Source of the DNA: Calditrichia bacterium
GTDB taxonomy: Bacteria > Calditrichota > Calditrichia > RBG-13-44-9 > J075
Length of the DNA stretch: 64,000 bases
Reading direction: 5' to 3'
Assembly: GCA_028284905.1 (NCBI GenBank)
Contig: JANQQU010000029.1
Coordinates: 1 to 64,000, forward strand
Positions 1 through 64,000 of the stretch are shown in pieces. A program made the translations under genes and the position numbers. The notes beneath the pieces were generated by a model, which had not been told where the DNA came from, made no database searches, and saw nothing but the letters and a program-made list of their open reading frames with translations. Each line of letters begins with the position of its first letter. The stretch's first letter is position 1.

Positions 1-46
1 GGTTTTAACCCTGGGCTGAAGGTCTTTCCAGCCCAGGGTTAAAACC
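1..46. repeat. Long palindrome (18-bp stem)
   Basis: Bases 1-18 are exactly complementary to 29-46, with a 10-base loop. The stem holds the motif CCTGGGCTG. A close relative with the same CTGaa...CCAG loop boundary lies at 32641-32682, so this is a member of a dispersed palindrome family and not only a terminator. It could still end transcription of the minus-strand gene at 129-830. Confidence 0.75.
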
Positions 47-128
47 CCCGAAAGCGTTTTACCCTGAAGGGGTTACATATAAGGTGTTACTAATAATACA
101 TGATCACAAAAGATGTCAGAGAGCCGAA

Positions 129-830
129 TTACTTAATCGCTGCGCCTGCCAGGAAATAATTCCATTGCTCCGGCAGCTTGGTAAATATTGTTTGATCGAG
201 ATTACCGAGCATTCGCCGTTGCTGTTCATTTATTCCGAAACAGCCGAGAAAGCCATAGGTGCGATATTCGAAAGTGCTGAATTGGCGATGGAGCATATTT
301 AGTTCATCGATTGTAAAATACCGCCATCCACTTTTACCGGTGCTGAATCGATTGCGCATTACCTTATGAACAAAAGTAGCAGAAGTGTTTTCCGCAAACA
401 TAAGCACTCCCCCCGGTTTTAAGGCAGAAAATATTTCCTCCACAACTTTTTCCGCGATCTCCATATCGCCTTTTCGGACAATGCCGCCTAACATCGATTT
501 GTAGCAGATAATATCATATTTTGCCTGGTAGGGAATTTCAGTTGCGTTTATTTCCTGGTATTCGATTAAATCACTAACGCCATATTTTTCGTGTATCGCC
601 TTTGCCTGATCGGAAGCACCATTGTAATTCGGATTATATCCGGAACAGGTTGTTTTAATCCCTTTCAATGCCAGCCACAAGGAAAGGCCTCCGTTAAAGC
701 CGCTGCCCAGTTCCAGGGCAGTTGTATCATTGCTTTTCTTTTCCGGCAAGAATTTTTCCCAGTACTGCAGCGCCTGACTCCAATTAGCGACATCCCAGCC
801 GATAATATCTTTTAATTGCTCCTCAACCAT
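129..830 (-). CDS. Class I SAM-dependent methyltransferase
   Basis: 233 residues. A Rossmann-type AdoMet-binding motif (ELGSGFNGG) lies near residues 40-48, followed by an acidic/hydrophobic pattern and a 'LKPGGVLMFAENT' segment near residue 140 that is typical of class I methyltransferases. The substrate is not visible. It has no signal peptide and is probably cytoplasmic. It is the last of a run of minus-strand genes that includes a glycosyltransferase and a sulfotransferase, so modification of a surface glycan or small molecule is possible, but that is inference. The ATG at 830 fits the start of the conserved fold. Confidence 0.8.
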   Translation of the reverse strand: MVEEQLKDIIGWDVANWSQALQYWEKFLPEKKSNDTTALELGSGFNGGLSLWLALKGIKTTCSGYNPNYNGASDQAKAIHEKYGVSDLIEYQEINATEIPYQAKYDIICYKSMLGGIVRKGDMEIAEKVVEEIFSALKPGGVLMFAENTSATFVHKVMRNRFSTGKSGWRYFTIDELNMLHRQFSTFEYRTYGFLGCFGINEQQRRMLGNLDQTIFTKLPEQWNYFLAGAAIK

Positions 831-964
831 TCAGAACTCTCCATTGGCGAACACTGCTAAATCTATCTGTCATTTTACTCCATAATAAAGATTTATCGCT
901 GTGTAAGAGGTTATTAAAGGCACTTTTCTCAATCCGAATAAATGAATTTAATCCCGGGAACCAA

Positions 965-1585
965 TCAAATTCTGCTTCGTTGGGCAGCATCACAATCCGA
1001 CACTTCGCCGGAAACGCCGCTGTCCGCATCGCCACGAGTCCGTCCGATTAAATGCTGCAGACTGGAGCGCCAACATTCGTCATACACCGAGCAATAACAC
1101 ACGTAAATATCCAAGTCCCCGCTGCGGATTGCGCGTCGTATCAACATAATCATTTTCTCTTCTGCCGCGCTGTTTTTTGTCAAGGCGAAAATCGCTTCCC
1201 GCTCGGAATTCGCCGGCAGCACCCGCCCATTGATCAATGATTTATAAATGTCGACACTGTCAGCAATTTCCCCGCCAAGATTGCGCATTAACTGCTGCCA
1301 ATCTTCCTGGAGCTCGCCTTTATAGGTCAGCGCGCCGGCCTGAATACGCGCAGGCCCGACGCCGGTATTTTCTACCCAAATCGTTACTCTACCAGCACTT
1401 AAGGATGCACCGATTTCGACATATGGCCAGGTAGCGGCACGCTGGGACTGTCGAATCAAAGATGCTTCATAAATTGAGATAAAAAGTCCGCATAAGCTCA
1501 GGAGCAGCGCCGACAGTGCCACTAGCATCTGCGGACGCATCATCCATTTGGGTAACAGCGAGCGTTCTTTCGGTCTTTCTGTCAT
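965..1585 (-). CDS. Membrane-anchored hypothetical protein
   Basis: 206 residues. One hydrophobic segment (about residues 17-40, MLVALSALLLSLCGLFISIY) is followed by a soluble region opening with RAATWPYVEI and an 'ENTGVGPARI' motif seen in many uncharacterised single-pass proteins with a beta-sandwich-like domain. Its ATG overlaps the stop of the upstream gene by four bases (ATGA), so the two are probably translationally coupled. The C-terminal 30 residues look low-complexity and may be poorly conserved. Function unknown. Confidence 0.7.
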   Translation of the reverse strand: MTERPKERSLLPKWMMRPQMLVALSALLLSLCGLFISIYEASLIRQSQRAATWPYVEIGASLSAGRVTIWVENTGVGPARIQAGALTYKGELQEDWQQLMRNLGGEIADSVDIYKSLINGRVLPANSEREAIFALTKNSAAEEKMIMLIRRAIRSGDLDIYVCYCSVYDECWRSSLQHLIGRTRGDADSGVSGEVSDCDAAQRSRI

Positions 1586-1944
1586 TCAGTGTCCTCTTCC
1601 CGGTGCGGCAGGCTGCTCGGATCGTAGAAGGATGTAATGGCGACAATTTCTCCATTACTTACTTCCACCCAATCGCAAACCGGCACCATTCCGTTCGGCG
1701 TCCACATTTCGAACCAGATCGCGGCATCGTTTTCCGCGCCAAGCGTTTTCAAGATCCTTAAATCACTGACATTTTTTGCCGCCAGCGGTTTAATCCGTTC
1801 GAGGTATTCGTCGCGCCCTTCTATAACCCCGAACGGGCTGGTATGCACAAAATTTTCCGCGAGGGGAATCTCATCCGGTTTGCCGGCATTCCAGCCGTCT
1901 ATCCAGGCACGAGCCAATTGCACTGCGCTCTTTTGTTGGGACAT
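1582..1944 (-). CDS. SnoaL/NTF2-like small protein
   Basis: 120 residues, the usual size of a SnoaL-like (NTF2 superfamily) domain. The N-terminal helix 'ARAWIDGWNAGKPDEI', the pattern 'FVHTSPFGVIEGRDEYLERI' and the closing 'SNGEIVAITSFYDPSSL' match this fold well. Members include polyketide cyclases, isomerases and many proteins of unknown role, and the sequence alone does not fix a substrate. It lies upstream of and overlaps the membrane protein at 965-1585 by four bases. Confidence 0.75.
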   Translation of the reverse strand: MSQQKSAVQLARAWIDGWNAGKPDEIPLAENFVHTSPFGVIEGRDEYLERIKPLAAKNVSDLRILKTLGAENDAAIWFEMWTPNGMVPVCDWVEVSNGEIVAITSFYDPSSLPHREEDTE

Positions 1945-2006
1945 GGTTTCCTCCTGTGGAAATTTCGTAATAACGTTTAGTAATTTTTTTTGTAAACGTG
2001 TAAAAG

Positions 2007-3110
2007 TTAAGATGCTTCCTGCAATGTTTCCTTCGAAGCTTTTTTGCTTTCCTGCAAAACCGGCTGCACATGTTTTTTGTGAAGATATTGTAATATTTTT
2101 CCCGTTTTATAAACATCGACGGCGGCCGGGAGGAAGCGGGTAAACAGTTCGCCAAATTTCGCGAAGCCGCTGTTACTCTGCCGCCAGGCTTTCATAAATT
2201 TCTGAAAAAGATAGCGTTGATAGTTCCGGATACCTTCTGGGGCAATTGCCTCTGGAGATTCAAGCCCCCATAAAAAGCCGATCATATGAAAGAGATACAT
2301 ATCGTCGAGCTTTACTTTTCTGCTATACATCAATTGCCACAATCCGTGATAGATATCCGGCAAGCGTTGCATCTTCGCGCCCCGGCGTTTCAGATACTCG
2401 ACGGAAGTTGCCAGCCCGGTTTGATCACAGGTGCGAAATCGGTTGACATGATTCCATCCCTCACTAACATTTTCTTTTGATCTAATGAATGTCTTTATTT
2501 CCCGGATATGGGTTTCCCAAATATCCTTCAGATTATATTTCCAGGGCGTAAAGACCAGCCCGCCGCAATAATAAGGGAAAGTGCGGGCCATTTCTGCTTT
2601 CGTAAATTCATCATAAACATAAACGCTCAGCTCGCCGCAGAGGCTGGAGACGCGGGTCTCCGGCGGCGTCATTCCGATGCCTTCATAGATAGCCTCCCAA
2701 TATTCTTCCCGCACCATTGGCCTGCTGGCGTGAGCAAGACAAATGGCATCCTCCGGCAGTTCGGTGATCATCGGCGTCAAATCTTTCAGGACCAATACAT
2801 CAACATCTATCAGCAGCACTTTCCCGGTTTCGCCTTGTATTTCCAGGCCGCGCAGCTTATTGGGAAACCCCCGAATCACCGGCGGTTGCGGCTCATGTAG
2901 TGTTATCTCCGCACCGCAGATCTCCGCCATGCGAACAACGCTGGCCGGTGGTTCCCCGATACAAGCGATGTGTAAGGGAAAATGCCGGGATTTGCCGCCA
3001 AACTCCAGCAACGAAGCGAGAAAGAACAAGGTTCGGATTTCATAAACAATATGCGCATCTGTCGTAAAGTCCGGCGCAATCACGATATCGAATGCTTTAT
3101 CAGATTTCAT
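2007..3110 (-). CDS. GT-A-fold glycosyltransferase-like protein
   Basis: 367 residues. An N-terminal nucleotide-sugar transferase pattern is visible: an opening strand DIVIAPDF, a central 'GKVLLIDVDVLVLKDL' with a D-V-D metal-binding motif at about residues 102-104, then a region rich in aromatic and acidic residues. This resembles GT8-like or related uncharacterised families. No membrane segment is evident apart from weak C-terminal hydrophobicity. The next gene downstream in the sequence (3356-4111, same strand) is a sulfotransferase, which fits decoration of a cell-surface glycan, although the two are separated by a repeat-containing gap. Donor and acceptor are unknown. Confidence 0.65.
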   Translation of the reverse strand: MKSDKAFDIVIAPDFTTDAHIVYEIRTLFFLASLLEFGGKSRHFPLHIACIGEPPASVVRMAEICGAEITLHEPQPPVIRGFPNKLRGLEIQGETGKVLLIDVDVLVLKDLTPMITELPEDAICLAHASRPMVREEYWEAIYEGIGMTPPETRVSSLCGELSVYVYDEFTKAEMARTFPYYCGGLVFTPWKYNLKDIWETHIREIKTFIRSKENVSEGWNHVNRFRTCDQTGLATSVEYLKRRGAKMQRLPDIYHGLWQLMYSRKVKLDDMYLFHMIGFLWGLESPEAIAPEGIRNYQRYLFQKFMKAWRQSNSGFAKFGELFTRFLPAAVDVYKTGKILQYLHKKHVQPVLQESKKASKETLQEAS

Positions 3111-3150
3111 TAATTATTCCTCAATTAACAATTTTATTCGGTTATAAATC

Positions 3151-3284
3151 TCCATTCATCCTGGGCTTGTCGAAGGATGAAAGATTTCCGCACATTATTT
3201 AGCGATTAAGTTTTATTTCTATTCTTAGCACCCCGGACTAAAAAAACTGCTATTATTCACCCGTCGACAGGCTTAGGATGAATG
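3151..3284. repeat. Inverted pair of TTCATCCTgagcttgtcgaaGG elements
   Basis: At 3154-3182 the sequence reads ATTCATCC then TGGGCTTGTCGA then AGGATGAA, a hairpin with an 8-base stem. At 3258-3284 a diverged copy runs in the opposite direction (CACCCGTCGACAGGCTTAGGATGAATGA). A third copy sits at 63364-63393. Elements of this type are widely scattered in bacterial genomes. Here the opposed pair forms a MITE-like arrangement in the gap between the sulfotransferase and glycosyltransferase genes. Confidence 0.7.
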
Positions 3285-3355
3285 AGGAAAATCCAACACA
3301 AACACCATAAATACAACAATTTAACACCAGATTCTACTATTAAGGTCGCCAAAAT

Positions 3356-4111
3356 CTAATCACCAATTTCATATCCCCACTCAGCCATCTGGCGACCAGC
3401 GATTTCCAGGTATTGTTCGATTCGATCTTTCGGCCAATCTCTCCAGCGCTGATTAAAGTTTTTGAGTTGCGAGCTATTTGCAAAAGAACTATTTGCTTGA
3501 AACGGCTTCGCCTGAAACGGCGCGATTTCAACAAAATTACATACACTCTGAAAAATTCCATCGAAATCAGTTAGTAAATCTTCGTAGCGGAGGATGCGGC
3601 ACTTTTCAATCAGCTGCGAGTCCTGCATTTCTTTAATGATATCCATGCTGCGGGCCCATTTGCGGGCGAGCTTGGCAAAGTCAAATGGACGGCCTTTCGG
3701 CACTCTATTCGCCTCGATAGAAGCGATCTGATTTCGTCCGTCGCGATAGATCAGGATATAGTAGGCATCTGGAAAAAGCTGATGTAAGAAATGAATAAAT
3801 TCCAGATTCCAGTTCGGTGTTTTTTCCAGAAAGCGCTGCCCGGCCGAGGCAGCATACAGTAAATTTCCGTAGAGTTTGGCCAATTGCCCGATAAAAAACT
3901 CTTTTGATACTCCCTTTTTCGCCCAGGGTGTAATTCCGCGCCAATTATCATGAACATCCGCATACCAGTTGTTCATTTCCAGGAATTTTTCCAGCATCCA
4001 GGCTTCATTGAGGTAAACCAACTCGCCACTCTCGCAGAGGGTTTTCGAGATCCAGGTGGTGCCGGAGCGCGGCAGGCCGCAGACGAATACCGGTGCTTTT
4101 TCAGAAGTCAT
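3356..4111 (-). CDS. Sulfotransferase family protein
   Basis: 251 residues from the ATG at 4111; an upstream in-frame TTG at 4129 is less likely. The PAPS 5'-phosphosulfate-binding loop GLPRSGTTW is at residues 12-20. The 'EKTPNWN' segment near residue 97 and the 3'-phosphate-binding strand 'YILIYRDGRN' near residues 118-127 are both present, as in P-loop sulfotransferases. It should transfer sulfate from PAPS to a hydroxyl or amine of a glycan or small molecule. PAPS-synthesis genes are not in the window. The neighbouring glycosyltransferase suggests a carbohydrate acceptor. Confidence 0.88.
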   Translation of the reverse strand: MTSEKAPVFVCGLPRSGTTWISKTLCESGELVYLNEAWMLEKFLEMNNWYADVHDNWRGITPWAKKGVSKEFFIGQLAKLYGNLLYAASAGQRFLEKTPNWNLEFIHFLHQLFPDAYYILIYRDGRNQIASIEANRVPKGRPFDFAKLARKWARSMDIIKEMQDSQLIEKCRILRYEDLLTDFDGIFQSVCNFVEIAPFQAKPFQANSSFANSSQLKNFNQRWRDWPKDRIEQYLEIAGRQMAEWGYEIGD

Positions 4112-4180
4112 AGTTTCCCGGAGAATCAATTAAAATGAAATTCCCTACAATATAATCCCGGTGATAAAAATACTCAACAG

Positions 4181-4750
4181 CTATCCTTTCTGAGCATTCT
4201 TCGCTGTCGCTTTATCCCGTGCCCAACCTAACGCTGCCCGGGCGGTAACGGCCATGACGCCAGCAAGGAAATTAAAAAGGATATCACGCCAGTCGAAAAA
4301 GCGATTAGGCAGCAGCCACTGAATGTATTCGTCTAGCGTGCCGGCCAGCCCGGTGCCGAGAATCGCCAGCAGGGCAGGCATGGGAACGTTTCGCCCCTGG
4401 CTTTTCCGCTCTTTCAAAGCTTCGTAGATGAGGAGTGCCACCACGCTGTATTCGATAAGATGGCTGCGTTCCTCGGGAATGGCCATGCGGAGCAAGACAA
4501 ACATATAAGCGGCGGCAATCCCCAGGCCGATGCCAATCTCCATCCCGCCCGGCCGCACTCTCAATGCCTGTAAAATAACCGCGGCGGCGATGAGCAACAT
4601 GCCAGCGCCGAAAAAGACGCCAAGCAAGCCATGATCACGGAGCATTCCGGAAAGCGATCGGGCCAGGCCAAGGGTGAGGTAAATTACCAGTATCACGGCC
4701 AGCGCCCAATACCAGAGACGGCGCTCCCGATGGGATGAAAAGAAATCCAT
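4181..4750 (-). CDS. VanZ-like membrane protein
   Basis: 189 residues with about four to five hydrophobic segments. The C-terminal part carries the VanZ-family signature: 'GTLDEYIQWLLPNRFFDWRDILFNFLAGVMAV', with the acidic D/E-x-x-Q and R-D-x-x-x-N residues in order. VanZ-like proteins are inner-membrane proteins. The founding member gives low teicoplanin resistance, but most homologues have no known role. The ATG at 4750 is preceded by a GAAAGGGGAAT-type ribosome site. Confidence 0.8.
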   Translation of the reverse strand: MDFFSSHRERRLWYWALAVILVIYLTLGLARSLSGMLRDHGLLGVFFGAGMLLIAAAVILQALRVRPGGMEIGIGLGIAAAYMFVLLRMAIPEERSHLIEYSVVALLIYEALKERKSQGRNVPMPALLAILGTGLAGTLDEYIQWLLPNRFFDWRDILFNFLAGVMAVTARAALGWARDKATAKNAQKG

Positions 4751-4794
4751 TGCATTCCCCTTTCACAAAATCGCTGGTTTTAAGCGTTTAATGT

Positions 4795-5014
4795 TGTTAG
4801 CCCCCGTCATTGCTCCGAGGGAGTCCCTTTGGGCTACAGTTTATGCACAAGTTTATATGTTACAGAAACACCTTAAAAATCTAATTTTTAGCCGCGGATA
4901 AACACAGATTTGCACGGATAAAAGCAAAACAATGACAAAATCAGTGAAAATCAGTGTATATCGGTGGCTAATATCCAAATTCTGCCTTCATTTTGCGGAA
5001 GATAAAGCCATATA
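4795..5014. repeat. Dispersed 220-bp repeat, copy 1
   Basis: This stretch matches 59456-59676 over almost its whole length in the same orientation. Shared blocks are TTTGGGCTA, 'tttttagccgcggataaacacagattt' and 'aaaatcagtgaaaatc' followed by GTGGCTAAT. The middle contains the widely scattered 'gccgcggataaacacagat...atcagtggct' inverted element. A shorter relative is at 20948-21062. No coding potential is visible, and it fills most of the gap between the genes at 4181-4750 and 5120-5488. Confidence 0.8.
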
Positions 5015-5119
5015 AAGTTCAACCTAACCGCTTTAATACTACTGATTTTTTCGTGTATTACCGTCTTTCGCAGGCGATAAACACGATTCTAAACTTAAAT
5101 CCTCAAACCAATCAAAAAA

Positions 5120-5488
5120 TCAACTATTCGCCGCATAAATAGCCAACAGGCCGATTGCCAGAAAAAATATCCAGGATAAATGCTTTCCTTTTGATGCGAT
5201 CAAGGCGATGGCAAAATGGATCAGAAATACCCCGCCGATAATATTACCGACAGTCGCTTTCTCCAGCGGTGGATTGGCGAGATGAATTAAGATCAACGCG
5301 AAACCAAGCCAGGCCACCGTGGTCAGATGCCAGGCAAAGCGAAGGGTGTTTTTCGTGAATGTAGTGTCGCCGAACAGCTTCGGCAGATTATCCCGGCGGA
5401 AGAGTCGGGTGAGGATGTAGCGTTCTCCCAGGTAAGAGTGGGCAGCGCCGATAAGAAGTAATAGTAAAGCAGCAAGATAGAAAAGCAT
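5120..5488 (-). CDS. Small four-helix membrane protein, unknown family
   Basis: 122 residues, almost entirely hydrophobic, with four predicted membrane helices at about 1-20, 45-68, 80-100 and 103-120. A conserved-looking 'LRFAWHLTTVAWLGFA' motif with a Trp-His pair lies at the second helix. I do not assign a function. Proteins of this size and pattern are common hypothetical inner-membrane proteins. It is flanked on both sides by repeat-rich DNA and probably forms its own transcription unit. Confidence 0.65.
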   Translation of the reverse strand: MLFYLAALLLLLIGAAHSYLGERYILTRLFRRDNLPKLFGDTTFTKNTLRFAWHLTTVAWLGFALILIHLANPPLEKATVGNIIGGVFLIHFAIALIASKGKHLSWIFFLAIGLLAIYAANS

Positions 5489-5529
5489 ATGTTACTCAAT
5501 TTTAGGGGTGAGTGGGTTGTCCGCCATGG

Positions 5530-5664
5530 ATGAATCCATGGCTAATTTTCAGTTGCCCGATGATTCGGGCAGTTTTTGCGTCCCACAGGACGCTTGACAC
5601 TTAGCCTGGTGATTCATCACCGGGCGGATGGTCTTTAGGGCCAGCATTCAATTTTGTATAAATC
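5530..5664. repeat. Direct repeat R1, copy 1
   Basis: About 135 bp nearly identical to 5737-5870. Internal palindromes are TGCCCGAtgaTTCGGGCA, GCGTCCCACAGGACGC and GGTGATTCATCACC. A diverged third copy lies in inverted orientation at 11755-11905. There is no coding frame. The conserved hairpins suggest a mobile, non-autonomous palindromic element. Confidence 0.85.
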
Positions 5665-5736
5665 AACTACGCAGAGTTATAAGCCCCAAATCATTATTGC
5701 CAATATGATAAATTATCCAGTGCTTCCGGGGTAAAC

Positions 5737-5870
5737 ATAAATCCATGCGAATTTTCAGTTGTCCGATGATTCGGGCAGTCTTCGCGTCCCACAGGACGAT
5801 TGACACTTAGCCTGGTGATTCATCACCGGGCGGATGGTGTTTAGGGCCAGCATTTTATTTTGTATAAATC
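5737..5870. repeat. Direct repeat R1, copy 2
   Basis: Second copy of the element at 5530-5664, in the same orientation about 72 bp further on. Differences are scattered single bases (for example TGTCCGATGATTCGGGCAG against TGCCCGATGATTCGGGCAG), some of which break one hairpin arm. It ends 14 bp before the stop codon of the minus-strand gene 5884-7032 and so lies just downstream of it. Confidence 0.85.
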
Positions 5871-5883
5871 CACAACACCGGAT

Positions 5884-7032
5884 TTACAATCCTCCGAACA
5901 TAATTGCCTTTTGCATGAATTCATTTAGTTCTTCCGGGGACATTGCCAGACTCAATTTAGTAATGGCACCATCCTGAGATACCTGTAGGTTATTTAACAG
6001 ATTCAGGGCATCCGGTTGATCCGAGATCATCATCTTGCCAAGCGCTAATGCCCCCTGCAATAATTTAGCGACATCCGGAGAAAGTTGCTTCCCGCCGTGC
6101 GGCCGCACCTGATTCAGCATTCTCGCTACTATGCTGCCATCCCGACTACGCTTGCCATCTATTGGGACAAGCGGCTTCAGTGCTGTATAAATCCCTTGCC
6201 CATTCGCCGGACTGTTTGCCAGTACCGCCAAAGTGAGTGTACTAACCTCCCCAACATCCAGGGATACTGACAGAGCCTCGATATGTGCCAGCCCTGCAAC
6301 CTGGGGAATAAATGGAAACATCTCTTTCGGTCGCTCTGGCATTATTACCGGGATCGATATTAATCCCTTAAGCCCTTTGTTAAGCAGAGGGCCGATTTGG
6401 GGGGAACTATGAACATTTTTGCCGGCGCCTTGCGCACGTTCCAGCATATTTGTAAAGTGATCGGCTGAAGCCATGATCATGGTGTTGTTGTCTAAAAAAG
6501 CCATTGCCGGCCGATCCAGCGCTCCGGCGCGGGCAGATTCATCGGCAGATGCAACCATCGCACTGACAGCTATCCCGGACGCCTGCTTCTGTGAAACCGC
6601 TTCTTTCCCTGTAAAAGTAACCACACCGTGAGTTTCCCCAATTTCTAAAGTTTCTTTTTCTCGCGCGAATGCTTGATACTTGTCGATGTTGAACTCGCCT
6701 TCCAGGTAGGTAAACATTGCTGGCCTGACAGTCAGATCACCGCTAAACCCAATGGTCATACTGGTCAAATCAGTTTCCGGATTAAAACCGGTCCCGGCTT
6801 TAAACGCTTCAAATTCCGGGTTATCGGTCGGCATCATCGGGCTAAACAGTTTGCTGTATTTTTCGTAGGTTCCGGTTTGAACCAGACTAGCCCAATCAAC
6901 ATGCATCACCAGCACCGCATCTACCGGCATACTTTTTAATCCTTCTTCTCCCCTGGCCCAAACGAAATTATCATTGCCCGGCAATATCGTGAAGATGATT
7001 ACTGCCAGGATAACCAGCATCCTTCTGTTCAT
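5884..7032 (-). CDS. Exported hypothetical protein
   Basis: 382 residues from the ATG at 7032, which has a good AAGGGG ribosome site; an in-frame ATG 18 bases upstream lacks one. A signal peptide (MNRRMLVILAVIIFTIL, cleavage near residue 28) is followed by a soluble domain. The pattern 'MPVDAVLVMHVDWASL', then 'MTIGFSGD' and repeated 'LSVSLDVGEVSTLTLAVLAN' strands resembles periplasmic proteins with a DUF3352-like or related duplicated alpha/beta layout, but I cannot name the family with confidence. Probably periplasmic. Confidence 0.65.
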   Translation of the reverse strand: MNRRMLVILAVIIFTILPGNDNFVWARGEEGLKSMPVDAVLVMHVDWASLVQTGTYEKYSKLFSPMMPTDNPEFEAFKAGTGFNPETDLTSMTIGFSGDLTVRPAMFTYLEGEFNIDKYQAFAREKETLEIGETHGVVTFTGKEAVSQKQASGIAVSAMVASADESARAGALDRPAMAFLDNNTMIMASADHFTNMLERAQGAGKNVHSSPQIGPLLNKGLKGLISIPVIMPERPKEMFPFIPQVAGLAHIEALSVSLDVGEVSTLTLAVLANSPANGQGIYTALKPLVPIDGKRSRDGSIVARMLNQVRPHGGKQLSPDVAKLLQGALALGKMMISDQPDALNLLNNLQVSQDGAITKLSLAMSPEELNEFMQKAIMFGGL

Positions 7033-7085
7033 GGCGATTCCCCTTTGCAAAGATGAATGGTGATTTTCTTGAAAACAGTAAGAAT

Positions 7086-7562
7086 TTAACCCAGCGATTT
7101 TTGTAAAACGATCTCTGTCGGTTCGCTATATCCTTCATGAGTATAATATTTCAGGAATTCATAACCAATTCTGCGATAGTAAGCCTGTTGTTTTTTCAGG
7201 GGAAGCCGCACGGACAACGTCAAAGTTTTGTAACCGTCTGTTTTCGCCCGGTGCTCTACTTCATCAAGCATTGTGCGAGCGAGGCCCTGGTTGCGGTGCG
7301 CCGGTAACACAGACAGACGGTCAATATAACAGCTCTCTCCCCGCCTCCGGTAAAAAACACAGCCAATGATCTCGTTTAAAAATGTCGTCACTAACGCATC
7401 GGCATTTGCCAATTCCTCCCGGATAATTGAGAGGGTTTTTGCTTCCGCGCTGGAGGGTGGATCGAGCACGCCCCGGTATTCCGCAAAGGCTGTCTTGATG
7501 ACGGAAAGGATGGTGGGTATGTCTGCCTCCCGATAATCTCGCAGCTGGTATTTATTCATCAT
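7086..7562 (-). CDS. GNAT family N-acetyltransferase
   Basis: 158 residues. The acetyl-CoA-binding motif A is clear: 'IDRLSVLPAHRNQGLARTMLDEVEHRA' with the R/Q-x-x-G-x-A loop at about residues 90-97. A C-terminal 'YYRRIGYEF' motif follows. It acetylates an amine of unknown identity. It is transcribed in the same direction as the exported protein downstream, with a gap of about 50 bp. Confidence 0.85.
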   Translation of the reverse strand: MMNKYQLRDYREADIPTILSVIKTAFAEYRGVLDPPSSAEAKTLSIIREELANADALVTTFLNEIIGCVFYRRRGESCYIDRLSVLPAHRNQGLARTMLDEVEHRAKTDGYKTLTLSVRLPLKKQQAYYRRIGYEFLKYYTHEGYSEPTEIVLQKSLG

Positions 7563-7616
7563 TTCGTTTTCGATGGCTTTGAAATTTTTAGTCGTATTAA
7601 AGATTTATATGTTGTC

Positions 7617-7702
7617 TTCGCGAGGAGTGCAGCGACGAAGCGATCTCTATGTTGCATGCACCTTAGAGATTGCTTCGGCAAAAAGCGCCTCGCAATGACT
7701 GC
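7617..7702. repeat. Imperfect inverted repeat (TCGCGAGGAG...CCTCGCAATGAC)
   Basis: The left arm CGCGAGGAGTGCAGCGACGA with AGCGATCTCT pairs with the right arm AGAGATTGCTTCGGC ... GCCTCGC. This is a well-known, very widely distributed type of intergenic inverted repeat. It lies between the methyltransferase and acetyltransferase genes and has no coding frame. Confidence 0.75.
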
Positions 7703-7743
7703 TATAATAATTTCAATCATCAATGTTTAAACAGGAAGTCGGC

Positions 7744-8469
7744 TTATTTCCGTGCGACGATTACCGCCTGATTATTTCGCAATTGATAATTGCCATACCG
7801 GCGAGATAGTTCCACCTCGAATCCCGCCTTTTGCAGCATACTTCTCAACTGGTGCCCGTCGTAAAGCTGAACGACATGAGTTTCGTCCGAGCGGCGATAG
7901 CTTTCTCCGACCTGGCGCAGGGTGATGATCCGCCGGGTGAGAATCGAGGTTTCCGGATCTTCGCTTTTTTCCGCCATAACGAGCCAGTCCTCTCCTTCCA
8001 TAAAGGTCCGCTCGGGAGCGCCAGATGTCACCTGCCCCGGCTCGATTACATCAAAAATAAACCAGCCGCCTTTTTCCAGCGCGGCATATACCCGCTTGAA
8101 CAGTTCGGCCAATGCCTTGGGATTATTGTCTTCATCAAAGAGATAATTCAAACATTCTCCCGCCGCCAAGACTGCATAGCAATTGGGGATGTCTGTTTTG
8201 AAAACAGATTCGCAAACGAAGCGGGCATCGGGTGCCTCCTTGTGGGCAATATCGAGCATTGCCGGAGAGATGTCGATACCGAGCACCGGATAGTTCGCCT
8301 GCAGCAATTCCCGCGCTAATATGCCGCTGCCGCAACCGAGATCGACCACCAGTTTATTTTCCGAAAAGCTTTTCTTCAGCCATTCGATGATTGCCGGGGC
8401 AACACCGCGGGCAAATCCGCCGAAGCCGGTATGATGCACATAGGCTAAATCTTCGTCGTAATATTTCAT
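7744..8469 (-). CDS. Class I SAM-dependent methyltransferase
   Basis: 241 residues from the ATG at 8469; the TTG at 8496 is an alternative. The AdoMet motif I 'LVVDLGCGSGILARELL' is near residues 39-55, motif II 'GIDISPAMLDIAHKEAPDARF' follows, and 'ALEKGGWFIFDVIEPG' is motif III. The layout matches methyltransferase domain 25/11-type enzymes. The substrate is unknown. It stands alone between two repeat or hairpin regions. Confidence 0.85.
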   Translation of the reverse strand: MKYYDEDLAYVHHTGFGGFARGVAPAIIEWLKKSFSENKLVVDLGCGSGILARELLQANYPVLGIDISPAMLDIAHKEAPDARFVCESVFKTDIPNCYAVLAAGECLNYLFDEDNNPKALAELFKRVYAALEKGGWFIFDVIEPGQVTSGAPERTFMEGEDWLVMAEKSEDPETSILTRRIITLRQVGESYRRSDETHVVQLYDGHQLRSMLQKAGFEVELSRRYGNYQLRNNQAVIVARK

Positions 8470-8583
8470 CGTTTCACGCCTGGAATTTTCTGACAATTAA
8501 AATCAAAAAATGCCACAGCACATATTGATATTTTTTTTCATGGGAAAGGGATGAATAGTCGAGGAGCCAGCTGAGAGAAGAAG

Positions 8584-8642
8584 AAAGACTGTAAACCGAG
8601 GCTGTTTTCTGCCGGGCACAGAAAGCCTGGTCTACAGTCTTT
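8584..8642 (-). terminator. Long imperfect hairpin, probable terminator
   Basis: AAAGACTGTAaACC...CTGTTTTCTG pairs with CAGAAAGCCTGGTCTACAGTCTTT across a CCGGGCA loop. It lies 62 bp downstream of the stop of the minus-strand permease gene (8704-11115), where a transcription end is expected. Confidence 0.6.
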
Positions 8643-8703
8643 TCAATGTAACTGATTAATGCATGAGCGATTGCCGTGTTTATTGCTGATAAATAGTGAC
8701 CGG

Positions 8704-11115
8704 TTATTCATATTTTAAAGCGACAACAGGCTTCACACGCGATGCTTTGAATGCCGGAATTATCCCAGCTAAAAAAGCAACAATGTTCAAAATTATCGGC
8801 ACCAGAATAAAAATGTAGGGGTCTTTCGTGGCGACATTGAATAGAATGCCGTCGAGAAAATCGGTCAGGAAAAAAGCCAGTCCAAGCCCGACAACAATAC
8901 TCAGGGCAGTTAGTTTAAAGATTTCCTCCAGGACAATCATATAGACATCTTTGGTGCTGGCGCCAAATACCCGGCGAATGCCCATTTCCTTGGTGCGACG
9001 ACTGATGGTGTAGGACATAACACTGAAAATGCCAATAGCCGCTAAAAGCATCGCCAGAATACCAAATGCGACGAACAAGGAACTGGTAACCTTTTTTTGC
9101 CAAATCTTGCTTTCGATCCGGTCATCCATCGTTTGGAAATCGTAAGCACATTGTTCGGGATCGATACCGAGAATAACATCGTTCAATTTTGGCCGTAATT
9201 CCGATAAGGAAGTTTGGGTTTTGAAAATGAGGTATTGCGAGAGCAATGGGGTTTGAAAGTACGGATAATAAATATCATACCCCGGCTCTGCAGTCAGATG
9301 ATCGTGCAATACATTCCCGGACACACCAACTACCGTCATATAATGCCAGTCGGAATCCGGCTCCTGAAATTTAAGCTTTTTTCCCAGCGCGCTGCCGTCC
9401 GACCATAGCTTGCGGGCTAACTTCTCATTGATAATCGTAACCGGGGTGCTTTCCTGGACGTCAAACTCATTAAACGCCCGGCCTTCGACGAGTTTTATAT
9501 CCATCACCTCGAAATAATCCGGGGCAATTCTCTTGTAGTTAATAAACGGATTTTTCTGTTGTTCATAAATCGTTTGTCCCTCTACGGTAAAAGTCGATTT
9601 CTGCTCGTGCGGGCCAAAGGGTGGATTGCTGGTCATGGTGATGGCCTCAATCTCCGGTAGCTCGGATAACTCTGCCAGCGCCTGCTTGTAATAGGCCGCT
9701 TTTCGCTCCGGCCCCTGGTAGGCCTTCCAACCCAGTGCCACCCGGAATGTTGCCAGGTCTGTGGATTTAAAGCCCATCTCGACCTGTTGCATATTGATGA
9801 AGCTTTTAACCATCAGGCCGGCCCCGATGAGCAGCACGACAGCGAGCACTTTTTCCGTTACCATCAAGCCATTATACAACAGCTTTCGGTGCCGGCCGCC
9901 GCTGCCGCTCTTCCCTTCCTTAAGCACCTGCCCCATGTTAGATTTGAATGAGTGCCAGATGGGAAAAACACCAGCGATCAGGCCAATCAGCATGGCAATG
10001 CCAAAGGTAAATCCCAATACCCAGGGATCGACTTCAACGGTAATCCAGTTCGGTAAGTCCGTGCGAATCATGTTCGTCAGTAAATCGACCCACCAATATG
10101 CCGCTGCCAGTCCGAGAATGCCGCCGGTTAGTGAAAGCAGACAACTTTCGATTAGCAGTTGGCGAATCAGGCTGGCGCGCCCGGAGCCAACCGCTGCACG
10201 AATGGCGAATTCTTTTTCCCGGGTGACGGCCCGCGCCAGCAGCAGGTTGATCACATTCACACAGCCAATCAGCAAGATAAGGGTGACGGCGCCGAATAGC
10301 AGCCAGAGGTACGGGCGGACTTCCCCACGGTAGATCTGTTCCAACGGTTTGGTCGTAAAACTCAATTCAAAATTACTGTCAGAAAATTCACTGGCGAGGC
10401 GCTGGCTGAGCACCTGCAGCTCTGCATTGGCCTGTTCATACGTGACGCCCGCTCTCAGGCGCCCCACCGCCTCGTACCAACGATTGCTGCGCTTGGTTTC
10501 ATCCAAATCATAATAAGCGATGGAGCGGAATAAGGTCGCGTGAAAGGGAAAATGAATATCCGGGGGGAGCACACCGAAGATGCGGTATCCATCATACCCG
10601 TCGAGCTTAACCATTTGATCCAATACTTCCGGCTGGCCCTGGTAACGGTCCTGCCAGAGTTTATGAGTGAGGACAATGCTGTGATTCCGTTGCCGGTCAA
10701 ATTCCTGCGGCCAGGGTGTGCCCAGGGAAAGATCGACGCCCAACACCTCAAACAAATTACTGGAACAAAGCGTCGCCGGTAATTCGTCGGGCGGCTGACC
10801 GTCGCCGCTGATGTTGTAGGCAGAGTTAGAGCCATAGACGGCGATATCTTCGAAGACGGCGGTCTCTTCGAGAATATCGGTCACATCACGCAGAGACAAT
10901 TGCCCTTTCTCGGTATCGCGCTGGGTTTCCAATATCACCAGTTGCTCCGGTTGATCATACGGCAAGGGCTGCAGCAGAATAGCGTTCACAAAGCTAAAAA
11001 TGGCGGTATTCGCACCGATTGCTAATGCCAGGGTTAAAATAATCACAAAAGCGAATCCCGGCCGTTTACTTAGTATGCGTATTGCAAATCGTATATCTTT
11101 TAAAATCATATCCAT
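8704..11115 (-). CDS. ADOP/MacB-type ABC transporter permease
   Basis: 803 residues from the ATG at 11115 (GGGG ribosome site five bases before). Two tandem MacB-type units are visible. The first has an N-terminal membrane helix (IRILSKRPGFAFVIILTLALAIGANTAIFSF), a periplasmic domain to about residue 250 and an FtsX domain with three helices (270-390). The second unit follows from about residue 415 and ends in the canonical 'MSYTISRRTKEMGIRRVFGAS' FtsX motif. This doubled form is the ADOP family (acidobacterial duplicated orphan permease). No ATPase gene adjoins it, as is usual for these 'orphan' permeases. The likely role is export or mechanotransmission. Confidence 0.9.
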   Translation of the reverse strand: MDMILKDIRFAIRILSKRPGFAFVIILTLALAIGANTAIFSFVNAILLQPLPYDQPEQLVILETQRDTEKGQLSLRDVTDILEETAVFEDIAVYGSNSAYNISGDGQPPDELPATLCSSNLFEVLGVDLSLGTPWPQEFDRQRNHSIVLTHKLWQDRYQGQPEVLDQMVKLDGYDGYRIFGVLPPDIHFPFHATLFRSIAYYDLDETKRSNRWYEAVGRLRAGVTYEQANAELQVLSQRLASEFSDSNFELSFTTKPLEQIYRGEVRPYLWLLFGAVTLILLIGCVNVINLLLARAVTREKEFAIRAAVGSGRASLIRQLLIESCLLSLTGGILGLAAAYWWVDLLTNMIRTDLPNWITVEVDPWVLGFTFGIAMLIGLIAGVFPIWHSFKSNMGQVLKEGKSGSGGRHRKLLYNGLMVTEKVLAVVLLIGAGLMVKSFINMQQVEMGFKSTDLATFRVALGWKAYQGPERKAAYYKQALAELSELPEIEAITMTSNPPFGPHEQKSTFTVEGQTIYEQQKNPFINYKRIAPDYFEVMDIKLVEGRAFNEFDVQESTPVTIINEKLARKLWSDGSALGKKLKFQEPDSDWHYMTVVGVSGNVLHDHLTAEPGYDIYYPYFQTPLLSQYLIFKTQTSLSELRPKLNDVILGIDPEQCAYDFQTMDDRIESKIWQKKVTSSLFVAFGILAMLLAAIGIFSVMSYTISRRTKEMGIRRVFGASTKDVYMIVLEEIFKLTALSIVVGLGLAFFLTDFLDGILFNVATKDPYIFILVPIILNIVAFLAGIIPAFKASRVKPVVALKYE

Positions 11116-11352
11116 ATTTTCCCCATTTCGTTTATCCATTGGGTGCAGACAGTGCTGTTAATTGAACCTGCCATTGCCCCAAAAGAGCTCCTTTGGAGTG
11201 ATGATAGCATGTAGCATTAGATGTTTAACACTGTCGATAATTTTATGCATCGATAATTGCAGAAGAATGCTGCACTTCATTCAGACCGAAATTGCCGGCG
11301 AGATGCAGCTCTACCTAATCGAAGATAAAATTGAAAATTTTTAAGTAGGAAA

Positions 11353-11640
11353 TTATGAAACGAGGGGAGGGGCTTTGTTTACAAATAGAAAACCGTCAAA
11401 GGTAGAAATATCGGAAAATTCGCAAAGAATGATTTTGTCAGCAGTTCTGGTATGCGGCACCTCAAGGGTAATGTTTGGAGCGGTCTGGCAACTGTGCAGA
11501 TTCGTCTCCACAATATTTGCCATACATTCCAGCGGTTCTTCAACAGAATCATGATGATGGTGCAGGAACGGCAGTCCAACCGTAATCCCGACCAGCAAAC
11601 CGGCAGTGAGCATTAAAACTGTTTTTGAGAATGTCCGCAT
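11353..11640 (-). CDS. NKAPP-tail small protein, His-rich (member 1)
   Basis: 95 residues. An N-terminal hydrophobic helix (KTVLMLTAGLLVGITVGL, residues 6-23) is followed at once by HHHHDS, then two Cys (C39, C51), and the protein ends in 'FLFVNKAPPLVS'. The same order (hydrophobic helix, His/Cys cluster, N-K/R-APP tail) is found in four other small proteins of this window, at 35675, 42488, 48138 and 48639. The closest is 48639-48929. The tail recalls the RAPP/RGPP ends of DUF2946-type proteins that accompany metal TonB receptors. A role in metal binding in the periplasm is inferred. No palindromic Zur-type box is visible upstream. Confidence 0.7.
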   Translation of the reverse strand: MRTFSKTVLMLTAGLLVGITVGLPFLHHHHDSVEEPLECMANIVETNLHSCQTAPNITLEVPHTRTADKIILCEFSDISTFDGFLFVNKAPPLVS

Positions 11641-11754
11641 TTTTATCTTTTCTGTTTAATGCTTAATACAATAATGGCTCGGAAAAGTTGCTTTTTTGAG
11701 GGTAAAATTACATCCTGTTATTTTATTCACTGAGGTTACGCACGGGCGATAAAA

Positions 11755-11905
11755 ACCATCCGCCCCGGGATGAATCCTTCCGAAGGAATCCCTTTGGGGC
11801 CGGGCTCATTATCAGGCGTTAAAAGTGACGCAAAGACTTGCCCGATTTATCGGGCTTACGATAATGAGCCAGTGGATTCATCCCTGGCGGGCGAAGATAA
11901 CGGTA
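11755..11905. repeat. Diverged inverted copy of repeat R1
   Basis: The reverse strand contains CGTAAGCCCGATAAATCGGG followed by CAAGTCTTTGCGTC and, further on, GGATTCATCCCGGGGCGGATGG, matching the order of blocks in the repeats at 5530 and 5737. On the given strand it also has CCGCCCCGGGATGAATCC facing GGATTCATCCCTGGCGGGCG, so the whole element is a large imperfect palindrome. The rest of the gap to 12127 shows no gene or signal I can name. Confidence 0.6.
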
Positions 11906-12127
11906 AAAACTGCCTTTTTTTTCATTATCGCCTAACATCAGTTATTAAATTAATGAACGCAAAGATATCGACTAATTCAATAGATTGTGATCTAAGTTTT
12001 TTTAAATATTTTCAGTGACAGTGTGCAATAAAAACAATGCCTCCTTACTGCTACTGCCACTTTTTTTTGAACTTTAACAAACTTAGCTCATTACCTATTC
12101 TATGGCAAAAAACCTCTTGTTTCTCCC

Positions 12128-13387
12128 TTACTTTAGCTTGAAAGCTTCATCAAATTCCGTCTCACCGCCCTGGCCCAGAATTCGCTTAGCTGTATATTCG
12201 CCAACCGCCGGACCATGTTTAAAACCATGTCCATTGCCAGCGCCCATTACCCAGACATTTTCCAACTCGGGATGCTGATCGATGATAAAATGCCGGCCTT
12301 GCTCAGTATTGGTCACCTGGCAAACCCTGGTTTCGGTAATTGGCTGGCCACGCATGCCGGGGAAACGCTGAGCAACAAAATCGTAGGCTCTTTTCACCTC
12401 GTAAGCATTGACAATGCGCTCATCAGCATCGGGATCAAAGGTGTTATGATCGGGATAGACAGCCACTTTAAATCCCCGGCCATCGAAATCCGGAAAGCCC
12501 CAGTATCGGCTTCCCCGAAATCCCCATTCCGGCATGTTCGGATGAACAAAGCGGGTATCTCCCGCGGGTATCCCGAAGAAGAAAGTATCTCTTCGCCGAA
12601 CGGTTAAACGGTTTTTGAGAAGATTGGGGAAGATCTTTCCCAGCCAGGGGCCACAAGCAAACACATATTGTTTAGCGCGAATGGATTCTCCATTCGATAG
12701 TTGAACGTTATCCAGCCAATAGCCGGTAATCTTACCCGGTTTTGCCTGGGCAATTTGAAATTGTCCACCATTTTCCTGAAAGGCGGATGCCACGGCAATG
12801 CAGGCATCCCGCGCCATTAAAGCGCTACCGCCGGCGCCACCGGGATTGAACATTCCCACCTGAATACCTGCGAAATTTATTTGCGGCCAGCGCCGGGTAA
12901 GTTCGGCTGAACTGAGAATTTCAGTTTCGACGCCGAATTGATCCAGCCGCTGCTTGCGAACAGGGATATCATGCGTCATTCCATCCGGGATCAGGGTTAG
13001 CCTTCCCGTCGATTTCATTAGCGACTTTCCCCAGTGCTTCTGCCAGTTATCCCAGAGTTCGTATGCCCGCATCACCATACGGGTGTAGATGAGATCGTCT
13101 CCGTAATCTGCCCGGATAAGTCGCGTTTCACCACCGGAACTCGCCCGGGAGTTCCCGGGACCGTAGGCATCCAGAAGCGTCACCTTTGCGCCCATTTGCT
13201 GCAGGTAGAAGGCCGTCCACCCACCAAAAGCGCCTGCCCCAACTACCACGATATCCGCAGCGTCATTTTTGGAAAGCAAAGGGGAGGATGCGCTATTCGC
13301 AGGCACTTCGCTATTCTTGTAACGGGCGTATAACGGAAGTGCTGCGAGATTAGCAGCGGTCAGCTTCAAAAATTTTCGACGTTTCAT
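12128..13387 (-). CDS. Tat-exported FAD-dependent oxidoreductase (sarcosine-oxidase-like)
   Basis: 419 residues. The N-terminus MKRRKFLKLTAANLAALPL is a twin-arginine signal. A dinucleotide-binding GAGAFGG motif lies at residues 50-56 and the DAO-family 'SGGETRLIR' motif follows. Near the C-terminus come 'RVCQVT', 'HFIID' and 'GNGHGFKHGPAVGEYTA'. Cys356 occupies the place of the covalent-FAD cysteine of monomeric sarcosine oxidase and N-methyltryptophan oxidase. It probably oxidises a secondary amine or amino acid in the periplasm. The Tat leader is unusual for this family, whose best-known members are cytoplasmic. Confidence 0.85.
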   Translation of the reverse strand: MKRRKFLKLTAANLAALPLYARYKNSEVPANSASSPLLSKNDAADIVVVGAGAFGGWTAFYLQQMGAKVTLLDAYGPGNSRASSGGETRLIRADYGDDLIYTRMVMRAYELWDNWQKHWGKSLMKSTGRLTLIPDGMTHDIPVRKQRLDQFGVETEILSSAELTRRWPQINFAGIQVGMFNPGGAGGSALMARDACIAVASAFQENGGQFQIAQAKPGKITGYWLDNVQLSNGESIRAKQYVFACGPWLGKIFPNLLKNRLTVRRRDTFFFGIPAGDTRFVHPNMPEWGFRGSRYWGFPDFDGRGFKVAVYPDHNTFDPDADERIVNAYEVKRAYDFVAQRFPGMRGQPITETRVCQVTNTEQGRHFIIDQHPELENVWVMGAGNGHGFKHGPAVGEYTAKRILGQGGETEFDEAFKLK

Positions 13388-13464
13388 GGATTTCGTCTCC
13401 TTTGGGCAGATGTATTAGTCACTATGATATTTTTGATCGTTACGAAGCTAGGCAGTAGATCATA

Positions 13465-14682
13465 TCATTCCGATTTTGCCGGACGGTAGGTCAGTTTTCG
13501 CCAGGCAGATTCCAGCGGCCCTTGTTTGAATCGACTGAGCCATGCGCTGCTAAACACCCATTGCACCAGGATGATACCAAAGGCAAACAGGGGCAGATAT
13601 GCAAAAGGCACTTTGCGCATCAGGGCAAAGCCATAACCGAAAAACAAGAAGACTGCTATTATATTCTGGAAGATGTAGTTGGTCAATGCCATGCGCCCAA
13701 GCAGTGCAAGGTTTCGGAAGATGAATTGCGCCCGGCCAGACGCCCATGTGGATAAGAACAGCATAGCAATGCCCAGCGCCAGAGAAGTAGAGCCAACATG
13801 GTAGACGATTGCTTGAACATAGCCGATTTCGGTCAATGCGAAGGGCGTTCCGATAGCGCCCTTGATTAATGCATAACCCAACGAGCATACCAGGCCAACT
13901 ACGCCGAGCCAAACCGCAACCGACGGCACAGAAACAGTGTTGTTACGAATTTTCGGTAACCAGTGCCGTGCCAGCAACAGGCCAATAAGGAACAGCCCGA
14001 GCACATGGAAATATCGCCCGGACATTAAGTAGCTCATCGGTCGGGGTATTGCGCTCAGGGCGTTAATATAGAACACCTCCAGCGGCGCATCGGAGGTTCG
14101 CATCTCCAGTAGTGAAAGATCTGCAAAGCCCAATTGCATTTTCAAGTCTGCTGAAAAGCGACTCATAGATCCCCAGAATGCCGCTTCCGGGTTCAAATAT
14201 AACAGGCCGTGAATAAGCAAAGGTATCAACAACAACGCCATAATCCAGCGGAACAGCGTCTGGTTCGAGACATTCATAAATAAGGGCAACAGCAAACCCA
14301 GCACGCCGTAGAGCGTCAAAATATCTCCGTTCCAGACCAGATACATGTGCAACAGCCCAATGCCGATCAGCACGATCATGCGCCGCAACCAGAAGTTTGA
14401 AAAGTTCGCTTCAGCGCTACGGAAACGGGTTGCCTGGAGTGCGAAACCGACACCAAAGAGGATGGAGAAAATCCCGTAAAACTTACCTTCGATAAACCAG
14501 TCTATGAAGAACAACACGAGGCGATCCAATATTGGTAAGGCAATAATTTCCTCCGGACTGTAGGTATTATATCCAATGAAGCTATACAGATTTGCGAGCA
14601 ATATTCCAAAGAGTGCAAAACCGCGTAGCGCATCCAATACCTGTAGCCGCTCCGATCCGGTCGTTGGTTTTATGTTTGTCAT
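13465..14682 (-). CDS. DUF418 family membrane protein (YeiB-like)
   Basis: 405 residues from the ATG at 14682, chosen because AGGAGGAGATCACT precedes it; an in-frame ATG 54 bases upstream lacks such a site. The N-terminus has the 'RLQVLDALRGFALFGILLANL' motif of the DUF418/HGSNAT-like family. About ten membrane helices follow, with the DUF418 C-terminal block 'GRMALTNYIFQNIIAVFLFFGYG' and 'FGIILVQWVFSSAWLSRFKQGPLESAWRKLTY'. These proteins are inner-membrane and may be acyltransferase-like, but their function is not established. Confidence 0.9.
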   Translation of the reverse strand: MTNIKPTTGSERLQVLDALRGFALFGILLANLYSFIGYNTYSPEEIIALPILDRLVLFFIDWFIEGKFYGIFSILFGVGFALQATRFRSAEANFSNFWLRRMIVLIGIGLLHMYLVWNGDILTLYGVLGLLLPLFMNVSNQTLFRWIMALLLIPLLIHGLLYLNPEAAFWGSMSRFSADLKMQLGFADLSLLEMRTSDAPLEVFYINALSAIPRPMSYLMSGRYFHVLGLFLIGLLLARHWLPKIRNNTVSVPSVAVWLGVVGLVCSLGYALIKGAIGTPFALTEIGYVQAIVYHVGSTSLALGIAMLFLSTWASGRAQFIFRNLALLGRMALTNYIFQNIIAVFLFFGYGFALMRKVPFAYLPLFAFGIILVQWVFSSAWLSRFKQGPLESAWRKLTYRPAKSE

Positions 14683-14801
14683 AGTGATCTCCTCCTGACC
14701 TGCCGACAACGCGTTTCCAGGTAGCGCATTGTTCATTCACAATTAAGTGCTTGTGCAAAAATATTTATGTAATATCCAGGTCACCGTTCTTTTTCTGAAC
14801 C

Positions 14802-14835
14802 CTTTGTCCATTTGTACATTTGCAAATGGGCAAAG
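14802..14835 (-). terminator. Hairpin terminator of the DUF5916 gene
   Basis: CTTTGTCCATTTG at 14802-14814 pairs with CAAATGGGCAAAG at 14823-14835 (13 pairs, one G-T) with an 8-base loop. It lies nine bases after the stop of the minus-strand gene 14845-17115 and before the DUF418 gene. Confidence 0.7.
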
Positions 14836-14844
14836 ATGAAAAAT

Positions 14845-17115
14845 TTAGATTTTAAACTGATGGGTGAGTTTTAATATGAATTGCCGGGTATCAGGCAAAG
14901 AAGCGTTTTGCTCATTAATGAAGCGGGAATCATTAACTACAAAGTAAAGGTAAGAAAGCGGTGCGAATTCCCATGAAAAACGGAGATTCCAGCTGGAATT
15001 TTCCGTTAACGAGTTGTATTGATGAAAAGCGAACATCTGCAACCGCGGATTCAGCGCCAGGCGCAATTCAGAGCCCCATAAATGTATCGTTTCCTCCTCG
15101 CTCGCTATTCCCAGGTCGTTCACATCATTAACTTCATAGTCAACAGTTAGCGCGGCATGTGGTGAGGGGGAATATTTAAAGCGAATGCCCAGCTCGTTTA
15201 AGGAACCATTAAAGTAATCTCCGGTTGAGGCAAATATACTGGTGGAGATCTTGTTGGATTGATCTGAACCCAGCCGAACCCGGTAGCGCAAAAAATCATA
15301 GTCTCCTGATGCCAGCCCTATCCCAAAAGGTTTGAAAAACTGGACGTCTTCTTGCGCCAGTCGCTGCCAATTCGGAATAAGATAAAAAGTAAACCAGCCG
15401 CCATTTTCAAAAACTGCACTTAAGGGATAAAGGCTTAATGAACCTTCTTGAAATTTCCGATCAGCGGCGCGATGATACCAATACCCGGTAAACCCGGAAT
15501 CAAATTTACGGATAAATCCCGGCCGCCATTTGGGACGAAAGTCCAGATTAACTGCCGGACTGGTAACGATCACATTTCTTCGCACCAAAAATCCGGAGGC
15601 CGAATTATAGTTTTCTGAAATAACGGACTGAAAATGACCGACATATCCCCAGCTTGTGCGATTGTAAATCCATAAATTCGCGGCCATGCCGTCACCAGTG
15701 GCTCCGTCTGTCCAGGATTGTGAAATCATTGGAACGGCTGTAGCGGTTTTGCTCAATCGAAATAAACCGTCCAAACTTACAACAGTATTATTGACTGCTT
15801 TATTTTCACCCAAAGACTCATCAAGTCGATGCGTCACCAACCCGCCGATCCTGTTGAAATTGCCAATATTTCGGCTATAGCGTGCCACGCCAAAATTACT
15901 GGCGGGGTTTAGGGAATTGCCTCGCTGGCGAATGAACAAAGCGCCTCCGCTCTGCCTGGGATCGCGATATGTTACCCGTCCACCGCCATCAATGGGAATC
16001 GGCCTGCCGGAATTATCCAGCCCGATTCTGCGGCTGAAAAAGGGCTTGGCTCCCAATGTGCTGCCAATATCAAACAGGCTGGCGTTTTCCAGGAAAAATT
16101 GCCGCTTTTCCGGGAAAAAGACTGAAAAACGGCTGGTGTTAATCACTTGCCTGTCGGCATCAGCCTCGGCAAAATCCGTATTCACCGTAAAGTCCAGCAC
16201 CGTATTGGGGGAAATGGCCCATTTAAATTCACCACCAACATCGGGCTCAGTATCGGAGTCAGTACCATCGATGGTACTGATCCGGTTCCCTCTACCCGCG
16301 AGGTAAGGTTGCAAGCGAAGATTTCTTGACGGTGGTGGTGGTTTAACGCCTTTCATTACCCCGGCGTAATCCATCCGGTAGGGGGTCAAAGTGCGCGGCC
16401 ATTCCGACCAACCGCTCACTTCGTTGAGGCGACGGATGTTGCGGACAAAATTTATTCCCCATTCATTGCTACCGGCCGGATAACGCAACGTAGCCCAGGG
16501 GATTGCCATTTCCACATTCCAGGATGAATCGGTTAAAGCTGTGCGAACTTTCCAGCTTTCGTCCCAATCTATATTTTGAATCTGACCATCAATAACTTCC
16601 ATATCTCGTAATGCGCCATAGGGATTCGTTTGAAAGATCTGGCTACTACGCCTGTCATTGAATGGGTCGAAACTGACGCCGAAAAGATCATTTTCAAAAT
16701 AATCGAAATCACGTCGTAAATTCGGCACTCTTACCCCGGACCGGCCGGTGGCATCATAACAAATTGCGCCGATATAAAGATTGTCTTCATCGAACAAGAT
16801 CCGAACCTTTGTGTCAAAAGTCGTTTTGCCGCCCTGGTTCGGTTCTATCTGAACAAATCTGCCGGCAGCTTTGGCAGATCGCCAGTCTGCTTCATTCAAT
16901 TTGCCATCTATTTTCAGATCGCCGGTTACAGGCGTTGCTGTTATCACCGCGGATTTGGATGAATCCAGCGTATCCTGTGCGTTTATGCTGGTTGCTACCA
17001 GGCCAAGTGCCATTAACGAAAAGATTAAAATAGATTTCGCGATTGTGGAAATTTGCAGTGAGGACATCATAGGCAGTGCACAGGATAATTCTTTACCGTT
17101 GTAAATGGATCGCAT
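14845..17115 (-). CDS. DUF5916 outer-membrane protein with CBM9-like domain
   Basis: 756 residues. A signal peptide (to about residue 46, ending INAQD) leads to a CBM9-like domain starting 'DLKIDGKLNEADWRSAKAAGRFVQIEPNQGG', including 'VRILFDEDNLYIGAICYD'. A DUF5916 region follows with 'FSVFFPEKRQFFLENASLFDIGS' and 'PFFSRRIGLDNSGRPIPIDGGGRVTYR'. The rest is alternating strands typical of an outer-membrane barrel, ending in the aromatic-rich 'LKLTHQFKI'. It is a paralogue of 17713-19920, and a MerC-domain gene separates the two. The transported substrate is unknown. Confidence 0.88.
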   Translation of the reverse strand: MRSIYNGKELSCALPMMSSLQISTIAKSILIFSLMALGLVATSINAQDTLDSSKSAVITATPVTGDLKIDGKLNEADWRSAKAAGRFVQIEPNQGGKTTFDTKVRILFDEDNLYIGAICYDATGRSGVRVPNLRRDFDYFENDLFGVSFDPFNDRRSSQIFQTNPYGALRDMEVIDGQIQNIDWDESWKVRTALTDSSWNVEMAIPWATLRYPAGSNEWGINFVRNIRRLNEVSGWSEWPRTLTPYRMDYAGVMKGVKPPPPSRNLRLQPYLAGRGNRISTIDGTDSDTEPDVGGEFKWAISPNTVLDFTVNTDFAEADADRQVINTSRFSVFFPEKRQFFLENASLFDIGSTLGAKPFFSRRIGLDNSGRPIPIDGGGRVTYRDPRQSGGALFIRQRGNSLNPASNFGVARYSRNIGNFNRIGGLVTHRLDESLGENKAVNNTVVSLDGLFRLSKTATAVPMISQSWTDGATGDGMAANLWIYNRTSWGYVGHFQSVISENYNSASGFLVRRNVIVTSPAVNLDFRPKWRPGFIRKFDSGFTGYWYHRAADRKFQEGSLSLYPLSAVFENGGWFTFYLIPNWQRLAQEDVQFFKPFGIGLASGDYDFLRYRVRLGSDQSNKISTSIFASTGDYFNGSLNELGIRFKYSPSPHAALTVDYEVNDVNDLGIASEEETIHLWGSELRLALNPRLQMFAFHQYNSLTENSSWNLRFSWEFAPLSYLYFVVNDSRFINEQNASLPDTRQFILKLTHQFKI

Positions 17116-17250
17116 CTAATCAGTCCTCTTATGAAGTTTATGTCTTATTTCTCAGAACAGTAGGTAAGCGGTTGTTGCAGAAATGCATCAACCGCATCTA
17201 AAGATTTAAACTTTGCATATCAACGAACGAAAACAGCTGCACTTAAATCG

Positions 17251-17658
17251 TCAATCATCGCATTTGTCACTTTGACATAAGCGGTAGTTACGAATATGGG
17301 CAGCAATTAATAAAACGGCAGAACCAACCGTTACCACAATCTCTCCGACTGGCCCAGTGATATCATGCAGCAGGAAAGCGGCAGCAGCCAGGCCGATGAG
17401 TCCCAGTGTGCCCAATGTCAGCACCCACCGATCTTTGTGATGCCAACACCCGATTGCAAAGGCAACAGCGCCGGCGGGCAGACTAATACCCAACATTAAT
17501 TTGTGGAAGGACTCATCAGTAAAAAATGAAATCGGGAGAGTGGTGCCGGCCACCAGCAGAATTGGCACAGTAAGACAATGCAGCGCACAAAGCGAGGTGC
17601 TCAAAAGCCCGACGCCATCGGCTAAACTTCTAAAATTCAGTACATTTTCAATTTTCAA
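17251..17658 (-). CDS. MerC-domain membrane protein
   Basis: 135 residues, TTG start preceded by GGAGGAG. The MerC signature 'LLSTSLCALHCLTVPILLVAG' gives C24, H27 and C28 in the first helix. Four membrane helices follow, and the tail 'HIRNYRLCQSDKCDD' has a Cys pair (C128, C133), as in chromosomal MerC-domain proteins. MerC of mercury operons carries Hg(II) inward. The chromosomal relatives are probably transporters of a soft or transition metal. It lies 54 bp downstream of one DUF5916 gene and upstream of another, all in one direction, so the three may form an operon. Confidence 0.85.
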   Translation of the reverse strand: MKIENVLNFRSLADGVGLLSTSLCALHCLTVPILLVAGTTLPISFFTDESFHKLMLGISLPAGAVAFAIGCWHHKDRWVLTLGTLGLIGLAAAAFLLHDITGPVGEIVVTVGSAVLLIAAHIRNYRLCQSDKCDD

Positions 17659-17712
17659 GGTTTTCTCCTCCGGGTATTAAGTAATTGATATCTGCTACGT
17701 AACTCAAACTAT

Positions 17713-19920
17713 CTAAAACTGGTTGATGAAAGTTAATTTTGTAATCAATTGTTGTTCCGCAATAGCACCGGTGGAATTATCAAACCGGCCATCATTGAAG
17801 ACCAAATAAATGAAGGAGAGCGGCCGGTATTCCCAGCTAAAGCGGACATTCCAGCGGCCACTGTCATCAAAAGAGTTGTATTGGTAGAAAGCGGAAAGCT
17901 GTGTTCTCGGGTTTGCCGCCAGTCGTCCGCCAAGTGTCAGCAATCGGGTCGTCAGATCTTCATTGTTGATTCCCAGATCCTTCAGGCGATTATATTCATA
18001 ATCGGCCGTGAACGCCACGTTTACACTGGGCGCCAGGCGTAAACCGCCACTGGATGTTGTGCGACGCCCATTATAGAATGATCCCCATTCGAGCGTGCCA
18101 TTTAGCGACCATTTTTTCGATTGATCGGTATTGAATCTTATGCGATGACGGGTATAGTAATAGTCATCCTGGGCTATCGGAACGCCAAGGGGAGCAAAGT
18201 CAAAATTTATGTTTTGCCAGGTCGGAAAAATGGAATAGGCGAGAAAACTTCTATCTGTGAAATATGTCCATATTGGAAACAACCAGATGTTTGCCTGTTG
18301 GAAGTTACCGGGGTCACTTGCATCATGATAGTAATCGACGAAAAAGCCAGGATCCCACCTTAGTATCCAGGGAAATTTTTTCGGTCGAACGATCCAGTAA
18401 CCTCCCGGGTTATGCCGGATCACGTTCTTTTGCCGGACGAATCCCATAGCCGGGTTATAGTTATCGGTGGTGGCTTCCGTTACCCAACGCCAGAAAGAAT
18501 TGCTGGCCGATCTGCCCGCAAAAATTCTACCGGCAAAACCAGTCCGGTTTTCTTCATGATCTATTGAACCGGAAGCGAGGTAGAGCAGTGACCAAATACT
18601 GGAAGGTCTGATTAAGCCATCCAATGTGATTGTACTGTTGTTCTGTGTAGAAAGTCCCAAATCCTCGGATGTTTCGTTCAAGCGATGAGTAACCATCATC
18701 CCAATATTGTTTTCCCGGCCATAGTTCTGGAGATAACGGGCCACAGCAAAACTGGCGGCGGCGGAATTTGCCGTCTCCGCCTGGTGCATATATAATCCTG
18801 CGATGGCCTTTTTTTCATCCCGCAGGGTGAATCGTGTACCGGCATCAATCCTTGCCGGCGCAGCATTGAAATTACCTTGAAGCCCAATTCTTCGGCTGAA
18901 GAAAGGTCTTATTGAGGTTTGTCTGCCTCCGGCCCAAATCCCGGAGTTTTCCAGGAAAAATTGCCGCCTCTCTGGAAAGAAGATGTTAAATCTTTCCAGG
19001 TTATTGACAGCCCGATCTACATCGGCCTGGGCAAAATCGGTGTTTAATGTAAAGTCAACCACTGTACTGGGATTCACCGCCCATTTAATGTCGCCCCCAA
19101 CTTTCAGATCACTTTCGGATGAGCTGCTCCCTTCAGCAGTTAATTCTTCATTTTGAAAGAGCGTATAGGGTTCGACTCTCAGGTTCGCGCTGGAAGGTGG
19201 CAACGCCAGACCGGTAAGTTTGGCTGCGTAGGTCATCCGAAATGGCGAGAAGGTCTGTGGAATGGCCGGGAAGACGGTTACTTCATATTCTCTTCTCGCT
19301 ACCCGGTAAAAAGTAACGCCCCATTCTACCGCTTGCCCCTCAGCAACTTCATCGTAGCGTAACGATTTAAAAGGGATCGCAAATTCGGCGAAATAGCCGC
19401 TGTCGGTTCGGCTGGTTCTGACTGTCCAGAGCGCATTCCAGTCATTGTCGGTCAATCGATCATTGAAGTTCTGCAAATCCCGTTGATTACCATAAGGAGT
19501 GGTTTGAAAAGAAACGGCAAATTGCTTCAGATTTTGCGGGTCCAGCTGAATACCGAATATATCGTTTTGATTCCAGATAAAATCCCGGCGCAAGTCCTGC
19601 ACCCGGACGCCCTCCCGCCCCAGGGAATCTTCACAAAAAGCACCGACATAGAGATTTTTATCATCGTATAAAACCCTCACCTCGGTTTTGTACTTGTAGT
19701 TTCCACCCTGTCTTGGCTCCATTCGAAAGAAGTTCGTAACAGGAATCGCCCGCTCCCAATCAGCGTCATTGAGAACACCATCGATTCGCAAAGGAGTTGA
19801 TGATCGTATCGCTTTTATTTCTGGAGGATTGTCAGGAGGTGGAAAATCGTTATCTACTTTCTGAGCATGAGCGAAGTTTGTTAACAGTAAGATAACTATT
19901 ATTTGTTTTAGCATCTTCAT
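17713..19920 (-). CDS. DUF5916 outer-membrane protein with CBM9-like domain
   Basis: 735 residues. The signal peptide MKMLKQIIVILLLTNFAHA precedes a CBM9-like domain ('PLRIDGVLNDADWERAIPVTNFFRMEPRQGG', 'VRVLYDDKNLYVGAFCED'). The DUF5916 block follows with 'FNIFFPERRQFFLENSGIWAGG' and 'RPFFSRRIGLQGN', then barrel-like strands and the ending 'LITKLTFINQF'. The family motifs match those of 14845-17115 block by block. It heads the likely three-gene unit with the MerC-domain gene. Confidence 0.88.
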   Translation of the reverse strand: MKMLKQIIVILLLTNFAHAQKVDNDFPPPDNPPEIKAIRSSTPLRIDGVLNDADWERAIPVTNFFRMEPRQGGNYKYKTEVRVLYDDKNLYVGAFCEDSLGREGVRVQDLRRDFIWNQNDIFGIQLDPQNLKQFAVSFQTTPYGNQRDLQNFNDRLTDNDWNALWTVRTSRTDSGYFAEFAIPFKSLRYDEVAEGQAVEWGVTFYRVARREYEVTVFPAIPQTFSPFRMTYAAKLTGLALPPSSANLRVEPYTLFQNEELTAEGSSSSESDLKVGGDIKWAVNPSTVVDFTLNTDFAQADVDRAVNNLERFNIFFPERRQFFLENSGIWAGGRQTSIRPFFSRRIGLQGNFNAAPARIDAGTRFTLRDEKKAIAGLYMHQAETANSAAASFAVARYLQNYGRENNIGMMVTHRLNETSEDLGLSTQNNSTITLDGLIRPSSIWSLLYLASGSIDHEENRTGFAGRIFAGRSASNSFWRWVTEATTDNYNPAMGFVRQKNVIRHNPGGYWIVRPKKFPWILRWDPGFFVDYYHDASDPGNFQQANIWLFPIWTYFTDRSFLAYSIFPTWQNINFDFAPLGVPIAQDDYYYTRHRIRFNTDQSKKWSLNGTLEWGSFYNGRRTTSSGGLRLAPSVNVAFTADYEYNRLKDLGINNEDLTTRLLTLGGRLAANPRTQLSAFYQYNSFDDSGRWNVRFSWEYRPLSFIYLVFNDGRFDNSTGAIAEQQLITKLTFINQF

Positions 19921-19996
19921 TGGAATCGTTCATAAGTTAAGAACTGGCAGCAAATGTGTTTGGTCGTTCACATCTGGCAAGAAGCCAGCACTAAAT

Positions 19997-20905
19997 TCAA
20001 AATTCTTCTTCTGTCATTTCATTGTTCGCCGCAGCGCCAGCGATTGTGCCGCTCGCAACAGCATATGAAACGGCACGTAATGGACTTGCATTGTCTCCAC
20101 AGGCAAAGATGTTCTCCATAGTTGTTTTCTGAAACATATCTACCTTGAGAAGTCCTTGTTCTGTGAGTTCGCACCCTAATTTTTCAGGAATTTTGCAATG
20201 TTGTTCGTAGTCCGGTCGTGCGTAGATTGCTTTTAGCTGGAAAGTTGAATTGTCTTTAAAAATGATTTCTTGAATATTCCCATTTTGGTGCTTCAGGGCA
20301 GCAAATTCTTTTTCTACTATTGGAATCTTGTGCTTAGCGATTTTATCTGTTTGTTCTTCTGTCAGCGTCGATTTTCCATTGGTGAAAATGGTTAAATCTT
20401 TTGTCCAATTGCGGATAAGCTGAGCATAATGAAATGCAACATCGCCATTCGCTAAAATACCTGTTTTTTCATTCTTTACTTCGTATCCGTGGCAATAAGG
20501 ACAATGTATGACAGATTTTCCCCAACATTCTGCAAAGCCTGATATCTCGGGCATTCTATCTTTCAAACCTGTTGCAAAGATTAATCTTTTTGCAGTGAAT
20601 TTGTCCTTTACCTGTGTGGTTATTTCAAAACCGTTCTCTGTATTCGCGCCACTTGCAGCAAGTCCATTATAAAATTTTACTGTTTTATATTTTCCCACTT
20701 GCTGTTTGGCAAGTGTCGAAATTTCTTTTGGGCGTTTTCCATCCTGGGTTAGGAAATTATGTGAGTGTGGTGTTTGAATATTGCAAGGTTTTCCGCTATC
20801 AATAACTAAAACACTTCTTAATGCCCTCCCCAAAGCCATGCCTGCTGAAAGTCCGGAATAACTGCCGCCGACAATAATCACATCAAAATCTTCTCTATCT
20901 GCCAT
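19997..20905 (-). CDS. Thioredoxin-reductase-like FAD/NAD(P) oxidoreductase
   Basis: 302 residues. FAD-binding 'VIIVGGSYSGLSAGMALGRA' is at residues 9-28, the redox-active C135-P-Y-C138 lies in the NADPH domain ('VIHCPYCHGYEV'), and the second FAD motif 'NIFACGDNASPLRAVSYAVASG' is near the C-terminus. These match low-molecular-weight thioredoxin-reductase-like proteins. CPYC in place of CATC/CAVC suggests a partner other than the standard thioredoxin. The gene is visibly more AT-rich than its DUF5916 neighbours and may be a transfer from Bacteroidota. Confidence 0.88.
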   Translation of the reverse strand: MADREDFDVIIVGGSYSGLSAGMALGRALRSVLVIDSGKPCNIQTPHSHNFLTQDGKRPKEISTLAKQQVGKYKTVKFYNGLAASGANTENGFEITTQVKDKFTAKRLIFATGLKDRMPEISGFAECWGKSVIHCPYCHGYEVKNEKTGILANGDVAFHYAQLIRNWTKDLTIFTNGKSTLTEEQTDKIAKHKIPIVEKEFAALKHQNGNIQEIIFKDNSTFQLKAIYARPDYEQHCKIPEKLGCELTEQGLLKVDMFQKTTMENIFACGDNASPLRAVSYAVASGTIAGAAANNEMTEEEF

Positions 20906-20947
20906 TTGTTATATTTTCTAAATGCTGTTTTCAGCACCAGATACTTG

Positions 20948-21062
20948 TAAAAATTAGCCACTGATGATCACTGATCTTCACAGATTTCCAATACTTTTAT
21001 TCATTTTCTAATAAAACGATCTCATTTATCAGTGAAAATCCGTGCGAATCTGTGGCTCAAAA
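20948..21062. repeat. TTAGCCACTGATgatCACTG inverted element
   Basis: The left arm TTAGCCACTGATGATCACTG with ATCTTCACAGATTT faces the right arm ATCAGTGAAAATCCGTGCG and AATCTGTGGCTCAA. It is the same type of element as the core of the repeats at 4795 and 59456. It occupies most of the gap between 20905 and 21196. Confidence 0.7.
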
Positions 21063-21195
21063 AAAGTGTCCGGTAGAGAAAATGCGGTTAAGGATTTGGC
21101 AAGACTGATGCTGTTAGTACAAATCCGCCAGGTTTAATAAATTCTCGTCTTGTTATGCTATTTTCGGCTTTTTGATCTGTGGTTAAAAAAGAACC

Positions 21196-22524
21196 TTACA
21201 TCTCACCTTGCAGTCTAGAACGATAGCCCGACCATCTGTTTTCATCAACCGTGACATCGTTCCATATCTCCGGCACCAGAAGCCCAATTTGTTTGTCAAT
21301 CAGCGTTTGCAACTGATCGCGAAAGGCCAGGAAATCCTGATAATGGGTCGCTGTCAACGCATTGAAGCGGTCCTGGAAAAATGAAACGGGATTAAACCAA
21401 TAGCTCAGGCTGACCATCGTATTTTTCTCGCGATTTTCATTTTCTAAGCGAACAATGCTTTCCTTCAGTAATTCATTGGCGAGAGAGCTAACGGAACGGT
21501 TGATCGCCCGCTTTATTCTGGTGCTGTCTTTGGCAAGCGGACTGTCAACAATTTCCGGGAAGCGCTTGAAGAGCATCGATCTAAGCGTGTCATCCGGTTG
21601 ATCAAATAATTGCTCGCGGTTATCACCTTTCGCATCGATCAAATCTGTCATTAAACTCGCCGGATTTTTGATGCTGACGAATTGATAGACTGAAGCGGGC
21701 ACAATGAATGTCAACAGCAGCCAGACGCCTGCCATCATCAGCGTGTTTTTAGCAGTGCCGCCCCCATACTTAAGAATGAGGAAATAAATGACAGTCCAGA
21801 AAAGTAAATAGAACAGCAGCAAAAGAACGATACCGAAGACGGGACTGGTTTCGCTGGCAAATACGCCGGTGAGAAAACCACCATAGAGAAACATTAGCAA
21901 GAGACTGATAAAAGCAACGGAGGCATAGAAGGCGACCCTGGTTAGCAACCAACTGTTTATTGAACCACTCTGGATCTCAATAATGGGCAAATAACCATTA
22001 TCCTCCTCGTCTCCCTTAATGTTGTAGAGAAGCACCAGGAGCAGCAGTGGCAGCAGGTATATTACCACAAATCCGAAATCAAGTCTTCCAAACTGTAAAC
22101 GCTCCGGGTTGGCAATTTCTTCTGCCAGGTCCGCATCAAAAGGGCTGCTCCAGAACGTTACCTTCTTATAAAAACCATATTGTTCGGATTGCCCAATATT
22201 ATAAACGATGGAAGGATCCGGTGATTTGAAATGGTAAACCGGCGTGTACCATATCGCCCAATAAGGATTGGTAACGTTTACCCAGGGACGACCTGCGGGA
22301 CCAGTCTCACCTTTGCTGAAATATCCCGAGATCTCTTCCTCTTCGTTTGCCGCCTTTTCCTGGAGTTTTTCAATTTCGCTTACTTTCTCATTATATAATG
22401 CGGCACCATTATGTAATCCATAAACACCGGCGATAACGAACAAAAGAAGCGCGATTATCTTAAAGGGCGTGCGGATAAAATGCTTCCACTCATAAACAAA
22501 AACAGATATAAAATTGGCGCTCAT
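21196..22524 (-). CDS. ABC-2 type permease, DUF3526-like (second subunit)
   Basis: 442 residues from the ATG at 22524, which overlaps the upstream stop as ATGA; a longer frame to 22581 would run 60 bases into the upstream gene. Membrane helices occur at the N-terminus ('FIRTPFKIIALLLFVIAGVYGLHNGAAL') and in a cluster around residues 150-310. A large extracytoplasmic loop lies between the first and second helices. The C-terminal soluble part has 'LSYWFNPVSFFQDRFNALTATHYQDFLAFRDQL', which matches DUF3526-type ABC-2 permeases. It works with the permease at 22521-23930 and the ATPase at 23935-24636. The operon starts at the Zur-type box at 24648. Confidence 0.85.
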   Translation of the reverse strand: MSANFISVFVYEWKHFIRTPFKIIALLLFVIAGVYGLHNGAALYNEKVSEIEKLQEKAANEEEEISGYFSKGETGPAGRPWVNVTNPYWAIWYTPVYHFKSPDPSIVYNIGQSEQYGFYKKVTFWSSPFDADLAEEIANPERLQFGRLDFGFVVIYLLPLLLLVLLYNIKGDEEDNGYLPIIEIQSGSINSWLLTRVAFYASVAFISLLLMFLYGGFLTGVFASETSPVFGIVLLLLFYLLFWTVIYFLILKYGGGTAKNTLMMAGVWLLLTFIVPASVYQFVSIKNPASLMTDLIDAKGDNREQLFDQPDDTLRSMLFKRFPEIVDSPLAKDSTRIKRAINRSVSSLANELLKESIVRLENENREKNTMVSLSYWFNPVSFFQDRFNALTATHYQDFLAFRDQLQTLIDKQIGLLVPEIWNDVTVDENRWSGYRSRLQGEM

Positions 22525-23930
22525 ATTATTTTCATTCTCGGAGTTGATGTGAGCATTAAAGCAAAGATCACCACTGTCCATAGCAACAATAATCCTAAAT
22601 CAAGCGCGTAGGATTGAACAATTGCTCCAATGTCTCGGGGTTTATGTTGATATGCCGGAACGGATTTAAAAAATGCGTTATCCGCCTTCCAGCCCCAATC
22701 GCCGGTTTTTGAGCCACCGTAGGCATGTTCGTCATTAAGGGTTTTTATGAATACCCTGCGGTAATTTTCCGCCTGCAGCAGAAAGTCGTGATGATGAAGA
22801 TTATCACTGCCGGCGAATCCCATACTGGCATTGCGCAGCGAGAGAAAGGGATTGAATATTCCGGCCAGCTGGATCATGCGCTTTTGTTGGGTGAGGATCT
22901 CTCTAATGTTACCAAAATGTTTGTCCCAAACGATGTTCCCATAATCTTCATCCGCCTGCATACGCAGACCATCATAATTGATCGGGAGCTGCGAGAGACT
23001 ATCGACGCCATACTCTGCCAGCACTTTCTCTTGCAATTCCTTGTTCCGTGCATCCAGCGGATTATGGCCGTCAATGCCTTTCGCACGATCTTCCTTCATC
23101 GCAGTCTTAAACTGATCGCGGCTCGGTAACGGATAAGCTGCTTCCGAATAGCTAATGAGGATTGCCGGGAGAAAAATTGTCCATAAAATCCAAATCGCAA
23201 GCATAGAAGTTAAGGCCAGGGTAGCATTTTGCCAACGGGCCGAGAGATAAACGGTCAATCCGCAGATTACAAAATAGTATAAAGCATATGCCACAAAGAA
23301 GAAGAAAGAGCGTATCAGCGTCGCGGAAGTAAGGCTATCAATATTTAAGAGAAGATAGGCAGCAAATACCAGCAGTAATAGCGACAAACCATATAACCAC
23401 GCCGAGAGAATTTTGCCGAATATGATCTGGGAAAGCTTCGCTCCCTGAACCAGGAGAAGCCTCAGCCGGCCGCTCTCCTTTTCATTACTGATAGATGCAA
23501 ACGCCAGGAAAATTAGCAGCAACGGAACGATGTATTGCAGCAACAACGAACTGCGTAATCTGCCGAATCTGGAAACACTTTTTATTTGGGACGCTTCCGA
23601 GTAGACAATTTCATTCTGCACGTGGCCTTCCACCCTCAAAACATTTCCAGTAACGGTGTTAATGCCATCATCCAGGCTATTCAGGAGGCCGCCCGGCTTA
23701 AAAAGATAAGTGCCATAATGGGCGGCACTATGGGGATTCATCGCTTCAATTTTTTCCCATTGTCCGCGCAAATGATCGGTGGCATTGACGTATTTATCTT
23801 TTTGTATCCCGGATTGATACTGACCGAGAATAACCGTGAGCACCAAAACGATGATGAAACCGGCACTAATGGAAAAAAGCAGGCGGGAGCGAAAATAATA
23901 TTGCCATTCGTTAACTATTATTTGCCACAT
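22521..23930 (-). CDS. ABC-2 type permease, DUF3526-like (first subunit)
   Basis: 469 residues. The N-terminus 'MWQIIVNEWQYYFRSRLLFSISAGFIIVLVLTVILGQ' is typical of NosY/ABC-2 permeases. A long loop to about residue 125 is followed by five helices, including 'YIVPLLLIFLAFASISNEKESGRLRLLLVQGAKLSQIIFGK', where the E-x-G-x-L-x-x-L coupling motif is visible. A second long loop and a final helix close the protein. It lies four bases after the ATPase stop and overlaps the next permease by four bases, so the three form a tight operon. Confidence 0.87.
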   Translation of the reverse strand: MWQIIVNEWQYYFRSRLLFSISAGFIIVLVLTVILGQYQSGIQKDKYVNATDHLRGQWEKIEAMNPHSAAHYGTYLFKPGGLLNSLDDGINTVTGNVLRVEGHVQNEIVYSEASQIKSVSRFGRLRSSLLLQYIVPLLLIFLAFASISNEKESGRLRLLLVQGAKLSQIIFGKILSAWLYGLSLLLLVFAAYLLLNIDSLTSATLIRSFFFFVAYALYYFVICGLTVYLSARWQNATLALTSMLAIWILWTIFLPAILISYSEAAYPLPSRDQFKTAMKEDRAKGIDGHNPLDARNKELQEKVLAEYGVDSLSQLPINYDGLRMQADEDYGNIVWDKHFGNIREILTQQKRMIQLAGIFNPFLSLRNASMGFAGSDNLHHHDFLLQAENYRRVFIKTLNDEHAYGGSKTGDWGWKADNAFFKSVPAYQHKPRDIGAIVQSYALDLGLLLLWTVVIFALMLTSTPRMKII

Positions 23931-23934
23931 ATGA

Positions 23935-24636
23935 TTAGCTCTTCATAAATTTGAGATAGAGTTTTTCCAGCTCATTAGCGGTAACGTCAGCGGCGGCAAG
24001 TTCCTGGATTAACTGCCCGCTGCGAAGGATGCCGATCCGATCGCAAACTTCTCTCACCCGGAAGATGTCGTGAGAAGCCATCAAAATCGCCGCCCCTTCA
24101 TCAGCTAATTTTCGGAGAATGCCCGATAGTTCATTGCTGGCGAGAGGATCGAGACCACTGGCCGGTTCATCCAGCAGATAAACCGTTGCTTTTTTGGCAT
24201 AGGCAATGGCTATCCCTACTTTCTGGCGCATCCCTTTGGAATACTCTGCAACCTTCTTGTCGTGTGCTGCCCCTTCAAGTCCGGTAGTGTCGAGGAAGCC
24301 GGCTAATTCCGAGCGAGAATATTTCAATCCGGCAAGGCGGCAAAAATAGTCCAGGTTCTCCAGACCGGAAAGATATTCATACAAATTGACATTTTCCGGA
24401 ATGTAGCCAACCCGCTGGCGGACCTCCGCTGTGTTGTTGCGGACATCCAATTCGTTGATATGGAGCGATCCCTGGTCCGGCGCGACAAAACCGAGCAACA
24501 AGTTAATGGTTGTGGTTTTTCCCGCACCATTGGCACCGAGCAAGCCAAGAATTTCACCCTTATTCACTTGCAGACTAAGGTCTTGCAGTGCTACATTACC
24601 ACGGAATGATTTCTTGACATTCTGAATTTTAATCAT
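23935..24636 (-). CDS. ABC transporter ATP-binding protein
   Basis: 233 residues. Walker A GANGAGKT is at 34-41, the Q-loop region 'RVGYIPENVNLYEYLS' follows, the signature is YSKGMRQ at 132-138, Walker B is 'VYLLDEP' at 152-158 and the switch His is 189. The order and the short C-terminus match ABC-2/NosF-type ATPases. It is the first gene of the minus-strand operon whose promoter region contains the 23-bp palindrome, and it diverges from the fur/zur gene at 24728. A metal-regulated transporter is therefore likely. Confidence 0.93.
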   Translation of the reverse strand: MIKIQNVKKSFRGNVALQDLSLQVNKGEILGLLGANGAGKTTTINLLLGFVAPDQGSLHINELDVRNNTAEVRQRVGYIPENVNLYEYLSGLENLDYFCRLAGLKYSRSELAGFLDTTGLEGAAHDKKVAEYSKGMRQKVGIAIAYAKKATVYLLDEPASGLDPLASNELSGILRKLADEGAAILMASHDIFRVREVCDRIGILRSGQLIQELAAADVTANELEKLYLKFMKS

Positions 24637-24647
24637 AAGAGCCCTCT

Positions 24648-24670
24648 TAATTGCAACTGAGTTGCAATTA
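24648..24670. promoter_or_regulatory. Zur/Fur-type palindromic operator 1
   Basis: A perfect 23-bp palindrome with core ATTGCAACTGAGTTGCAAT lies in the 91-bp gap between the divergent ABC operon and the fur-family gene. The 15-bp core recurs at 36031, 42848 and 43101 (the last with the central G changed to C). Position and symmetry indicate an operator controlling both directions, including autoregulation of the regulator. Confidence 0.85.
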
Positions 24671-24727
24671 TAGACAAATCGAATAATAAATGCAAATTAA
24701 TTTTTTGAAAGCAGGTTTGATAAGAAA

Positions 24728-25114
24728 ATGCGGAAAACCAAAACACTAACACAAGTTCAAGAACTCTTTGACCGGCGCCAGGGGGCAGTTAGTGTTGTTG
24801 AACTCGTGGATCACTTTAGCGAGGTAATGAACAAAGTAACCGTTTACCGGATCTTGGCCCGCCTGGAAAAAGAGGGCGTTATTCATTCGGTCCGGGATAA
24901 AGATGGTTTAACCTGGTACGCCAAATGTCAGCACTGCTTAAAAAACAGCCACGACGATCATCATCCCCATTTTCAATGCAATAAATGTGGCAGAATGACC
25001 TGCATTCCCATGACCGTAACAATACCGAAAATCGAAAATCACAAAATTGAAAAAGAGTCCATTTTATTGGTGGGCGAATGTGAGGATTGCCAGACGGCAT
25101 TGGAAAATTCCTGA
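24728..25114 (+). CDS. zur: Fur family transcriptional regulator, probable Zur
   Basis: 128 residues. The winged-helix recognition region 'HFSEVMNKVTVYRILARLEKEGVIHSV' occupies residues 29-55. The sensing part has H-H-x-H (78-81), the structural zinc site C84-N-K-C87 and a second pair C118-E-D-C121. This is the layout of Fur/Zur proteins, slightly short. Specificity for zinc is inferred from the genes next to the same operator elsewhere: ZnuD-like receptors, COG0523 GTPases and a zinc-free bL28. The operator in its own promoter suggests autorepression. Decayed copies of this gene lie at 36100 and 42947. Confidence 0.88.
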   Translation: MRKTKTLTQVQELFDRRQGAVSVVELVDHFSEVMNKVTVYRILARLEKEGVIHSVRDKDGLTWYAKCQHCLKNSHDDHHPHFQCNKCGRMTCIPMTVTIPKIENHKIEKESILLVGECEDCQTALENS

Positions 25115-25175
25115 GGTGAATTGTTAGCGGTTGTTATGTTTCTTATGTTGCCTATCATTTATGTGTCTCCAACCT

Positions 25176-25196
25176 CCCGGAGCTTTTCGCTCCGGG
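25176..25196. terminator. Hairpin after zur
   Basis: CCCGGAGC pairs with GCTCCGGG across a five-base loop (TTTTC), 62 bases after the zur stop. It is followed by TTACAATATAA, not by a clean T-run, so it may equally be one of the local palindromic repeats. Confidence 0.5.
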
Positions 25197-25309
25197 TTAC
25201 AATATAACGGTCCGATGGACCTTGATTAACATCAGTAGTTTAGTTAACCTCACCAACATTTTTGTTCAACCTTGAATAATTCCTGGCGAATGTAATACAT
25301 TCATCTGAT

Positions 25310-26524
25310 ATGACACTAGACAGAAGACAGTTTATCAAAAGAACGCTGGCAGGACTAGCAGCGCTATCGATGGGCCCTTTCAACGCTAGTCACAAAGCCT
25401 ACGCCAGCTACGGTTCACAGAAGAGCAAGCCTTGGATTGAGTTGTCCAAAGCTGCTTACCTGCACAATGCTGCCCAAATTAGCAAAATGGCCAACGGTAA
25501 GCCTGTATTAGCAGTACTTAAGAACAATGCCTATGGATTAGGGGATGTTCAAGTCGGGCAGATATTAAACGACGCTCCGGCCATAGCCGGGATTGCCGTG
25601 GTGAAAGATGACCGCGCTATTGCGATGCGATCCGCCGGTATTACCAAGCCAATTTTGCTAATGGGAGATTTTGACGGCGCATTGTCCGAATCGCTTTTAA
25701 GTCATAATATCACACTCAGTATTTATTCCCGTGATTCATTTGAGAAGATCAAACAAATTGCAGCGACCCGGGCAGAAAATGTCAATGTCGCACTTTACAT
25801 CGATACTGGCCTGGGTAGAATGGGCCTCCCTTATCAGGAAGCCGGCAAACTGGCAGAAGAGATCGCCAGCAGCGCGGACCTAAGCATCACACAAACATTT
25901 TCAACCCTGACGACGCCCCAAGATTTCGCCCGGGAGCAAATCGCTCGCTTCGAAGAGATTACAAAACATATGGATAAAAAGGGAATTCCCAGCGGCACCC
26001 GGCATTTGGCCCCTTCCTACTCCCTTCTGGATTTGCCGGCATCTCACCAGGATGCTGTCCGTCCGGGGATATTGATTCATGGCTCTTTTCCGCTGGCAGA
26101 TATGCCGGAAGCAAAACAGTATCCACTGGAAATCCCCTATCGCTTAAAAGCACCTGTGATCCGTCTGGAAAAATTATCAACTGGCGATACCATCGGTTTT
26201 TCCCGCTTTTATAAAGTTACAAAAGACGAATGGATTGCAACCCTGCCAATCGGCTGGGCAGATGGTTACAACAGCGGTGCGGAGAATGGCGCCAAGGTTT
26301 TACTCGGAGATCAGCTTTTCCCGGTTGTGAATGTAAATGCCAGCCATGCAAATATTTCCCTCGGTGAAAAAACCAGCGTGAAAGTGGGCGATGTTGCTAC
26401 GTTAATTGGGCCGGATCGCGCAGAGATTACCCCTGAAGGCTTCGGCAAGCTGGTGAAAGGGCATAACTATCTACAGATCAACTATAAAGAATCCATCCCG
26501 AAACAGATCTATGAAACTTTTTAG
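25310..26524 (+). CDS. Exported alanine-racemase homologue, altered active site
   Basis: 404 residues. MTLDRRQFIKRTLAGLAAL is a Tat-type leader. The PLP-binding segment 'VLAVLKNNAYGLG' (K71) and 'DTGLGRMG' (165-172), 'AVRPGILIHG' and 'LPIGWADGYN' (312-321) identify an Alr-type fold III enzyme. By eye, the catalytic tyrosine of the second base (VSYG...Y in Alr) falls on F297 in 'TIGFSRFYKV', and the MDQ-type motif near the active site is replaced by 'VNASHANIS'. It is therefore either a periplasmic racemase of altered mechanism or a PLP protein with another job. Its stop overlaps the start of the hydrolase gene at 26511. Confidence 0.8.
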   Translation: MTLDRRQFIKRTLAGLAALSMGPFNASHKAYASYGSQKSKPWIELSKAAYLHNAAQISKMANGKPVLAVLKNNAYGLGDVQVGQILNDAPAIAGIAVVKDDRAIAMRSAGITKPILLMGDFDGALSESLLSHNITLSIYSRDSFEKIKQIAATRAENVNVALYIDTGLGRMGLPYQEAGKLAEEIASSADLSITQTFSTLTTPQDFAREQIARFEEITKHMDKKGIPSGTRHLAPSYSLLDLPASHQDAVRPGILIHGSFPLADMPEAKQYPLEIPYRLKAPVIRLEKLSTGDTIGFSRFYKVTKDEWIATLPIGWADGYNSGAENGAKVLLGDQLFPVVNVNASHANISLGEKTSVKVGDVATLIGPDRAEITPEGFGKLVKGHNYLQINYKESIPKQIYETF

Positions 26525-27359
26525 CTTTCTCCTTATATTTTTTGCCGCTTATCCGCTCCTCGCTCAGGATGACTTCCTGACGCTTGATGATGGCACAAAG
26601 CTCTATATCGAAGAAGCCGGTGAGGGAAAAACGCTCCTCTTTATTCCCGGCTGGACGATGACCCATCGTTTTTTTGAAAACCAGAAAACGCATTTTGCAG
26701 AACAATACCATGTTGTTACTTACGATCCGCGCGGCCAGGGAAGGTCGGAAAAAACAGAATATGGAAATACTTATGCTGATCACGCTGCCGACCTCCGGCA
26801 AATCCTCTTAAAGAAAAATCTCGACGATGTGGTGCTTATTGGCTGGTCCAGTGGCTGCCTGGCGATGTATGAATATATTCGCGCCTTTGGTTTCGAGCGG
26901 ATTAGCAAAATGGTCTTGATAGATGAGCCACCGAAGTGGATTGGCGATTCTGAAACAGAATGGGTGTATGGCAGCTTTGATGATTACCGGAGCAGCCTGA
27001 AAAGTATGATTTCCAAACCTTCAGATCCTAATGGCATCATCGATTGGATGCTTGCCAATCCGGTCGACAGCCTTAGCAGGCGCTGGATGAAGGAAGAGAT
27101 TTTGATGACGCCGAAATCTATCGCCCTAAATCTCTATATCGATGGTTTGATATGCGATTACACTAAGGAAATTACCAAATTGGGGACAGAGATGCCGGCA
27201 CTTTTTATGGTGAGATCATCCTGGTATGATAAGGCGAAATCCTGGCTTGAGAGAAACGTTCCCAATTCGGAGGTCAAAAGCATCAGCAGTCATGCGATGT
27301 TTTGGGAGCAGCCGGATGCCTTCAATGCATTATTAATCGATTTTCTCAACTCCAATTAA
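26511..27359 (+). CDS. Secreted alpha/beta hydrolase
   Basis: 282 residues. The signal peptide MKLFSFLLIFFAAYPLLAQ is followed by an alpha/beta-hydrolase core: oxyanion 'FIPGWTM' (45-50), 'YDPRGQGRS' (71-79), nucleophile elbow GWSSG with S113, and catalytic H261 in 'SSHAMFW'. The substrate is unknown. Its ATG lies within the last codons of the racemase homologue (14-base overlap in another frame), so the two are probably coupled and act together in the periplasm, for example on an aminoacyl or peptide substrate. Confidence 0.85.
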   Translation: MKLFSFLLIFFAAYPLLAQDDFLTLDDGTKLYIEEAGEGKTLLFIPGWTMTHRFFENQKTHFAEQYHVVTYDPRGQGRSEKTEYGNTYADHAADLRQILLKKNLDDVVLIGWSSGCLAMYEYIRAFGFERISKMVLIDEPPKWIGDSETEWVYGSFDDYRSSLKSMISKPSDPNGIIDWMLANPVDSLSRRWMKEEILMTPKSIALNLYIDGLICDYTKEITKLGTEMPALFMVRSSWYDKAKSWLERNVPNSEVKSISSHAMFWEQPDAFNALLIDFLNSN

Positions 27360-27466
27360 CGAGATCTGAGTGCTTAATCCATGGACTATTTGTCAAGCGC
27401 GGATTAGCAGCATCTGCTAATTGATACGGTAAAGTTCTGGTCCCTTAAGCCGGGGAGAGCAAAAAA

Positions 27467-28402
27467 TTGGACATTATTGCTTGGTTGCTTCAAGGAGATG
27501 TATCAATCCAGTTTCAGGCTTATCGTGATTTGCTGGGGATTGAGAAACCTGACATTCAAGAGCGAATCGCGACTGAAGGGTGGGGTGCTAAATTCCTTAG
27601 TTTTCAAAAAAAGGAAGGGCATTGGGGAGATCGGTTTTATCAACCGAAATGGATATCAACTCATTATACAATCCTGGATTTAAAAAACCTGAATATTTCG
27701 CCGCAAAATGCTAGAATAAAACAAGCCATATCGCAAGTCATCGAAAGTTTAAAAGGGCCAGACGGAGGCATCTTTCCAATCGGAAAGAACCGGAATAGTG
27801 ATGTCTGCGTAAACGGAATGTTTTTGAACTATGCATCATATTTCAAAGCAAAGGAAGATGATCTGAAGTCCATTATCGATTTCCTGCTATCAGAACATAT
27901 GCGGGATGGTGGCTTCAATTGTAATTCCAATACGATCGGGGCAAAACATAGCTCTCTGCATTCAACAATTTCAGTCATAGAAGGCATTTCTGAATATTGT
28001 CGGAACGGCTATACATACCGGCAAGAAGAATTAAGAGATGCTGAAGTTAAGTCACGAGAATTTCTGCTAGAACACAGATTGTTTCGATCAGATAAAACGG
28101 GTGAAGTGATCGGCAAAAGAATGTTAATGCTCTCCTATCCATCTCGCTGGAAGTATGATATACTAAGAGCACTGGATTATTTTCAAGGTGCTCGTGTAGC
28201 CTATGATCCAAGAATGAAAGATGCGATTGAGCTATTGAAGAAAAAACAACGGCGAGATCGCACCTGGCCAGTGCAGGCAAAGCATCCTGGAAAGACACAC
28301 TTCGATATGGAAAAATCCGGGAAAGCAAGTCGTTGGAATACCCTGAGGGCGATGAGAGTTTTAAAGCATTTCGGCTACCTGGGTGATACTGAATCAAACT
28401 AA
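27467..28402 (+). CDS. Squalene-cyclase/prenyltransferase-repeat-like protein
   Basis: 311 residues, TTG start with GGGGAGAG eight bases before. Short helical repeats with 'FQKKEGHWGDRFYQPKWISTHYTILDLKNLNI', 'GPDGGIFPIG', 'MRDGGFNCNSN' and 'KRRDRTWPVQAKHPGKTHFDMEKSGKASRWNTLRAMRVLKHF' resemble the alpha/alpha toroid of the terpenoid cyclase/protein prenyltransferase superfamily. The DxDD catalytic motif of squalene cyclases is not seen. Similar soluble proteins are common hypotheticals. There is no signal peptide. Confidence 0.7.
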   Translation: MDIIAWLLQGDVSIQFQAYRDLLGIEKPDIQERIATEGWGAKFLSFQKKEGHWGDRFYQPKWISTHYTILDLKNLNISPQNARIKQAISQVIESLKGPDGGIFPIGKNRNSDVCVNGMFLNYASYFKAKEDDLKSIIDFLLSEHMRDGGFNCNSNTIGAKHSSLHSTISVIEGISEYCRNGYTYRQEELRDAEVKSREFLLEHRLFRSDKTGEVIGKRMLMLSYPSRWKYDILRALDYFQGARVAYDPRMKDAIELLKKKQRRDRTWPVQAKHPGKTHFDMEKSGKASRWNTLRAMRVLKHFGYLGDTESN

Positions 28403-28451
28403 GAATCAAAATATTATACGTTGTTCGTTAGAAATAGCGACTAATCCCAAA

Positions 28452-29006
28452 TTACACAGTTTCCGATTGCTTCCCCTCCACAATTCGAACCAACACCGCC
28501 CCGCTGATTGCGCCCATAACAGCGCCACCGAAAAAGATGATGATTATCGCCAGCAGATCGGTCAAACCGGCCGTCAGCGTCCAGCCGAGAAAACAACCGG
28601 GAATCCACCACCAGGCTTTCGGAGAAAGTGGTTGCAAGAGCCGCCATTGCAATATCCCCACAATCAAGCTGCCGATAGCCACGCAGAGCGGCATGGAAAA
28701 AGGCAAACCGCTACCGGCTAAAGAAGATATGTCCCAAAGAATGAACGGTAAGCCCATCCCGATCGTGGATGCCCAAACCCAGGCGAGCATATTTGCCAGC
28801 TTGTCTTTTAGCACCCGGCCCTGCATGTAGCCAACGCCGGCACCGATCCCTAGTCCCACCATAAATTGGGCGCCACCGCCGCTGATCGCTTCCAGCGACA
28901 CGGCCAGCACTATTGTAATAATAAGCCCGAGCAACCAGCCGAGGAATGAGGCGAGTATCCAGCGGATGATAAAGGGGCGTTGTTCTTGTTGGGATTCATT
29001 GGACAT
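28452..29006 (-). CDS. Multi-pass membrane protein, unknown family
   Basis: 184 residues with five or six hydrophobic, Gly/Ala-rich helices ('FLGWLLGLIITIVLAVSLEAISGGGAQFMVGLGIGAGVGYMQGRVL', repeated in spirit after residue 130). The two halves look like an internal duplication, with 'WLLGLIITIVLAVSLEA' and 'WTLTAGLTDLLAIIIIFFGG' as equivalents. It starts with ATG at 29006 after AAGGAG. Function unknown. Confidence 0.7.
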   Translation of the reverse strand: MSNESQQEQRPFIIRWILASFLGWLLGLIITIVLAVSLEAISGGGAQFMVGLGIGAGVGYMQGRVLKDKLANMLAWVWASTIGMGLPFILWDISSLAGSGLPFSMPLCVAIGSLIVGILQWRLLQPLSPKAWWWIPGCFLGWTLTAGLTDLLAIIIIFFGGAVMGAISGAVLVRIVEGKQSETV

Positions 29007-29115
29007 GAGGGCACTCCTTCTCAGGATATTATGGACAAAAACGCTTTAAAGATAAATATAAAAAGACTGCAGGGATTATAAAATCGCCTTGATCAGTTTT
29101 CAGCATTTTTTCGAC

Positions 29116-30006
29116 TTATCCTTTTTTCTGGCATTTGATGCCGAGCCTCTCCACCCGGGCAATTTCTTCCGCAGATAAGTGCGGATTAGGAAGGCAGTAA
29201 AATTCGGAAAGTGCCGTCAGGTTTTCGATCCCTTTTAGACCGATCAAGGGATTCTTCCAACAATTTATTTCCTGCAAACGCAGCAAGTTCTCTAATGGCG
29301 ACAAGTCTGATACGAAATTGGATTTGAAATCCAGCACTTCAAGCCGTGTCAGTTCTTGTAAAGGAGTGAGGCTTTCAATTTGGTTTTCCTGGCAGAAAAG
29401 CACCTTCAGGTTTTTGAGCTGATGAACGCTTTCCAATGATTGCAATTGATTGTCCCAACAATACAACTCTTGCAGGTTTGTTAACGATTCAATACCCTCA
29501 AGAGATTTCAAACTGGTATCGGTGCAAATTAATACTTCCAATTGTTTTAGAGAATGCAGTTCGCGGAGGTTTTCCAGCGGGCATTTGTAAAGATTTAACC
29601 TTTGAAGTCCAGGGAAATTTTCGATTCCCTCCAAACATTTTATCGGGTTGCCACTTAAATTCAATATGCGGATTTGTGGGGCTGGTCGGTCGATTTTCAA
29701 GGATTGAATGGCGTTCCAACTACAATCAAGTTCGGTCAATTTTTCTAAATCTTCAACACCTTGCAGTGTGCGCAAATTGCGAAAGGAAATTTTAATTTTG
29801 TGCAGGTTTTGCAGCTGCTGCAAACCTTGTAAATTTGCGAGTGTGAAAGGATCTATTTTCCCGTGGCCGCTGCCAATGCTCTCAAATATTTCCATTTTAG
29901 CGAAGGTCTCGACGTCCGAACGAGAAAGCACTGCTGAAAGGTCATCTTTTTTCAGAGCAGCGTTCAGGGCTTTCCGCCAATTTATGTCGGGATGATTTAA
30001 TTTCAT
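29116..30006 (-). CDS. Leucine-rich-repeat protein
   Basis: 296 residues. After a short helical N-terminus (about 55 residues) come roughly nine repeats of 21-22 residues of the SDS22/internalin type (for example 'LEGIESLTNLQELYCWDNQLQS', L-x-x-L-x-x-L-x-x-N/C). The repeats run from about residue 65 to 285. There is no signal peptide or anchor, so it is probably cytoplasmic and mediates protein-protein contact. Cysteines often occupy the x-C/N-x position, as in SDS22-like bacterial proteins. Confidence 0.88.
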   Translation of the reverse strand: MKLNHPDINWRKALNAALKKDDLSAVLSRSDVETFAKMEIFESIGSGHGKIDPFTLANLQGLQQLQNLHKIKISFRNLRTLQGVEDLEKLTELDCSWNAIQSLKIDRPAPQIRILNLSGNPIKCLEGIENFPGLQRLNLYKCPLENLRELHSLKQLEVLICTDTSLKSLEGIESLTNLQELYCWDNQLQSLESVHQLKNLKVLFCQENQIESLTPLQELTRLEVLDFKSNFVSDLSPLENLLRLQEINCWKNPLIGLKGIENLTALSEFYCLPNPHLSAEEIARVERLGIKCQKKG

Positions 30007-30047
30007 TTAACCGGATAATTTGGTGCTACAATTATTTGCATCTATCT

Positions 30048-30290
30048 ACCTTATTTCGCTCCGCTGGAGCGATTATTTGTATTATAGGCAATTTTCTATA
30101 AATATGTCGCTCCTAACGGAGCGCTTGATAATTTGAGTCTCCTGATTTTAGCAAAAAGCGTGGGATAAAATAGCTAGCTATTTCACTTCTCTAACCGCTA
30201 TAGCCCCAGCGGGGCAACATATTTATAGCATATCCCATTTCACAATATTCTATAGCCCCAGCGGGGCGACATATACAATTAACGGGTAAT
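30048..30290. repeat. Cluster of CTATAAATATGTCG / CCCCAGCGGGGC palindromes
   Basis: Several arms appear: 'ctataaatatgtcgctcctaacggagcg' at about 30098-30125, 'ctatagccccagcggggcaacatatttatag' at about 30198-30228, and 'ctatagccccagcggggcgacatat' at about 30251-30275. Each is a short GC hairpin next to an AT-rich TATAAATATGTCG motif, and copies face each other. Similar clusters are at 50095-50325 and 52250-52705. No coding frame is seen. Confidence 0.8.
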
Positions 30291-30302
30291 TCACTAAATC
30301 TA

Positions 30303-32594
30303 TCAGCGAACCAACAACATTTTAGCTATGGCGGATTGAATATTCGCAGCTCCCGCTTCATCGGATACGGAAAGCCGGAAAAAATAGATGCCACTCGGTA
30401 GTGCTTCCCCTTCATTATTTTTTCCATTCCAGCGAGTATGGTAAATTCCGGGCAGTTTCTTTCCGGCATTAAAACGCCACACTTCCCGCCCCAGCAGGTC
30501 ATAAATTCTCATTTTGACAAAACCCGTCTGGCTTAACTCATATTCTAATACTGTCGAATTGTTAAAAGGGTTGGGATAATTTTGATAGAGTGAAAAACTC
30601 TTATCGACGCCTGAAGGACCGATCGGTAGTTCAAGTGCGGAAATTTTGTCGCAGGTGCTATCGATCGGAACAGCTTTTTCCGGATAACCGTAGCGGAGAA
30701 TAACATTATTGCCGCCTGCCCAGCCATGGTCCTTATCAATAAAATGAAGATTATAGATTGTTCTGTAAACATCGATGCGAAACTCTGTTTCCCAGGTTGC
30801 CCCGCCGTCATTCGTAGCTATCATAGCGTATCCCATATCGACCCAGCCATTTTCTACATCAGCGAAATCCAGTTTATAAGAAAGCGTATGTTGTCCAATT
30901 AATTCCCAGGTGTTACCACCGTCGAAGGTTCTCAGTAAATCATGATTCGGGCTATTATAGGCACGCGCCCAGCCGGTATCGGCATTCAGGAATTGATATA
31001 TCCCAAAGGTATCGGCCGAACTTTGCCAGGTGACGCCGCCATCCTGGGTGAAAAAGCTCCCGCCATAATGAACCCACAATCTTAAAGAATCTTGCAGGAC
31101 AATATCCAGCCCACCATTGCCAGGATTCTGCACAAACCAGTTCTCACCACCGTCGCTGGTTTTTATAGTGATGCCATGCCCGGCCGCCCAGCCGGTCGAT
31201 GAATTTGCAAATTTAACGGTTCTCAGATACTCATCGGTAGGACTACTTTGCTGCTGCCAATTGAGACCGCTATCACTACTGCGCCAGATAGTACCGTTTC
31301 CCCCAACCGCCCAGCCGTTTTCATCATCGGGGAAATCAATTGCCCAAATTCGGTTGAGGCCAGTGGCGCTCCAACTATCGCCGCCATTTTCGGTTCGGTA
31401 TAAAGTTTCGGAGCCATCAATAATGAAACCGGTATCGGGATTGAAGAAAAAGGCGTCTCTCATATCATCTACCGAGCTTTGAGGGAAGCCACTCCAGGTT
31501 TCACCCCCGTCTTCGGTTTGCTTAATCACCCCAAGCTGCCCCACCATATATCCATTTGTAGCGCTGGTGAAATGGATGCTGCTAAAGAATCTTTCGGTGT
31601 ACACTTCTGAGGAAATGTACTCCCAATTGGCACCACCATCAGTGCTGCGCAGCAGTGGCCGATGTTCCGAAGCGACGAAACCGAGATCTGCTGTGACAAA
31701 ATGAATCCGGTAGCCTGAGGGCATTTCAATCCCGCCATTGAACAAGCCGTGCTGCCAGCTTTGCCCGCCATCGGTTGTTTTGTAGATATACTGAGCTCGA
31801 CCAACACCGTATGGCATCCGCATCCAAGCAGCGGTGCCGATGGCCCAGCCGGTTTGTGCATCGAGAAAATGAATTTGATGAATCTTTACGGAATCATCGA
31901 AAACGGCTTCCCAATGCGCGCCGCCGTCGACCGTTTTCATGATGATACCATGGGAAAAAGTTGAATCAAACGGATAAGGTATGTCATTGAAGTGTAATAT
32001 CCCTCCCGAAAGATAACCAACCGATTCGTCGAGAAATTGAATAGTTTCGATATGATGTTCGGTGGGCGGAGGCTGTACTTCCCAGTGAATGCCTCCATCG
32101 GTAGAACGAACCAACAATCCGCTATCTCCCGCCGCCCAACCGACAGTTTCACTGGGAAAACTGATATCACGAAGGGCAAATTCGTGGTAGCGCAGGGTAT
32201 CAGTTACCCAATCCAGCCCATCCAGAACGGTTTCCCATTGCTTCCCTCCGTCGGACGAATGCAAAATTTTAAAAGTCTGATTATAGTAGGGCGGCACGCT
32301 GAGAAATTCGGTGCCATCACCGACGACCCAAATGCGCTCTCGATCCTGGGCAAAACATGCTTTAAAGTTGTAATAGAGCGAGTCGTAAATGCTAAACCAT
32401 TGGTTCCCCCCGCTGAGGGTTTTCAGAATGGTGCCTTTATCTCCCACGATCCAGCCGGTGCATTCATCAGCGAAATGAACATCGTTTAAATCCTGTCCGG
32501 TTGGGTAAGGACTATACCATTGCCAGCCTTGCGCTAAAATAGTGCTTTGCCAGATGATTAAGCAGCTTAAAAATACCAGGATTTGCTTTATCAT
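30303..32594 (-). CDS. Secreted Ycf48/BNR-like repeat protein with C-terminal sorting domain
   Basis: 763 residues. After a signal peptide (to about residue 21, ILAQG) come about 13 repeats with the motif S/T-x-D-G-G-x-x-W, spaced 40-60 residues apart, which form BNR/Ycf48-type beta-propeller blades. The C-terminal 90 residues contain 'SFSLYQNYPNPFNNSTVLEYEL', 'VKMRIYDLLGREVW' and 'LPSGIYFFRLSV', the FlgD-like/type IX sorting domain found across Ignavibacteria, Calditrichota and KSB1. It is therefore probably exported to the surface. Its ligand is unknown. Confidence 0.9.
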   Translation of the reverse strand: MIKQILVFLSCLIIWQSTILAQGWQWYSPYPTGQDLNDVHFADECTGWIVGDKGTILKTLSGGNQWFSIYDSLYYNFKACFAQDRERIWVVGDGTEFLSVPPYYNQTFKILHSSDGGKQWETVLDGLDWVTDTLRYHEFALRDISFPSETVGWAAGDSGLLVRSTDGGIHWEVQPPPTEHHIETIQFLDESVGYLSGGILHFNDIPYPFDSTFSHGIIMKTVDGGAHWEAVFDDSVKIHQIHFLDAQTGWAIGTAAWMRMPYGVGRAQYIYKTTDGGQSWQHGLFNGGIEMPSGYRIHFVTADLGFVASEHRPLLRSTDGGANWEYISSEVYTERFFSSIHFTSATNGYMVGQLGVIKQTEDGGETWSGFPQSSVDDMRDAFFFNPDTGFIIDGSETLYRTENGGDSWSATGLNRIWAIDFPDDENGWAVGGNGTIWRSSDSGLNWQQQSSPTDEYLRTVKFANSSTGWAAGHGITIKTSDGGENWFVQNPGNGGLDIVLQDSLRLWVHYGGSFFTQDGGVTWQSSADTFGIYQFLNADTGWARAYNSPNHDLLRTFDGGNTWELIGQHTLSYKLDFADVENGWVDMGYAMIATNDGGATWETEFRIDVYRTIYNLHFIDKDHGWAGGNNVILRYGYPEKAVPIDSTCDKISALELPIGPSGVDKSFSLYQNYPNPFNNSTVLEYELSQTGFVKMRIYDLLGREVWRFNAGKKLPGIYHTRWNGKNNEGEALPSGIYFFRLSVSDEAGAANIQSAIAKMLLVR

Positions 32595-32640
32595 TTCCCC
32601 TCCTTATCTGAAACCCTTTCAGGGTAAGATACTTCCAGTC

Positions 32641-32682
32641 TAATAACCCGGGGCTGAAAAAACCTCCAGCCCCGGGTTGTTA
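32641..32682. repeat. AACCCGGGGCTG...CAGCCCCGGGTT palindrome
   Basis: A 16-base stem with one G-T pair (32641-32656 with 32667-32682) and a 10-base loop. It belongs to the same family as the palindrome at 1-46. It lies just upstream of the Ycf48-like gene start (32594, minus strand), so it may also affect that gene's leader. The rest of the 32595-32940 gap holds only the terminator at 32867. Confidence 0.7.
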
Positions 32683-32866
32683 TGTGTAACCGCTTTGCGG
32701 TAATATTATCCTGAGAGTTTTACAGATCTTTATCTGAGGCGGGCCAAGCCATCCCCCGATGAGACAACCCGCATATAAATCCTAATGATTCTGTAGAAAT
32801 ATTTAACGATGGTAGACATAAAAATATCCCTTAAAAGAAATAAACAGAAAGGATCAGAAAAAGAAG

Positions 32867-32902
32867 AACCCGGACAAACGATTGAACCATTTTGCCCGGG
32901 TT
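32867..32902 (-). terminator. Terminator of ZnuD-like gene 1
   Basis: On the minus strand AACCCGGgCAAAA and TTTGtCCGGGTT form a hairpin with one mismatch. It is followed by CTTCTTTTTC, a T-rich run, 41 bases after the stop of the TonB-dependent receptor gene. This fits an intrinsic terminator. Confidence 0.75.
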
Positions 32903-32943
32903 AACGAGTTTGTAAACTTCTAGTTAACAATCGAAAAGCAGCA

Positions 32944-35232
32944 CTAGAAAAACACTTTATACAGCAACTTAATATTTCGCCCTGGTTCCGGCAGGATGTG
33001 TTTAACCCAATTTAAATGTTTCCGATATTCGGTATCGAAAAGATTATCCACACTGAGCGAAACCGTCGAAAATAACCCCATGCTATTAAAGTTATACTGC
33101 CCGAACAGATTCACCACTGTATAGCCGTCGGTTGCGGTTTCAAACTGCGCCAGCCGGGTTTGCGCATCCGCAGCGGTAATACCGCCCCCCAGGCTCAGCT
33201 GGCCGGATTGATAGCGCAGGTTGAATTTGCCTCCCAACGGCGGAATGCGCGGCAGCGCTTCATTGGTATTCGTAAATTCTGCTTTGACGTAACTGATCGT
33301 GCCACTGGCAAACCACTTCCCCAGGAGTTGTCGGTCAAATGCGGCTTCGATACCGCTCAACAGGGCATCTTTCTCCCCACTAACACGATATTCAAAAAGA
33401 GAGTAAATCCGCCGGCTGCGTTGGCCGGTATTCTCGGGAAAAATGTAATTGTTGATATGGTTACGGAAAACAGCCAGGCGCAGGCTTCCCCGGCTGTCCC
33501 TGTTTTCCAGAAAGGCTTCCAGACCAATTCCCTGCTCCTTATCTAAATCGGCATTACCGATTTCGTAAGTATATACCGCTAAATGTGGCCCTTCGGAGAA
33601 CAACTCTTCAATACCGGGTGCTCGGAAAGAGCGCATTGCTGTTGCCCCGAGAGAAAAACCGCTCCCGATATTGTATAAACCGGAAAGTGAACCGGAGAAT
33701 CCCTGGAAACTACGCGAGCGTATTACCCCGGCATCGGTAGTATCTCCGACATGCTGATTGGGATTAATATCTTTAGCATCAAAACGGAATGCGCCGTTAA
33801 GGGCAAATTTGTTCCATGCTGCTTCCTGGTAAATAAAAGCGGCGCCGGAATATTCCCGGGACCGTGGCGTCAGGTTGCGCCCACTGGAGGTATTGTGATC
33901 GCGGAATTCTCCCCAAAGACCGATTGCCCCATTTCGCAGGACACCGCTTTGCTTAAAACGCGCGGTAGTGGAAAAGTGATGAGTTTGCACATCAAAACCG
34001 GTGCCGGTAATTTCCCGCCCCAATCGTTCACTAAACTCAATTTCCGAATGCTGATAACGGGTGAAAGAATGGCGCAGTTCAATCCGGCGGAGCCAGCGGG
34101 ATCTCGGTAGCAGCTCGGCCTTGCTCTCCAGATGCCGGCGATTCAAATCGATGCGCACGCCACCGGGATGGCCGGCAACCGGGTCAGGAGGAATGCCATA
34201 ATCGGAATCGTAAAGACTGGCAGCAGAACCGATGTAACCCCAGGATCTGATCAGGCTAATGCCCACAGAGCCGTTCAGAGTGTTAATTTGGGTATTTTCC
34301 AGTGTTCCTTGCGGGGTGGAAATGTCCTGGGCATTGCGATAGCTGCCATCTACCCGCAGCGACAATGGTCCCATTGGTGCCCGTAAAAAGGCCCCACCGG
34401 AATATCCCTGGTTCACCGACTCTCCCTGCGCGCTGACAGAACCATGCGCATGTTGCACCACGCTTGTTGGCACGTAACCGCGCTCCACATTGATGACGCC
34501 GCCAATGGTGTTGGAACCATACAGCAATGCTTCCGGTCCGCGAATAACCTCTATGCGTTCGGCGGTCAGCGGTTCAATTACTACGGCATGATCCGATGAG
34601 GTTGCGGAAAGGTCTCCGGTACGTTCCCCGTCTTCGATAACCATCAAGCGGTCGCCGCTCAATCCGCGCAGCACCGGGCGGGCTGGGGCCGGACCCATGG
34701 TGCGTTGAGAAATACCCGGTTCATCGTCGATGGTTTCGGCAATGGTCCGTCCAAGATTCTGACGCAGTTTTCTACCACTCACTTCAACATCCGCTTTGGT
34801 TAATTCTGAAAGCAGATCTCTTCGCTGACCTTCCACAATAATCTCATCAACCTCAATTGGGGAACTGGCTAATTTCAGCGTCACTCGCGTCGTATCCCTA
34901 TCAGCAACGGTAATAGCAATCTTGCGGTCTCGATACCCCACCCGAAGCGTTTTTACCGTATAAACACCGGCTGGTAAGTTGGAAAAACGAAACTCGCCAT
35001 CATCACGCACGGTCGCCGAGCGATTTAATTCCACAATAAGAACTTGCGTCCAGCCAAGCGGCTCGCCGGTGTTTAAATCGACGATATTTCCAATTAACTC
35101 TCTGCCGGGGGCGGGGGGCGGTTCTGCCGCATCCTCGGAATGATTGGCATAACAGATGTTAACAAATAGATTAAAAACAATTCCCACCGCAAGAATCGCT
35201 TTTAATACAGACTTCAGGTTATTTCGTAACAT
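32944..35232 (-). CDS. TonB-dependent receptor, ZnuD-like (copy 1)
   Basis: 762 residues. A signal peptide (to about residue 30) is followed by a carboxypeptidase-regulatory-like domain ('GNIVDLNTGEPLGWTQVLIVE', about 45-125). The plug has 'RPVLRGLSGDRLMVIEDGERTGDLSATSSDHAVVIEPLTAERIEVIRGPEALLYGSNTIGGVINV', close to the ZnuD zinc-receptor pattern including the SSDHA segment, and a beta-barrel ends in a C-terminal F. It is nearly identical to 45008-47284 but its first codons (MLRNN) match the lipoprotein gene there, which points to an in-frame deletion fusion (see findings). It probably imports zinc or a zinc complex. Confidence 0.9.
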   Translation of the reverse strand: MLRNNLKSVLKAILAVGIVFNLFVNICYANHSEDAAEPPPAPGRELIGNIVDLNTGEPLGWTQVLIVELNRSATVRDDGEFRFSNLPAGVYTVKTLRVGYRDRKIAITVADRDTTRVTLKLASSPIEVDEIIVEGQRRDLLSELTKADVEVSGRKLRQNLGRTIAETIDDEPGISQRTMGPAPARPVLRGLSGDRLMVIEDGERTGDLSATSSDHAVVIEPLTAERIEVIRGPEALLYGSNTIGGVINVERGYVPTSVVQHAHGSVSAQGESVNQGYSGGAFLRAPMGPLSLRVDGSYRNAQDISTPQGTLENTQINTLNGSVGISLIRSWGYIGSAASLYDSDYGIPPDPVAGHPGGVRIDLNRRHLESKAELLPRSRWLRRIELRHSFTRYQHSEIEFSERLGREITGTGFDVQTHHFSTTARFKQSGVLRNGAIGLWGEFRDHNTSSGRNLTPRSREYSGAAFIYQEAAWNKFALNGAFRFDAKDINPNQHVGDTTDAGVIRSRSFQGFSGSLSGLYNIGSGFSLGATAMRSFRAPGIEELFSEGPHLAVYTYEIGNADLDKEQGIGLEAFLENRDSRGSLRLAVFRNHINNYIFPENTGQRSRRIYSLFEYRVSGEKDALLSGIEAAFDRQLLGKWFASGTISYVKAEFTNTNEALPRIPPLGGKFNLRYQSGQLSLGGGITAADAQTRLAQFETATDGYTVVNLFGQYNFNSMGLFSTVSLSVDNLFDTEYRKHLNWVKHILPEPGRNIKLLYKVFF

Positions 35233-35275
35233 TTTTTCTCTATTCGATATTTTATATGAAAATGCAAGTTATAGA

Positions 35276-35328
35276 TTTTTTTAAATCGCCTCATCAAACC
35301 CTTTAAACCGCTATTATGCACAAGGCTT
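35276..35328 (-). pseudogene. Remnant of the 102-residue small-protein gene start
   Basis: The DNA TTTTTTTAAATCGCCTCATC and the following CTTTAAACCGCTATTatgCACAA match the start and leader of the gene at 48138-48446 (TTTTTAAATCGTCTCATAAA, CTTTAAACAGCTATTctACACAA). Only about five codons (starting MRRFK) survive; the rest of that gene and most of the next lipoprotein gene are missing here. The remaining gap up to 35675 holds no gene I can support. Confidence 0.75.
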
Positions 35329-35674
35329 ACTGGAATCACGAGGACACAGCAAGAAGCTCGGCGAATGTGCAACTGCCAGCGTCATCGTAGCAATGAAGGT
35401 TGCAATATTTGCTACTCGCCTAACGTTTATGGAAAGACGGCCAGTAGTATTGCTCATCACCACAGAGCTCTGAAACCCCGATGGCAATACTGTTCAGGCT
35501 TAATTGTGCGTTACCAGTTGTTAAACAGAGCGCCTTGGACTTGCCGAACAGGGCAGCAAAATTTCCCGGAGAGTGCACAAGAATTGTTTACATATTCTCC
35601 CTGGAAATGCTACAGCATGGAGCTGGTTTTTAAAAAAGCACAATCCGCTTAGACTTTAGGTGATATAAGAGAGT

Positions 35675-35962
35675 TTAAATGATGGGAGGGGCTTTATTGA
35701 GAAATTGAAACCCGGAAAAAGAAGAAGAAAGCGGCACTTCCTGAAGAAATAGAAATGCGACCGCCCTCGGTGGGGTAAATAGAAATAATGCCAGGGCAAA
35801 CAGGAGACAACTGGTAATCAAGTTAGTCTGTAAAATACAAACCTGGCACTCTTCGAAGTCGCAACAAGCATCTGCTGTAAGATGTGAAACCGGAAAAGCG
35901 ACTAATATTCCTAACAACAACCCAAGGGCAATGATTAATAATATTTTATTTACTAACTTCAT
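35675..35962 (-). CDS. NKAPP-tail small protein, Cys-rich (member 2)
   Basis: 95 residues. The first helix is 'ILLIIALGLLLGILVAF', then comes a metal-type cluster 'ACCDFEECQVC' (four Cys within about ten residues), a second helix ('LITSCLLFALALFLF') and the tail 'FQFLNKAPPII'. It is a close paralogue of 42488-42775. The Zur-type box at 36031 lies 69 bases upstream of its start, so zinc repression is likely. It resembles DUF2946-like companions of metal receptors; this is inference. Confidence 0.8.
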   Translation of the reverse strand: MKLVNKILLIIALGLLLGILVAFPVSHLTADACCDFEECQVCILQTNLITSCLLFALALFLFTPPRAVAFLFLQEVPLSSSFSGFQFLNKAPPII

Positions 35963-36030
35963 GTTATTTATTGACTTTCACCTTGTATCTTTTTTCAGTT
36001 TGCAAAAAAATAAAAAAAACGCCTAAACAA

Positions 36031-36045
36031 TGCAACTGAGTTGCA
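36031..36045. promoter_or_regulatory. Zur/Fur-type palindromic operator 2
   Basis: The 15-base core TGCAACTGAGTTGCA is perfect. It lies between the divergent NKAPP gene (35962, minus) and the decayed zur copy (about 36100, plus). After the box comes the leader TTTTTTTGAAAGCAG, the same as after operator 1, which shows that the box and the zur start were duplicated together. Confidence 0.85.
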
Positions 36046-36099
36046 ATAGTAGGAAGTTTCCTTTATATTTGCAAATGATTTTTTTGAAAGCAGATATAA

Positions 36100-36256
36100 G
36101 CGCAAGGCAGTTGCGAAAGTTCAGCATCTCTTTGATCAGTGTAATAGTGCAGTCAACGTCGTTGGGCTAACGAATCATTTTAGTGAGGCGATGAATAACG
36201 ACAGTTTATCCTGTTTTGACCCGCCTGGAGGAGAGAAGGCACATCATTCGGTTGTG
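36100..36256 (+). pseudogene. Decayed zur copy A
   Basis: The DNA matches the 5' part of the intact zur gene (24740-24900): AAAGTTCAGCATCTCTTTGA, CATTTTAGTGAGGCGATGAA and CCGCCTGGAGGAG correspond to codons for VQ(H/E)LF, HFSE(A/V)MN and RLEE. Translation gives residues similar to zur 10-35 in one frame, and 'TVYPVLTRLEE' in another, so a frameshift separates the halves. Stop codons follow. No open frame covers the region. The rest of the gap before the CDF gene at 36531 shows nothing else recognisable. Confidence 0.82.
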
Positions 36257-36530
36257 TGTCTACAAATTCATGAAATAGATTATCAACGAATTTGTAAAGC
36301 GACAGTAGTAAACGCGCTTTCTCCCTTTTCCCTATACACTTGCTTTTGGTTTACCAGATAAATGTGCTGGTTTATGACCATTAATCGAAGGAGAATAAAT
36401 ATCGGTTAAGGGTTGACTACTTTCTCCGGGGAAATTGTTTTTCATCTCCGATAAACTAAAGGTATATGGATATCAACATAAAAACAGCAAGGACAGCACC
36501 GGTGGAGTAGAACTTCCGGTCCGGCAAATA

Positions 36531-37556
36531 ATGATACAACAAATTTCAAACGATCAACATCAGCACGAAGGCAATACGTGCTGTCAACAAAATGGCCATC
36601 ATTTTCATGTGCATCGAATTGCACCGAACCGCTCCGGGCAGAAAAAAGCACTATGGTATTGCCTCGTTATTACCATTGTGATGACTGCCGTGGAGCTTTT
36701 TGCCGGCTATTACACCGGCAGTTTAATGCTGGTAAGCGATGGGCTGCACATGCTAAGTCACTCTGCTTCTTTGGCAGTAAGCTTATTAGCTGTTGCATTT
36801 GTATCGCGGAAACCGTCGGAGGATTTGCCTTTTGGCTGGTACCGCCTGGAGATTATCGCTGCCATGGTTAACGGCTTTCTGCTACTGCCACTAGCCGGTT
36901 GGATTATTTATGAGTCATTCGAAAGGATGATGGATCCTACCATGATTCATACCGAAGAAATGATTTTAGTCGCAATTCTCGGACTGATCGTGAACTTAGT
37001 AACAGCAGGAATTTTACATCGTACCGGTGTGGAAGATTTGAACACCCGCAGTGCCTATTTGCACATGCTTGGCGATTTATTCTCCTCAGTTGTTATTATC
37101 ATCGGGGGCGTGGTAATGATGTTCTCCGGTTGGTTATTGATAGATCCTTTGCTTAGTACCATGGTTGCGCTGGTGGTGCTAAAATGGTCCTGGGCGCTGC
37201 TGCGGGATTCGTTTCGTATTTTGCTTGAAGGTAAGCCTGATGCAATAGATATCAAGCATGTGAAGCAGCGCTTGAAGAATAAGCTGCCGGAAATCCTTGA
37301 CGTTCACGATCTACGCATCTGGGAAATCACTTCCCAATATCTTTGTTGCACGCTGCATGTGGTATTGAAAGACATGCAGCTAAGTGAGGTGACAGCGCTT
37401 AAATCGCACATCCGCAACTTGCTGCAGAACGAATTCCATATCGGACATACCGTCATCGAAGTTGAATGCGAGCAACAGTCATTGGATGATAATACAGAAC
37501 CGGTAAAAACATTGGAGGGATTACCGTTCCACAAGCCCCAGGTATCAGGTATCTAA
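36531..37556 (+). CDS. CDF family cation efflux transporter with His-His site (DmeF-like)
   Basis: 341 residues from the ATG at 36531; a TTG start at 36435 in the same frame is less likely. The N-terminus is His/Cys-rich (H10, H12, C17, C18, H23, H24, H26, H28). Six membrane helices follow. The transport site in helix 2 reads H73-M-L-S-H77 where most CDF exporters have H-x-x-x-D, and helix 5 has H178-M-L-G-D182. The His-His/His-Asp pattern resembles DmeF-type Co/Ni exporters more than ZitB/CzcD zinc exporters. A cytoplasmic C-terminal domain completes the fold. Its 3' end overlaps the convergent gene at 37545 by 12 bases. Confidence 0.85.
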   Translation: MIQQISNDQHQHEGNTCCQQNGHHFHVHRIAPNRSGQKKALWYCLVITIVMTAVELFAGYYTGSLMLVSDGLHMLSHSASLAVSLLAVAFVSRKPSEDLPFGWYRLEIIAAMVNGFLLLPLAGWIIYESFERMMDPTMIHTEEMILVAILGLIVNLVTAGILHRTGVEDLNTRSAYLHMLGDLFSSVVIIIGGVVMMFSGWLLIDPLLSTMVALVVLKWSWALLRDSFRILLEGKPDAIDIKHVKQRLKNKLPEILDVHDLRIWEITSQYLCCTLHVVLKDMQLSEVTALKSHIRNLLQNEFHIGHTVIEVECEQQSLDDNTEPVKTLEGLPFHKPQVSGI

Positions 37557-38519
37557 TGACTTGACGCTTATTAAATTCAAATCGCGGGAAATCCCTCCGC
37601 GTAACGTCAGCAAATAAGTAAGCGTAATCAAATGCGGAAATTCAACAAGCATACCAATAATTAACACTAAATGAATGGTGGTTTCCTGCGGAAATATTCC
37701 CAGGCTTATTCCCAGCATTAAGGGCGCATTTCTTGCCGCCGTGGTCATTGTTAAACTTACTTCTTCCTTTTTCGAGAGTGAAAATTTCTTTGCGACATAT
37801 TTCATCAGGAAATAGGTGATCAGGAAGAAGATAAAAATCACTGTAAAGATTATTGGCAGCAAGGAAATATTGCCGATTAGCGAGTCAATGTTCGAGTTAA
37901 ATAACGAGAACACTAAAAGGACAAGTGATACCAACATTCCGAACTCCGCCAAAGACTCACTTTTCTTCAGCGCCTTTTTACGCCATTTCATTACAACAAA
38001 CCGGGATAGTTGTGCAAGTACGAAGGGCAGTAGCACCCAGTTAATCAAGACATCATAAAATGAATCAAATGGCACACTAATATTATTCGCCGTAAAGATA
38101 TACAAATAGACAGGAAGCAAAAGTATCTGGGAAAGGAGATTAATTGGCAGCAATGCAGAGTTTATTTCAACATCTCCATTGGCAAGCTTTGTGAAACCCA
38201 AAAACCAATCCGTACAAGGCGCAACCAGATACATTATCAGTCCCACAAAGACGACGCTGGAACGATCGACAAAAATACTGGCAATAATAAATGCTAAAGT
38301 AGCTATAAGGACAAAATTTGAAACCCATGCGATTGACAAATATTTCCTGTTTTTAACGCCTTGCAAAAATTTGTCAAAAGAGACGTTATAGAATAAGAAA
38401 AAAAGCATCGCCAGAATAAAGAAATCCACCTGGGAAACTTCAAAAGATGAAAACAACCCGGTCAAAGATCCAGCTACAATCGCAATAATCAACAATAAAG
38501 GCGCTATATAAGTTTTCAT
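37545..38519 (-). CDS. BASS/ACR3-like carrier
   Basis: 324 residues from the ATG at 38519, which lies one base after the stop of the upstream flavoenzyme. About ten helices, including the ACR3/bile-acid-symporter-type motif 'MYLVAPCTDWFLGFTKLANGDVEINSALLPIN' (APCT) and 'TMTTAARNAPLMLGISL' in the second half. ACR3 exports arsenite, but members of this superfamily carry many anions. The context here, with a flavoprotein, COG0523 GTPases and metal receptors, points to metal or metallophore traffic; arsenic is the alternative. Confidence 0.8.
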   Translation of the reverse strand: MKTYIAPLLLIIAIVAGSLTGLFSSFEVSQVDFFILAMLFFLFYNVSFDKFLQGVKNRKYLSIAWVSNFVLIATLAFIIASIFVDRSSVVFVGLIMYLVAPCTDWFLGFTKLANGDVEINSALLPINLLSQILLLPVYLYIFTANNISVPFDSFYDVLINWVLLPFVLAQLSRFVVMKWRKKALKKSESLAEFGMLVSLVLLVFSLFNSNIDSLIGNISLLPIIFTVIFIFFLITYFLMKYVAKKFSLSKKEEVSLTMTTAARNAPLMLGISLGIFPQETTIHLVLIIGMLVEFPHLITLTYLLTLRGGISRDLNLISVKSLDT

Positions 38520-38520
38520 C

Positions 38521-39654
38521 TTAACACGCACACTCATTATCACAACAAGACAGGTCCTTCAAGTAGAAATTATTTTCTTTATATTCCTGAAGCGTTTCTT
38601 TGACTTTTTCACGAGAAATTTTCTTTCTCTTTGCAATTCTTTCCGCAACAATTGCAAACCTTTGCCGGTACTTGTAGATAAAGCAAAACAGAGCATCACT
38701 ATGCTTTACCTGAGGCCCTACTAAAAACAAATTTTTTGTCTTTGTAGACTCATCAAAATCATTCAAGAGCGGATATCCTTTTTGAAAATCAAATAATTCT
38801 TCGACAAGTGAAAGACTGCTATCAAAGCCAGTGCAATTAATCGGTTTGTTATTCGAAGTGAATGTTTTGTTTTTAGTCGTTTTTACAAAGTACTTACCTT
38901 TATTGAATTTAACCTCTTTTACTCTTGTTTCTTTATGGTAGGAAATATCTTCAATAACATCCTTAATTCTATCTCTTGTACAAGGTGAGAGTGAGTAACT
39001 TGAATCACTATTAACCAGCTCCAGATAGTCAGCGCCGTCAAGAAGCGTTACTTTTTTTCCGATCTCTAATAAATTAACAGCGGAATCAAATCCTGATTCG
39101 TATGCACCAATAACAATCTGCTCTTTCCCCTTCATATCTGAAAATGAAGCAATCTCTGAGTAATGTGTGCAAAGATGATCTCCTTTAAAAGATGCTGTTT
39201 TAGGATATTGGTACTCTCCTGCTGCCCATATTACGACCCTGCTTCTGTATGCTCCCTTGCTGGTATTAAGGGTGAATACTTTCTTTTTCTTTTGAACATC
39301 CTTCACTTCAATGTTCTCTTGTATTGGTAATTCGTAATACTCTGCAACTCCGAGAAGATATTCCGCATATTCCGTTCCGGAAGGATGTTCTGTTAAAAGA
39401 CTAAATGCTGGCGAAGTATTGGGAGATATGGCATTCAAATCAGGCATCTTAAAAAAATTCCCTGTAAACGAAGGCGATATGAATCTTGTTTCTTTCGGCC
39501 ATTTCCTAAACGAAGCACCAACTGAATGTTTTTCCAGTATGATGTGGTTTATGCCAAGTCTTTGTAAGAGAATTCCTACGCCTATACCTGCAGGCCCGGC
39601 GCCGACTATGATTACGTCAAACTCTTTATCTTGAAATTTATTTGGGGTTTCCAT
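38521..39654 (-). CDS. FAD-dependent oxidoreductase with Cys-rich tail
   Basis: 377 residues. The FAD motif GAGPAG is at 18-23, a second dinucleotide motif 'IVIGAYESGFDSAVNLL' is near 190, and 'NLFLVGPQV' lies near the C-terminus. It resembles flavin monooxygenase/thioredoxin-reductase-like proteins such as ArsO-type enzymes. The final residues CCDNECAC (370-377) form a striking Cys cluster that could bind a metal. The gene is AT-rich, in contrast to the next block (39735-42249). It is translationally adjacent to the BASS carrier gene, so the two likely act together. Confidence 0.8.
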   Translation of the reverse strand: METPNKFQDKEFDVIIVGAGPAGIGVGILLQRLGINHIILEKHSVGASFRKWPKETRFISPSFTGNFFKMPDLNAISPNTSPAFSLLTEHPSGTEYAEYLLGVAEYYELPIQENIEVKDVQKKKKVFTLNTSKGAYRSRVVIWAAGEYQYPKTASFKGDHLCTHYSEIASFSDMKGKEQIVIGAYESGFDSAVNLLEIGKKVTLLDGADYLELVNSDSSYSLSPCTRDRIKDVIEDISYHKETRVKEVKFNKGKYFVKTTKNKTFTSNNKPINCTGFDSSLSLVEELFDFQKGYPLLNDFDESTKTKNLFLVGPQVKHSDALFCFIYKYRQRFAIVAERIAKRKKISREKVKETLQEYKENNFYLKDLSCCDNECAC

Positions 39655-39734
39655 ATTGTGCCTCTTGCTTTAAAAGTAATTCGTTGGAAAAAAGACGATA
39701 GATCTTGTGCTTATGAAACGCTTCCGCAATTGAT

Positions 39735-40913
39735 TTAATCGGACCGTTCGCTCAAGACCGCATTCACTAATCTGTCCCCGGCTCGCCTCGCCCCGGCAAT
39801 ATTCCGGGACACCGGCCCCAGCTCCAGTTCGGCGAGTGGACCAGAAACGTGAATACGCGGATGCCAGCGAAGTGCCGAGTCCACAATCGGGTAGCCGCAG
39901 CGTGCACACGCCAGCGAAGCCGAATCGATCAAAGCATCGATCATCGCGCCGCCGGGGCGGTGTGATGAAAACCCGGTCGCAAGCAGCACGCGCTCTACAT
40001 CCAGTACCTCATCGTTCGAAAGCTGTAGCTTGAGGATATCATCCCGCACATCGAGTCCCTGGACCTCGCATTCATGCCAGCGAAGCATATCACGGGAGAT
40101 GGCACTTCGCAATACACGCCAGACTTCCGGAGGGACCGATCCGCGGTGGCGCGCCTCGTTGATGAGCGCCCGGCGACGGTCGAGGTCCCGCTCACGGCTA
40201 AATTTTGTCATGTACTTCGGGCCGAGCCAACCCGGTTCGCTGTCGAACTGGTGCTGCCGCATGGCATGGCGCGAAACGAGGTGAACCTGATGCCCTTCAT
40301 CCAAAAGGCGAAGCGCCACCTGCCCCGCTGATATCCCGCCACCGACAACCGCGACGGTCTCGCTCTGCGACGGCCATCCACTGCATCCCGGATCGAAGAC
40401 ATGATGCACACGCGCCTCGCCCTGCGGTGCCCAGTCCGGCCATTCCGGTTGCTCACTCGCGCCGATAGCCAATACGAGATTCTGTGCTGAAATCTCACGC
40501 CCACTCAAAAGCCGCACACCAACACCATCACAGTCGACAGTACAGGCCATTGCCCGATCCCGGATGTGCAGATCCGAGAGTCCGAATGTCTCCACCACAT
40601 GGTCACAATGAGAATTAAAAAGAGCGAGAGCCGGCCTGTCGTAGGGCGGTGTGAATACGCGAGGTCTTCGTTTCTTTCCTTTGCCGGCAAAACGTTTAAG
40701 CGACCAGGGATCGAGGTCGAGGTGATGCACCGATGCCGAGCGCAGGAAGTCCATACCGGTCGTCGTGGTGCAGGTGCGCCAGCGTGCGAGCAGGCGCTCG
40801 CCCGGATCGACAATGCGGAGTTGCTCGGGCGCAATGTCCGCCTCACCAATCAGGCGGGCAGCGATGTGCACACCGTGAATCCCTCCACCAATTATCAGCC
40901 AGTCCAAATTCAT
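39735..40913 (-). CDS. FAD/NAD(P)-binding protein, SidA/IucD-like
   Basis: 392 residues from the ATG at 40913 (GAGAAAGG eight bases before). The N-terminal motif 'WLIIGGGIHGVHIAARL' is an FAD-binding fold, 'TVAVVGGGISAGQVALRLL' is the NAD(P) site near residue 190, and 'LLATGFSSHRPGG' is the third conserved motif. This is the layout of lysine/ornithine N-monooxygenase-like proteins, though the FATGY motif is reduced. Base composition is clearly more GC-rich than the flanks. It adjoins a COG0523 gene in the same direction, a pairing that suggests a joint transfer. Confidence 0.8.
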   Translation of the reverse strand: MNLDWLIIGGGIHGVHIAARLIGEADIAPEQLRIVDPGERLLARWRTCTTTTGMDFLRSASVHHLDLDPWSLKRFAGKGKKRRPRVFTPPYDRPALALFNSHCDHVVETFGLSDLHIRDRAMACTVDCDGVGVRLLSGREISAQNLVLAIGASEQPEWPDWAPQGEARVHHVFDPGCSGWPSQSETVAVVGGGISAGQVALRLLDEGHQVHLVSRHAMRQHQFDSEPGWLGPKYMTKFSRERDLDRRRALINEARHRGSVPPEVWRVLRSAISRDMLRWHECEVQGLDVRDDILKLQLSNDEVLDVERVLLATGFSSHRPGGAMIDALIDSASLACARCGYPIVDSALRWHPRIHVSGPLAELELGPVSRNIAGARRAGDRLVNAVLSERSD

Positions 40914-41031
40914 ACGCGATACCTTTCTCGACATTCGGGGTAAGCGAGGATGTTCACGAGATGTCCGGGCAGCAAGCGTAGTCCTACGCCACTGCCACCG
41001 GCAGCCATCACCTCACTTGTTCCGCTGCTGA

Positions 41032-42249
41032 TCATTCCGCCTCCTCGCCCATGAGAAGTTCCGGAAAGGGATTTGGCAGCCCTATCCAGGCTTTACTGTC
41101 CGCGGAAGCGAGGTGCTCGTCGAGAAGACATCCGTCCAGTTTGGCGCGCAATTTCGTTTCATCCATCTGCTGCCCGATAAAGACAATTTCCTGGATGCGA
41201 TCGCCAAAACGAGGATCCCAGCCTGGTTGCTGGTCCGGACGCTGCCCATCGGGGAAGGGCCATTGCTCGCGCGGCATGGCCGCCCACCACATCCCGGCCG
41301 GAATTATTTCACTAATGCCACCGGCTTGCGCCCATTCATAGGCAATCCGGTGATCCGCAGCGACCCAGAAGAAGCCCTTTGAGCGCAGTACGCCATCCCA
41401 GTTATCGTCGTCGTGGAGGAAGGCCCACAACTTCTCCGCGTCGAAGGGCCGCGATTGCCGATAGGTAAAACTCGAGATGCCATATTCTTCGGTTTCGGGC
41501 GTGTGTTCGCCCTGCAGCTCTCGAATCCAACCGGCTGAGCTCGCCGCCTTCTCGTAGTCGAAGAGACCGGTGTCGAGCACATTATTGAGCGGCACCTGGC
41601 CGCGCGTCGTTGTGAGAATCTTTGCGCCGGGATTGAGCGCTTTCACAATGGCTTTGACTTCCAAAGCGTGTTCTTCACTGACAAGATCGAGCTTGTTGAG
41701 CACGATGACATCAGCGAACTCGATTTGGTCAATAAGCAAGTCGGTCACTGTACGGTTGTCTTCTTCCCCCAGCGACTCGCCTCGCTCTTTAAGTGCCTCA
41801 GCGGCATTATAGTCTCGTAGAAAACTCGCCGTGTCTACCACCGTGACCATTGTGTCCAAGCGGGACACCTGGCTCAGACTAATACCGTTTTCATCTTCGA
41901 AGGTAAAGGTCTGCGCCACCGGGATGGGCTCCGAGATTCCTGTGGACTCGATGAGCAGGTAGTCGAAACGACCTTCCTGGGCGAGTCGTGAGACTTCGGC
42001 AAGCAAATCGTCTCGCAGTGTGCAGCAGATGCAGCCGTTCGTCATCTCCACCAACTTTTCCTCGGTTCGCGAGAGTTGGGCGCCTCCTCGCTCGACCAGC
42101 GCCGCGTCAATATTGACCTCGCTCATGTCATTTACGATCACTGCTACGCGAAGGCCCTCGCGGTTATTTAACACCTGGTTGAGCAGCGTGGTCTTTCCCG
42201 CGCCGAGAAAACCGGAAAGCACGGTAACAGGTAGTCTGGATTGTTTCAT
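41032..42249 (-). CDS. COG0523 (CobW-type) GTPase, probable zinc metallochaperone
   Basis: 405 residues. Walker A GFLGAGKT is at 13-20, the metal-binding C73-I-C75-C76 motif at 73-76, Walker B-like '[12 protein letters not shown]' at 97-108, NKLD near residue 190, and the CobW C-terminal domain follows from about 265 ('FRY-like [23 protein letters not shown]'). Several COG0523 subfamilies are induced in zinc starvation and deliver zinc to target proteins. Cobalamin genes are absent here. It is in the GC-rich block with 39735-40913. The second, unrelated-looking COG0523 copy is at 43731-44738. Confidence 0.9.
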
Positions 42250-42487
42250 TTCATGCTCCTATATGCGTCAAATATTATGTTCAAGTCTGATAAATTTACT
42301 GCTTAATTGGATTAAACATCCTGTTGAAGGGACGCTTTAATTGGCCGAATAAAGTGGTGAGATCCCGCAATAGTACATTAGAATTCTTTCCAACGCTCCT
42401 GTAATTATTGCATCACAGAAACCGGCTTTCAGAAAGCGCAAACTTTCAGGATTTTAGAAAAATAACTATAAATGATAGAAGAGCTGA

Positions 42488-42775
42488 TTAAATGATGGGA
42501 GGCGCTTTATTGAGAAATTGAAATCCGGAAAAAGGAGGGGAAAGCGGCATTTCATGGGAAAATAACAGCGTGATTGCCCGGGGTGGAGTAAACAGAAGTA
42601 ATGCCAGGGCAAACAGAAGGCAAGCGGTAATCAAGTTGGTCTGTATAATACAAACCTGGCACTCTTCGAAGTCGCAACAATCATGTGAATGAAGATCCGC
42701 AACTGGAAAAGCGACCAATACGCCCAGCAGCAACCCAAGTGCAATGACAAAAAATATTTTGCAAACTAAATTCAT
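42488..42775 (-). CDS. NKAPP-tail small protein, Cys-rich (member 3)
   Basis: 95 residues. Helix 1 'IFFVIALGLLLGVLVAF', then the cluster 'LHSHDCCDFEECQVC' (two His, four Cys), helix 2 'ACLLFALALLLFTP', and the tail 'FQFLNKAPPII'. It matches member 2 (35675-35962) almost throughout, including flanking DNA at the stop. The Zur-type box at 42848 lies 73 bases upstream of its start. It is the best evidence that this family belongs to the same regulon. Confidence 0.82.
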   Translation of the reverse strand: MNLVCKIFFVIALGLLLGVLVAFPVADLHSHDCCDFEECQVCIIQTNLITACLLFALALLLFTPPRAITLLFSHEMPLSPPFSGFQFLNKAPPII

Positions 42776-42847
42776 GCTTCTACTGACTTTTGACTCGGCA
42801 AAAAATTGCGATACGTATCGATTGTATTATAAGGAAATCACTATTAA

Positions 42848-42862
42848 TGCAACTGAGTTGCA
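42848..42862. promoter_or_regulatory. Zur/Fur-type palindromic operator 3
   Basis: A perfect TGCAACTGAGTTGCA core, 73 bases upstream of the NKAPP gene and about 100 bases before the second decayed zur copy. The leader TTTTTTTAAAAGCAGGT after it matches those behind operators 1 and 2. Confidence 0.85.
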
Positions 42863-42946
42863 AAAATAGGGTTTTCCTTTTATTTTTACAAATGTTTTTT
42901 TAAAAGCAGGTAGACGCATGGGATTAGAATAACCAAGTCAGTTTCG

Positions 42947-43052
42947 TAAGTCAGTATCTCTTTGATTAGCGTAATAGTGCATTCAGCGTCGCTGCGTTAG
43001 TGAATCACGTTAGTGGTGTGATGAATAAGGTAATCGTATGCTGATTTCATAT
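42947..43052 (+). pseudogene. Decayed zur copy B
   Basis: The sequence AAGTCAGTATCTCTTTGAT, GTAATAGTGCATTCAGCGTC, GAATCACGTTAGTGGTGTG and ATGAATAAGGTAATCGTAT corresponds to zur codons for Q-LF, N-SA-S-V, NH-S-VMNKV. In that frame two stop codons (TAG at 42967, TGA at 43041) interrupt it. It is more decayed than copy A. Together with 42848 and the NKAPP gene it repeats the layout at 35675-36256. Confidence 0.8.
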
Positions 43053-43095
43053 CTCTTCAAAAAAATCTCTTTGCAAACATAAAAAACAATTCTTA

Positions 43096-43118
43096 TTATT
43101 GCAACTCAGTTGCAATAA
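43096..43118. promoter_or_regulatory. Zur/Fur-type palindromic operator 4
   Basis: A perfect 23-bp palindrome with core ATTGCAACTCAGTTGCAAT, differing from operator 1 only by the central C. It lies 77 bases upstream of the ribosomal-protein operon. It is the only operator here that precedes no zur copy. Confidence 0.87.
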
Positions 43119-43194
43119 ACACAGTATTTTTCTTTATCATACAAATTAATATTTATAAAATTCTTTGGATTTCAAGAATTAGGAGAGCTACATC

Positions 43195-43404
43195 ATGGCA
43201 AAAAAACAAACCTTTGAAAGTAAATTAACCAAAAGCGCCAGGACTGAATTCCGGGTAGTGAAAATGGAGTTTTCCTACCAATCCCCCAAAACCGGTGCCT
43301 GGAAGTTCGCAAAGAAGCTCGTGAAGGTTCCACTGGACGCTGATGAACAAAAATACCTGGACCAGGAAATGAAATCCGGCCTGGCCTATATGGAAAAACA
43401 TTAA
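43195..43404 (+). CDS. Small basic protein, DUF4295-like
   Basis: 69 residues, strongly basic, ATG after AGGAGAG. The segment 'RVVKMEFSYQSPKTGAWKFAKKLVKVPLDADEQKYLDQ' resembles DUF4295 ('KMVKSPKTGAYTF...VP'), a short protein coded next to rpmB and rpmG in Bacteroidota. It has no Cys or other zinc ligand pattern. It is co-transcribed with the bL28 gene 43 bases downstream and sits behind a zinc-type operator, so a ribosome-linked role in zinc starvation is likely. Its exact function is unknown. Confidence 0.7.
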   Translation: MAKKQTFESKLTKSARTEFRVVKMEFSYQSPKTGAWKFAKKLVKVPLDADEQKYLDQEMKSGLAYMEKH

Positions 43405-43447
43405 TCGGGAATTTACTCCCGAAGCATTACCGAAAGGAGATTAACTC

Positions 43448-43687
43448 ATGGCTCGCAAGTGTCAAATTACCGGAAAAAAGCCTTTGGTTGGCAACAACGT
43501 CTCACACGCCAACAATAAATCCAAGCGCCGGCAAATGCCCAACCTGCAAAGAAAACGAATCTACGTGGAAGAAATTGACCAGTGGGTACGGGTGCGTCTT
43601 TCTGTTAAAGCGTTGAAAGCGGTCACACGCAAGGGATTGATGCCCTATCTCCGCGAAAAGGGTCTTACCTTAGAGGATATTCGATAA
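43448..43687 (+). CDS. rpmB: 50S ribosomal protein bL28, zinc-free paralogue
   Basis: 79 residues. The start '[38 protein letters not shown]' is a clear L28 signature. Only one Cys (C5) is present, so the CxxC...CxxC zinc site of the C+ form is missing. C- ribosomal paralogues replace zinc-binding ones in zinc starvation and are classic Zur targets. This fits the operator at 43096. A ribosome site AAAGGAG lies before the ATG. Confidence 0.93.
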
Positions 43688-43699
43688 AATAAACACTGT

Positions 43700-43730
43700 G
43701 CGGAAAGCAATTCCGTCAATAGCTTTCCGC
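43700..43730. terminator. Shared terminator hairpin
   Basis: GCGGAAAGC pairs with GCTTTCCGC across a 13-base loop, between the stops of the convergent rpmB and COG0523 genes. It can serve either side. A T-run is not obvious. Confidence 0.6.
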
Positions 43731-44738
43731 CTACAAATTCGGCGCGATGCAATCAAGAAGCTGTTTTTCCCAGTTGGCGTCAATGTTCGTGGCAATAATT
43801 TCTACGCGACTTTCTGCACATTCGTCAAGGGGCATCTCTGTTAAAGCATCTGGGGTTAAGTTATAGCCGAAGACGCCAGCTTCCGTAATAAAGACAGCCT
43901 TCATGCGCTCCGCGTTGAGTCCCTTGAAAAAAGAAATAAGCTTTTCGCGGTTAAAAACGCGGCGCGGCGTAAACCTCCACCCGATACTCTTGAAACCTTC
44001 CCCTTTATTCTCTACTTTTAGATAACCGGATTCCGGAAGAGACATTTCTGTAATCGGTGTCGATTGGTTTTCAGCAGCGGGATGATAATGCTGCGGTGTT
44101 GCAGTGGCTCGGGTGGCCCCTGCCAGCCAGGAAGGGTCAAGAACGCCTTGTTCGGTAATCAGGAGTTTCGCATGCGGCGCTCCCCGTTCTGCCGCATAGG
44201 CCTGCAGAGCACTTCGGTCGGCATCCTGATAGAGATCGGATTTGTTCCCTACAATGACATCCGCAATAGCAATTTGCTGGTTAAAGGTCTGGTGGCTGGT
44301 ATAGCGATTGTCCGAAAGGTGGCGCGCATCCACGAGGGTGACAATTTTATTGATGGAAAGGCTCTCCTGGTAGTACTCACCGGAGAGCACGCCGAGCACT
44401 TCAATCGGATGCCCCAATCCTGTCGGCTCAATCAGCAGCCGATCCGGCCTTGCGCGGGCAAGCAGCACATTCAGGGCAATTTGCATAGGCAGTCCGGCCG
44501 TGCAACACATACACCCTCCGGGAACCTCGCGGACAAACACCCCTTGATCTTCGCCGTGTTGTCCTTCGAACAGGCTGCCATCTACACCGATCTCCCCAAA
44601 CTCATTGACCAGGACGGCCCATCGCTCATTTGCAGGCTTGTTTTTCAGCAGATGCAAAATGGCGGAGGTTTTTCCGGACCCCAGAAAACCAGTGATAATA
44701 TTGGTTGGTACGTTTAAGATTCGCTTTTCAGTGTTCAT
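43731..44738 (-). CDS. COG0523 (CobW-type) GTPase, second copy
   Basis: 335 residues. Walker A GFLGSGKT is at 17-24, metal motif C76-M-C78-C79, 'DRLLIEPTGLGHP' at 99-111, and GNKSD in the guanine-binding region. The C-terminal domain is shorter than that of 41032-42249. The two are distant paralogues, because the spacing and flanking residues of the CxCC motif differ. It converges on the zinc-free bL28 gene and lies next to the ZnuD-like operon, so a zinc metallochaperone role is likely. Confidence 0.88.
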   Translation of the reverse strand: MNTEKRILNVPTNIITGFLGSGKTSAILHLLKNKPANERWAVLVNEFGEIGVDGSLFEGQHGEDQGVFVREVPGGCMCCTAGLPMQIALNVLLARARPDRLLIEPTGLGHPIEVLGVLSGEYYQESLSINKIVTLVDARHLSDNRYTSHQTFNQQIAIADVIVGNKSDLYQDADRSALQAYAAERGAPHAKLLITEQGVLDPSWLAGATRATATPQHYHPAAENQSTPITEMSLPESGYLKVENKGEGFKSIGWRFTPRRVFNREKLISFFKGLNAERMKAVFITEAGVFGYNLTPDALTEMPLDECAESRVEIIATNIDANWEKQLLDCIAPNL

Positions 44739-45007
44739 ATAAGCGTTCCCTGTGTCGTTGCGCGAAAAGTGGTATTCCGAAATGAATTAGTGGACCATTT
44801 ACTCAGAAAGCGATGGTTTTGAATTAGATAATGTTTTATAAATATAGATTGATTTGGGGGAATCATATAAGCTATTAGGTGGCACTGGGCAGTAGCACTT
44901 TTTTGAAACTTAAGAAGCTTAGTTTACAGTCTACGATGATGTAAATGCCAGGCGCTGTTTTCAAAGGCAGCTTTTGCATGTATCCCGAAACTCCCCCACA
45001 AGCAGCA

Positions 45008-47284
45008 CTAGAAAAACACTTTATACAACAGCTTGATGTTACGCCCCGGCTCTGGCATGATGTGTTTTACCCAATTCAAATGTTTCCGATATTCGGTATC
45101 GAAAAGGTTATCCACACTGAGCGAAACCGTCGAAAATAAACCCAGGCTATTAAAGTTATATTGTCCGAACAGATTCACCACTGTGTAACCGGCAGTTGCT
45201 GTTTCAAATTGCGCCAGCCGGGTTTGCGCATCCGCAGCGGTGATTCCGCCCCCGAGACTCAGTTGTCCGGATTGATAACGCAGGTTGAATTTACCTCCCA
45301 ATGGCGGAATGCGCGGCAGCGCTTCATTGGTATTTGTAAATTCTGCTTTGACATAACTGACAGTACCGCTGGCAAACCATTTCCCCAACAGCTGCCGGTC
45401 GAACGCGGCTTCGATACCGCTCAACAGGGCGTCTTTCTCACCAGTAAGACGATATTCAAAAAGCGAATAAATCCGTCTGCTTCGCTCACCAGTGTTTTCC
45501 GGAAAAATGTAGTTGTTGATATGGTTCCGGAAAACAGCCAGGCGCAGGCTTCCCCGGCTATCTTTGTTTTCCAGAAAGGCTTCCAGACCGAATCCTTGTT
45601 CCTTATCTAAATTGGCATTACCGATTTCATAAGTGTATACCGCCAGGTGCGGCCCCTCGGAAAACAACTCCTCGATACCGGGCGCACGGAAAGAGCGCAT
45701 TGCTGTTGCACCGAGAGAAAACCCGTTCCCGAGGCTGTATATGCCGGAAAGCGAACCGGAAAATCCCCGAAAGCTGCGCGAGCGCACCAGGCCGGCTTCA
45801 GTGGTATCTCCGACATTTTGTTTGGGATTTACATCTTTAGCATCAAAACGGAGTGCACCGTTAAGGGCAATTTTTTTCCAAATTGCTTCCTGGTAAATAA
45901 AAGCAGCGCCGGAATATTCTCGGGAGCGCGGGGTGAGGTTGCGTCCGCTGGAGGTGTCGTGTTCGCGAAATTCTCCCCAAAGACCGATTGCCCCATTCCG
46001 CAAAACCCCGCTTTGATTAAAACGCGCGGTGGTGGAGAAATGTTGGGTTTGCACATCAAAACCGGTACCGGCGATTTCCCGGTCCAATCGTTCGCTAAAC
46101 TCAATTTCCGAATGCTCGTAGCTTGTGAAAGAATGGCGCAATTCAATTTGCCGGAGCCAGCGGGATTTCGGCAGCAGTTCTGCTTTACTTTCCAGGTGCC
46201 GGCGATTCAGATCGATCCGCACGCCGCCGGGATGGCCGGCAACCGGATCGGGGGGAATGCCGTATTCGGAATCGTAATAACTGCCGGCAGTGCCAATATA
46301 TCCCCAGGGTCTGATCAAGCTGATGCCTACCGAGCCGTTCAGGGTATTGATATGAGTGCTTTCCAGGGTGCCTTGTGGGGTGGAAATGTCCTGCGCATTG
46401 CGGTAACTGCCATCAATCCGCAGCGATAATGGCCCCATCGGTGCCCGTAAAAAAGCGCCGCCGGAATATCCTTCGTTTACTGATTCTCCCTGCATGCTGA
46501 CGGAACCATGAGCATGATGCGCCACCACTGTCGGCACGTATCCACGCTCAACATTGATGACGCCGCCAATGGTGTTGGAGCCATAGAGCAACGCTTCCGG
46601 TCCGCGAATGACCTCGATGCGCTCGGCGGTCAGCGGTTCAATTACCACCGCATGATCGGACGAGGTTGCGGAAAGATCGCCGGTGCGTTCCCCGTCTTCG
46701 ATAACCATCAAACGGTCGCCGCTCAATCCGCGCAGCACCGGACGTGCCGGTGCCGGGCCCATTGTGCGTTGAGAAATGCCCGGTTCATCATCGATAGTCT
46801 CGGCTATAGTCCGTCCGAGATTCTGGCGCAACTTTCTGCCGCTCACTTCCACATCGGCTTTGGTTAATTCTGAAAGTAGATCTGTTTGCTCGCCTTCAAC
46901 AATAACCCCTTCAACCTCGATAGGCGTGCTGGCCAATTTCAGAGTGATCCGCGTCGTATCCGCATCGGTGACGGTAACGGCAATCTTGCCATCCAGATAC
47001 CCTACCCGAAAAGTATTTATTGTATAAATACCGGCAGGCAGGTTAGAAAAGTGAAATTCGCCATCATCGTGGGCAGTTGTCGAGCGATTCAATTCCACAA
47101 TGAGAATTTGCGTCCAGCCCAGCGACTCGCCGGTGTTTGCATCAACGATTTTCCCCAGCAATTCACTACCGGGAGGAGGTGTTGCTGCATCTTCGGAATG
47201 ATTGGCATAAGACGCATTCGTAAAGAGAAGAAAAGCGATTCCCAGAACGGGAATCGCTTTTAATATGGACTTCAAATATTTCAT
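45008..47284 (-). CDS. TonB-dependent receptor, ZnuD-like (copy 2)
   Basis: 758 residues. MKYLKSILKAIPVLGIAFLL starts a signal peptide, followed by the carboxypeptidase-regulatory-like domain, the ZnuD-type plug with 'SSDHAVVIEPLTAERIEVIRGPEALLYGSNTIGGVINV', and the barrel. It differs from copy 1 mainly at the N-terminus and in scattered substitutions. The upstream lipoprotein stop and this ATG share one base (TAATG), so the operon is small protein, lipoprotein, receptor. A zinc or zinc-complex importer is the best guess. Confidence 0.92.
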   Translation of the reverse strand: MKYLKSILKAIPVLGIAFLLFTNASYANHSEDAATPPPGSELLGKIVDANTGESLGWTQILIVELNRSTTAHDDGEFHFSNLPAGIYTINTFRVGYLDGKIAVTVTDADTTRITLKLASTPIEVEGVIVEGEQTDLLSELTKADVEVSGRKLRQNLGRTIAETIDDEPGISQRTMGPAPARPVLRGLSGDRLMVIEDGERTGDLSATSSDHAVVIEPLTAERIEVIRGPEALLYGSNTIGGVINVERGYVPTVVAHHAHGSVSMQGESVNEGYSGGAFLRAPMGPLSLRIDGSYRNAQDISTPQGTLESTHINTLNGSVGISLIRPWGYIGTAGSYYDSEYGIPPDPVAGHPGGVRIDLNRRHLESKAELLPKSRWLRQIELRHSFTSYEHSEIEFSERLDREIAGTGFDVQTQHFSTTARFNQSGVLRNGAIGLWGEFREHDTSSGRNLTPRSREYSGAAFIYQEAIWKKIALNGALRFDAKDVNPKQNVGDTTEAGLVRSRSFRGFSGSLSGIYSLGNGFSLGATAMRSFRAPGIEELFSEGPHLAVYTYEIGNANLDKEQGFGLEAFLENKDSRGSLRLAVFRNHINNYIFPENTGERSRRIYSLFEYRLTGEKDALLSGIEAAFDRQLLGKWFASGTVSYVKAEFTNTNEALPRIPPLGGKFNLRYQSGQLSLGGGITAADAQTRLAQFETATAGYTVVNLFGQYNFNSLGLFSTVSLSVDNLFDTEYRKHLNWVKHIMPEPGRNIKLLYKVFF

Positions 47285-48114
47285 TATTGAGTTACCGTTA
47301 CCGGTATATCAGGTGTATCAAATTCCGGAGTGCCGTCGTGCAACAGTCTGACTACGAATGTGGTAGAACCAGCTTGTTTTCCAACAACAACCATCTCGTA
47401 GGCTTCATCTTCGTGCTGCATGGCTTCTGCCGTAGCGGCATCTGCATTGATGAATGTCAGGGCATGCTCAGCGGGATCCGGCTGAAAGGTTTCGCCTTCG
47501 TCATTCAGGAAAAAGACCACCAGGTGATCGGTCGTATCGCCTGCTGCAACGCTGAGGCTGCCGGTCACAGTACCATTGTTAACCGTAATCAAGGTATCTC
47601 CGGTATCTTCTTCGAGAATGATCAGGCCAACAGGCTCTTCTTCGCCACCATGCTCTTCGACATGAATTTCAATCGGCGCGGATTCGAAATCGGCATGATC
47701 GCCATGGAGAACGCTAATGGTGAGATCGGTATGACCGTGAGATTCACCTTTAATATGGAAGGACCAATCTTCTCCTGCATGTTGAACAATTGAAGCGATG
47801 CTTTCATCTTCAATATTCAAGCGCAGAGAAAATTCATCGTCTTCCGGGATGCCCTCAGTGCCATCTTCCAGAAGGAAACGAACACTGATCAGCGTGGTGG
47901 TGAGGCCTTCTTCAACTTCAATTTCACCGGTCACAGCGCCGTTTTCATAGGAAACGATGTCCACGCCGTTTTGGCGCAACGTGAGGCCTATCGCTTCAAA
48001 GTGATGATCATCGTCCGGGGCTGTACTGTCTTCGCTACAGCCGACGGCTAAAACAACCAGCATGATTAGCGTGGCTATATATCTATAAATGATGGTAAGA
48101 TTTTTGCGTAACAT
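47284..48114 (-). CDS. His-rich two-repeat lipoprotein
   Basis: 276 residues. The lipobox LAVG-C26 is at the end of a signal peptide. Two repeats of about 115 residues follow (about 42-155 and 160-276), each starting near '(I/V)GL-L' and containing 'ENGAVTGEIEVEEGLTTTLISVRFLLEDGTEG' or 'NNGTVTGSLSVAAGDTTDHLVVFFLNDEGET'. Histidines cluster in 'DDDHHF', 'GESHGHTDL', 'LHGDHADF' and 'VEEHGGEE', giving a candidate zinc-binding periplasmic or surface protein. It is coupled to the ZnuD-like receptor by a one-base overlap. It could collect metal for the receptor. Confidence 0.85.
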   Translation of the reverse strand: MLRKNLTIIYRYIATLIMLVVLAVGCSEDSTAPDDDHHFEAIGLTLRQNGVDIVSYENGAVTGEIEVEEGLTTTLISVRFLLEDGTEGIPEDDEFSLRLNIEDESIASIVQHAGEDWSFHIKGESHGHTDLTISVLHGDHADFESAPIEIHVEEHGGEEEPVGLIILEEDTGDTLITVNNGTVTGSLSVAAGDTTDHLVVFFLNDEGETFQPDPAEHALTFINADAATAEAMQHEDEAYEMVVVGKQAGSTTFVVRLLHDGTPEFDTPDIPVTVTQ

Positions 48115-48137
48115 TTTTTCTCCTAATTCAATTTTTT

Positions 48138-48446
48138 TTATGGAAATACAATTTTTTGCCAGAGTGTCAGAATAAGATTCGGAGGCGCTCTGTTGGAAAA
48201 ATTTCCTTTATAAAACCGGTCTGGCAGGCTTGCTTCGAAAAAGAGAAGAAGCTCTGACTTTCTAAAAGGGACTAGTAAAATTGTAGCGATAATCGCTATG
48301 AGAATACCGGATAAATGATGATATACCACGCAAAGCACACAATCCGGTGTATCAATCGGATGCTGATGCAGCAACGGCATAGCAATCATAAAACTAAGTA
48401 TTAGTAACGCTAATACAATTAAAAATGGGTTTTTAAATCGTCTCAT
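48138..48446 (-). CDS. Small membrane protein, NRAPP-tail (member 4)
   Basis: 102 residues. 'FLIVLALLILSFMIAMP' forms a helix, then 'LLHQHPIDTPDCVLCVVYHH' holds His and a C-x-x-C pair, a second helix 'GILIAIIATILLVPF' follows, and the end has 'FSNRAPPNLIL'. It is a divergent member of the NKAPP family and heads the operon with the His-rich lipoprotein and the ZnuD-like receptor, 23 bases upstream of the lipoprotein. A remnant of its start is kept at 35276. Confidence 0.75.
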   Translation of the reverse strand: MRRFKNPFLIVLALLILSFMIAMPLLHQHPIDTPDCVLCVVYHHLSGILIAIIATILLVPFRKSELLLFFEASLPDRFYKGNFSNRAPPNLILTLWQKIVFP

Positions 48447-48638
48447 AAAGCTCTTTAAACAGCTATTCTACACAATGATCTAAGAATTATGTATCTGCAC
48501 GTTTGTTTCACATGGGCAAGTTGCGATCACTGCTGAATCCCGAAAGGGTACCCGCAGCATGCAACGTGACATCATTTCTTGAAATGGATAGAAATGGAAC
48601 CACAACGGGCGTGAAGAAACAATGTGCGTATCGAGAAA

Positions 48639-48929
48639 TCAGACCAAAGCGGGAGGGGCTTTATTAATAAAAAGGTATCCGGAAAAAGCTGAAAAAGCCG
48701 TTTCCTGGAAGACAATAGCAAGATGTGAGATTTGCTTGAGAGGATTATTGACAGCAATGACCTGCGCAGACTGGCTACCATTGAGATGCTTCTCAACGAC
48801 GTTTGCCATACACTCTACCGGCTGCTCTTCACAGGTGTCGACATGATGATGCAGAAAAGGCATCCCCACGGCAATTCCGACCATTAGAGCGGCGGCGAAG
48901 ATGAGTGATATTTTCGAGAATCTGCGCAT
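48639..48929 (-). CDS. NKAPP-tail small protein, His-rich (member 5)
   Basis: 96 residues. Helix 'ISLIFAAALMVGIAVGMP', then HHHVDTCEEQPVEC (three His, two Cys), then 'YLFINKAPPALV' at the end. It is closest to member 1 at 11353. The two also share upstream DNA (ATGC...TAATACAAT...GGC before the start). It lies about 190 bases before the operon of member 4. No Zur-type box is visible nearby. Confidence 0.72.
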   Translation of the reverse strand: MRRFSKISLIFAAALMVGIAVGMPFLHHHVDTCEEQPVECMANVVEKHLNGSQSAQVIAVNNPLKQISHLAIVFQETAFSAFSGYLFINKAPPALV

Positions 48930-49127
48930 TTTAGTTCACTTTTTTTATGCCTATCTAATACAATTTGGCATCCGATAAAGTTTCCTGCCCTACAAAACTT
49001 TGATATTTCGGGCAGGCGAAAAGATACTCGCTTTTCCCAAGTTTGACAATGGAAATAAAAATTCAGGGCACTAAAGCAAAAAGTTGTGGCTAAGAAACTG
49101 TGACATTCTTCATGCGTGGACAGCGAA

Positions 49128-49163
49128 ACACCCGGCCTGAGAAATGCTCTCCAGACCGGGTGT
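49128..49163. terminator. ACACCCGG...CCGGGTGT hairpin
   Basis: An eight-base stem (49128-49135 with 49156-49163) with extra inner pairs, followed by TAAAAAAA on the plus strand. It lies 34 bases after the stop of the minus-strand gene 49198-50004 and likely ends its transcription. Confidence 0.6.
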
Positions 49164-49197
49164 AAAAAAATATATCCGCTTATCAGAGTTATCCAGT

Positions 49198-50004
49198 TTA
49201 CTCAGCAGCTTTCCGGACCTTTTTTAGTAGGGTTGCCATGTAAACATATCGCAAGTCGCGGGTCTGCAGGCCATCCTGAATTGCCTTCGTTTCCTCCTCA
49301 GTCGCTTCCCCAATTTCATATGCCTGTGAAGCGAAGAACTGCTCGTAGCCTGTATACATATTGGCGGTAATATGAGATGCATAGCGATCGCTGCCATATG
49401 GCAATATCACTCTCATCAATCCCCAACTGCCTTTCTGGCCGGCATCCACCAATTTTTGATGGCGTGGTTGAAAAACTTTCTGCTCCGCCTTCTCATACTC
49501 GTCGGTTTTTCCCGTTTTCGCCTTCATCATATCTACAGAGCACACTGTGCTGATATCCATGTTAAAATCGCCGCTCGTTGTGGCAATCCTTTCCAGGTAT
49601 AAATTCACCGCAAGATCGCGGGTTTCTGCAGCATGGTTAATTTTCGCGGTAATCGCTTCTTCGGACATATCCGGATAGGCTTTTTTCGCGGCAGTCATCA
49701 GCACGTCCCAGCTGGCGCCCTCCATCATTTTAACCGGATCATCAAATAGCGTTACCACCAGATACTGATACCCCTGATCTTCGCCACCCGGCTGTAAATA
49801 CCAAACATCCCAGCCGAGGATATCGCCATTATTGGCCAATTCCTGTTGTATCTTCTCCCAATAGTTTTCTGTCTCCGTGTAGGCACTACCCTGCTCGCCA
49901 TCAACCCGCATGAATTCGAAAACCAGGTAAAGTTTATCCTGGGCGAACATTGTTTGGGAAAGCATTAAAAATCCCAGTAACAGCAAACCGACAAACTTTT
50001 TCAT
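49198..50004 (-). CDS. Exported hypothetical protein
   Basis: 268 residues from the ATG at 50004, preceded by AGGAGAG; a longer frame to 50037 is unlikely. Signal peptide MKKFVGLLLLGFLMLSQTMFA, then a soluble domain with 'VFEFMRVDGEQGSAYTETENYWEKIQQELANNGDILGWDVW' and 'GLMRVILPYGSDRYASHITANMYTGYEQ'. It may contain two ferredoxin-like (dimeric alpha/beta barrel) halves, but I do not recognise a family. It is probably periplasmic. Confidence 0.65.
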   Translation of the reverse strand: MKKFVGLLLLGFLMLSQTMFAQDKLYLVFEFMRVDGEQGSAYTETENYWEKIQQELANNGDILGWDVWYLQPGGEDQGYQYLVVTLFDDPVKMMEGASWDVLMTAAKKAYPDMSEEAITAKINHAAETRDLAVNLYLERIATTSGDFNMDISTVCSVDMMKAKTGKTDEYEKAEQKVFQPRHQKLVDAGQKGSWGLMRVILPYGSDRYASHITANMYTGYEQFFASQAYEIGEATEEETKAIQDGLQTRDLRYVYMATLLKKVRKAAE

Positions 50005-50094
50005 CTCATCTCTCCTGTGTATGGTTAGGGAATACATAGTGTTAAATGTTTAATTCTATTAGATTTTCCGGTTGTCATCGTCCGAAAGGGCTAT

Positions 50095-50325
50095 GGTATA
50101 TACATAAATTTACAACCCGAAGGGTATGTCGCCCCCACGGGGCTCAAATGAGATTTGAAGCCTTTTTATCTATAAATATGTCGTCCCTACGGGACTTGCT
50201 TTCTAAAACTCTTGTTTTAAGCATTTTGAACGCCCCATAGAGGCAAAATATTTATAGTTAATAAAATCTGCTAAGAACCAAGAGCCCTGTCGGGGCGAAA
50301 TATTTCTACAAATTTAAGCCCAATC
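50095..50325. repeat. Cluster of TATAAATATGTCG/CCCTACGGG palindromes
   Basis: The block contains 'gtatgtcgcccccacggggctc' at about 50125, 'ctataaatatgtcgtccctacgggactt' at about 50171, and inward-facing arms 'cgccccatagaggcaaaatatttatag' at about 50233 and 'gccctgtcggggcgaaatatttct' at about 50286. It is the same family as 30048 and 52250. From 50326 to 50694 I see no gene or other signal. Confidence 0.8.
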
Positions 50326-50694
50326 TAAATAGGTATATAAACTATAGTTCCTTGGGGTAATGACAGGCAGAAATAGTATTGCATCTTTAAAACTACTCTA
50401 AATCTGTAATGAGAAATGCAAAGGTTAGAAAAGCGATTGAGAAGCCAGTGAACTACTTTTTTTTGAATCTCGCTTCAATTTGGATGACCGGTCTTTTCTT
50501 CGATCACTTTAGAAAGAGATAGTAATAAGCTGTTAAAACTAATTCACTTGAGACTTGTGAGGCGGGAGAACTTAACGATTAAAAGGTAAATAAACAATAG
50601 ACCTTGATGCCAGGCAAACACCTTTTTATAAAGATACTTCCATTCATCCTTAAAATAGACCCTAGAATATTAACTTCAATAAAGAGCGGCAGAA

Positions 50695-51648
50695 TTACCG
50701 GCCATGCGGTTCCATATTCGGTAACGGTTTGCGATCCCGCAGATAGCCGTCCAGCCAATCCTTTACCAGTCGATCAACTTCCGTGCGATGCTCCCGCAGG
50801 CCATGGTCGCCACCTTCAAAAAAGACCAGGCGAAAGGGATGTTTTGCTTCATACAAACGATTGCTCATTTCCAACGCTTCTTCCGGCGGCACCCGCCAGT
50901 CGGCACTGCCGTGGAGCAGCAATAGCGGGGTGGTTTTCGCAAGCTTATCCGCCCAAAAGACCGCAGATCTCGCCTTCAACGCGCTTTCGCGATGCTCCCA
51001 ATAATCCGGGATTAATTCCGCATAAACATATTTTTCCATATCAGGACGCTGCTCGATGTTCTTAAAGGCATTGGCAGCACCGGCGCCGACAACAGCGGCT
51101 TTAAATTTGTTGGTCTTTGTTAAGGCAAGATAGGTCATCATGCCTCCGCGGCTCCATCCGTAAATCCCCATGCGGGAAGTATCCGCAGATGGCTGATCGG
51201 CCAGCAGGGGAATAAGATTGAGCACGTCGTTTACATCGGCCCCGCCAAATTCTTCCTGCCCTTCACCGCCGGCATTACCGCGGTATTGACTGGCGACTAC
51301 CACATATCCCCAGCTTGCCAGGCGCCCCATCCAAAAGAGTGCTCTCTTTGGACTCAAGGCACCAAAATCCCGGTTGCCTCCCCGATTCAAGATCACACAA
51401 GGATATATTCCCTCAACTGCCGGAGTGGCGAGGTATCCCTTTACTTTCAGTCCGTCACTGATGTAAGTAATCTCTTGCAACTTCACTGCCTGGGAAATTT
51501 CTATAACGCCAGGAATTCTTTCCGACAATTTTGCCAGCGTATCCGCCGGGAAATGCACCGGTGCCTGACTAACGATTGCGCCGTTTTGGGCAAACAAATG
51601 AACGGAGAACAGAATTGCCGCGAAAAACAGTCTGGATATTGAAAACAT
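50695..51648 (-). CDS. Exported S9-like alpha/beta hydrolase (dienelactone/prolyl oligopeptidase type)
   Basis: 317 residues with a signal peptide (MFSISRLFFAAILFSVHLFAQ). The catalytic core has nucleophile S166 in GWSRGG (164-169), acid D250 in 'HGSADWRVPPEEAL', and His282 in 'EGGDHGLREH'. The order and spacing match S9 prolyl-oligopeptidase-family hydrolases with an extended N-terminal strand region. The substrate is probably a peptide or ester in the periplasm. Confidence 0.87.
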   Translation of the reverse strand: MFSISRLFFAAILFSVHLFAQNGAIVSQAPVHFPADTLAKLSERIPGVIEISQAVKLQEITYISDGLKVKGYLATPAVEGIYPCVILNRGGNRDFGALSPKRALFWMGRLASWGYVVVASQYRGNAGGEGQEEFGGADVNDVLNLIPLLADQPSADTSRMGIYGWSRGGMMTYLALTKTNKFKAAVVGAGAANAFKNIEQRPDMEKYVYAELIPDYWEHRESALKARSAVFWADKLAKTTPLLLLHGSADWRVPPEEALEMSNRLYEAKHPFRLVFFEGGDHGLREHRTEVDRLVKDWLDGYLRDRKPLPNMEPHGR

Positions 51649-51756
51649 TTTATCACCTTCTCACACTTTTGAAAATTACCCGGCAAGGTCGGTTATTTCT
51701 GCTCCGATTTATGTAACTGATGTTACCAACGGGATTCCGGGCTGAATAACTTGCAT

Positions 51757-52203
51757 CTATTCGGACAGAGATTTTTTCATGAACCAACGGCGATGCTCCG
51801 GTGGATATTGTTCTGGTGTATTGCCAATTTCCCCAAAGACCTCATATCCGAGGGTTTGATAAAAATGCAACGCATCGGGGCTGGAAGTATCCAGCCAAAT
51901 ACTATGGCATTCCAACTCAACGGCTTTCCCTTCCGCTGCTGCCATTAATGAACGTCCCAGGCCAGTGCCCCGATATTCGTCTTTCACCCAAAGCGTTTTC
52001 ACCAATAGCCATCCGTAGGAAGTGCTCGCTGTTAAGCCGCCAATTAGCTGATGTGAATCATCTCTGATCTCAAGGGAAAAGCCGGTGTTGGTCGATTGCG
52101 CTAAATGGCTTCTTAATGATTTTAGCAACTCGGTTTCAATCTCCCGGCTGCTATTTTCATCCCCGGCAACTATCTTGTAGTCCTTTATTGATTTTTTCTT
52201 CAC
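51757..52203 (-). CDS. GNAT family N-acetyltransferase
   Basis: 148 residues. Motif A 'VKTLWVKDEYRGTGLGRSLMAAAEGKAVELECHSIWLDTSS' has the R-G-T-G-L-G-R-S loop for acetyl-CoA, followed by 'ALHFYQTLGYEVFGEIG'. It belongs to the small-molecule acetyltransferases, similar in size to antibiotic or amino-acid N-acetyltransferases. The substrate is unknown. Between it and 52739 lies the repeat cluster. Confidence 0.87.
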   Translation of the reverse strand: MKKKSIKDYKIVAGDENSSREIETELLKSLRSHLAQSTNTGFSLEIRDDSHQLIGGLTASTSYGWLLVKTLWVKDEYRGTGLGRSLMAAAEGKAVELECHSIWLDTSSPDALHFYQTLGYEVFGEIGNTPEQYPPEHRRWFMKKSLSE

Positions 52204-52249
52204 GATTCCCCCGGGTTAATTATTCAAATGTCAAACCACAAATTAGCAA

Positions 52250-52705
52250 CCATCTAAATATACCGCCCCTACAGGGCTGAAGGGGTGTTTGGTTTCTTCC
52301 TAGCTATAAATATTTCGCCCCTATGGGGCTTAATCGGTGTTTGGTTTCCTCTTAGCTATAAATATGTCGTCCCTACGGGACTCGCTTTGTAAGATACTCG
52401 ATTTTAATGGATTGATCGTCCGGTAGGGGCATAATATTTTTAGCCGTTTATTTTGCGAATAAAAATAGCTCTGTAGGGGCGTAATATTTTTAGATAGTGT
52501 TTGGTTTCTTCTTAGCTATAAATATGTCGTCCCTACAGGACTCGCTTTGTAAAATACTCGATTTAAATGGATTGATCGCCCGGTAGGGGCATAATATTTT
52601 TAGCCGGTTTATTTTGCGAATAAAAATAGCCCTGTAGGGGCGTAATATTTATAGATAATAAATGTCGCAAAAAACAATAAGCCCTGTAGGGGCGACATAT
52701 TAAGG
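52250..52705. repeat. Tandem 160-bp repeat with inward arms
   Basis: Two full units with a 160-bp period start at 52337 and 52497 with GTGTTTGGTTTC(C/T)TCTTAGC, and a partial unit starts at 52285. Each has CTATAAATATGTCGTCCCTA near the front and GTAGGGGC with TAATATTTTTAG near the end, opposed to it. Units differ by few bases (for example TACGGGACTCG and TACAGGACTCG). The unit is flanked by further copies of the arms to 52705. Related single copies are in 30048-30290 and 50095-50325. Confidence 0.85.
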
Positions 52706-52738
52706 CATTTTTGGGGCAAATGTAAAGATGTTCCATGC

Positions 52739-53605
52739 TTACGGAGAATTATAAAACTTGCGGTACTCTTTCGGTGTCTTCTTCATAATTCTTTTAAAAT
52801 TACGATTAAACCCCGATAAATTTCGAAACCCGCAGAGGTAAGATATCTCCGAAATGTATTTATCGCTATTCAAGAGGAGCTTGCACGCTTCCGCAATACG
52901 GGTTTCGATCAGCAGTTCTGTAAATGTTTTCTGCGTGATCTTGTTGATAAACTTACATAAAGAGCTGGGCGTCATATGAACAATATTACTCAATGCGACC
53001 ACAGAGACCTCGTTATCGCTGTAGTTCTCGTGAATGTAGGAATAGATTTTCTCCATCCGGTTCGATGCTTTTAAACTATTCTTAATAGAATAATCCTGAA
53101 ATGTTAATAGTTCGATATCTTCGGTTTTCGAGAGAATATCGAGAATTTTGAATAAAGTTAATAATTTTTCGAACCCCTTTAATTCATATAGACTTTCGAT
53201 GAACGGTTTCACAGCGCTGGTTATTTCCGCGGAAAACTGAATGCCATGCTGACTGTTTTTCAAGAGCTTGTTAATTGGCGACAGTTCCACATTATTCCAG
53301 AAGACATCACCAAAGGTTTCTTTTTTGAACTGGATGACATGTTGTTCCACATGGTGATCGGTAATCCAGCAATGCGGCACATTCTCCCCTAGCATTACCA
53401 GCTCATCTGCCCGATAATCATCGATGTTGTAACCGACAATCCGTTTCCCATAGCTGGTGGTTGTCATGGTAATTTCGTATTCCCGATGATAGTGCCACAC
53501 TCCCTTTTGACTGAGGTCAGGTCTTTTTTCCCTGATGACATTCCTGAGATAAAAAGAATCTTCCGGACTCTGATCAATTTTTTCAACACTGGGTTTAGAC
53601 GACAT
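52739..53605 (-). CDS. AraC family transcriptional regulator
   Basis: 288 residues. A cupin-like ligand-binding half ('WHYHREYEITMTTTSYGKRIVGYNIDDYRADELVMLGENVPHCW', residues 42-86) is followed by two AraC HTH motifs in the last 100 residues ('VSVVALSNIVHMTPSSLCKFINKITQKTFTELLIETRIAEACKLL' and 'ISEISYLCGFRNLSGFNRNFKRIMKKTPKEYRKFY'). It is divergent from the TonB receptor gene (53795) across about 190 bases and likely controls the sugar locus in response to its substrate. Confidence 0.92.
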   Translation of the reverse strand: MSSKPSVEKIDQSPEDSFYLRNVIREKRPDLSQKGVWHYHREYEITMTTTSYGKRIVGYNIDDYRADELVMLGENVPHCWITDHHVEQHVIQFKKETFGDVFWNNVELSPINKLLKNSQHGIQFSAEITSAVKPFIESLYELKGFEKLLTLFKILDILSKTEDIELLTFQDYSIKNSLKASNRMEKIYSYIHENYSDNEVSVVALSNIVHMTPSSLCKFINKITQKTFTELLIETRIAEACKLLLNSDKYISEISYLCGFRNLSGFNRNFKRIMKKTPKEYRKFYNSP

Positions 53606-53794
53606 AACAAGACTCGCTGACAGTTGTCATATTTTTTCTTTGTAGTATACCAATTCACCAACAAAAAGACAAATGAGTATCATTATTGAACAATTGGCGT
53701 CTTTTTTCTCCGCAGAAAATAACCTTACATTAAAATCGTAATTCTAATTTTTTGTTCTACATCACATTTTATTTAACAACGTGTGAGGTGTGTT

Positions 53795-56398
53795 ATGAAT
53801 TTTTCTGCTACTATTAGGAAGGGAATCTTTTTCTTCTTAACCGTTTTCACATTCTCGTTAGTTGCCCAGGGAAATTTTTCCGGTACAGTGACTGATGAAG
53901 AAACTGGTGAGCCGCTGAGAGGCGCTCAAGTGTATGATCCGGTCTCCCTGGTCGGCGATGTTACTGATGCCAATGGTAACTATATAATGGATCTGCCTGC
54001 CGGCGATTATAATATCACCGTTTCCTTTGTTGGTTATAAAACCGAGAATGTTGCAGTAACCGTAGAAGAAGGCAAAGCGGTTACGCAAAACTTCCAATTG
54101 GCACTGGACGTGTTCCAACTGGAAAGCGCGGTCATCACCGCAACATTTACAGACAGAACTGTCTTCAACTCTCCGCTCTCTTTAACCAGCCTGAATACCC
54201 GTGAAATTGAAACGCTCAGCTCCAATAGCCAGGCAGACATCCTGAGAGTGGTGCCCGGTATCCACGCCGAAGGTGGCGGTGGTGAGGTTGCCAGTAACGT
54301 ATTTGTTCGCGGTATGCCTTCCGGTGGACAGTATCAGTTTACGCCGCTGCAGGTAGACGGCTTGCCGGTATTGAGTGCGTTTGGTTTGAACTCTTCCGCG
54401 CATGACGTTTATTTTCGCAATGATATCGGTATTCGTAATCTCGAATTTGTAAGAGGTGGTGTTTCGACCCTGTTCGGTACCGGCTCTGTTGCAGGTATCA
54501 TCAACTACACCAGCGTTTCCGGTAATGTTTTCTCCCCGAACAAGGTCAAGTATGAGTGGGGCCAGGACGGTCGCGCGAAAACCGATTTCCTCACCTCCGG
54601 TTCGTTGAGCGACAGAACTTTTTATGCCTTCTCCGGCTTCTATCGTCATGACGAAGGTCCGCTGGAAACCGGTTTAAATACTGTTGGTGCCCAGATTCGC
54701 GCGAACATCAAAACCATTTTCGAAGATGGCAAAGGTGTTTTCACTGTATCTGGTCAGTTCATTGATGACAAAGTTCAATTCTATCTGCCTTATCCTTTAC
54801 AGAATGATAATGGCACTTACAAAAGACCCGATGGCAACGACGGCGAAACCGTTTTCACAACCTTGACCGGCCAGGCCACCGATTTCTCTTTCGATACCCC
54901 GAATGGCACTCACAACTCCCCGATTGGTGACGGCGTTGCCACAACCGGTGGATACCTGATGGCCGATCTCAATATGGAATTCGAGAACGATTGGGAATTA
55001 ACTGCAAAAGCCCGCTATGCCAACTATGCCCATCAGTTCAATCTCTTCCTCGATGGCGACGGCGATCATAACGTGCCGGAAACGCAGGCCGGTTACCTGG
55101 CGGACAGAGGATTGGTCAGCGGTACATTTTCCTACGCCTCCACCGGCCAGACCTTAGCTGGCAGCGATCTCCTTTTCGAAAACCGTGTTTTAGACCGAGA
55201 CAGACCGTTGGAAGATATCGTCAGCGATGCTTATCTCTCCAAGAAGATTGTTTCCGGTGGAACTACGCATAACCTCACTATCGGAACGTTTAATTCGTTT
55301 TCGAAAGCCGGCGATAATAACTGGATTTACAACTATCTCGGCGATTTCCGCAATGCCCCGGAAATGGTTACTTTAACTGCTGTTGATACAAATGGCGCCA
55401 CTGTTGAGTATACTTCCGGTGGATATGTGAATGGTTCCGGAAGACAAACTTCCAACAGACATCATGCATTAAGAAAGAGCGCTGTATATGCTGCTAACGA
55501 AATGGTATTCGAGAATTTTACCCTTGACCTTGGTGTTCGTTACGAAAACGCTAAAGGATACATCACCCGGGAAACCGGTGTTGGTTCGAATACTTTCCAG
55601 AAAGGCACTGTAGAAACATCCGGTTTTGCAGTAGCGGCAGCTGGTATGTATAAGTTGAACAGCAGCACCAATGTTTACGTGAACGGTTCCCGCGGATATT
55701 TCTTCCCGGAAATTCGTTCGGTTAGATTCTCCAGCCCCGGCGTTACCCAGTCTTATGAGCCGGAAATTATCCTGCAAGGTGAACTTGGCGCCAAATTCGG
55801 TGGTCAGTCTTTCGCCGGTAATCTGGCAGCATATTTTGTCAGTCTGAGCGACAGAAGATCTGTAGACTTTGAGAATGACGGCCAGGGTGGCGTTACGGAA
55901 ATCGTTCGTGTGCAGGATACCCGCACGATTGGTCTGGAAGCCAGCGGTAGTTATTATTTCAACCGCGACGTAAACGCTTTCGCGAACGTTACTTACCAGA
56001 AGCATGAGTTCTCCAAAGTAGAAAGCAATCCGGATCTGGAAGGTAACTGGTTACGCCGTCAGCCGCAGATTATGGCGATGGTCGGATTGTCATACGACAA
56101 CAATACTATCGATGTTGGTGTTTCTACCAACTATATTGGTAAGAAATATGCCAACGATGCCAACACGGTTGAACTGGAAGCTTACAATATCATGCGTGCC
56201 CATGCCGGTTATACCATTCCGTTAGGCGCAAATAGAGCCTGGCGTTTGGGATTGTCCCTGTTTAACTTGCTCGATGCCGAAGGTATTACCGAAGGTTCCC
56301 CGCGTCAGGGCGATACCCAGATCGGTGGCGGCGACTTCTTCGTCGGTCGTCCGATTTTACCGCGCAGAGCATTTGTTACTGCTACTTTCGAATTCTAA
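53795..56398 (+). CDS. TonB-dependent receptor of the sugar locus
   Basis: 867 residues from the ATG at 53795; an in-frame GTG at 53783 is less likely. Signal peptide to about residue 25 (VAQG), carboxypeptidase-regulatory-like domain 'FSGTVTDEETGEPLRGAQVYDP' (about 26-110), plug with 'ADILRVVPGIHAEGGGGEVASNVFVRGMP' and 'FVRGGVSTLFGTGSVAGIINY', then a barrel ending with 'FVTATFEF'. It is larger than the ZnuD-like pair and lacks a SusD partner. It probably imports the glycoside that the downstream enzymes break down. Confidence 0.9.
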   Translation: MNFSATIRKGIFFFLTVFTFSLVAQGNFSGTVTDEETGEPLRGAQVYDPVSLVGDVTDANGNYIMDLPAGDYNITVSFVGYKTENVAVTVEEGKAVTQNFQLALDVFQLESAVITATFTDRTVFNSPLSLTSLNTREIETLSSNSQADILRVVPGIHAEGGGGEVASNVFVRGMPSGGQYQFTPLQVDGLPVLSAFGLNSSAHDVYFRNDIGIRNLEFVRGGVSTLFGTGSVAGIINYTSVSGNVFSPNKVKYEWGQDGRAKTDFLTSGSLSDRTFYAFSGFYRHDEGPLETGLNTVGAQIRANIKTIFEDGKGVFTVSGQFIDDKVQFYLPYPLQNDNGTYKRPDGNDGETVFTTLTGQATDFSFDTPNGTHNSPIGDGVATTGGYLMADLNMEFENDWELTAKARYANYAHQFNLFLDGDGDHNVPETQAGYLADRGLVSGTFSYASTGQTLAGSDLLFENRVLDRDRPLEDIVSDAYLSKKIVSGGTTHNLTIGTFNSFSKAGDNNWIYNYLGDFRNAPEMVTLTAVDTNGATVEYTSGGYVNGSGRQTSNRHHALRKSAVYAANEMVFENFTLDLGVRYENAKGYITRETGVGSNTFQKGTVETSGFAVAAAGMYKLNSSTNVYVNGSRGYFFPEIRSVRFSSPGVTQSYEPEIILQGELGAKFGGQSFAGNLAAYFVSLSDRRSVDFENDGQGGVTEIVRVQDTRTIGLEASGSYYFNRDVNAFANVTYQKHEFSKVESNPDLEGNWLRRQPQIMAMVGLSYDNNTIDVGVSTNYIGKKYANDANTVELEAYNIMRAHAGYTIPLGANRAWRLGLSLFNLLDAEGITEGSPRQGDTQIGGGDFFVGRPILPRRAFVTATFEF

Positions 56399-56418
56399 AA
56401 ATTCTTTTATCTACCCCT

Positions 56419-56450
56419 GCTGCCCGGGTAATTACCCGGACCCGGGCAGC
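56419..56450 (+). terminator. Strong hairpin after the receptor gene
   Basis: GCTGCCCGGGT at 56419-56429 pairs exactly with ACCCGGGCAGC at 56440-56450, then TTTCT. It sits 20 bases after the receptor stop and 22 before the next start, within an apparent operon. It may act as a partial terminator or mRNA 3' end protecting the receptor message. Confidence 0.7.
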
Positions 56451-56472
56451 TTTCTAAACAGCAGGTTATATC

Positions 56473-57768
56473 GTGGATTTATTTCAGAAATGTCAGACTG
56501 TCTTAGAAAATAATCGGAGAGGCAATTTTACTATTCCCTCTCCGTTTTTGTATCCCTTTCAATGGAATTGGGACTCCGGTTTAATCGCGATCGGTTTATT
56601 GCATTTCGAGCCGGAAAATGCCCTGGTTGAGCTGGAAACGCTCTTTAGCGGTCAGTGGGAAAATGGTTTTCTGCCCCATATTATTTTTCACAATGCAGAA
56701 AAGTATACCACTTATTTTCCTTCCGCCGATTACTGGCATTCGAATGTATCGGATTTCGCCCCGAAACGCCTGAAAACTTCCGGGATTACCCAACCGGCAG
56801 TCCATGGATTTGTGTTGGAGTATATTCTTGAACACGACTTCGGGAAGGAACGCATTGCCCGCTTGTATGACCAGATCGTTCATTACCATCAATATCTTTA
56901 CGAATATCGGCAGCACAAAAATACCGGCCTGGTAGCTATCTGGCATAATTGGGAATCCGGTATGGATAATTCTCCCTGGTGGGATCGCGCCTTGAAAAGT
57001 ATCAGTCCGGATCTTTTAACGGATATTAACCTTCGCCGCAAAGATGTTCATGAAGTGGATGACAGTGCACATACCCGCCCGACAGACGATGATTACAAAC
57101 GTTATATCTATCTTGTCAACCAATTACGGGCGTGTAATTACGAGCGGGTGCCGGCGGATTTTCCATTTCAAATATTAGACCCGGTCTTCAATGCCATTCT
57201 GGTGCAGTCAAACAAAAGCTTGTGCCGTATCGGCGAAAAAATCGGTAAAGATACTTCGCAGATAGAATCCTGGATCAAGCGGGCAACGGATCACTTTTCG
57301 GAAATTCATTGGGATGAGAACGATGCCTTGTTCTATCCTTACGATATTCTCGAAAATCGTCAAATTAAAATCCATTGCGCCGGAAGTTATATTCCTATCT
57401 TCGCCGAAATTCCTGATAATGCTCAGATGGAGAAACTGTTAAGCCATTTACATTCCTTTGAAGATCTGCACCTGGTGCCATCCTGCTTACCGGGAGAGGC
57501 CGGATTCGAGCCGAAAAATTATTGGCGCGGGCCGATTTGGGTGCATATGAACTGGATGATCTGGAATGGGTTGTTAAAATATGAGCAGTATGATTTAGCG
57601 GAAGAAATCAGATTGGGCACCATCAGTCTGGTAGAACAATTCGGCTCCCGGGAATATTTCGAGCCTTTCAAAAATACCACAACGACGACTGGCTATGGTG
57701 GAAAAAGTTTTTCCTGGAGCTCAGCGCTTGTTATCGACATGCTGCAGAGAAATTCCTCCGCTAAATAG
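56473..57768 (+). CDS. GH63-like glycosidase (glucosyl/mannosylglycerate hydrolase type)
   Basis: 431 residues, GTG start after AGGT. The motif 'PFQWNWDSGLIAIGLLHF' near 30, 'HNWESGMDNSPWWDRAL' with D165, 'NYWRGPIWVHMNWMIWNGL' and 'EYFEPF' (E397) with 'GGKSFSWSSALVIDML' at the end match the (alpha/alpha)6 bacterial GH63 group that contains mannosylglycerate and glucosylglycerate hydrolases. D165 and E397 are the likely acid/base pair. There is no signal peptide, so it acts on sugar brought into the cell. Its neighbours are a symporter and a GH13_18-like phosphorylase. Confidence 0.85.
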   Translation: MDLFQKCQTVLENNRRGNFTIPSPFLYPFQWNWDSGLIAIGLLHFEPENALVELETLFSGQWENGFLPHIIFHNAEKYTTYFPSADYWHSNVSDFAPKRLKTSGITQPAVHGFVLEYILEHDFGKERIARLYDQIVHYHQYLYEYRQHKNTGLVAIWHNWESGMDNSPWWDRALKSISPDLLTDINLRRKDVHEVDDSAHTRPTDDDYKRYIYLVNQLRACNYERVPADFPFQILDPVFNAILVQSNKSLCRIGEKIGKDTSQIESWIKRATDHFSEIHWDENDALFYPYDILENRQIKIHCAGSYIPIFAEIPDNAQMEKLLSHLHSFEDLHLVPSCLPGEAGFEPKNYWRGPIWVHMNWMIWNGLLKYEQYDLAEEIRLGTISLVEQFGSREYFEPFKNTTTTTGYGGKSFSWSSALVIDMLQRNSSAK

Positions 57769-57816
57769 CTTGCACGCTTGCATTGGGATATCTTCTAACT
57801 TGTAAAAGGAACCCAT

Positions 57817-59394
57817 ATGAACGTCATCGATTGGACTATTATCATTCTTTACATGGCCGGTATGATTGGCCTCAGCGTTTATCTCGGCCGTCGGCAATCC
57901 ACGCAGGACGACTACTATGTCGGTGGCAGAAGAATATCCTGGTGGGCCGTTGGGGTTTCCACCATGGCCACGCAAACCTCGGCGATTAGTTTTATTTCCA
58001 TTCCGGCTTTTGTTGCCCTGAAAACCAATGGCGGATTTACCTGGCTGCAGTACGAGCTCGCCGTCCCCCTGGCCATGATCCTGGTAATGGCTTTTCTGAT
58101 TCCTTTCTTCCGCGAGTTGAAACTGGTGAGCGTTTATGAATACCTGGAGCTGCGTTTCAGTCCGGCAGTGCGCTCCCTGGCCAGTGCGGTTTTTCTCATT
58201 AGCCGGGGATTGGCCACCGGCGTGGGGGTTTATGCCAGTGGCATCGTTTTGTCCGTTTGCCTGGGGATACCGCTCTGGGCAACCATCCTGATTATCGGCG
58301 TGGTAACAATTATCTACGATACTATCGGGGGCATTGAAGCGGTCATCTATTCCGACCTCATCCAGATGGTTATTCTCCTTGGCGGCATTGTCGTCTGTAT
58401 TTTCTACGCAGCGGACTCCGTTGGCGGCTTTGGCGCGATGTTCGCGGCAATCCCGACAGAAAGAACCCAGACGTTTGAGTTCTCAACTGGTTTGGGAGAC
58501 GGCGGCACGGTACCGTTCTGGGCCTTTTTAATCGGGGGATTCTTTCTCTATGCGTCTTACTACGGCACCGATCAGAGCCAGGTACAGCGCGGACTTTCCG
58601 CAAAAACCAGCGACGAGAGCAAGCTCGCCCTCATGCTCAATGGCCTCGCCCGTTTTCCGCTGACCGTTTTGTATCTTATGCTGGGTGTAGCGGTTTTCGC
58701 GGTATACCAAAGTTCCCCGGAGCTGGCCGCGGCGGTACCGGCAGAAAGGCCGGATTACCTGGTCCCGCAATATATCCTACACAACCTGCCAACCGGATTG
58801 CGAGCGCTCTTATTTGCGGCGTTGCTCGCAGCGGCAATGTCCAGTCTGGATTCCGCCCTTAATTCGCTTTCAGCATCTACCATGCGCGATTTCGTCGAGA
58901 AAAAAATTGAGGACAGCGCCAATTATCTGAAATGGAGCAAAATAACGACGGTGATCTGGGGTGTGCTCATTACCGGGTTTGCCTTTCTGGTCGGCAATAT
59001 CTCCGACACGGTTATCGAAGCGATCAATAAAATCGGTTCGGCCTTTTATGGACCGATATTGGCAGCCTTTCTGGTGGGCGTTCTTTCCCGGAAAGTGACG
59101 GCACCGGGAATTTTTACCGGTATATTTGCCGGTGTTGCCTTAAACCTGGTACTATGGCTGGGATTCCCTGGCATTCACTGGATGTGGTGGAACATGGTTG
59201 GCTGCGCTGTAACAACATTTACTGCCTTCCTGGTTAGCGCTATCGGGAACATTCCCCTGGCGGCCGAGAAGTTGCAATATTCTCTCTCAGATAAAGGAAT
59301 TATGGACAGAGAACGTCCCTGGTTTCGCTCCTATGGCATGCTGATATTATATTTTGGCATAATGCTATTGGTTATGTATTGGATACAATTCTAA
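57817..59394 (+). CDS. Sodium:solute symporter (SSS family)
   Basis: 525 residues with about 13 helices, ATG after AAAGGAA. It has 'MIGLSVYLGRRQSTQDDYYVGGRRISWWAVGVSTMATQTSAISFISIPAF' at the N-terminus, 'YASYYGTDQSQVQRGLSAKTSDESKLALMLNGLARFPLTVLYLMLG' near the middle, and 'LLAAAMSSLDSALNSLSASTMRDFVEK' (conserved SSLDS sodium-site helix). It likely imports the glycoside or its product across the inner membrane with sodium. It lies 48 bases after the GH63-like gene. Confidence 0.92.
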   Translation: MNVIDWTIIILYMAGMIGLSVYLGRRQSTQDDYYVGGRRISWWAVGVSTMATQTSAISFISIPAFVALKTNGGFTWLQYELAVPLAMILVMAFLIPFFRELKLVSVYEYLELRFSPAVRSLASAVFLISRGLATGVGVYASGIVLSVCLGIPLWATILIIGVVTIIYDTIGGIEAVIYSDLIQMVILLGGIVVCIFYAADSVGGFGAMFAAIPTERTQTFEFSTGLGDGGTVPFWAFLIGGFFLYASYYGTDQSQVQRGLSAKTSDESKLALMLNGLARFPLTVLYLMLGVAVFAVYQSSPELAAAVPAERPDYLVPQYILHNLPTGLRALLFAALLAAAMSSLDSALNSLSASTMRDFVEKKIEDSANYLKWSKITTVIWGVLITGFAFLVGNISDTVIEAINKIGSAFYGPILAAFLVGVLSRKVTAPGIFTGIFAGVALNLVLWLGFPGIHWMWWNMVGCAVTTFTAFLVSAIGNIPLAAEKLQYSLSDKGIMDRERPWFRSYGMLILYFGIMLLVMYWIQF

Positions 59395-59455
59395 TCTCCC
59401 GGCCGGGTATCCTGTTTGGGAAGAAGCGGTAGTGTTTAACATACAATGCTAAAAG

Positions 59456-59676
59456 TTGTCATGGCTGTCATCGCTCCGAATAAATCCCTTTGGGCTAGGG
59501 TTTATACATAAGTTTACATGTTAAAAAAACATCTTAAAAAATTAATTTTTAGCCGCGGATAAACACAGATTTGTACAGATAAAAGCAGAACGATGAAAAA
59601 TCAGTGAAAATCCGTGTATATCAGTGGCTAATGTCCAAATTCTGTTTTCATTTTAAGAAAGATGAAGTCATGAAAA
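59456..59676. repeat. Dispersed 220-bp repeat, copy 2
   Basis: Matches 4795-5014 in the same orientation across nearly all its length, with the same TTTTTAGCCGCGGATAAACA and GTGGCTAAT blocks and the flanks CTTTGGGCTA and GAAGTCATGAAAA/AAAGCCATATAAA. It separates the symporter gene from the GH13 gene. The remaining bases to 59903 hold no further feature. Confidence 0.8.
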
Positions 59677-59903
59677 CGCACTTGTAAAGAGATATATAAA
59701 CCGTAGACTTTTGGGGAGAGGAGGGCCTCAAAGGAACTCCTTCGGGGCAATGACAGGATTGGGCATCATTACTTCTTTAACACTCCCGAAGAAGCAAACA
59801 TGTGCCCGGCCATAGTATCACAAACCTGGTAAATCCAGGCATCTTCTGCTACTTTTTTCATCTGAAAGATATCCATCTTCGAGCGGATATCAGGGGCTTC
59901 AGT

Positions 59904-61598
59904 GTGGACATGAGTTATACAATGGAAAAGATTCTATCGCTTCTCGCAAAAATATATCCGCCAAACGAAGTTGAATTTCTTGCGACAGCAATTAAGCAGC
60001 TGATGCTGAAATATCAGAAATTCGCATCAAACGCCAGCACATACGCGCTATCCGAAAAAGATTTGGCTTTAATCAGTTATGGCGATTCTTTTTTCGCAGC
60101 AGGAGAGAAAAACCTCCGGACGCTCCACAAAACCTTGTTGGCAAATCTAAAGGATGAAGTTTCCATCCTGCACATATTGCCATTTTTCCCCTACTCCTCT
60201 GATGATGGTTTTTCTATCATCGACTATTACGCAGTGGATCCGAAATTGGGAGAATGGCAGGACGTAACAGCGATTTCCGCAGATTTCAAACTGATGTTCG
60301 ATGCCGTCATCAATCATAGCTCCCGGCAATGTGAGTGGTTTAGCGGCTTCCTGAGAGAAGATACGGCGTTTCAGGGATATTACATCGAGATGGATGATCT
60401 CTCAGCCTATCCAAACGTGGTCCGTCCGCGTACCTCCCCGCTCTCCCATACCTATACATCAGGAGATTATCGCAAAGAAGTCTGGACCACTTTTAGTGAA
60501 GATCAGGTCGATTTAAACTTTAAAAATCCCCGGGTTTTCCTGCAAATTCTCGATGTATTGTTATTTTACATTACCAAAGGCGCCTCGGTTATTCGGCTGG
60601 ATGCCGTTGGGTTTCTCTGGAAAGAGAAAAACAGCACTTGTATCCATCTGCCGCAAACGCATCTGATCATCAGAGCATTTCGCAAGATAATCGAAGCGCT
60701 CTTCCCGGGCACACTTTTGATTACAGAAACGAATGTGCCGCATCAGGAAAATATATCTTATTTTGGCGACGGGAATGAGGCCCATATGGTCTATAACTTT
60801 ACCCTGCCACCATTGCTCGCCTACAGCTTATTAAGCGGCAAAACCGAGAAATTGCTGAACTGGGCAAATACCCTGGAATTACCCTGCCCAAATGTTTGTT
60901 TTTTTAACTTTCTGGCCAGCCATGACGGCATCGGTTTACGGCCGGTTGAAAGTATTTTAGACCGAGCGGAAATTGGGCAACTCCTCGCCGCCGCCGTTGC
61001 CAATGGCGGGGCAGTTTCCTATAAAGCTAATCCCGATGGCAGCGACTCCCCATATGAAATCAACAGTAATTATTTTAGCTTGCTGAAAGGCGAGGCAGCA
61101 GATGAGATGCTTGGCATCAAGCGAATGCTGCTGGCACATGCTATTCTATTGACCATGCCCGGCTTACCGGCGATTTACCTGCATTCCATGTTCGGCTCCG
61201 AAAATGATTTGCCAGGTATGAAGGAAAGCGGCATTAAACGGCGCATTAACCGGGAAAAGCTGCAATATGAAAACCTGACGGATCTGCTGAGCAGGCCTGA
61301 TACCCGGCAGTCGATTATCCTAAATTCTTTAAAGGAGATGGCGCGGGCAAGGCAAACGGAAGCTGCATTTAATCCCTATAGCGCAGCCAAATTCGGAAGG
61401 CCGGCAGCTGGGGTCTTTAGCATCGAACGAATTTCTGCCGATGGCGAAAGCCGGGTTTATGGCTTATTCAACTTTCGTAATGAAAGTGTGCAGGTATCAT
61501 TTAAAGATGCTGTAAAAAAACAGGATTTACTGAGCAAAGATGTCGACCGGGAAGCTGTAGTGCTGGCGCCAATGGCATTTAAATGGTATAAAATCTAG
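59904..61598 (+). CDS. GH13_18-like sugar phosphorylase (sucrose/glucosylglycerate type)
   Basis: 564 residues from the GTG at 59904 (CAGGGGC seven bases before); ATG codons at 59910 and 59922 are alternatives and a longer frame to 59802 is unlikely. The sequence 'ILPFFPYSSDDGFSIIDYYAVDPKLGEW' is typical of GH13 subfamily 18. Nucleophile D233 ('VIRLDAVGFLW'), acid/base E275 ('LITETNVP') and D341 ('ASHDGIG') are in order. These enzymes split sucrose, glucosylglycerate or related glucosides with phosphate, giving glucose 1-phosphate. The pairing with a GH63-like hydrolase suggests glucosylglycerate; sucrose remains possible. Confidence 0.87.
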   Translation: MDMSYTMEKILSLLAKIYPPNEVEFLATAIKQLMLKYQKFASNASTYALSEKDLALISYGDSFFAAGEKNLRTLHKTLLANLKDEVSILHILPFFPYSSDDGFSIIDYYAVDPKLGEWQDVTAISADFKLMFDAVINHSSRQCEWFSGFLREDTAFQGYYIEMDDLSAYPNVVRPRTSPLSHTYTSGDYRKEVWTTFSEDQVDLNFKNPRVFLQILDVLLFYITKGASVIRLDAVGFLWKEKNSTCIHLPQTHLIIRAFRKIIEALFPGTLLITETNVPHQENISYFGDGNEAHMVYNFTLPPLLAYSLLSGKTEKLLNWANTLELPCPNVCFFNFLASHDGIGLRPVESILDRAEIGQLLAAAVANGGAVSYKANPDGSDSPYEINSNYFSLLKGEAADEMLGIKRMLLAHAILLTMPGLPAIYLHSMFGSENDLPGMKESGIKRRINREKLQYENLTDLLSRPDTRQSIILNSLKEMARARQTEAAFNPYSAAKFGRPAAGVFSIERISADGESRVYGLFNFRNESVQVSFKDAVKKQDLLSKDVDREAVVLAPMAFKWYKI

Positions 61599-61645
61599 CG
61601 CTGCTTCTTTAGATCCCGCATCATTATAAGCGCATTAAACTTATC

Positions 61646-62701
61646 CTACAAACGCACTCTGGAAATTGCCAGCGTTGCATCTCCTAAAATTGTCTCAGCG
61701 GTCAAATTGCTTATTTCACCAGTGGCAAGATCCAGAATGTAATAATCCCGCTGATAATAAGGAACAAAGTGGCTCTTGTATAAAATCCGCTGCCCATCCG
61801 GAAAGAATAGCGGCTGGGAGCAATTCTGATCTTCCCGGCTAACCAGACAGGTTAAATTCTCTCCATCGCTATCTATTTGATAGACTTGCCTTCTATTTGA
61901 CAAACTATCAGCCCGCCCAAAAACAATCGTATGACCATCGGGATGCCAGGAATACCCGGAGAGACCGTATCGGCCATTATCAAAGATGATCCTTTTGCTG
62001 CTATCTTCCAGATCCAGAATAGCAAGGGCGTTATTTCCGGCATCGCGATGGTAATATAACCACCGCCGGCCATCAATCGTTTTTAACGACTGTGTAGAAA
62101 TATCCACTAAAAACGTCTGAGATTTATCCAGTACATTTAAGAGATATAATTGTCCGATACCAGTAGTGTCATTTCTTGCTCTCTTATAGATCAGCAGATG
62201 ATTTTTGATATGAGTCCAATCGACATGTGCACAGTGTTCGTCCTCCGCTTCAGTCAGGAGAATCTCTTTGTTGCTACCGTCGGTATTTACAACATAGAGA
62301 TCCCGGCGGGAATCAGTTTTGTTGGTGTTAAAGTAAGCTATTTTTGAACCGTCGGGAGAAAAGCGCGGACGGTATTTAAAACCATCATCATTTGCCAGAA
62401 GCAGCTTTTTAACTGAATTTACATCGGTGATGTATAAATCCCAGCGGTTCGAGACCAAATCCGTTTGAACCGCATACGCCAGCTCGGCAGAAACCGGCGA
62501 CCAGGTTGGCTGACTGACAATGCCACTGGCAATCATCCGTATCCTTTTCCCCTTCGGGTTAAACAAGTAAAGGTCACCGGTAACGTCTGGCATTGCGGCA
62601 ATATTATATTCCGGCTCGCTGACGGTGGTCAGGCTCTTTTCGCATCCCCCGCTCCAGATGCTGATGAGTGCTATGGTAAATAGCGCCAATATCTTTTTCA
62701 T
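61646..62701 (-). CDS. PD40/TolB-like beta-propeller lipoprotein
   Basis: 351 residues. A signal peptide ends at C20 (SGG-C lipobox). The rest contains PD40/WD40-like repeats: 'ASGIVSQPTWSPVSAELAYAVQ', 'YRPRFSPDGSKIAYFNTN', 'SGYSWHPDGHTIVFGRAD' and 'SQPLFFPDGQRILYKSHF', about six blades in all. TolB-like propellers act in envelope integrity or ligand binding. It is probably anchored to the inner face of the outer membrane. It converges on the sugar locus and is not clearly linked to it. Confidence 0.87.
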   Translation of the reverse strand: MKKILALFTIALISIWSGGCEKSLTTVSEPEYNIAAMPDVTGDLYLFNPKGKRIRMIASGIVSQPTWSPVSAELAYAVQTDLVSNRWDLYITDVNSVKKLLLANDDGFKYRPRFSPDGSKIAYFNTNKTDSRRDLYVVNTDGSNKEILLTEAEDEHCAHVDWTHIKNHLLIYKRARNDTTGIGQLYLLNVLDKSQTFLVDISTQSLKTIDGRRWLYYHRDAGNNALAILDLEDSSKRIIFDNGRYGLSGYSWHPDGHTIVFGRADSLSNRRQVYQIDSDGENLTCLVSREDQNCSQPLFFPDGQRILYKSHFVPYYQRDYYILDLATGEISNLTAETILGDATLAISRVRL

Positions 62702-62734
62702 ATCATTCTTCCCCTTTAATTCTCGAATGCTCTA

Positions 62735-63259
62735 TTACAATTCCTGAAAAGTGTAATATTTTTTAGAAGTTTTTACCTTTTTCTTTCCAAAGGTGGATTC
62801 CAGATTTGCAATATCACGATCTTTTGCAGCGATAATTTTTTTCGACACGCCTATTTTATAGTTGTTTTCCAGCTGAAAATAGACATTGAAGATTTGTGCA
62901 TCGACAATCGCAGCAGTGCACTTCGGACAGGGACGGGTATTAATGAACAGGTAAAAATCTTTTTCTCTGCCGGCAATTGGTTTATAGTTTCCCGCAATAT
63001 CGAACATTTCATCAGTCAGCACTTTTGCCGCCATATTCAGCACATTTACCTCTGCATGGTTATTCGAATTGCCACTGGTTTTTTCCGTATTATAGGCACT
63101 GACAACGATTCTTGTAGATTGATGCCTTCCCAATTTTTTACCTTTATCGACACTATAGAGAATCGCCGCATATGGTTTATTGCTTTCACCAGCTTCTTTG
63201 AGCAGATGCCTGATTTCTTGGTTGATTTTTTTGTAAAATTTCTTCGGAAACTTTCCCAT
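62735..63259 (-). CDS. Cytidine/deoxycytidylate-deaminase-like protein
   Basis: 174 residues. The zinc site is H68-A-E70 ('NNHAEVNVL') and P110-C111-P-K-C114 ('TRPCPKCTAAIVDAQI'), in the order of CMP/dCMP and nucleoside deaminases. The basic N-terminus and the tail 'FGKKKVKTSKKYYTFQEL' add unusual lysine-rich ends. The substrate is unclear (free base, nucleotide or RNA base). It is the only deaminase in the window and stands next to no pathway genes. Confidence 0.85.
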   Translation of the reverse strand: MGKFPKKFYKKINQEIRHLLKEAGESNKPYAAILYSVDKGKKLGRHQSTRIVVSAYNTEKTSGNSNNHAEVNVLNMAAKVLTDEMFDIAGNYKPIAGREKDFYLFINTRPCPKCTAAIVDAQIFNVYFQLENNYKIGVSKKIIAAKDRDIANLESTFGKKKVKTSKKYYTFQEL

Positions 63260-63363
63260 GCATCCCTAAAAATTTTCGCTGTTCTTTTGGTGTTTTCAGA
63301 AAAGAAGAGATTCAATCAAAAAACCTTTACTTCCTTCTAACTAGCTTAAATTAACTACTTACC

Positions 63364-63393
63364 TCCATTCATCCTGAGCTTGTCGAAGGGTGA
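63364..63393. repeat. TCCATTCATCCTGAGCTTGT... element
   Basis: ATTCATCCTGAGCTTGTCGA then AGGGTGAAT, the third copy of the element at 3151-3182, with one change in the stem. It lies in the gap between the deaminase gene and the incomplete gene at 63531. Nothing else is recognised there. Confidence 0.7.
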
Positions 63394-63530
63394 ATAGAAA
63401 TGGTGTTTTCAACAGTAATAGTCCAATGCTTTATTAGCCGGTAAAAACAATCAGAATAAGATCTAAAATCTATCGGTAAGAGAGGGAGCGTGTCCGGACT
63501 TTTTCAGCTTACATAAAAATAAGCGATGAA

Positions 63531-64000
63531 TCAACCGTAAGCTTGAATTGTCCTGCTCTTCAGCAGAGCGGCAATATGCGGCAGCACGAGTTCGTGCTTT
63601 AATCCCTGAGTATGTTTTGCAAAGTCCGATGTTGAAGCAGGCATGGCAATAACTTTAGCAGCGTGTTTATCCAGATAAAAATGATTTGTCGCATTTAATT
63701 TGCGGAATCTTTTTTTGTAAGGATTCAGTAGCGGCGAAGGACCTCCCCAAACATACCAGATCCAGGGAAATATTCGTTTTTCCGCGGGGCATTTCCGCAT
63801 CCGGTTATGGGTCTTCAGCTTGTTGATCGCCACCGACAATTTCGGTTCGCAGAGGTAGAAGAGATTTAAAACCTGAATGTAGCTGTTTGGCGGCGGCGGG
63901 CTATTTATTTGCCGGTAAGATTTTAAGATAATACTTTTTATGATCGGCAAACATTTATCGCCATCCAGAGAAATCGGCTGCATTCCGCGGGCGCCGGTCA
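63531..64000 (-). CDS. Unknown protein, truncated by the window edge
   Basis: At least 155 residues, and the reading frame stays open through the ATG at 63983 to the window end, giving 'TGARGMQPISLDGDKCLPIIKS', so the true start probably lies beyond 64000. The C-terminal half is Lys/Arg-rich with 'WVGGP'-like and 'KHELVLPHIAALLKSR' segments. I do not recognise the family. There is no signal peptide in the visible part. Confidence 0.55.
   Translation of the reverse strand, partial: TGARGMQPISLDGDKCLPIIKSIILKSYRQINSPPPPNSYIQVLNLFYLCEPKLSVAINKLKTHNRMRKCPAEKRIFPWIWYVWGGPSPLLNPYKKRFRKLNATNHFYLDKHAAKVIAMPASTSDFAKHTQGLKHELVLPHIAALLKSRTIQAYG

Follow-up and report, generated by a model that had tools for sequence, protein, structure and literature searches.

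In-frame gene fusions are known to arise by short-homology deletion between neighbouring genes of an operon. The fold of BtuG is a beta-propeller. This protein is the surface lipoprotein partner of the TonB transporter BtuB (PMC10404256). The zinc receptor ZnuD of Neisseria meningitidis (PDB 4rdr) has its high-affinity zinc ligands in Asp-99, His-100, His-499 and Glu-340 (PMC4557270). A 7-1-7 palindrome is a frequent form of the Zur box, and TonB receptors, COG0523 genes and zur itself are common members of Zur regulons (PMC6103462). We herein describe two copies of a ZnuD-like receptor in the window, by which we mean the whole 64,000-nucleotide stretch of Calditrichia DNA that was analysed, and show that the gene for one of them has taken its start from a lipoprotein gene. 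Literature searches turned up no paper on operons of this type.

Two ZnuD-like receptors and their zinc setting

Receptor copy 1 (32944..35232, minus strand) encodes a ZnuD-like TonB-dependent receptor of 762 amino acids, in which the plug (PF07715) and barrel (PF00593) domains both score over the Pfam cut-off. ZnuD, with which it has this plug and barrel in common, is by far its best solved relative, the PDB match to 4rdr having E = 5.6e-38 and that to the next molecule 1.8e-17. Against the NCBIfam ZnuD model (NF038289) the receptor reaches 200.8 bits, below the cut-off of 950, so that we call it ZnuD-like rather than ZnuD, although no other NCBIfam model scores better. Three of the four high-affinity ligands of ZnuD align as identical residues, with D214, H215 and H550 of copy 1 facing Asp-99, His-100 and His-499, while the fourth, Glu-340, lies in a region left unaligned by phmmer. 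Unlike ZnuD, the receptor possesses an extra N-terminal carboxypeptidase-regulatory-like domain and, in its unfused form, has a lipoprotein as an operon partner.

Receptor copy 2 (45008..47284, minus) is unfused, and its ATG overlaps the stop codon of the lipoprotein gene before it (TAATG). That gene (47284..48114, minus) is an intact paralogue of the donor of the fused start and encodes 276 amino acids with two predicted Ig-like domains. Further upstream lie the intact small-protein gene B (48138..48446, minus), which has a weak DUF2946 match, and an open reading frame for small protein X, the first gene of the copy-2 unit (48639..48929, minus). The first gene of the copy-1 unit is an open reading frame for small membrane protein A (35675..35962, minus), which shares 76% amino acid identity with A' (42488-42775) and 58% with protein A of a relative, G003. 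Gene A groups with A' and not with X, so the operon that was duplicated differed in some respect from that of copy 2.

Four paralogous small membrane proteins (35675-35962, 42488-42775, 48138-48446 and 48639-48929) carry a C-terminal N(K/R)APP motif, and such proteins occur in zinc-related clusters both here and in relatives. At the DNA level, 11485-11643 resembles 48771-48932. Repeats are also found at 52337-52657, 50125-50308, 5530-5939, 4806-5011 and 59467-59671; they include a tandem unit of ~160 bp, to which related copies occur in both orientations, a second tandem of ~200 bp, and two dispersed copies of 206 bp that are 85% identical.

The two receptors share 88.4% amino acid identity, with a receptor difference of ~16%, dN of 0.06 and dS of 0.57-0.70. 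Unique amino acid changes number 28 in copy 1 and 33 in copy 2, without asymmetry; copy 1 is under purifying selection at a rate equal to that of copy 2. With 62% identity at fourfold sites, the copies are old paralogues, too diverged to date the order of duplication and deletion or to tell one event from several.

A Fur-family regulator, probably Zur, is encoded at 24728..25114 (plus strand; PF01475 over cut-off). The perfect palindrome TGCAACTNAGTTGCA has four exact copies in the window (24652-24666, 36031-36045, 42848-42862 and 43100-43114), which neighbour zinc-related genes as well as the regulator gene, and none elsewhere in the 8.55 Mb genome. One copy lies beside the regulator gene, one, the exact Zur-type palindrome TGCAACTGAGTTGCA at 36031..36045, upstream of gene A, and two upstream of A'. 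The sole further copy in the genome, with one mismatch (G000:C42:149067), adjoins another Fur-family gene, and G003 has one-mismatch copies upstream of both its gene A and its Fur-family gene. The natural reading is that the palindrome is probably a Zur operator of this lineage. Its position upstream of gene A suggests that copy 1 is still zinc-regulated, in which case the receptor would be expressed from a Zur-controlled promoter before gene A; a search of the interval from gene A to receptor 1 revealed no intrinsic terminator. Near the promoter of copy 2, no zinc-type operator was found at up to 3 mismatches. Copy 2 has two GTPases of the COG0523 type on its downstream side, of which one is a ZigA scoring above its cut-off.

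The fused start of receptor copy 1

The minus-strand sequence of copy 1, ...AGAGAAAAAATGTTACGAAATAACCTGAAGTCTGTATTAAAAGC..., agrees with that quoted in the earlier note, which had claimed that the lipoprotein gene's leader and initial codons stand at the start of this gene, that the gene continues as receptor copy 2 from codon 4, and that the surviving head of the small-protein gene precedes it at 35276-35328. Blastn of minus-strand 36100-35000 against 49000-47000 bears out all three points, giving three collinear, consecutive matches between the two stretches. The head of small gene B, comprising its leader, an ATG at 35294 and ~6 codons, survives at 35278..35323 (minus), where 46 bp are 85% identical to 48430-48475. 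The lipoprotein leader and first codons follow at 35270-35216 (57 columns, 79% identical to 48154-48098), and from 35216 onward the sequence matches the receptor from 47274 onward, the similarity of the copies beginning at receptor codon 4. The order of small-gene head, lipoprotein head and receptor is identical in copy 1 and copy 2, and the first blastn match in order is 35755-35684 to 48721-48651, the tail of the first small gene.

In a comparison of the window against itself, the two short remnant matches have E-values of 1e-6 and 4.5e-5. A chimera of the three joined copy-2 pieces aligns to 35140-35330 with a score of 183, while 1000 shuffles average 13 and never exceed 42. As the middle piece is slid over 1070 positions covering the lipoprotein gene and its flanks, the median score is 111 and the best placements coincide with the lipoprotein start. 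When the 8.55 Mb genome is searched with a 29-base pattern taken from the fused start, allowing up to 3 mismatches, two sites match, namely the fusion itself (0 mismatches) and the lipoprotein start (3 mismatches). The ATG at 35232 is the sole available start of copy 1: an in-frame stop lies 13 codons upstream, and no ATG, GTG or TTG occurs in frame between the two. Codons 1-5 (MLRNN; 35218..35232, minus) are assigned to the lipoprotein start by alignment and pattern search, with the ambiguity described below, and the remnant of the lipoprotein leader at 35233..35270 (minus; aligned to 48115-48154) now forms the 5' leader and ribosome-binding region of the receptor gene. Since only the n-region of the signal peptide is exchanged, the exported receptor should be unaffected, and as the lipobox cysteine (C26) was not carried over, copy 1 should not have turned into a lipoprotein.

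Pairwise alignments of the start region support a switch from lipoprotein to receptor. From their ATG codons, the lipoprotein reads ATGTTACGCAAAAATCTTACC, copy 1 ATGTTACGAAATAACCTGAAGTCTGTATTAAAA and receptor copy 2 ATGAAATATTTGAAGTCCATATTAAAA; in G003, the lipoprotein reads ATGTTACGAAAAGATATGAAGGCCATTTTTAGA. In copy 1, codons 1-3 are specific to the lipoprotein and those from codon 9 onward to the receptor, whereas between codons 3 and ~8 both parents are alike (TGAAG.CCAT.TT); a short common sequence is present in G003 too (ATGAAGGCCATTTT in the lipoprotein vs TTGAAGTCCATATT in the receptor). Because the parents are alike here, the switch can be placed within codons 3 to ~8 but not at a single codon, so that the switch put forward in the earlier note stands, while its position near codon 5 is not fixed. 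The other joint, between small gene B and the lipoprotein leader, falls within a run of A.

The data are best fitted by two deletions, which agrees with the earlier claim that one or two deletions fused the receptor in frame. By copy-2 coordinates, the first would have removed ~275 bp, from small-gene codon 6 to the lipoprotein leader, and the second ~820 bp, from lipoprotein codon 4-8 to receptor codon 2-6. As in a deletion-made fusion, the 5' end of copy 1 comes from the upstream gene and the remainder, in frame, from the downstream gene. The short homology around TGAAG probably helped the second deletion and kept the frame. The remnants, at 85% and 82%, are more alike than the fourfold sites of the two receptors, of which 62% are identical (P ~0.001 each, in a test that ignores the A+T-rich composition of the remnants). 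This would mean either that the remnants are constrained or that the deletions postdate the duplication.

Relatives, rival explanations and proposed history

In G003, the lipoprotein gene lies directly 5' of the receptor gene (proteins 79% and 77% identical) and overlaps it by 1 base. The same arrangement is found in two further relatives, G005 and G006, with a 4-base overlap (proteins 55-57% and 64-67% identical), and G025 and G021 have shorter, more divergent lipoprotein homologues upstream of the receptor, so that unfused neighbours are present in all five. In the receptor tree, copies 1 and 2 are sisters, with G003 next out and then G005/G006. Taken together, these relations indicate that the lipoprotein-receptor pair is ancestral, that the duplication followed the split from G003, and that copy 1 lost its lipoprotein gene; the polarity is that of deletion, not insertion.

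None of the genomes that keep the intact arrangement has the fused start, their receptors beginning with MRHIKS (G003) or MRLFK/MRRFK (G005, G006), and the 29-base pattern has no match in any of the 6 other family genomes. Both refuting tests named in the earlier note, on the alignments and on this start in other genomes, thus left its reading standing. Among the genomes compared, the fusion is found in this one only. A search with copy 1 against 84,980 species genomes returned distant relatives only (22-36% identity) and no more close copies, fused or unfused. No remnant of small gene B was found in the G003 gap upstream of the lipoprotein gene, so G003 does not help in placing the first deletion. 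The receptor starts of G005 and G006 (L027 9509 and L028 2545) carry ~45 extra codons in the signal-peptide n-region (...KSCHKGPKNLRFTKKYLKFL...), which resemble an element inserted in frame.

We put the probability at roughly 90% that a duplicated operon underwent two internal deletions in copy 1, giving the in-frame joint of lipoprotein and receptor. The strongest of the other explanations, although still improbable, is that a duplication breakpoint made the fusion, a 5'-truncated receptor having been copied behind an already damaged head of the small gene and lipoprotein gene. Such an origin would account for the onset of receptor-copy similarity at codon 4 and for the separate matches of remnant heads and receptor. 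It would, however, require the receptor to land by chance in the right order, strand and frame behind tiny remnants that keep the copy-2 order, which is much less economical than deletion, and gene A and its operator were duplicated in this lineage as well, as the higher identity of A to A' than to G003 A indicates.

The reverse polarity, with the fused arrangement ancestral and the lipoprotein gene inserted into copy 2 later, draws on the presence of both states within one genome and on nothing more; it is refuted by the lipoprotein gene 5' of the receptor in G003, G005 and G006 (and its shorter homologue in G025 and G021), with copies 1 and 2 being sisters within those relatives. Leaders are A-rich and many might resemble GGAGAAAAA, which could make the likeness a matter of chance or of a common ribosome-binding or regulatory motif. 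This reading has next to no probability in view of the margin over the shuffles and the genome-wide search, where the one other match is the lipoprotein start itself, and the small-gene head matches too, in order. The draft state of the genome (93 contigs) and the presence of two similar operons might raise the suspicion that an assembly error joined two loci, but a difference of ~16% between the receptors, and more at the junction, is excessive for a collapse or chimeric join, and at the junction itself copy 1 has drifted away from both parental sequences. Misassembly is accordingly rejected as extremely improbable.

On the deletion reading, an operon of small membrane protein(s), lipoprotein and ZnuD-like receptor would have been duplicated in this lineage, after which two internal deletions in copy 1 would have left almost nothing of small gene B or of the lipoprotein gene. 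The second would have joined lipoprotein codon 4-8 in frame to receptor codon 2-6, aided by the common TGAAG and its neighbours, and the receptor would thereby have gained its own leader and start codon instead of overlapping the lipoprotein stop.

Expression and comparison with known systems

In copy 2 and G003, no Shine-Dalgarno site precedes the receptor start (-3.1 kcal/mol), whereas the lipoprotein gene does have such a site at its start (-7.3 and -9.1 kcal/mol). This fits translational coupling of the receptor to the lipoprotein in the intact operons, presumably the ancestral state as well, although coupling is less clear in G005/G006, where a possible ribosome site precedes the receptor (-6.0 kcal/mol). 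As the receptor start in copy 2 and G003 overlaps the lipoprotein stop and lacks a ribosome site of its own, loss of the whole lipoprotein gene would strip the receptor of its start signals. The earlier statement that copy 1 was fused to lipoprotein start signals holds for the leader and start codon, but the ribosome-binding site has since been weakened from AGGAG to AGAG (-2.9 kcal/mol). The small-gene head is now a 26-codon open frame (ATG 35294, stop 35216-35214) overlapping the receptor start.

A hairpin of 13-15 bp (AAAAGCGATTC...GGAATCGCTTTT) lies in the receptor signal-peptide codons, at 47231-47261 (minus) of the window, at ~35172-35206 in copy 1, at ~8849-8884 of L026, and in the G005 and G006 receptors. 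It is terminator-like in copy 2, its stability exceeds that of synonymous recodings (0.3%, 4.8% and 0% of nulls for copy 2, copy 1 and G003), and three of its pairs have changed on both sides across the five sequences. The hairpin is a possible attenuator or ribosome-pausing element. A further, rather doubtful extension is that the fusion rewired expression: intact receptors would be translated by reinitiation from the lipoprotein only, with the hairpin tying transcription to that translation, whereas copy 1, with its own start, weaker hairpin and 26-codon leader frame, would serve as a separate zinc-starvation receptor and copy 2, with its lipoprotein and no recognisable operator, would serve another condition.

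The value of this locus is clarity rather than surprise. It is a fossil of operon shrinkage after duplication in which both deletion joints can be read, with the intact paralogue and the outgroup state at hand. The joint illustrates how a gene without its own ribosome site may survive, by a deletion that retains the upstream start, and the two copies offer a natural pair of zinc receptors, with and without a lipoprotein partner, for probing the role of the lipoprotein.

As with BtuB-BtuG (PMC10404256), the lipoprotein gene adjoins the receptor gene in one operon and the receptor is present more than once in a genome. The lipobox cysteine C26 is invariant in 6 homologues. Sequence searches gave no family match beyond one weak Pfam match and no usable match in the PDB, and the AlphaFold model (mean pLDDT 88) has two all-beta domains with generic Ig-like matches at low TM-scores. 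The lipoprotein may be a partner of the receptor at the cell surface, in the manner of BtuG and BtuB, although in place of a beta-propeller it has two predicted Ig-like sandwiches, and copy 1 is without a partner gene. The event that produced copy 1 is of a well-documented, ordinary kind, namely duplication followed by in-frame deletions at a short common sequence. It resembles known short-homology fusions in that an internal deletion puts a downstream gene behind the start of its upstream neighbour, and differs from them in that what is kept from the upstream protein is about five codons of a cleaved signal peptide.
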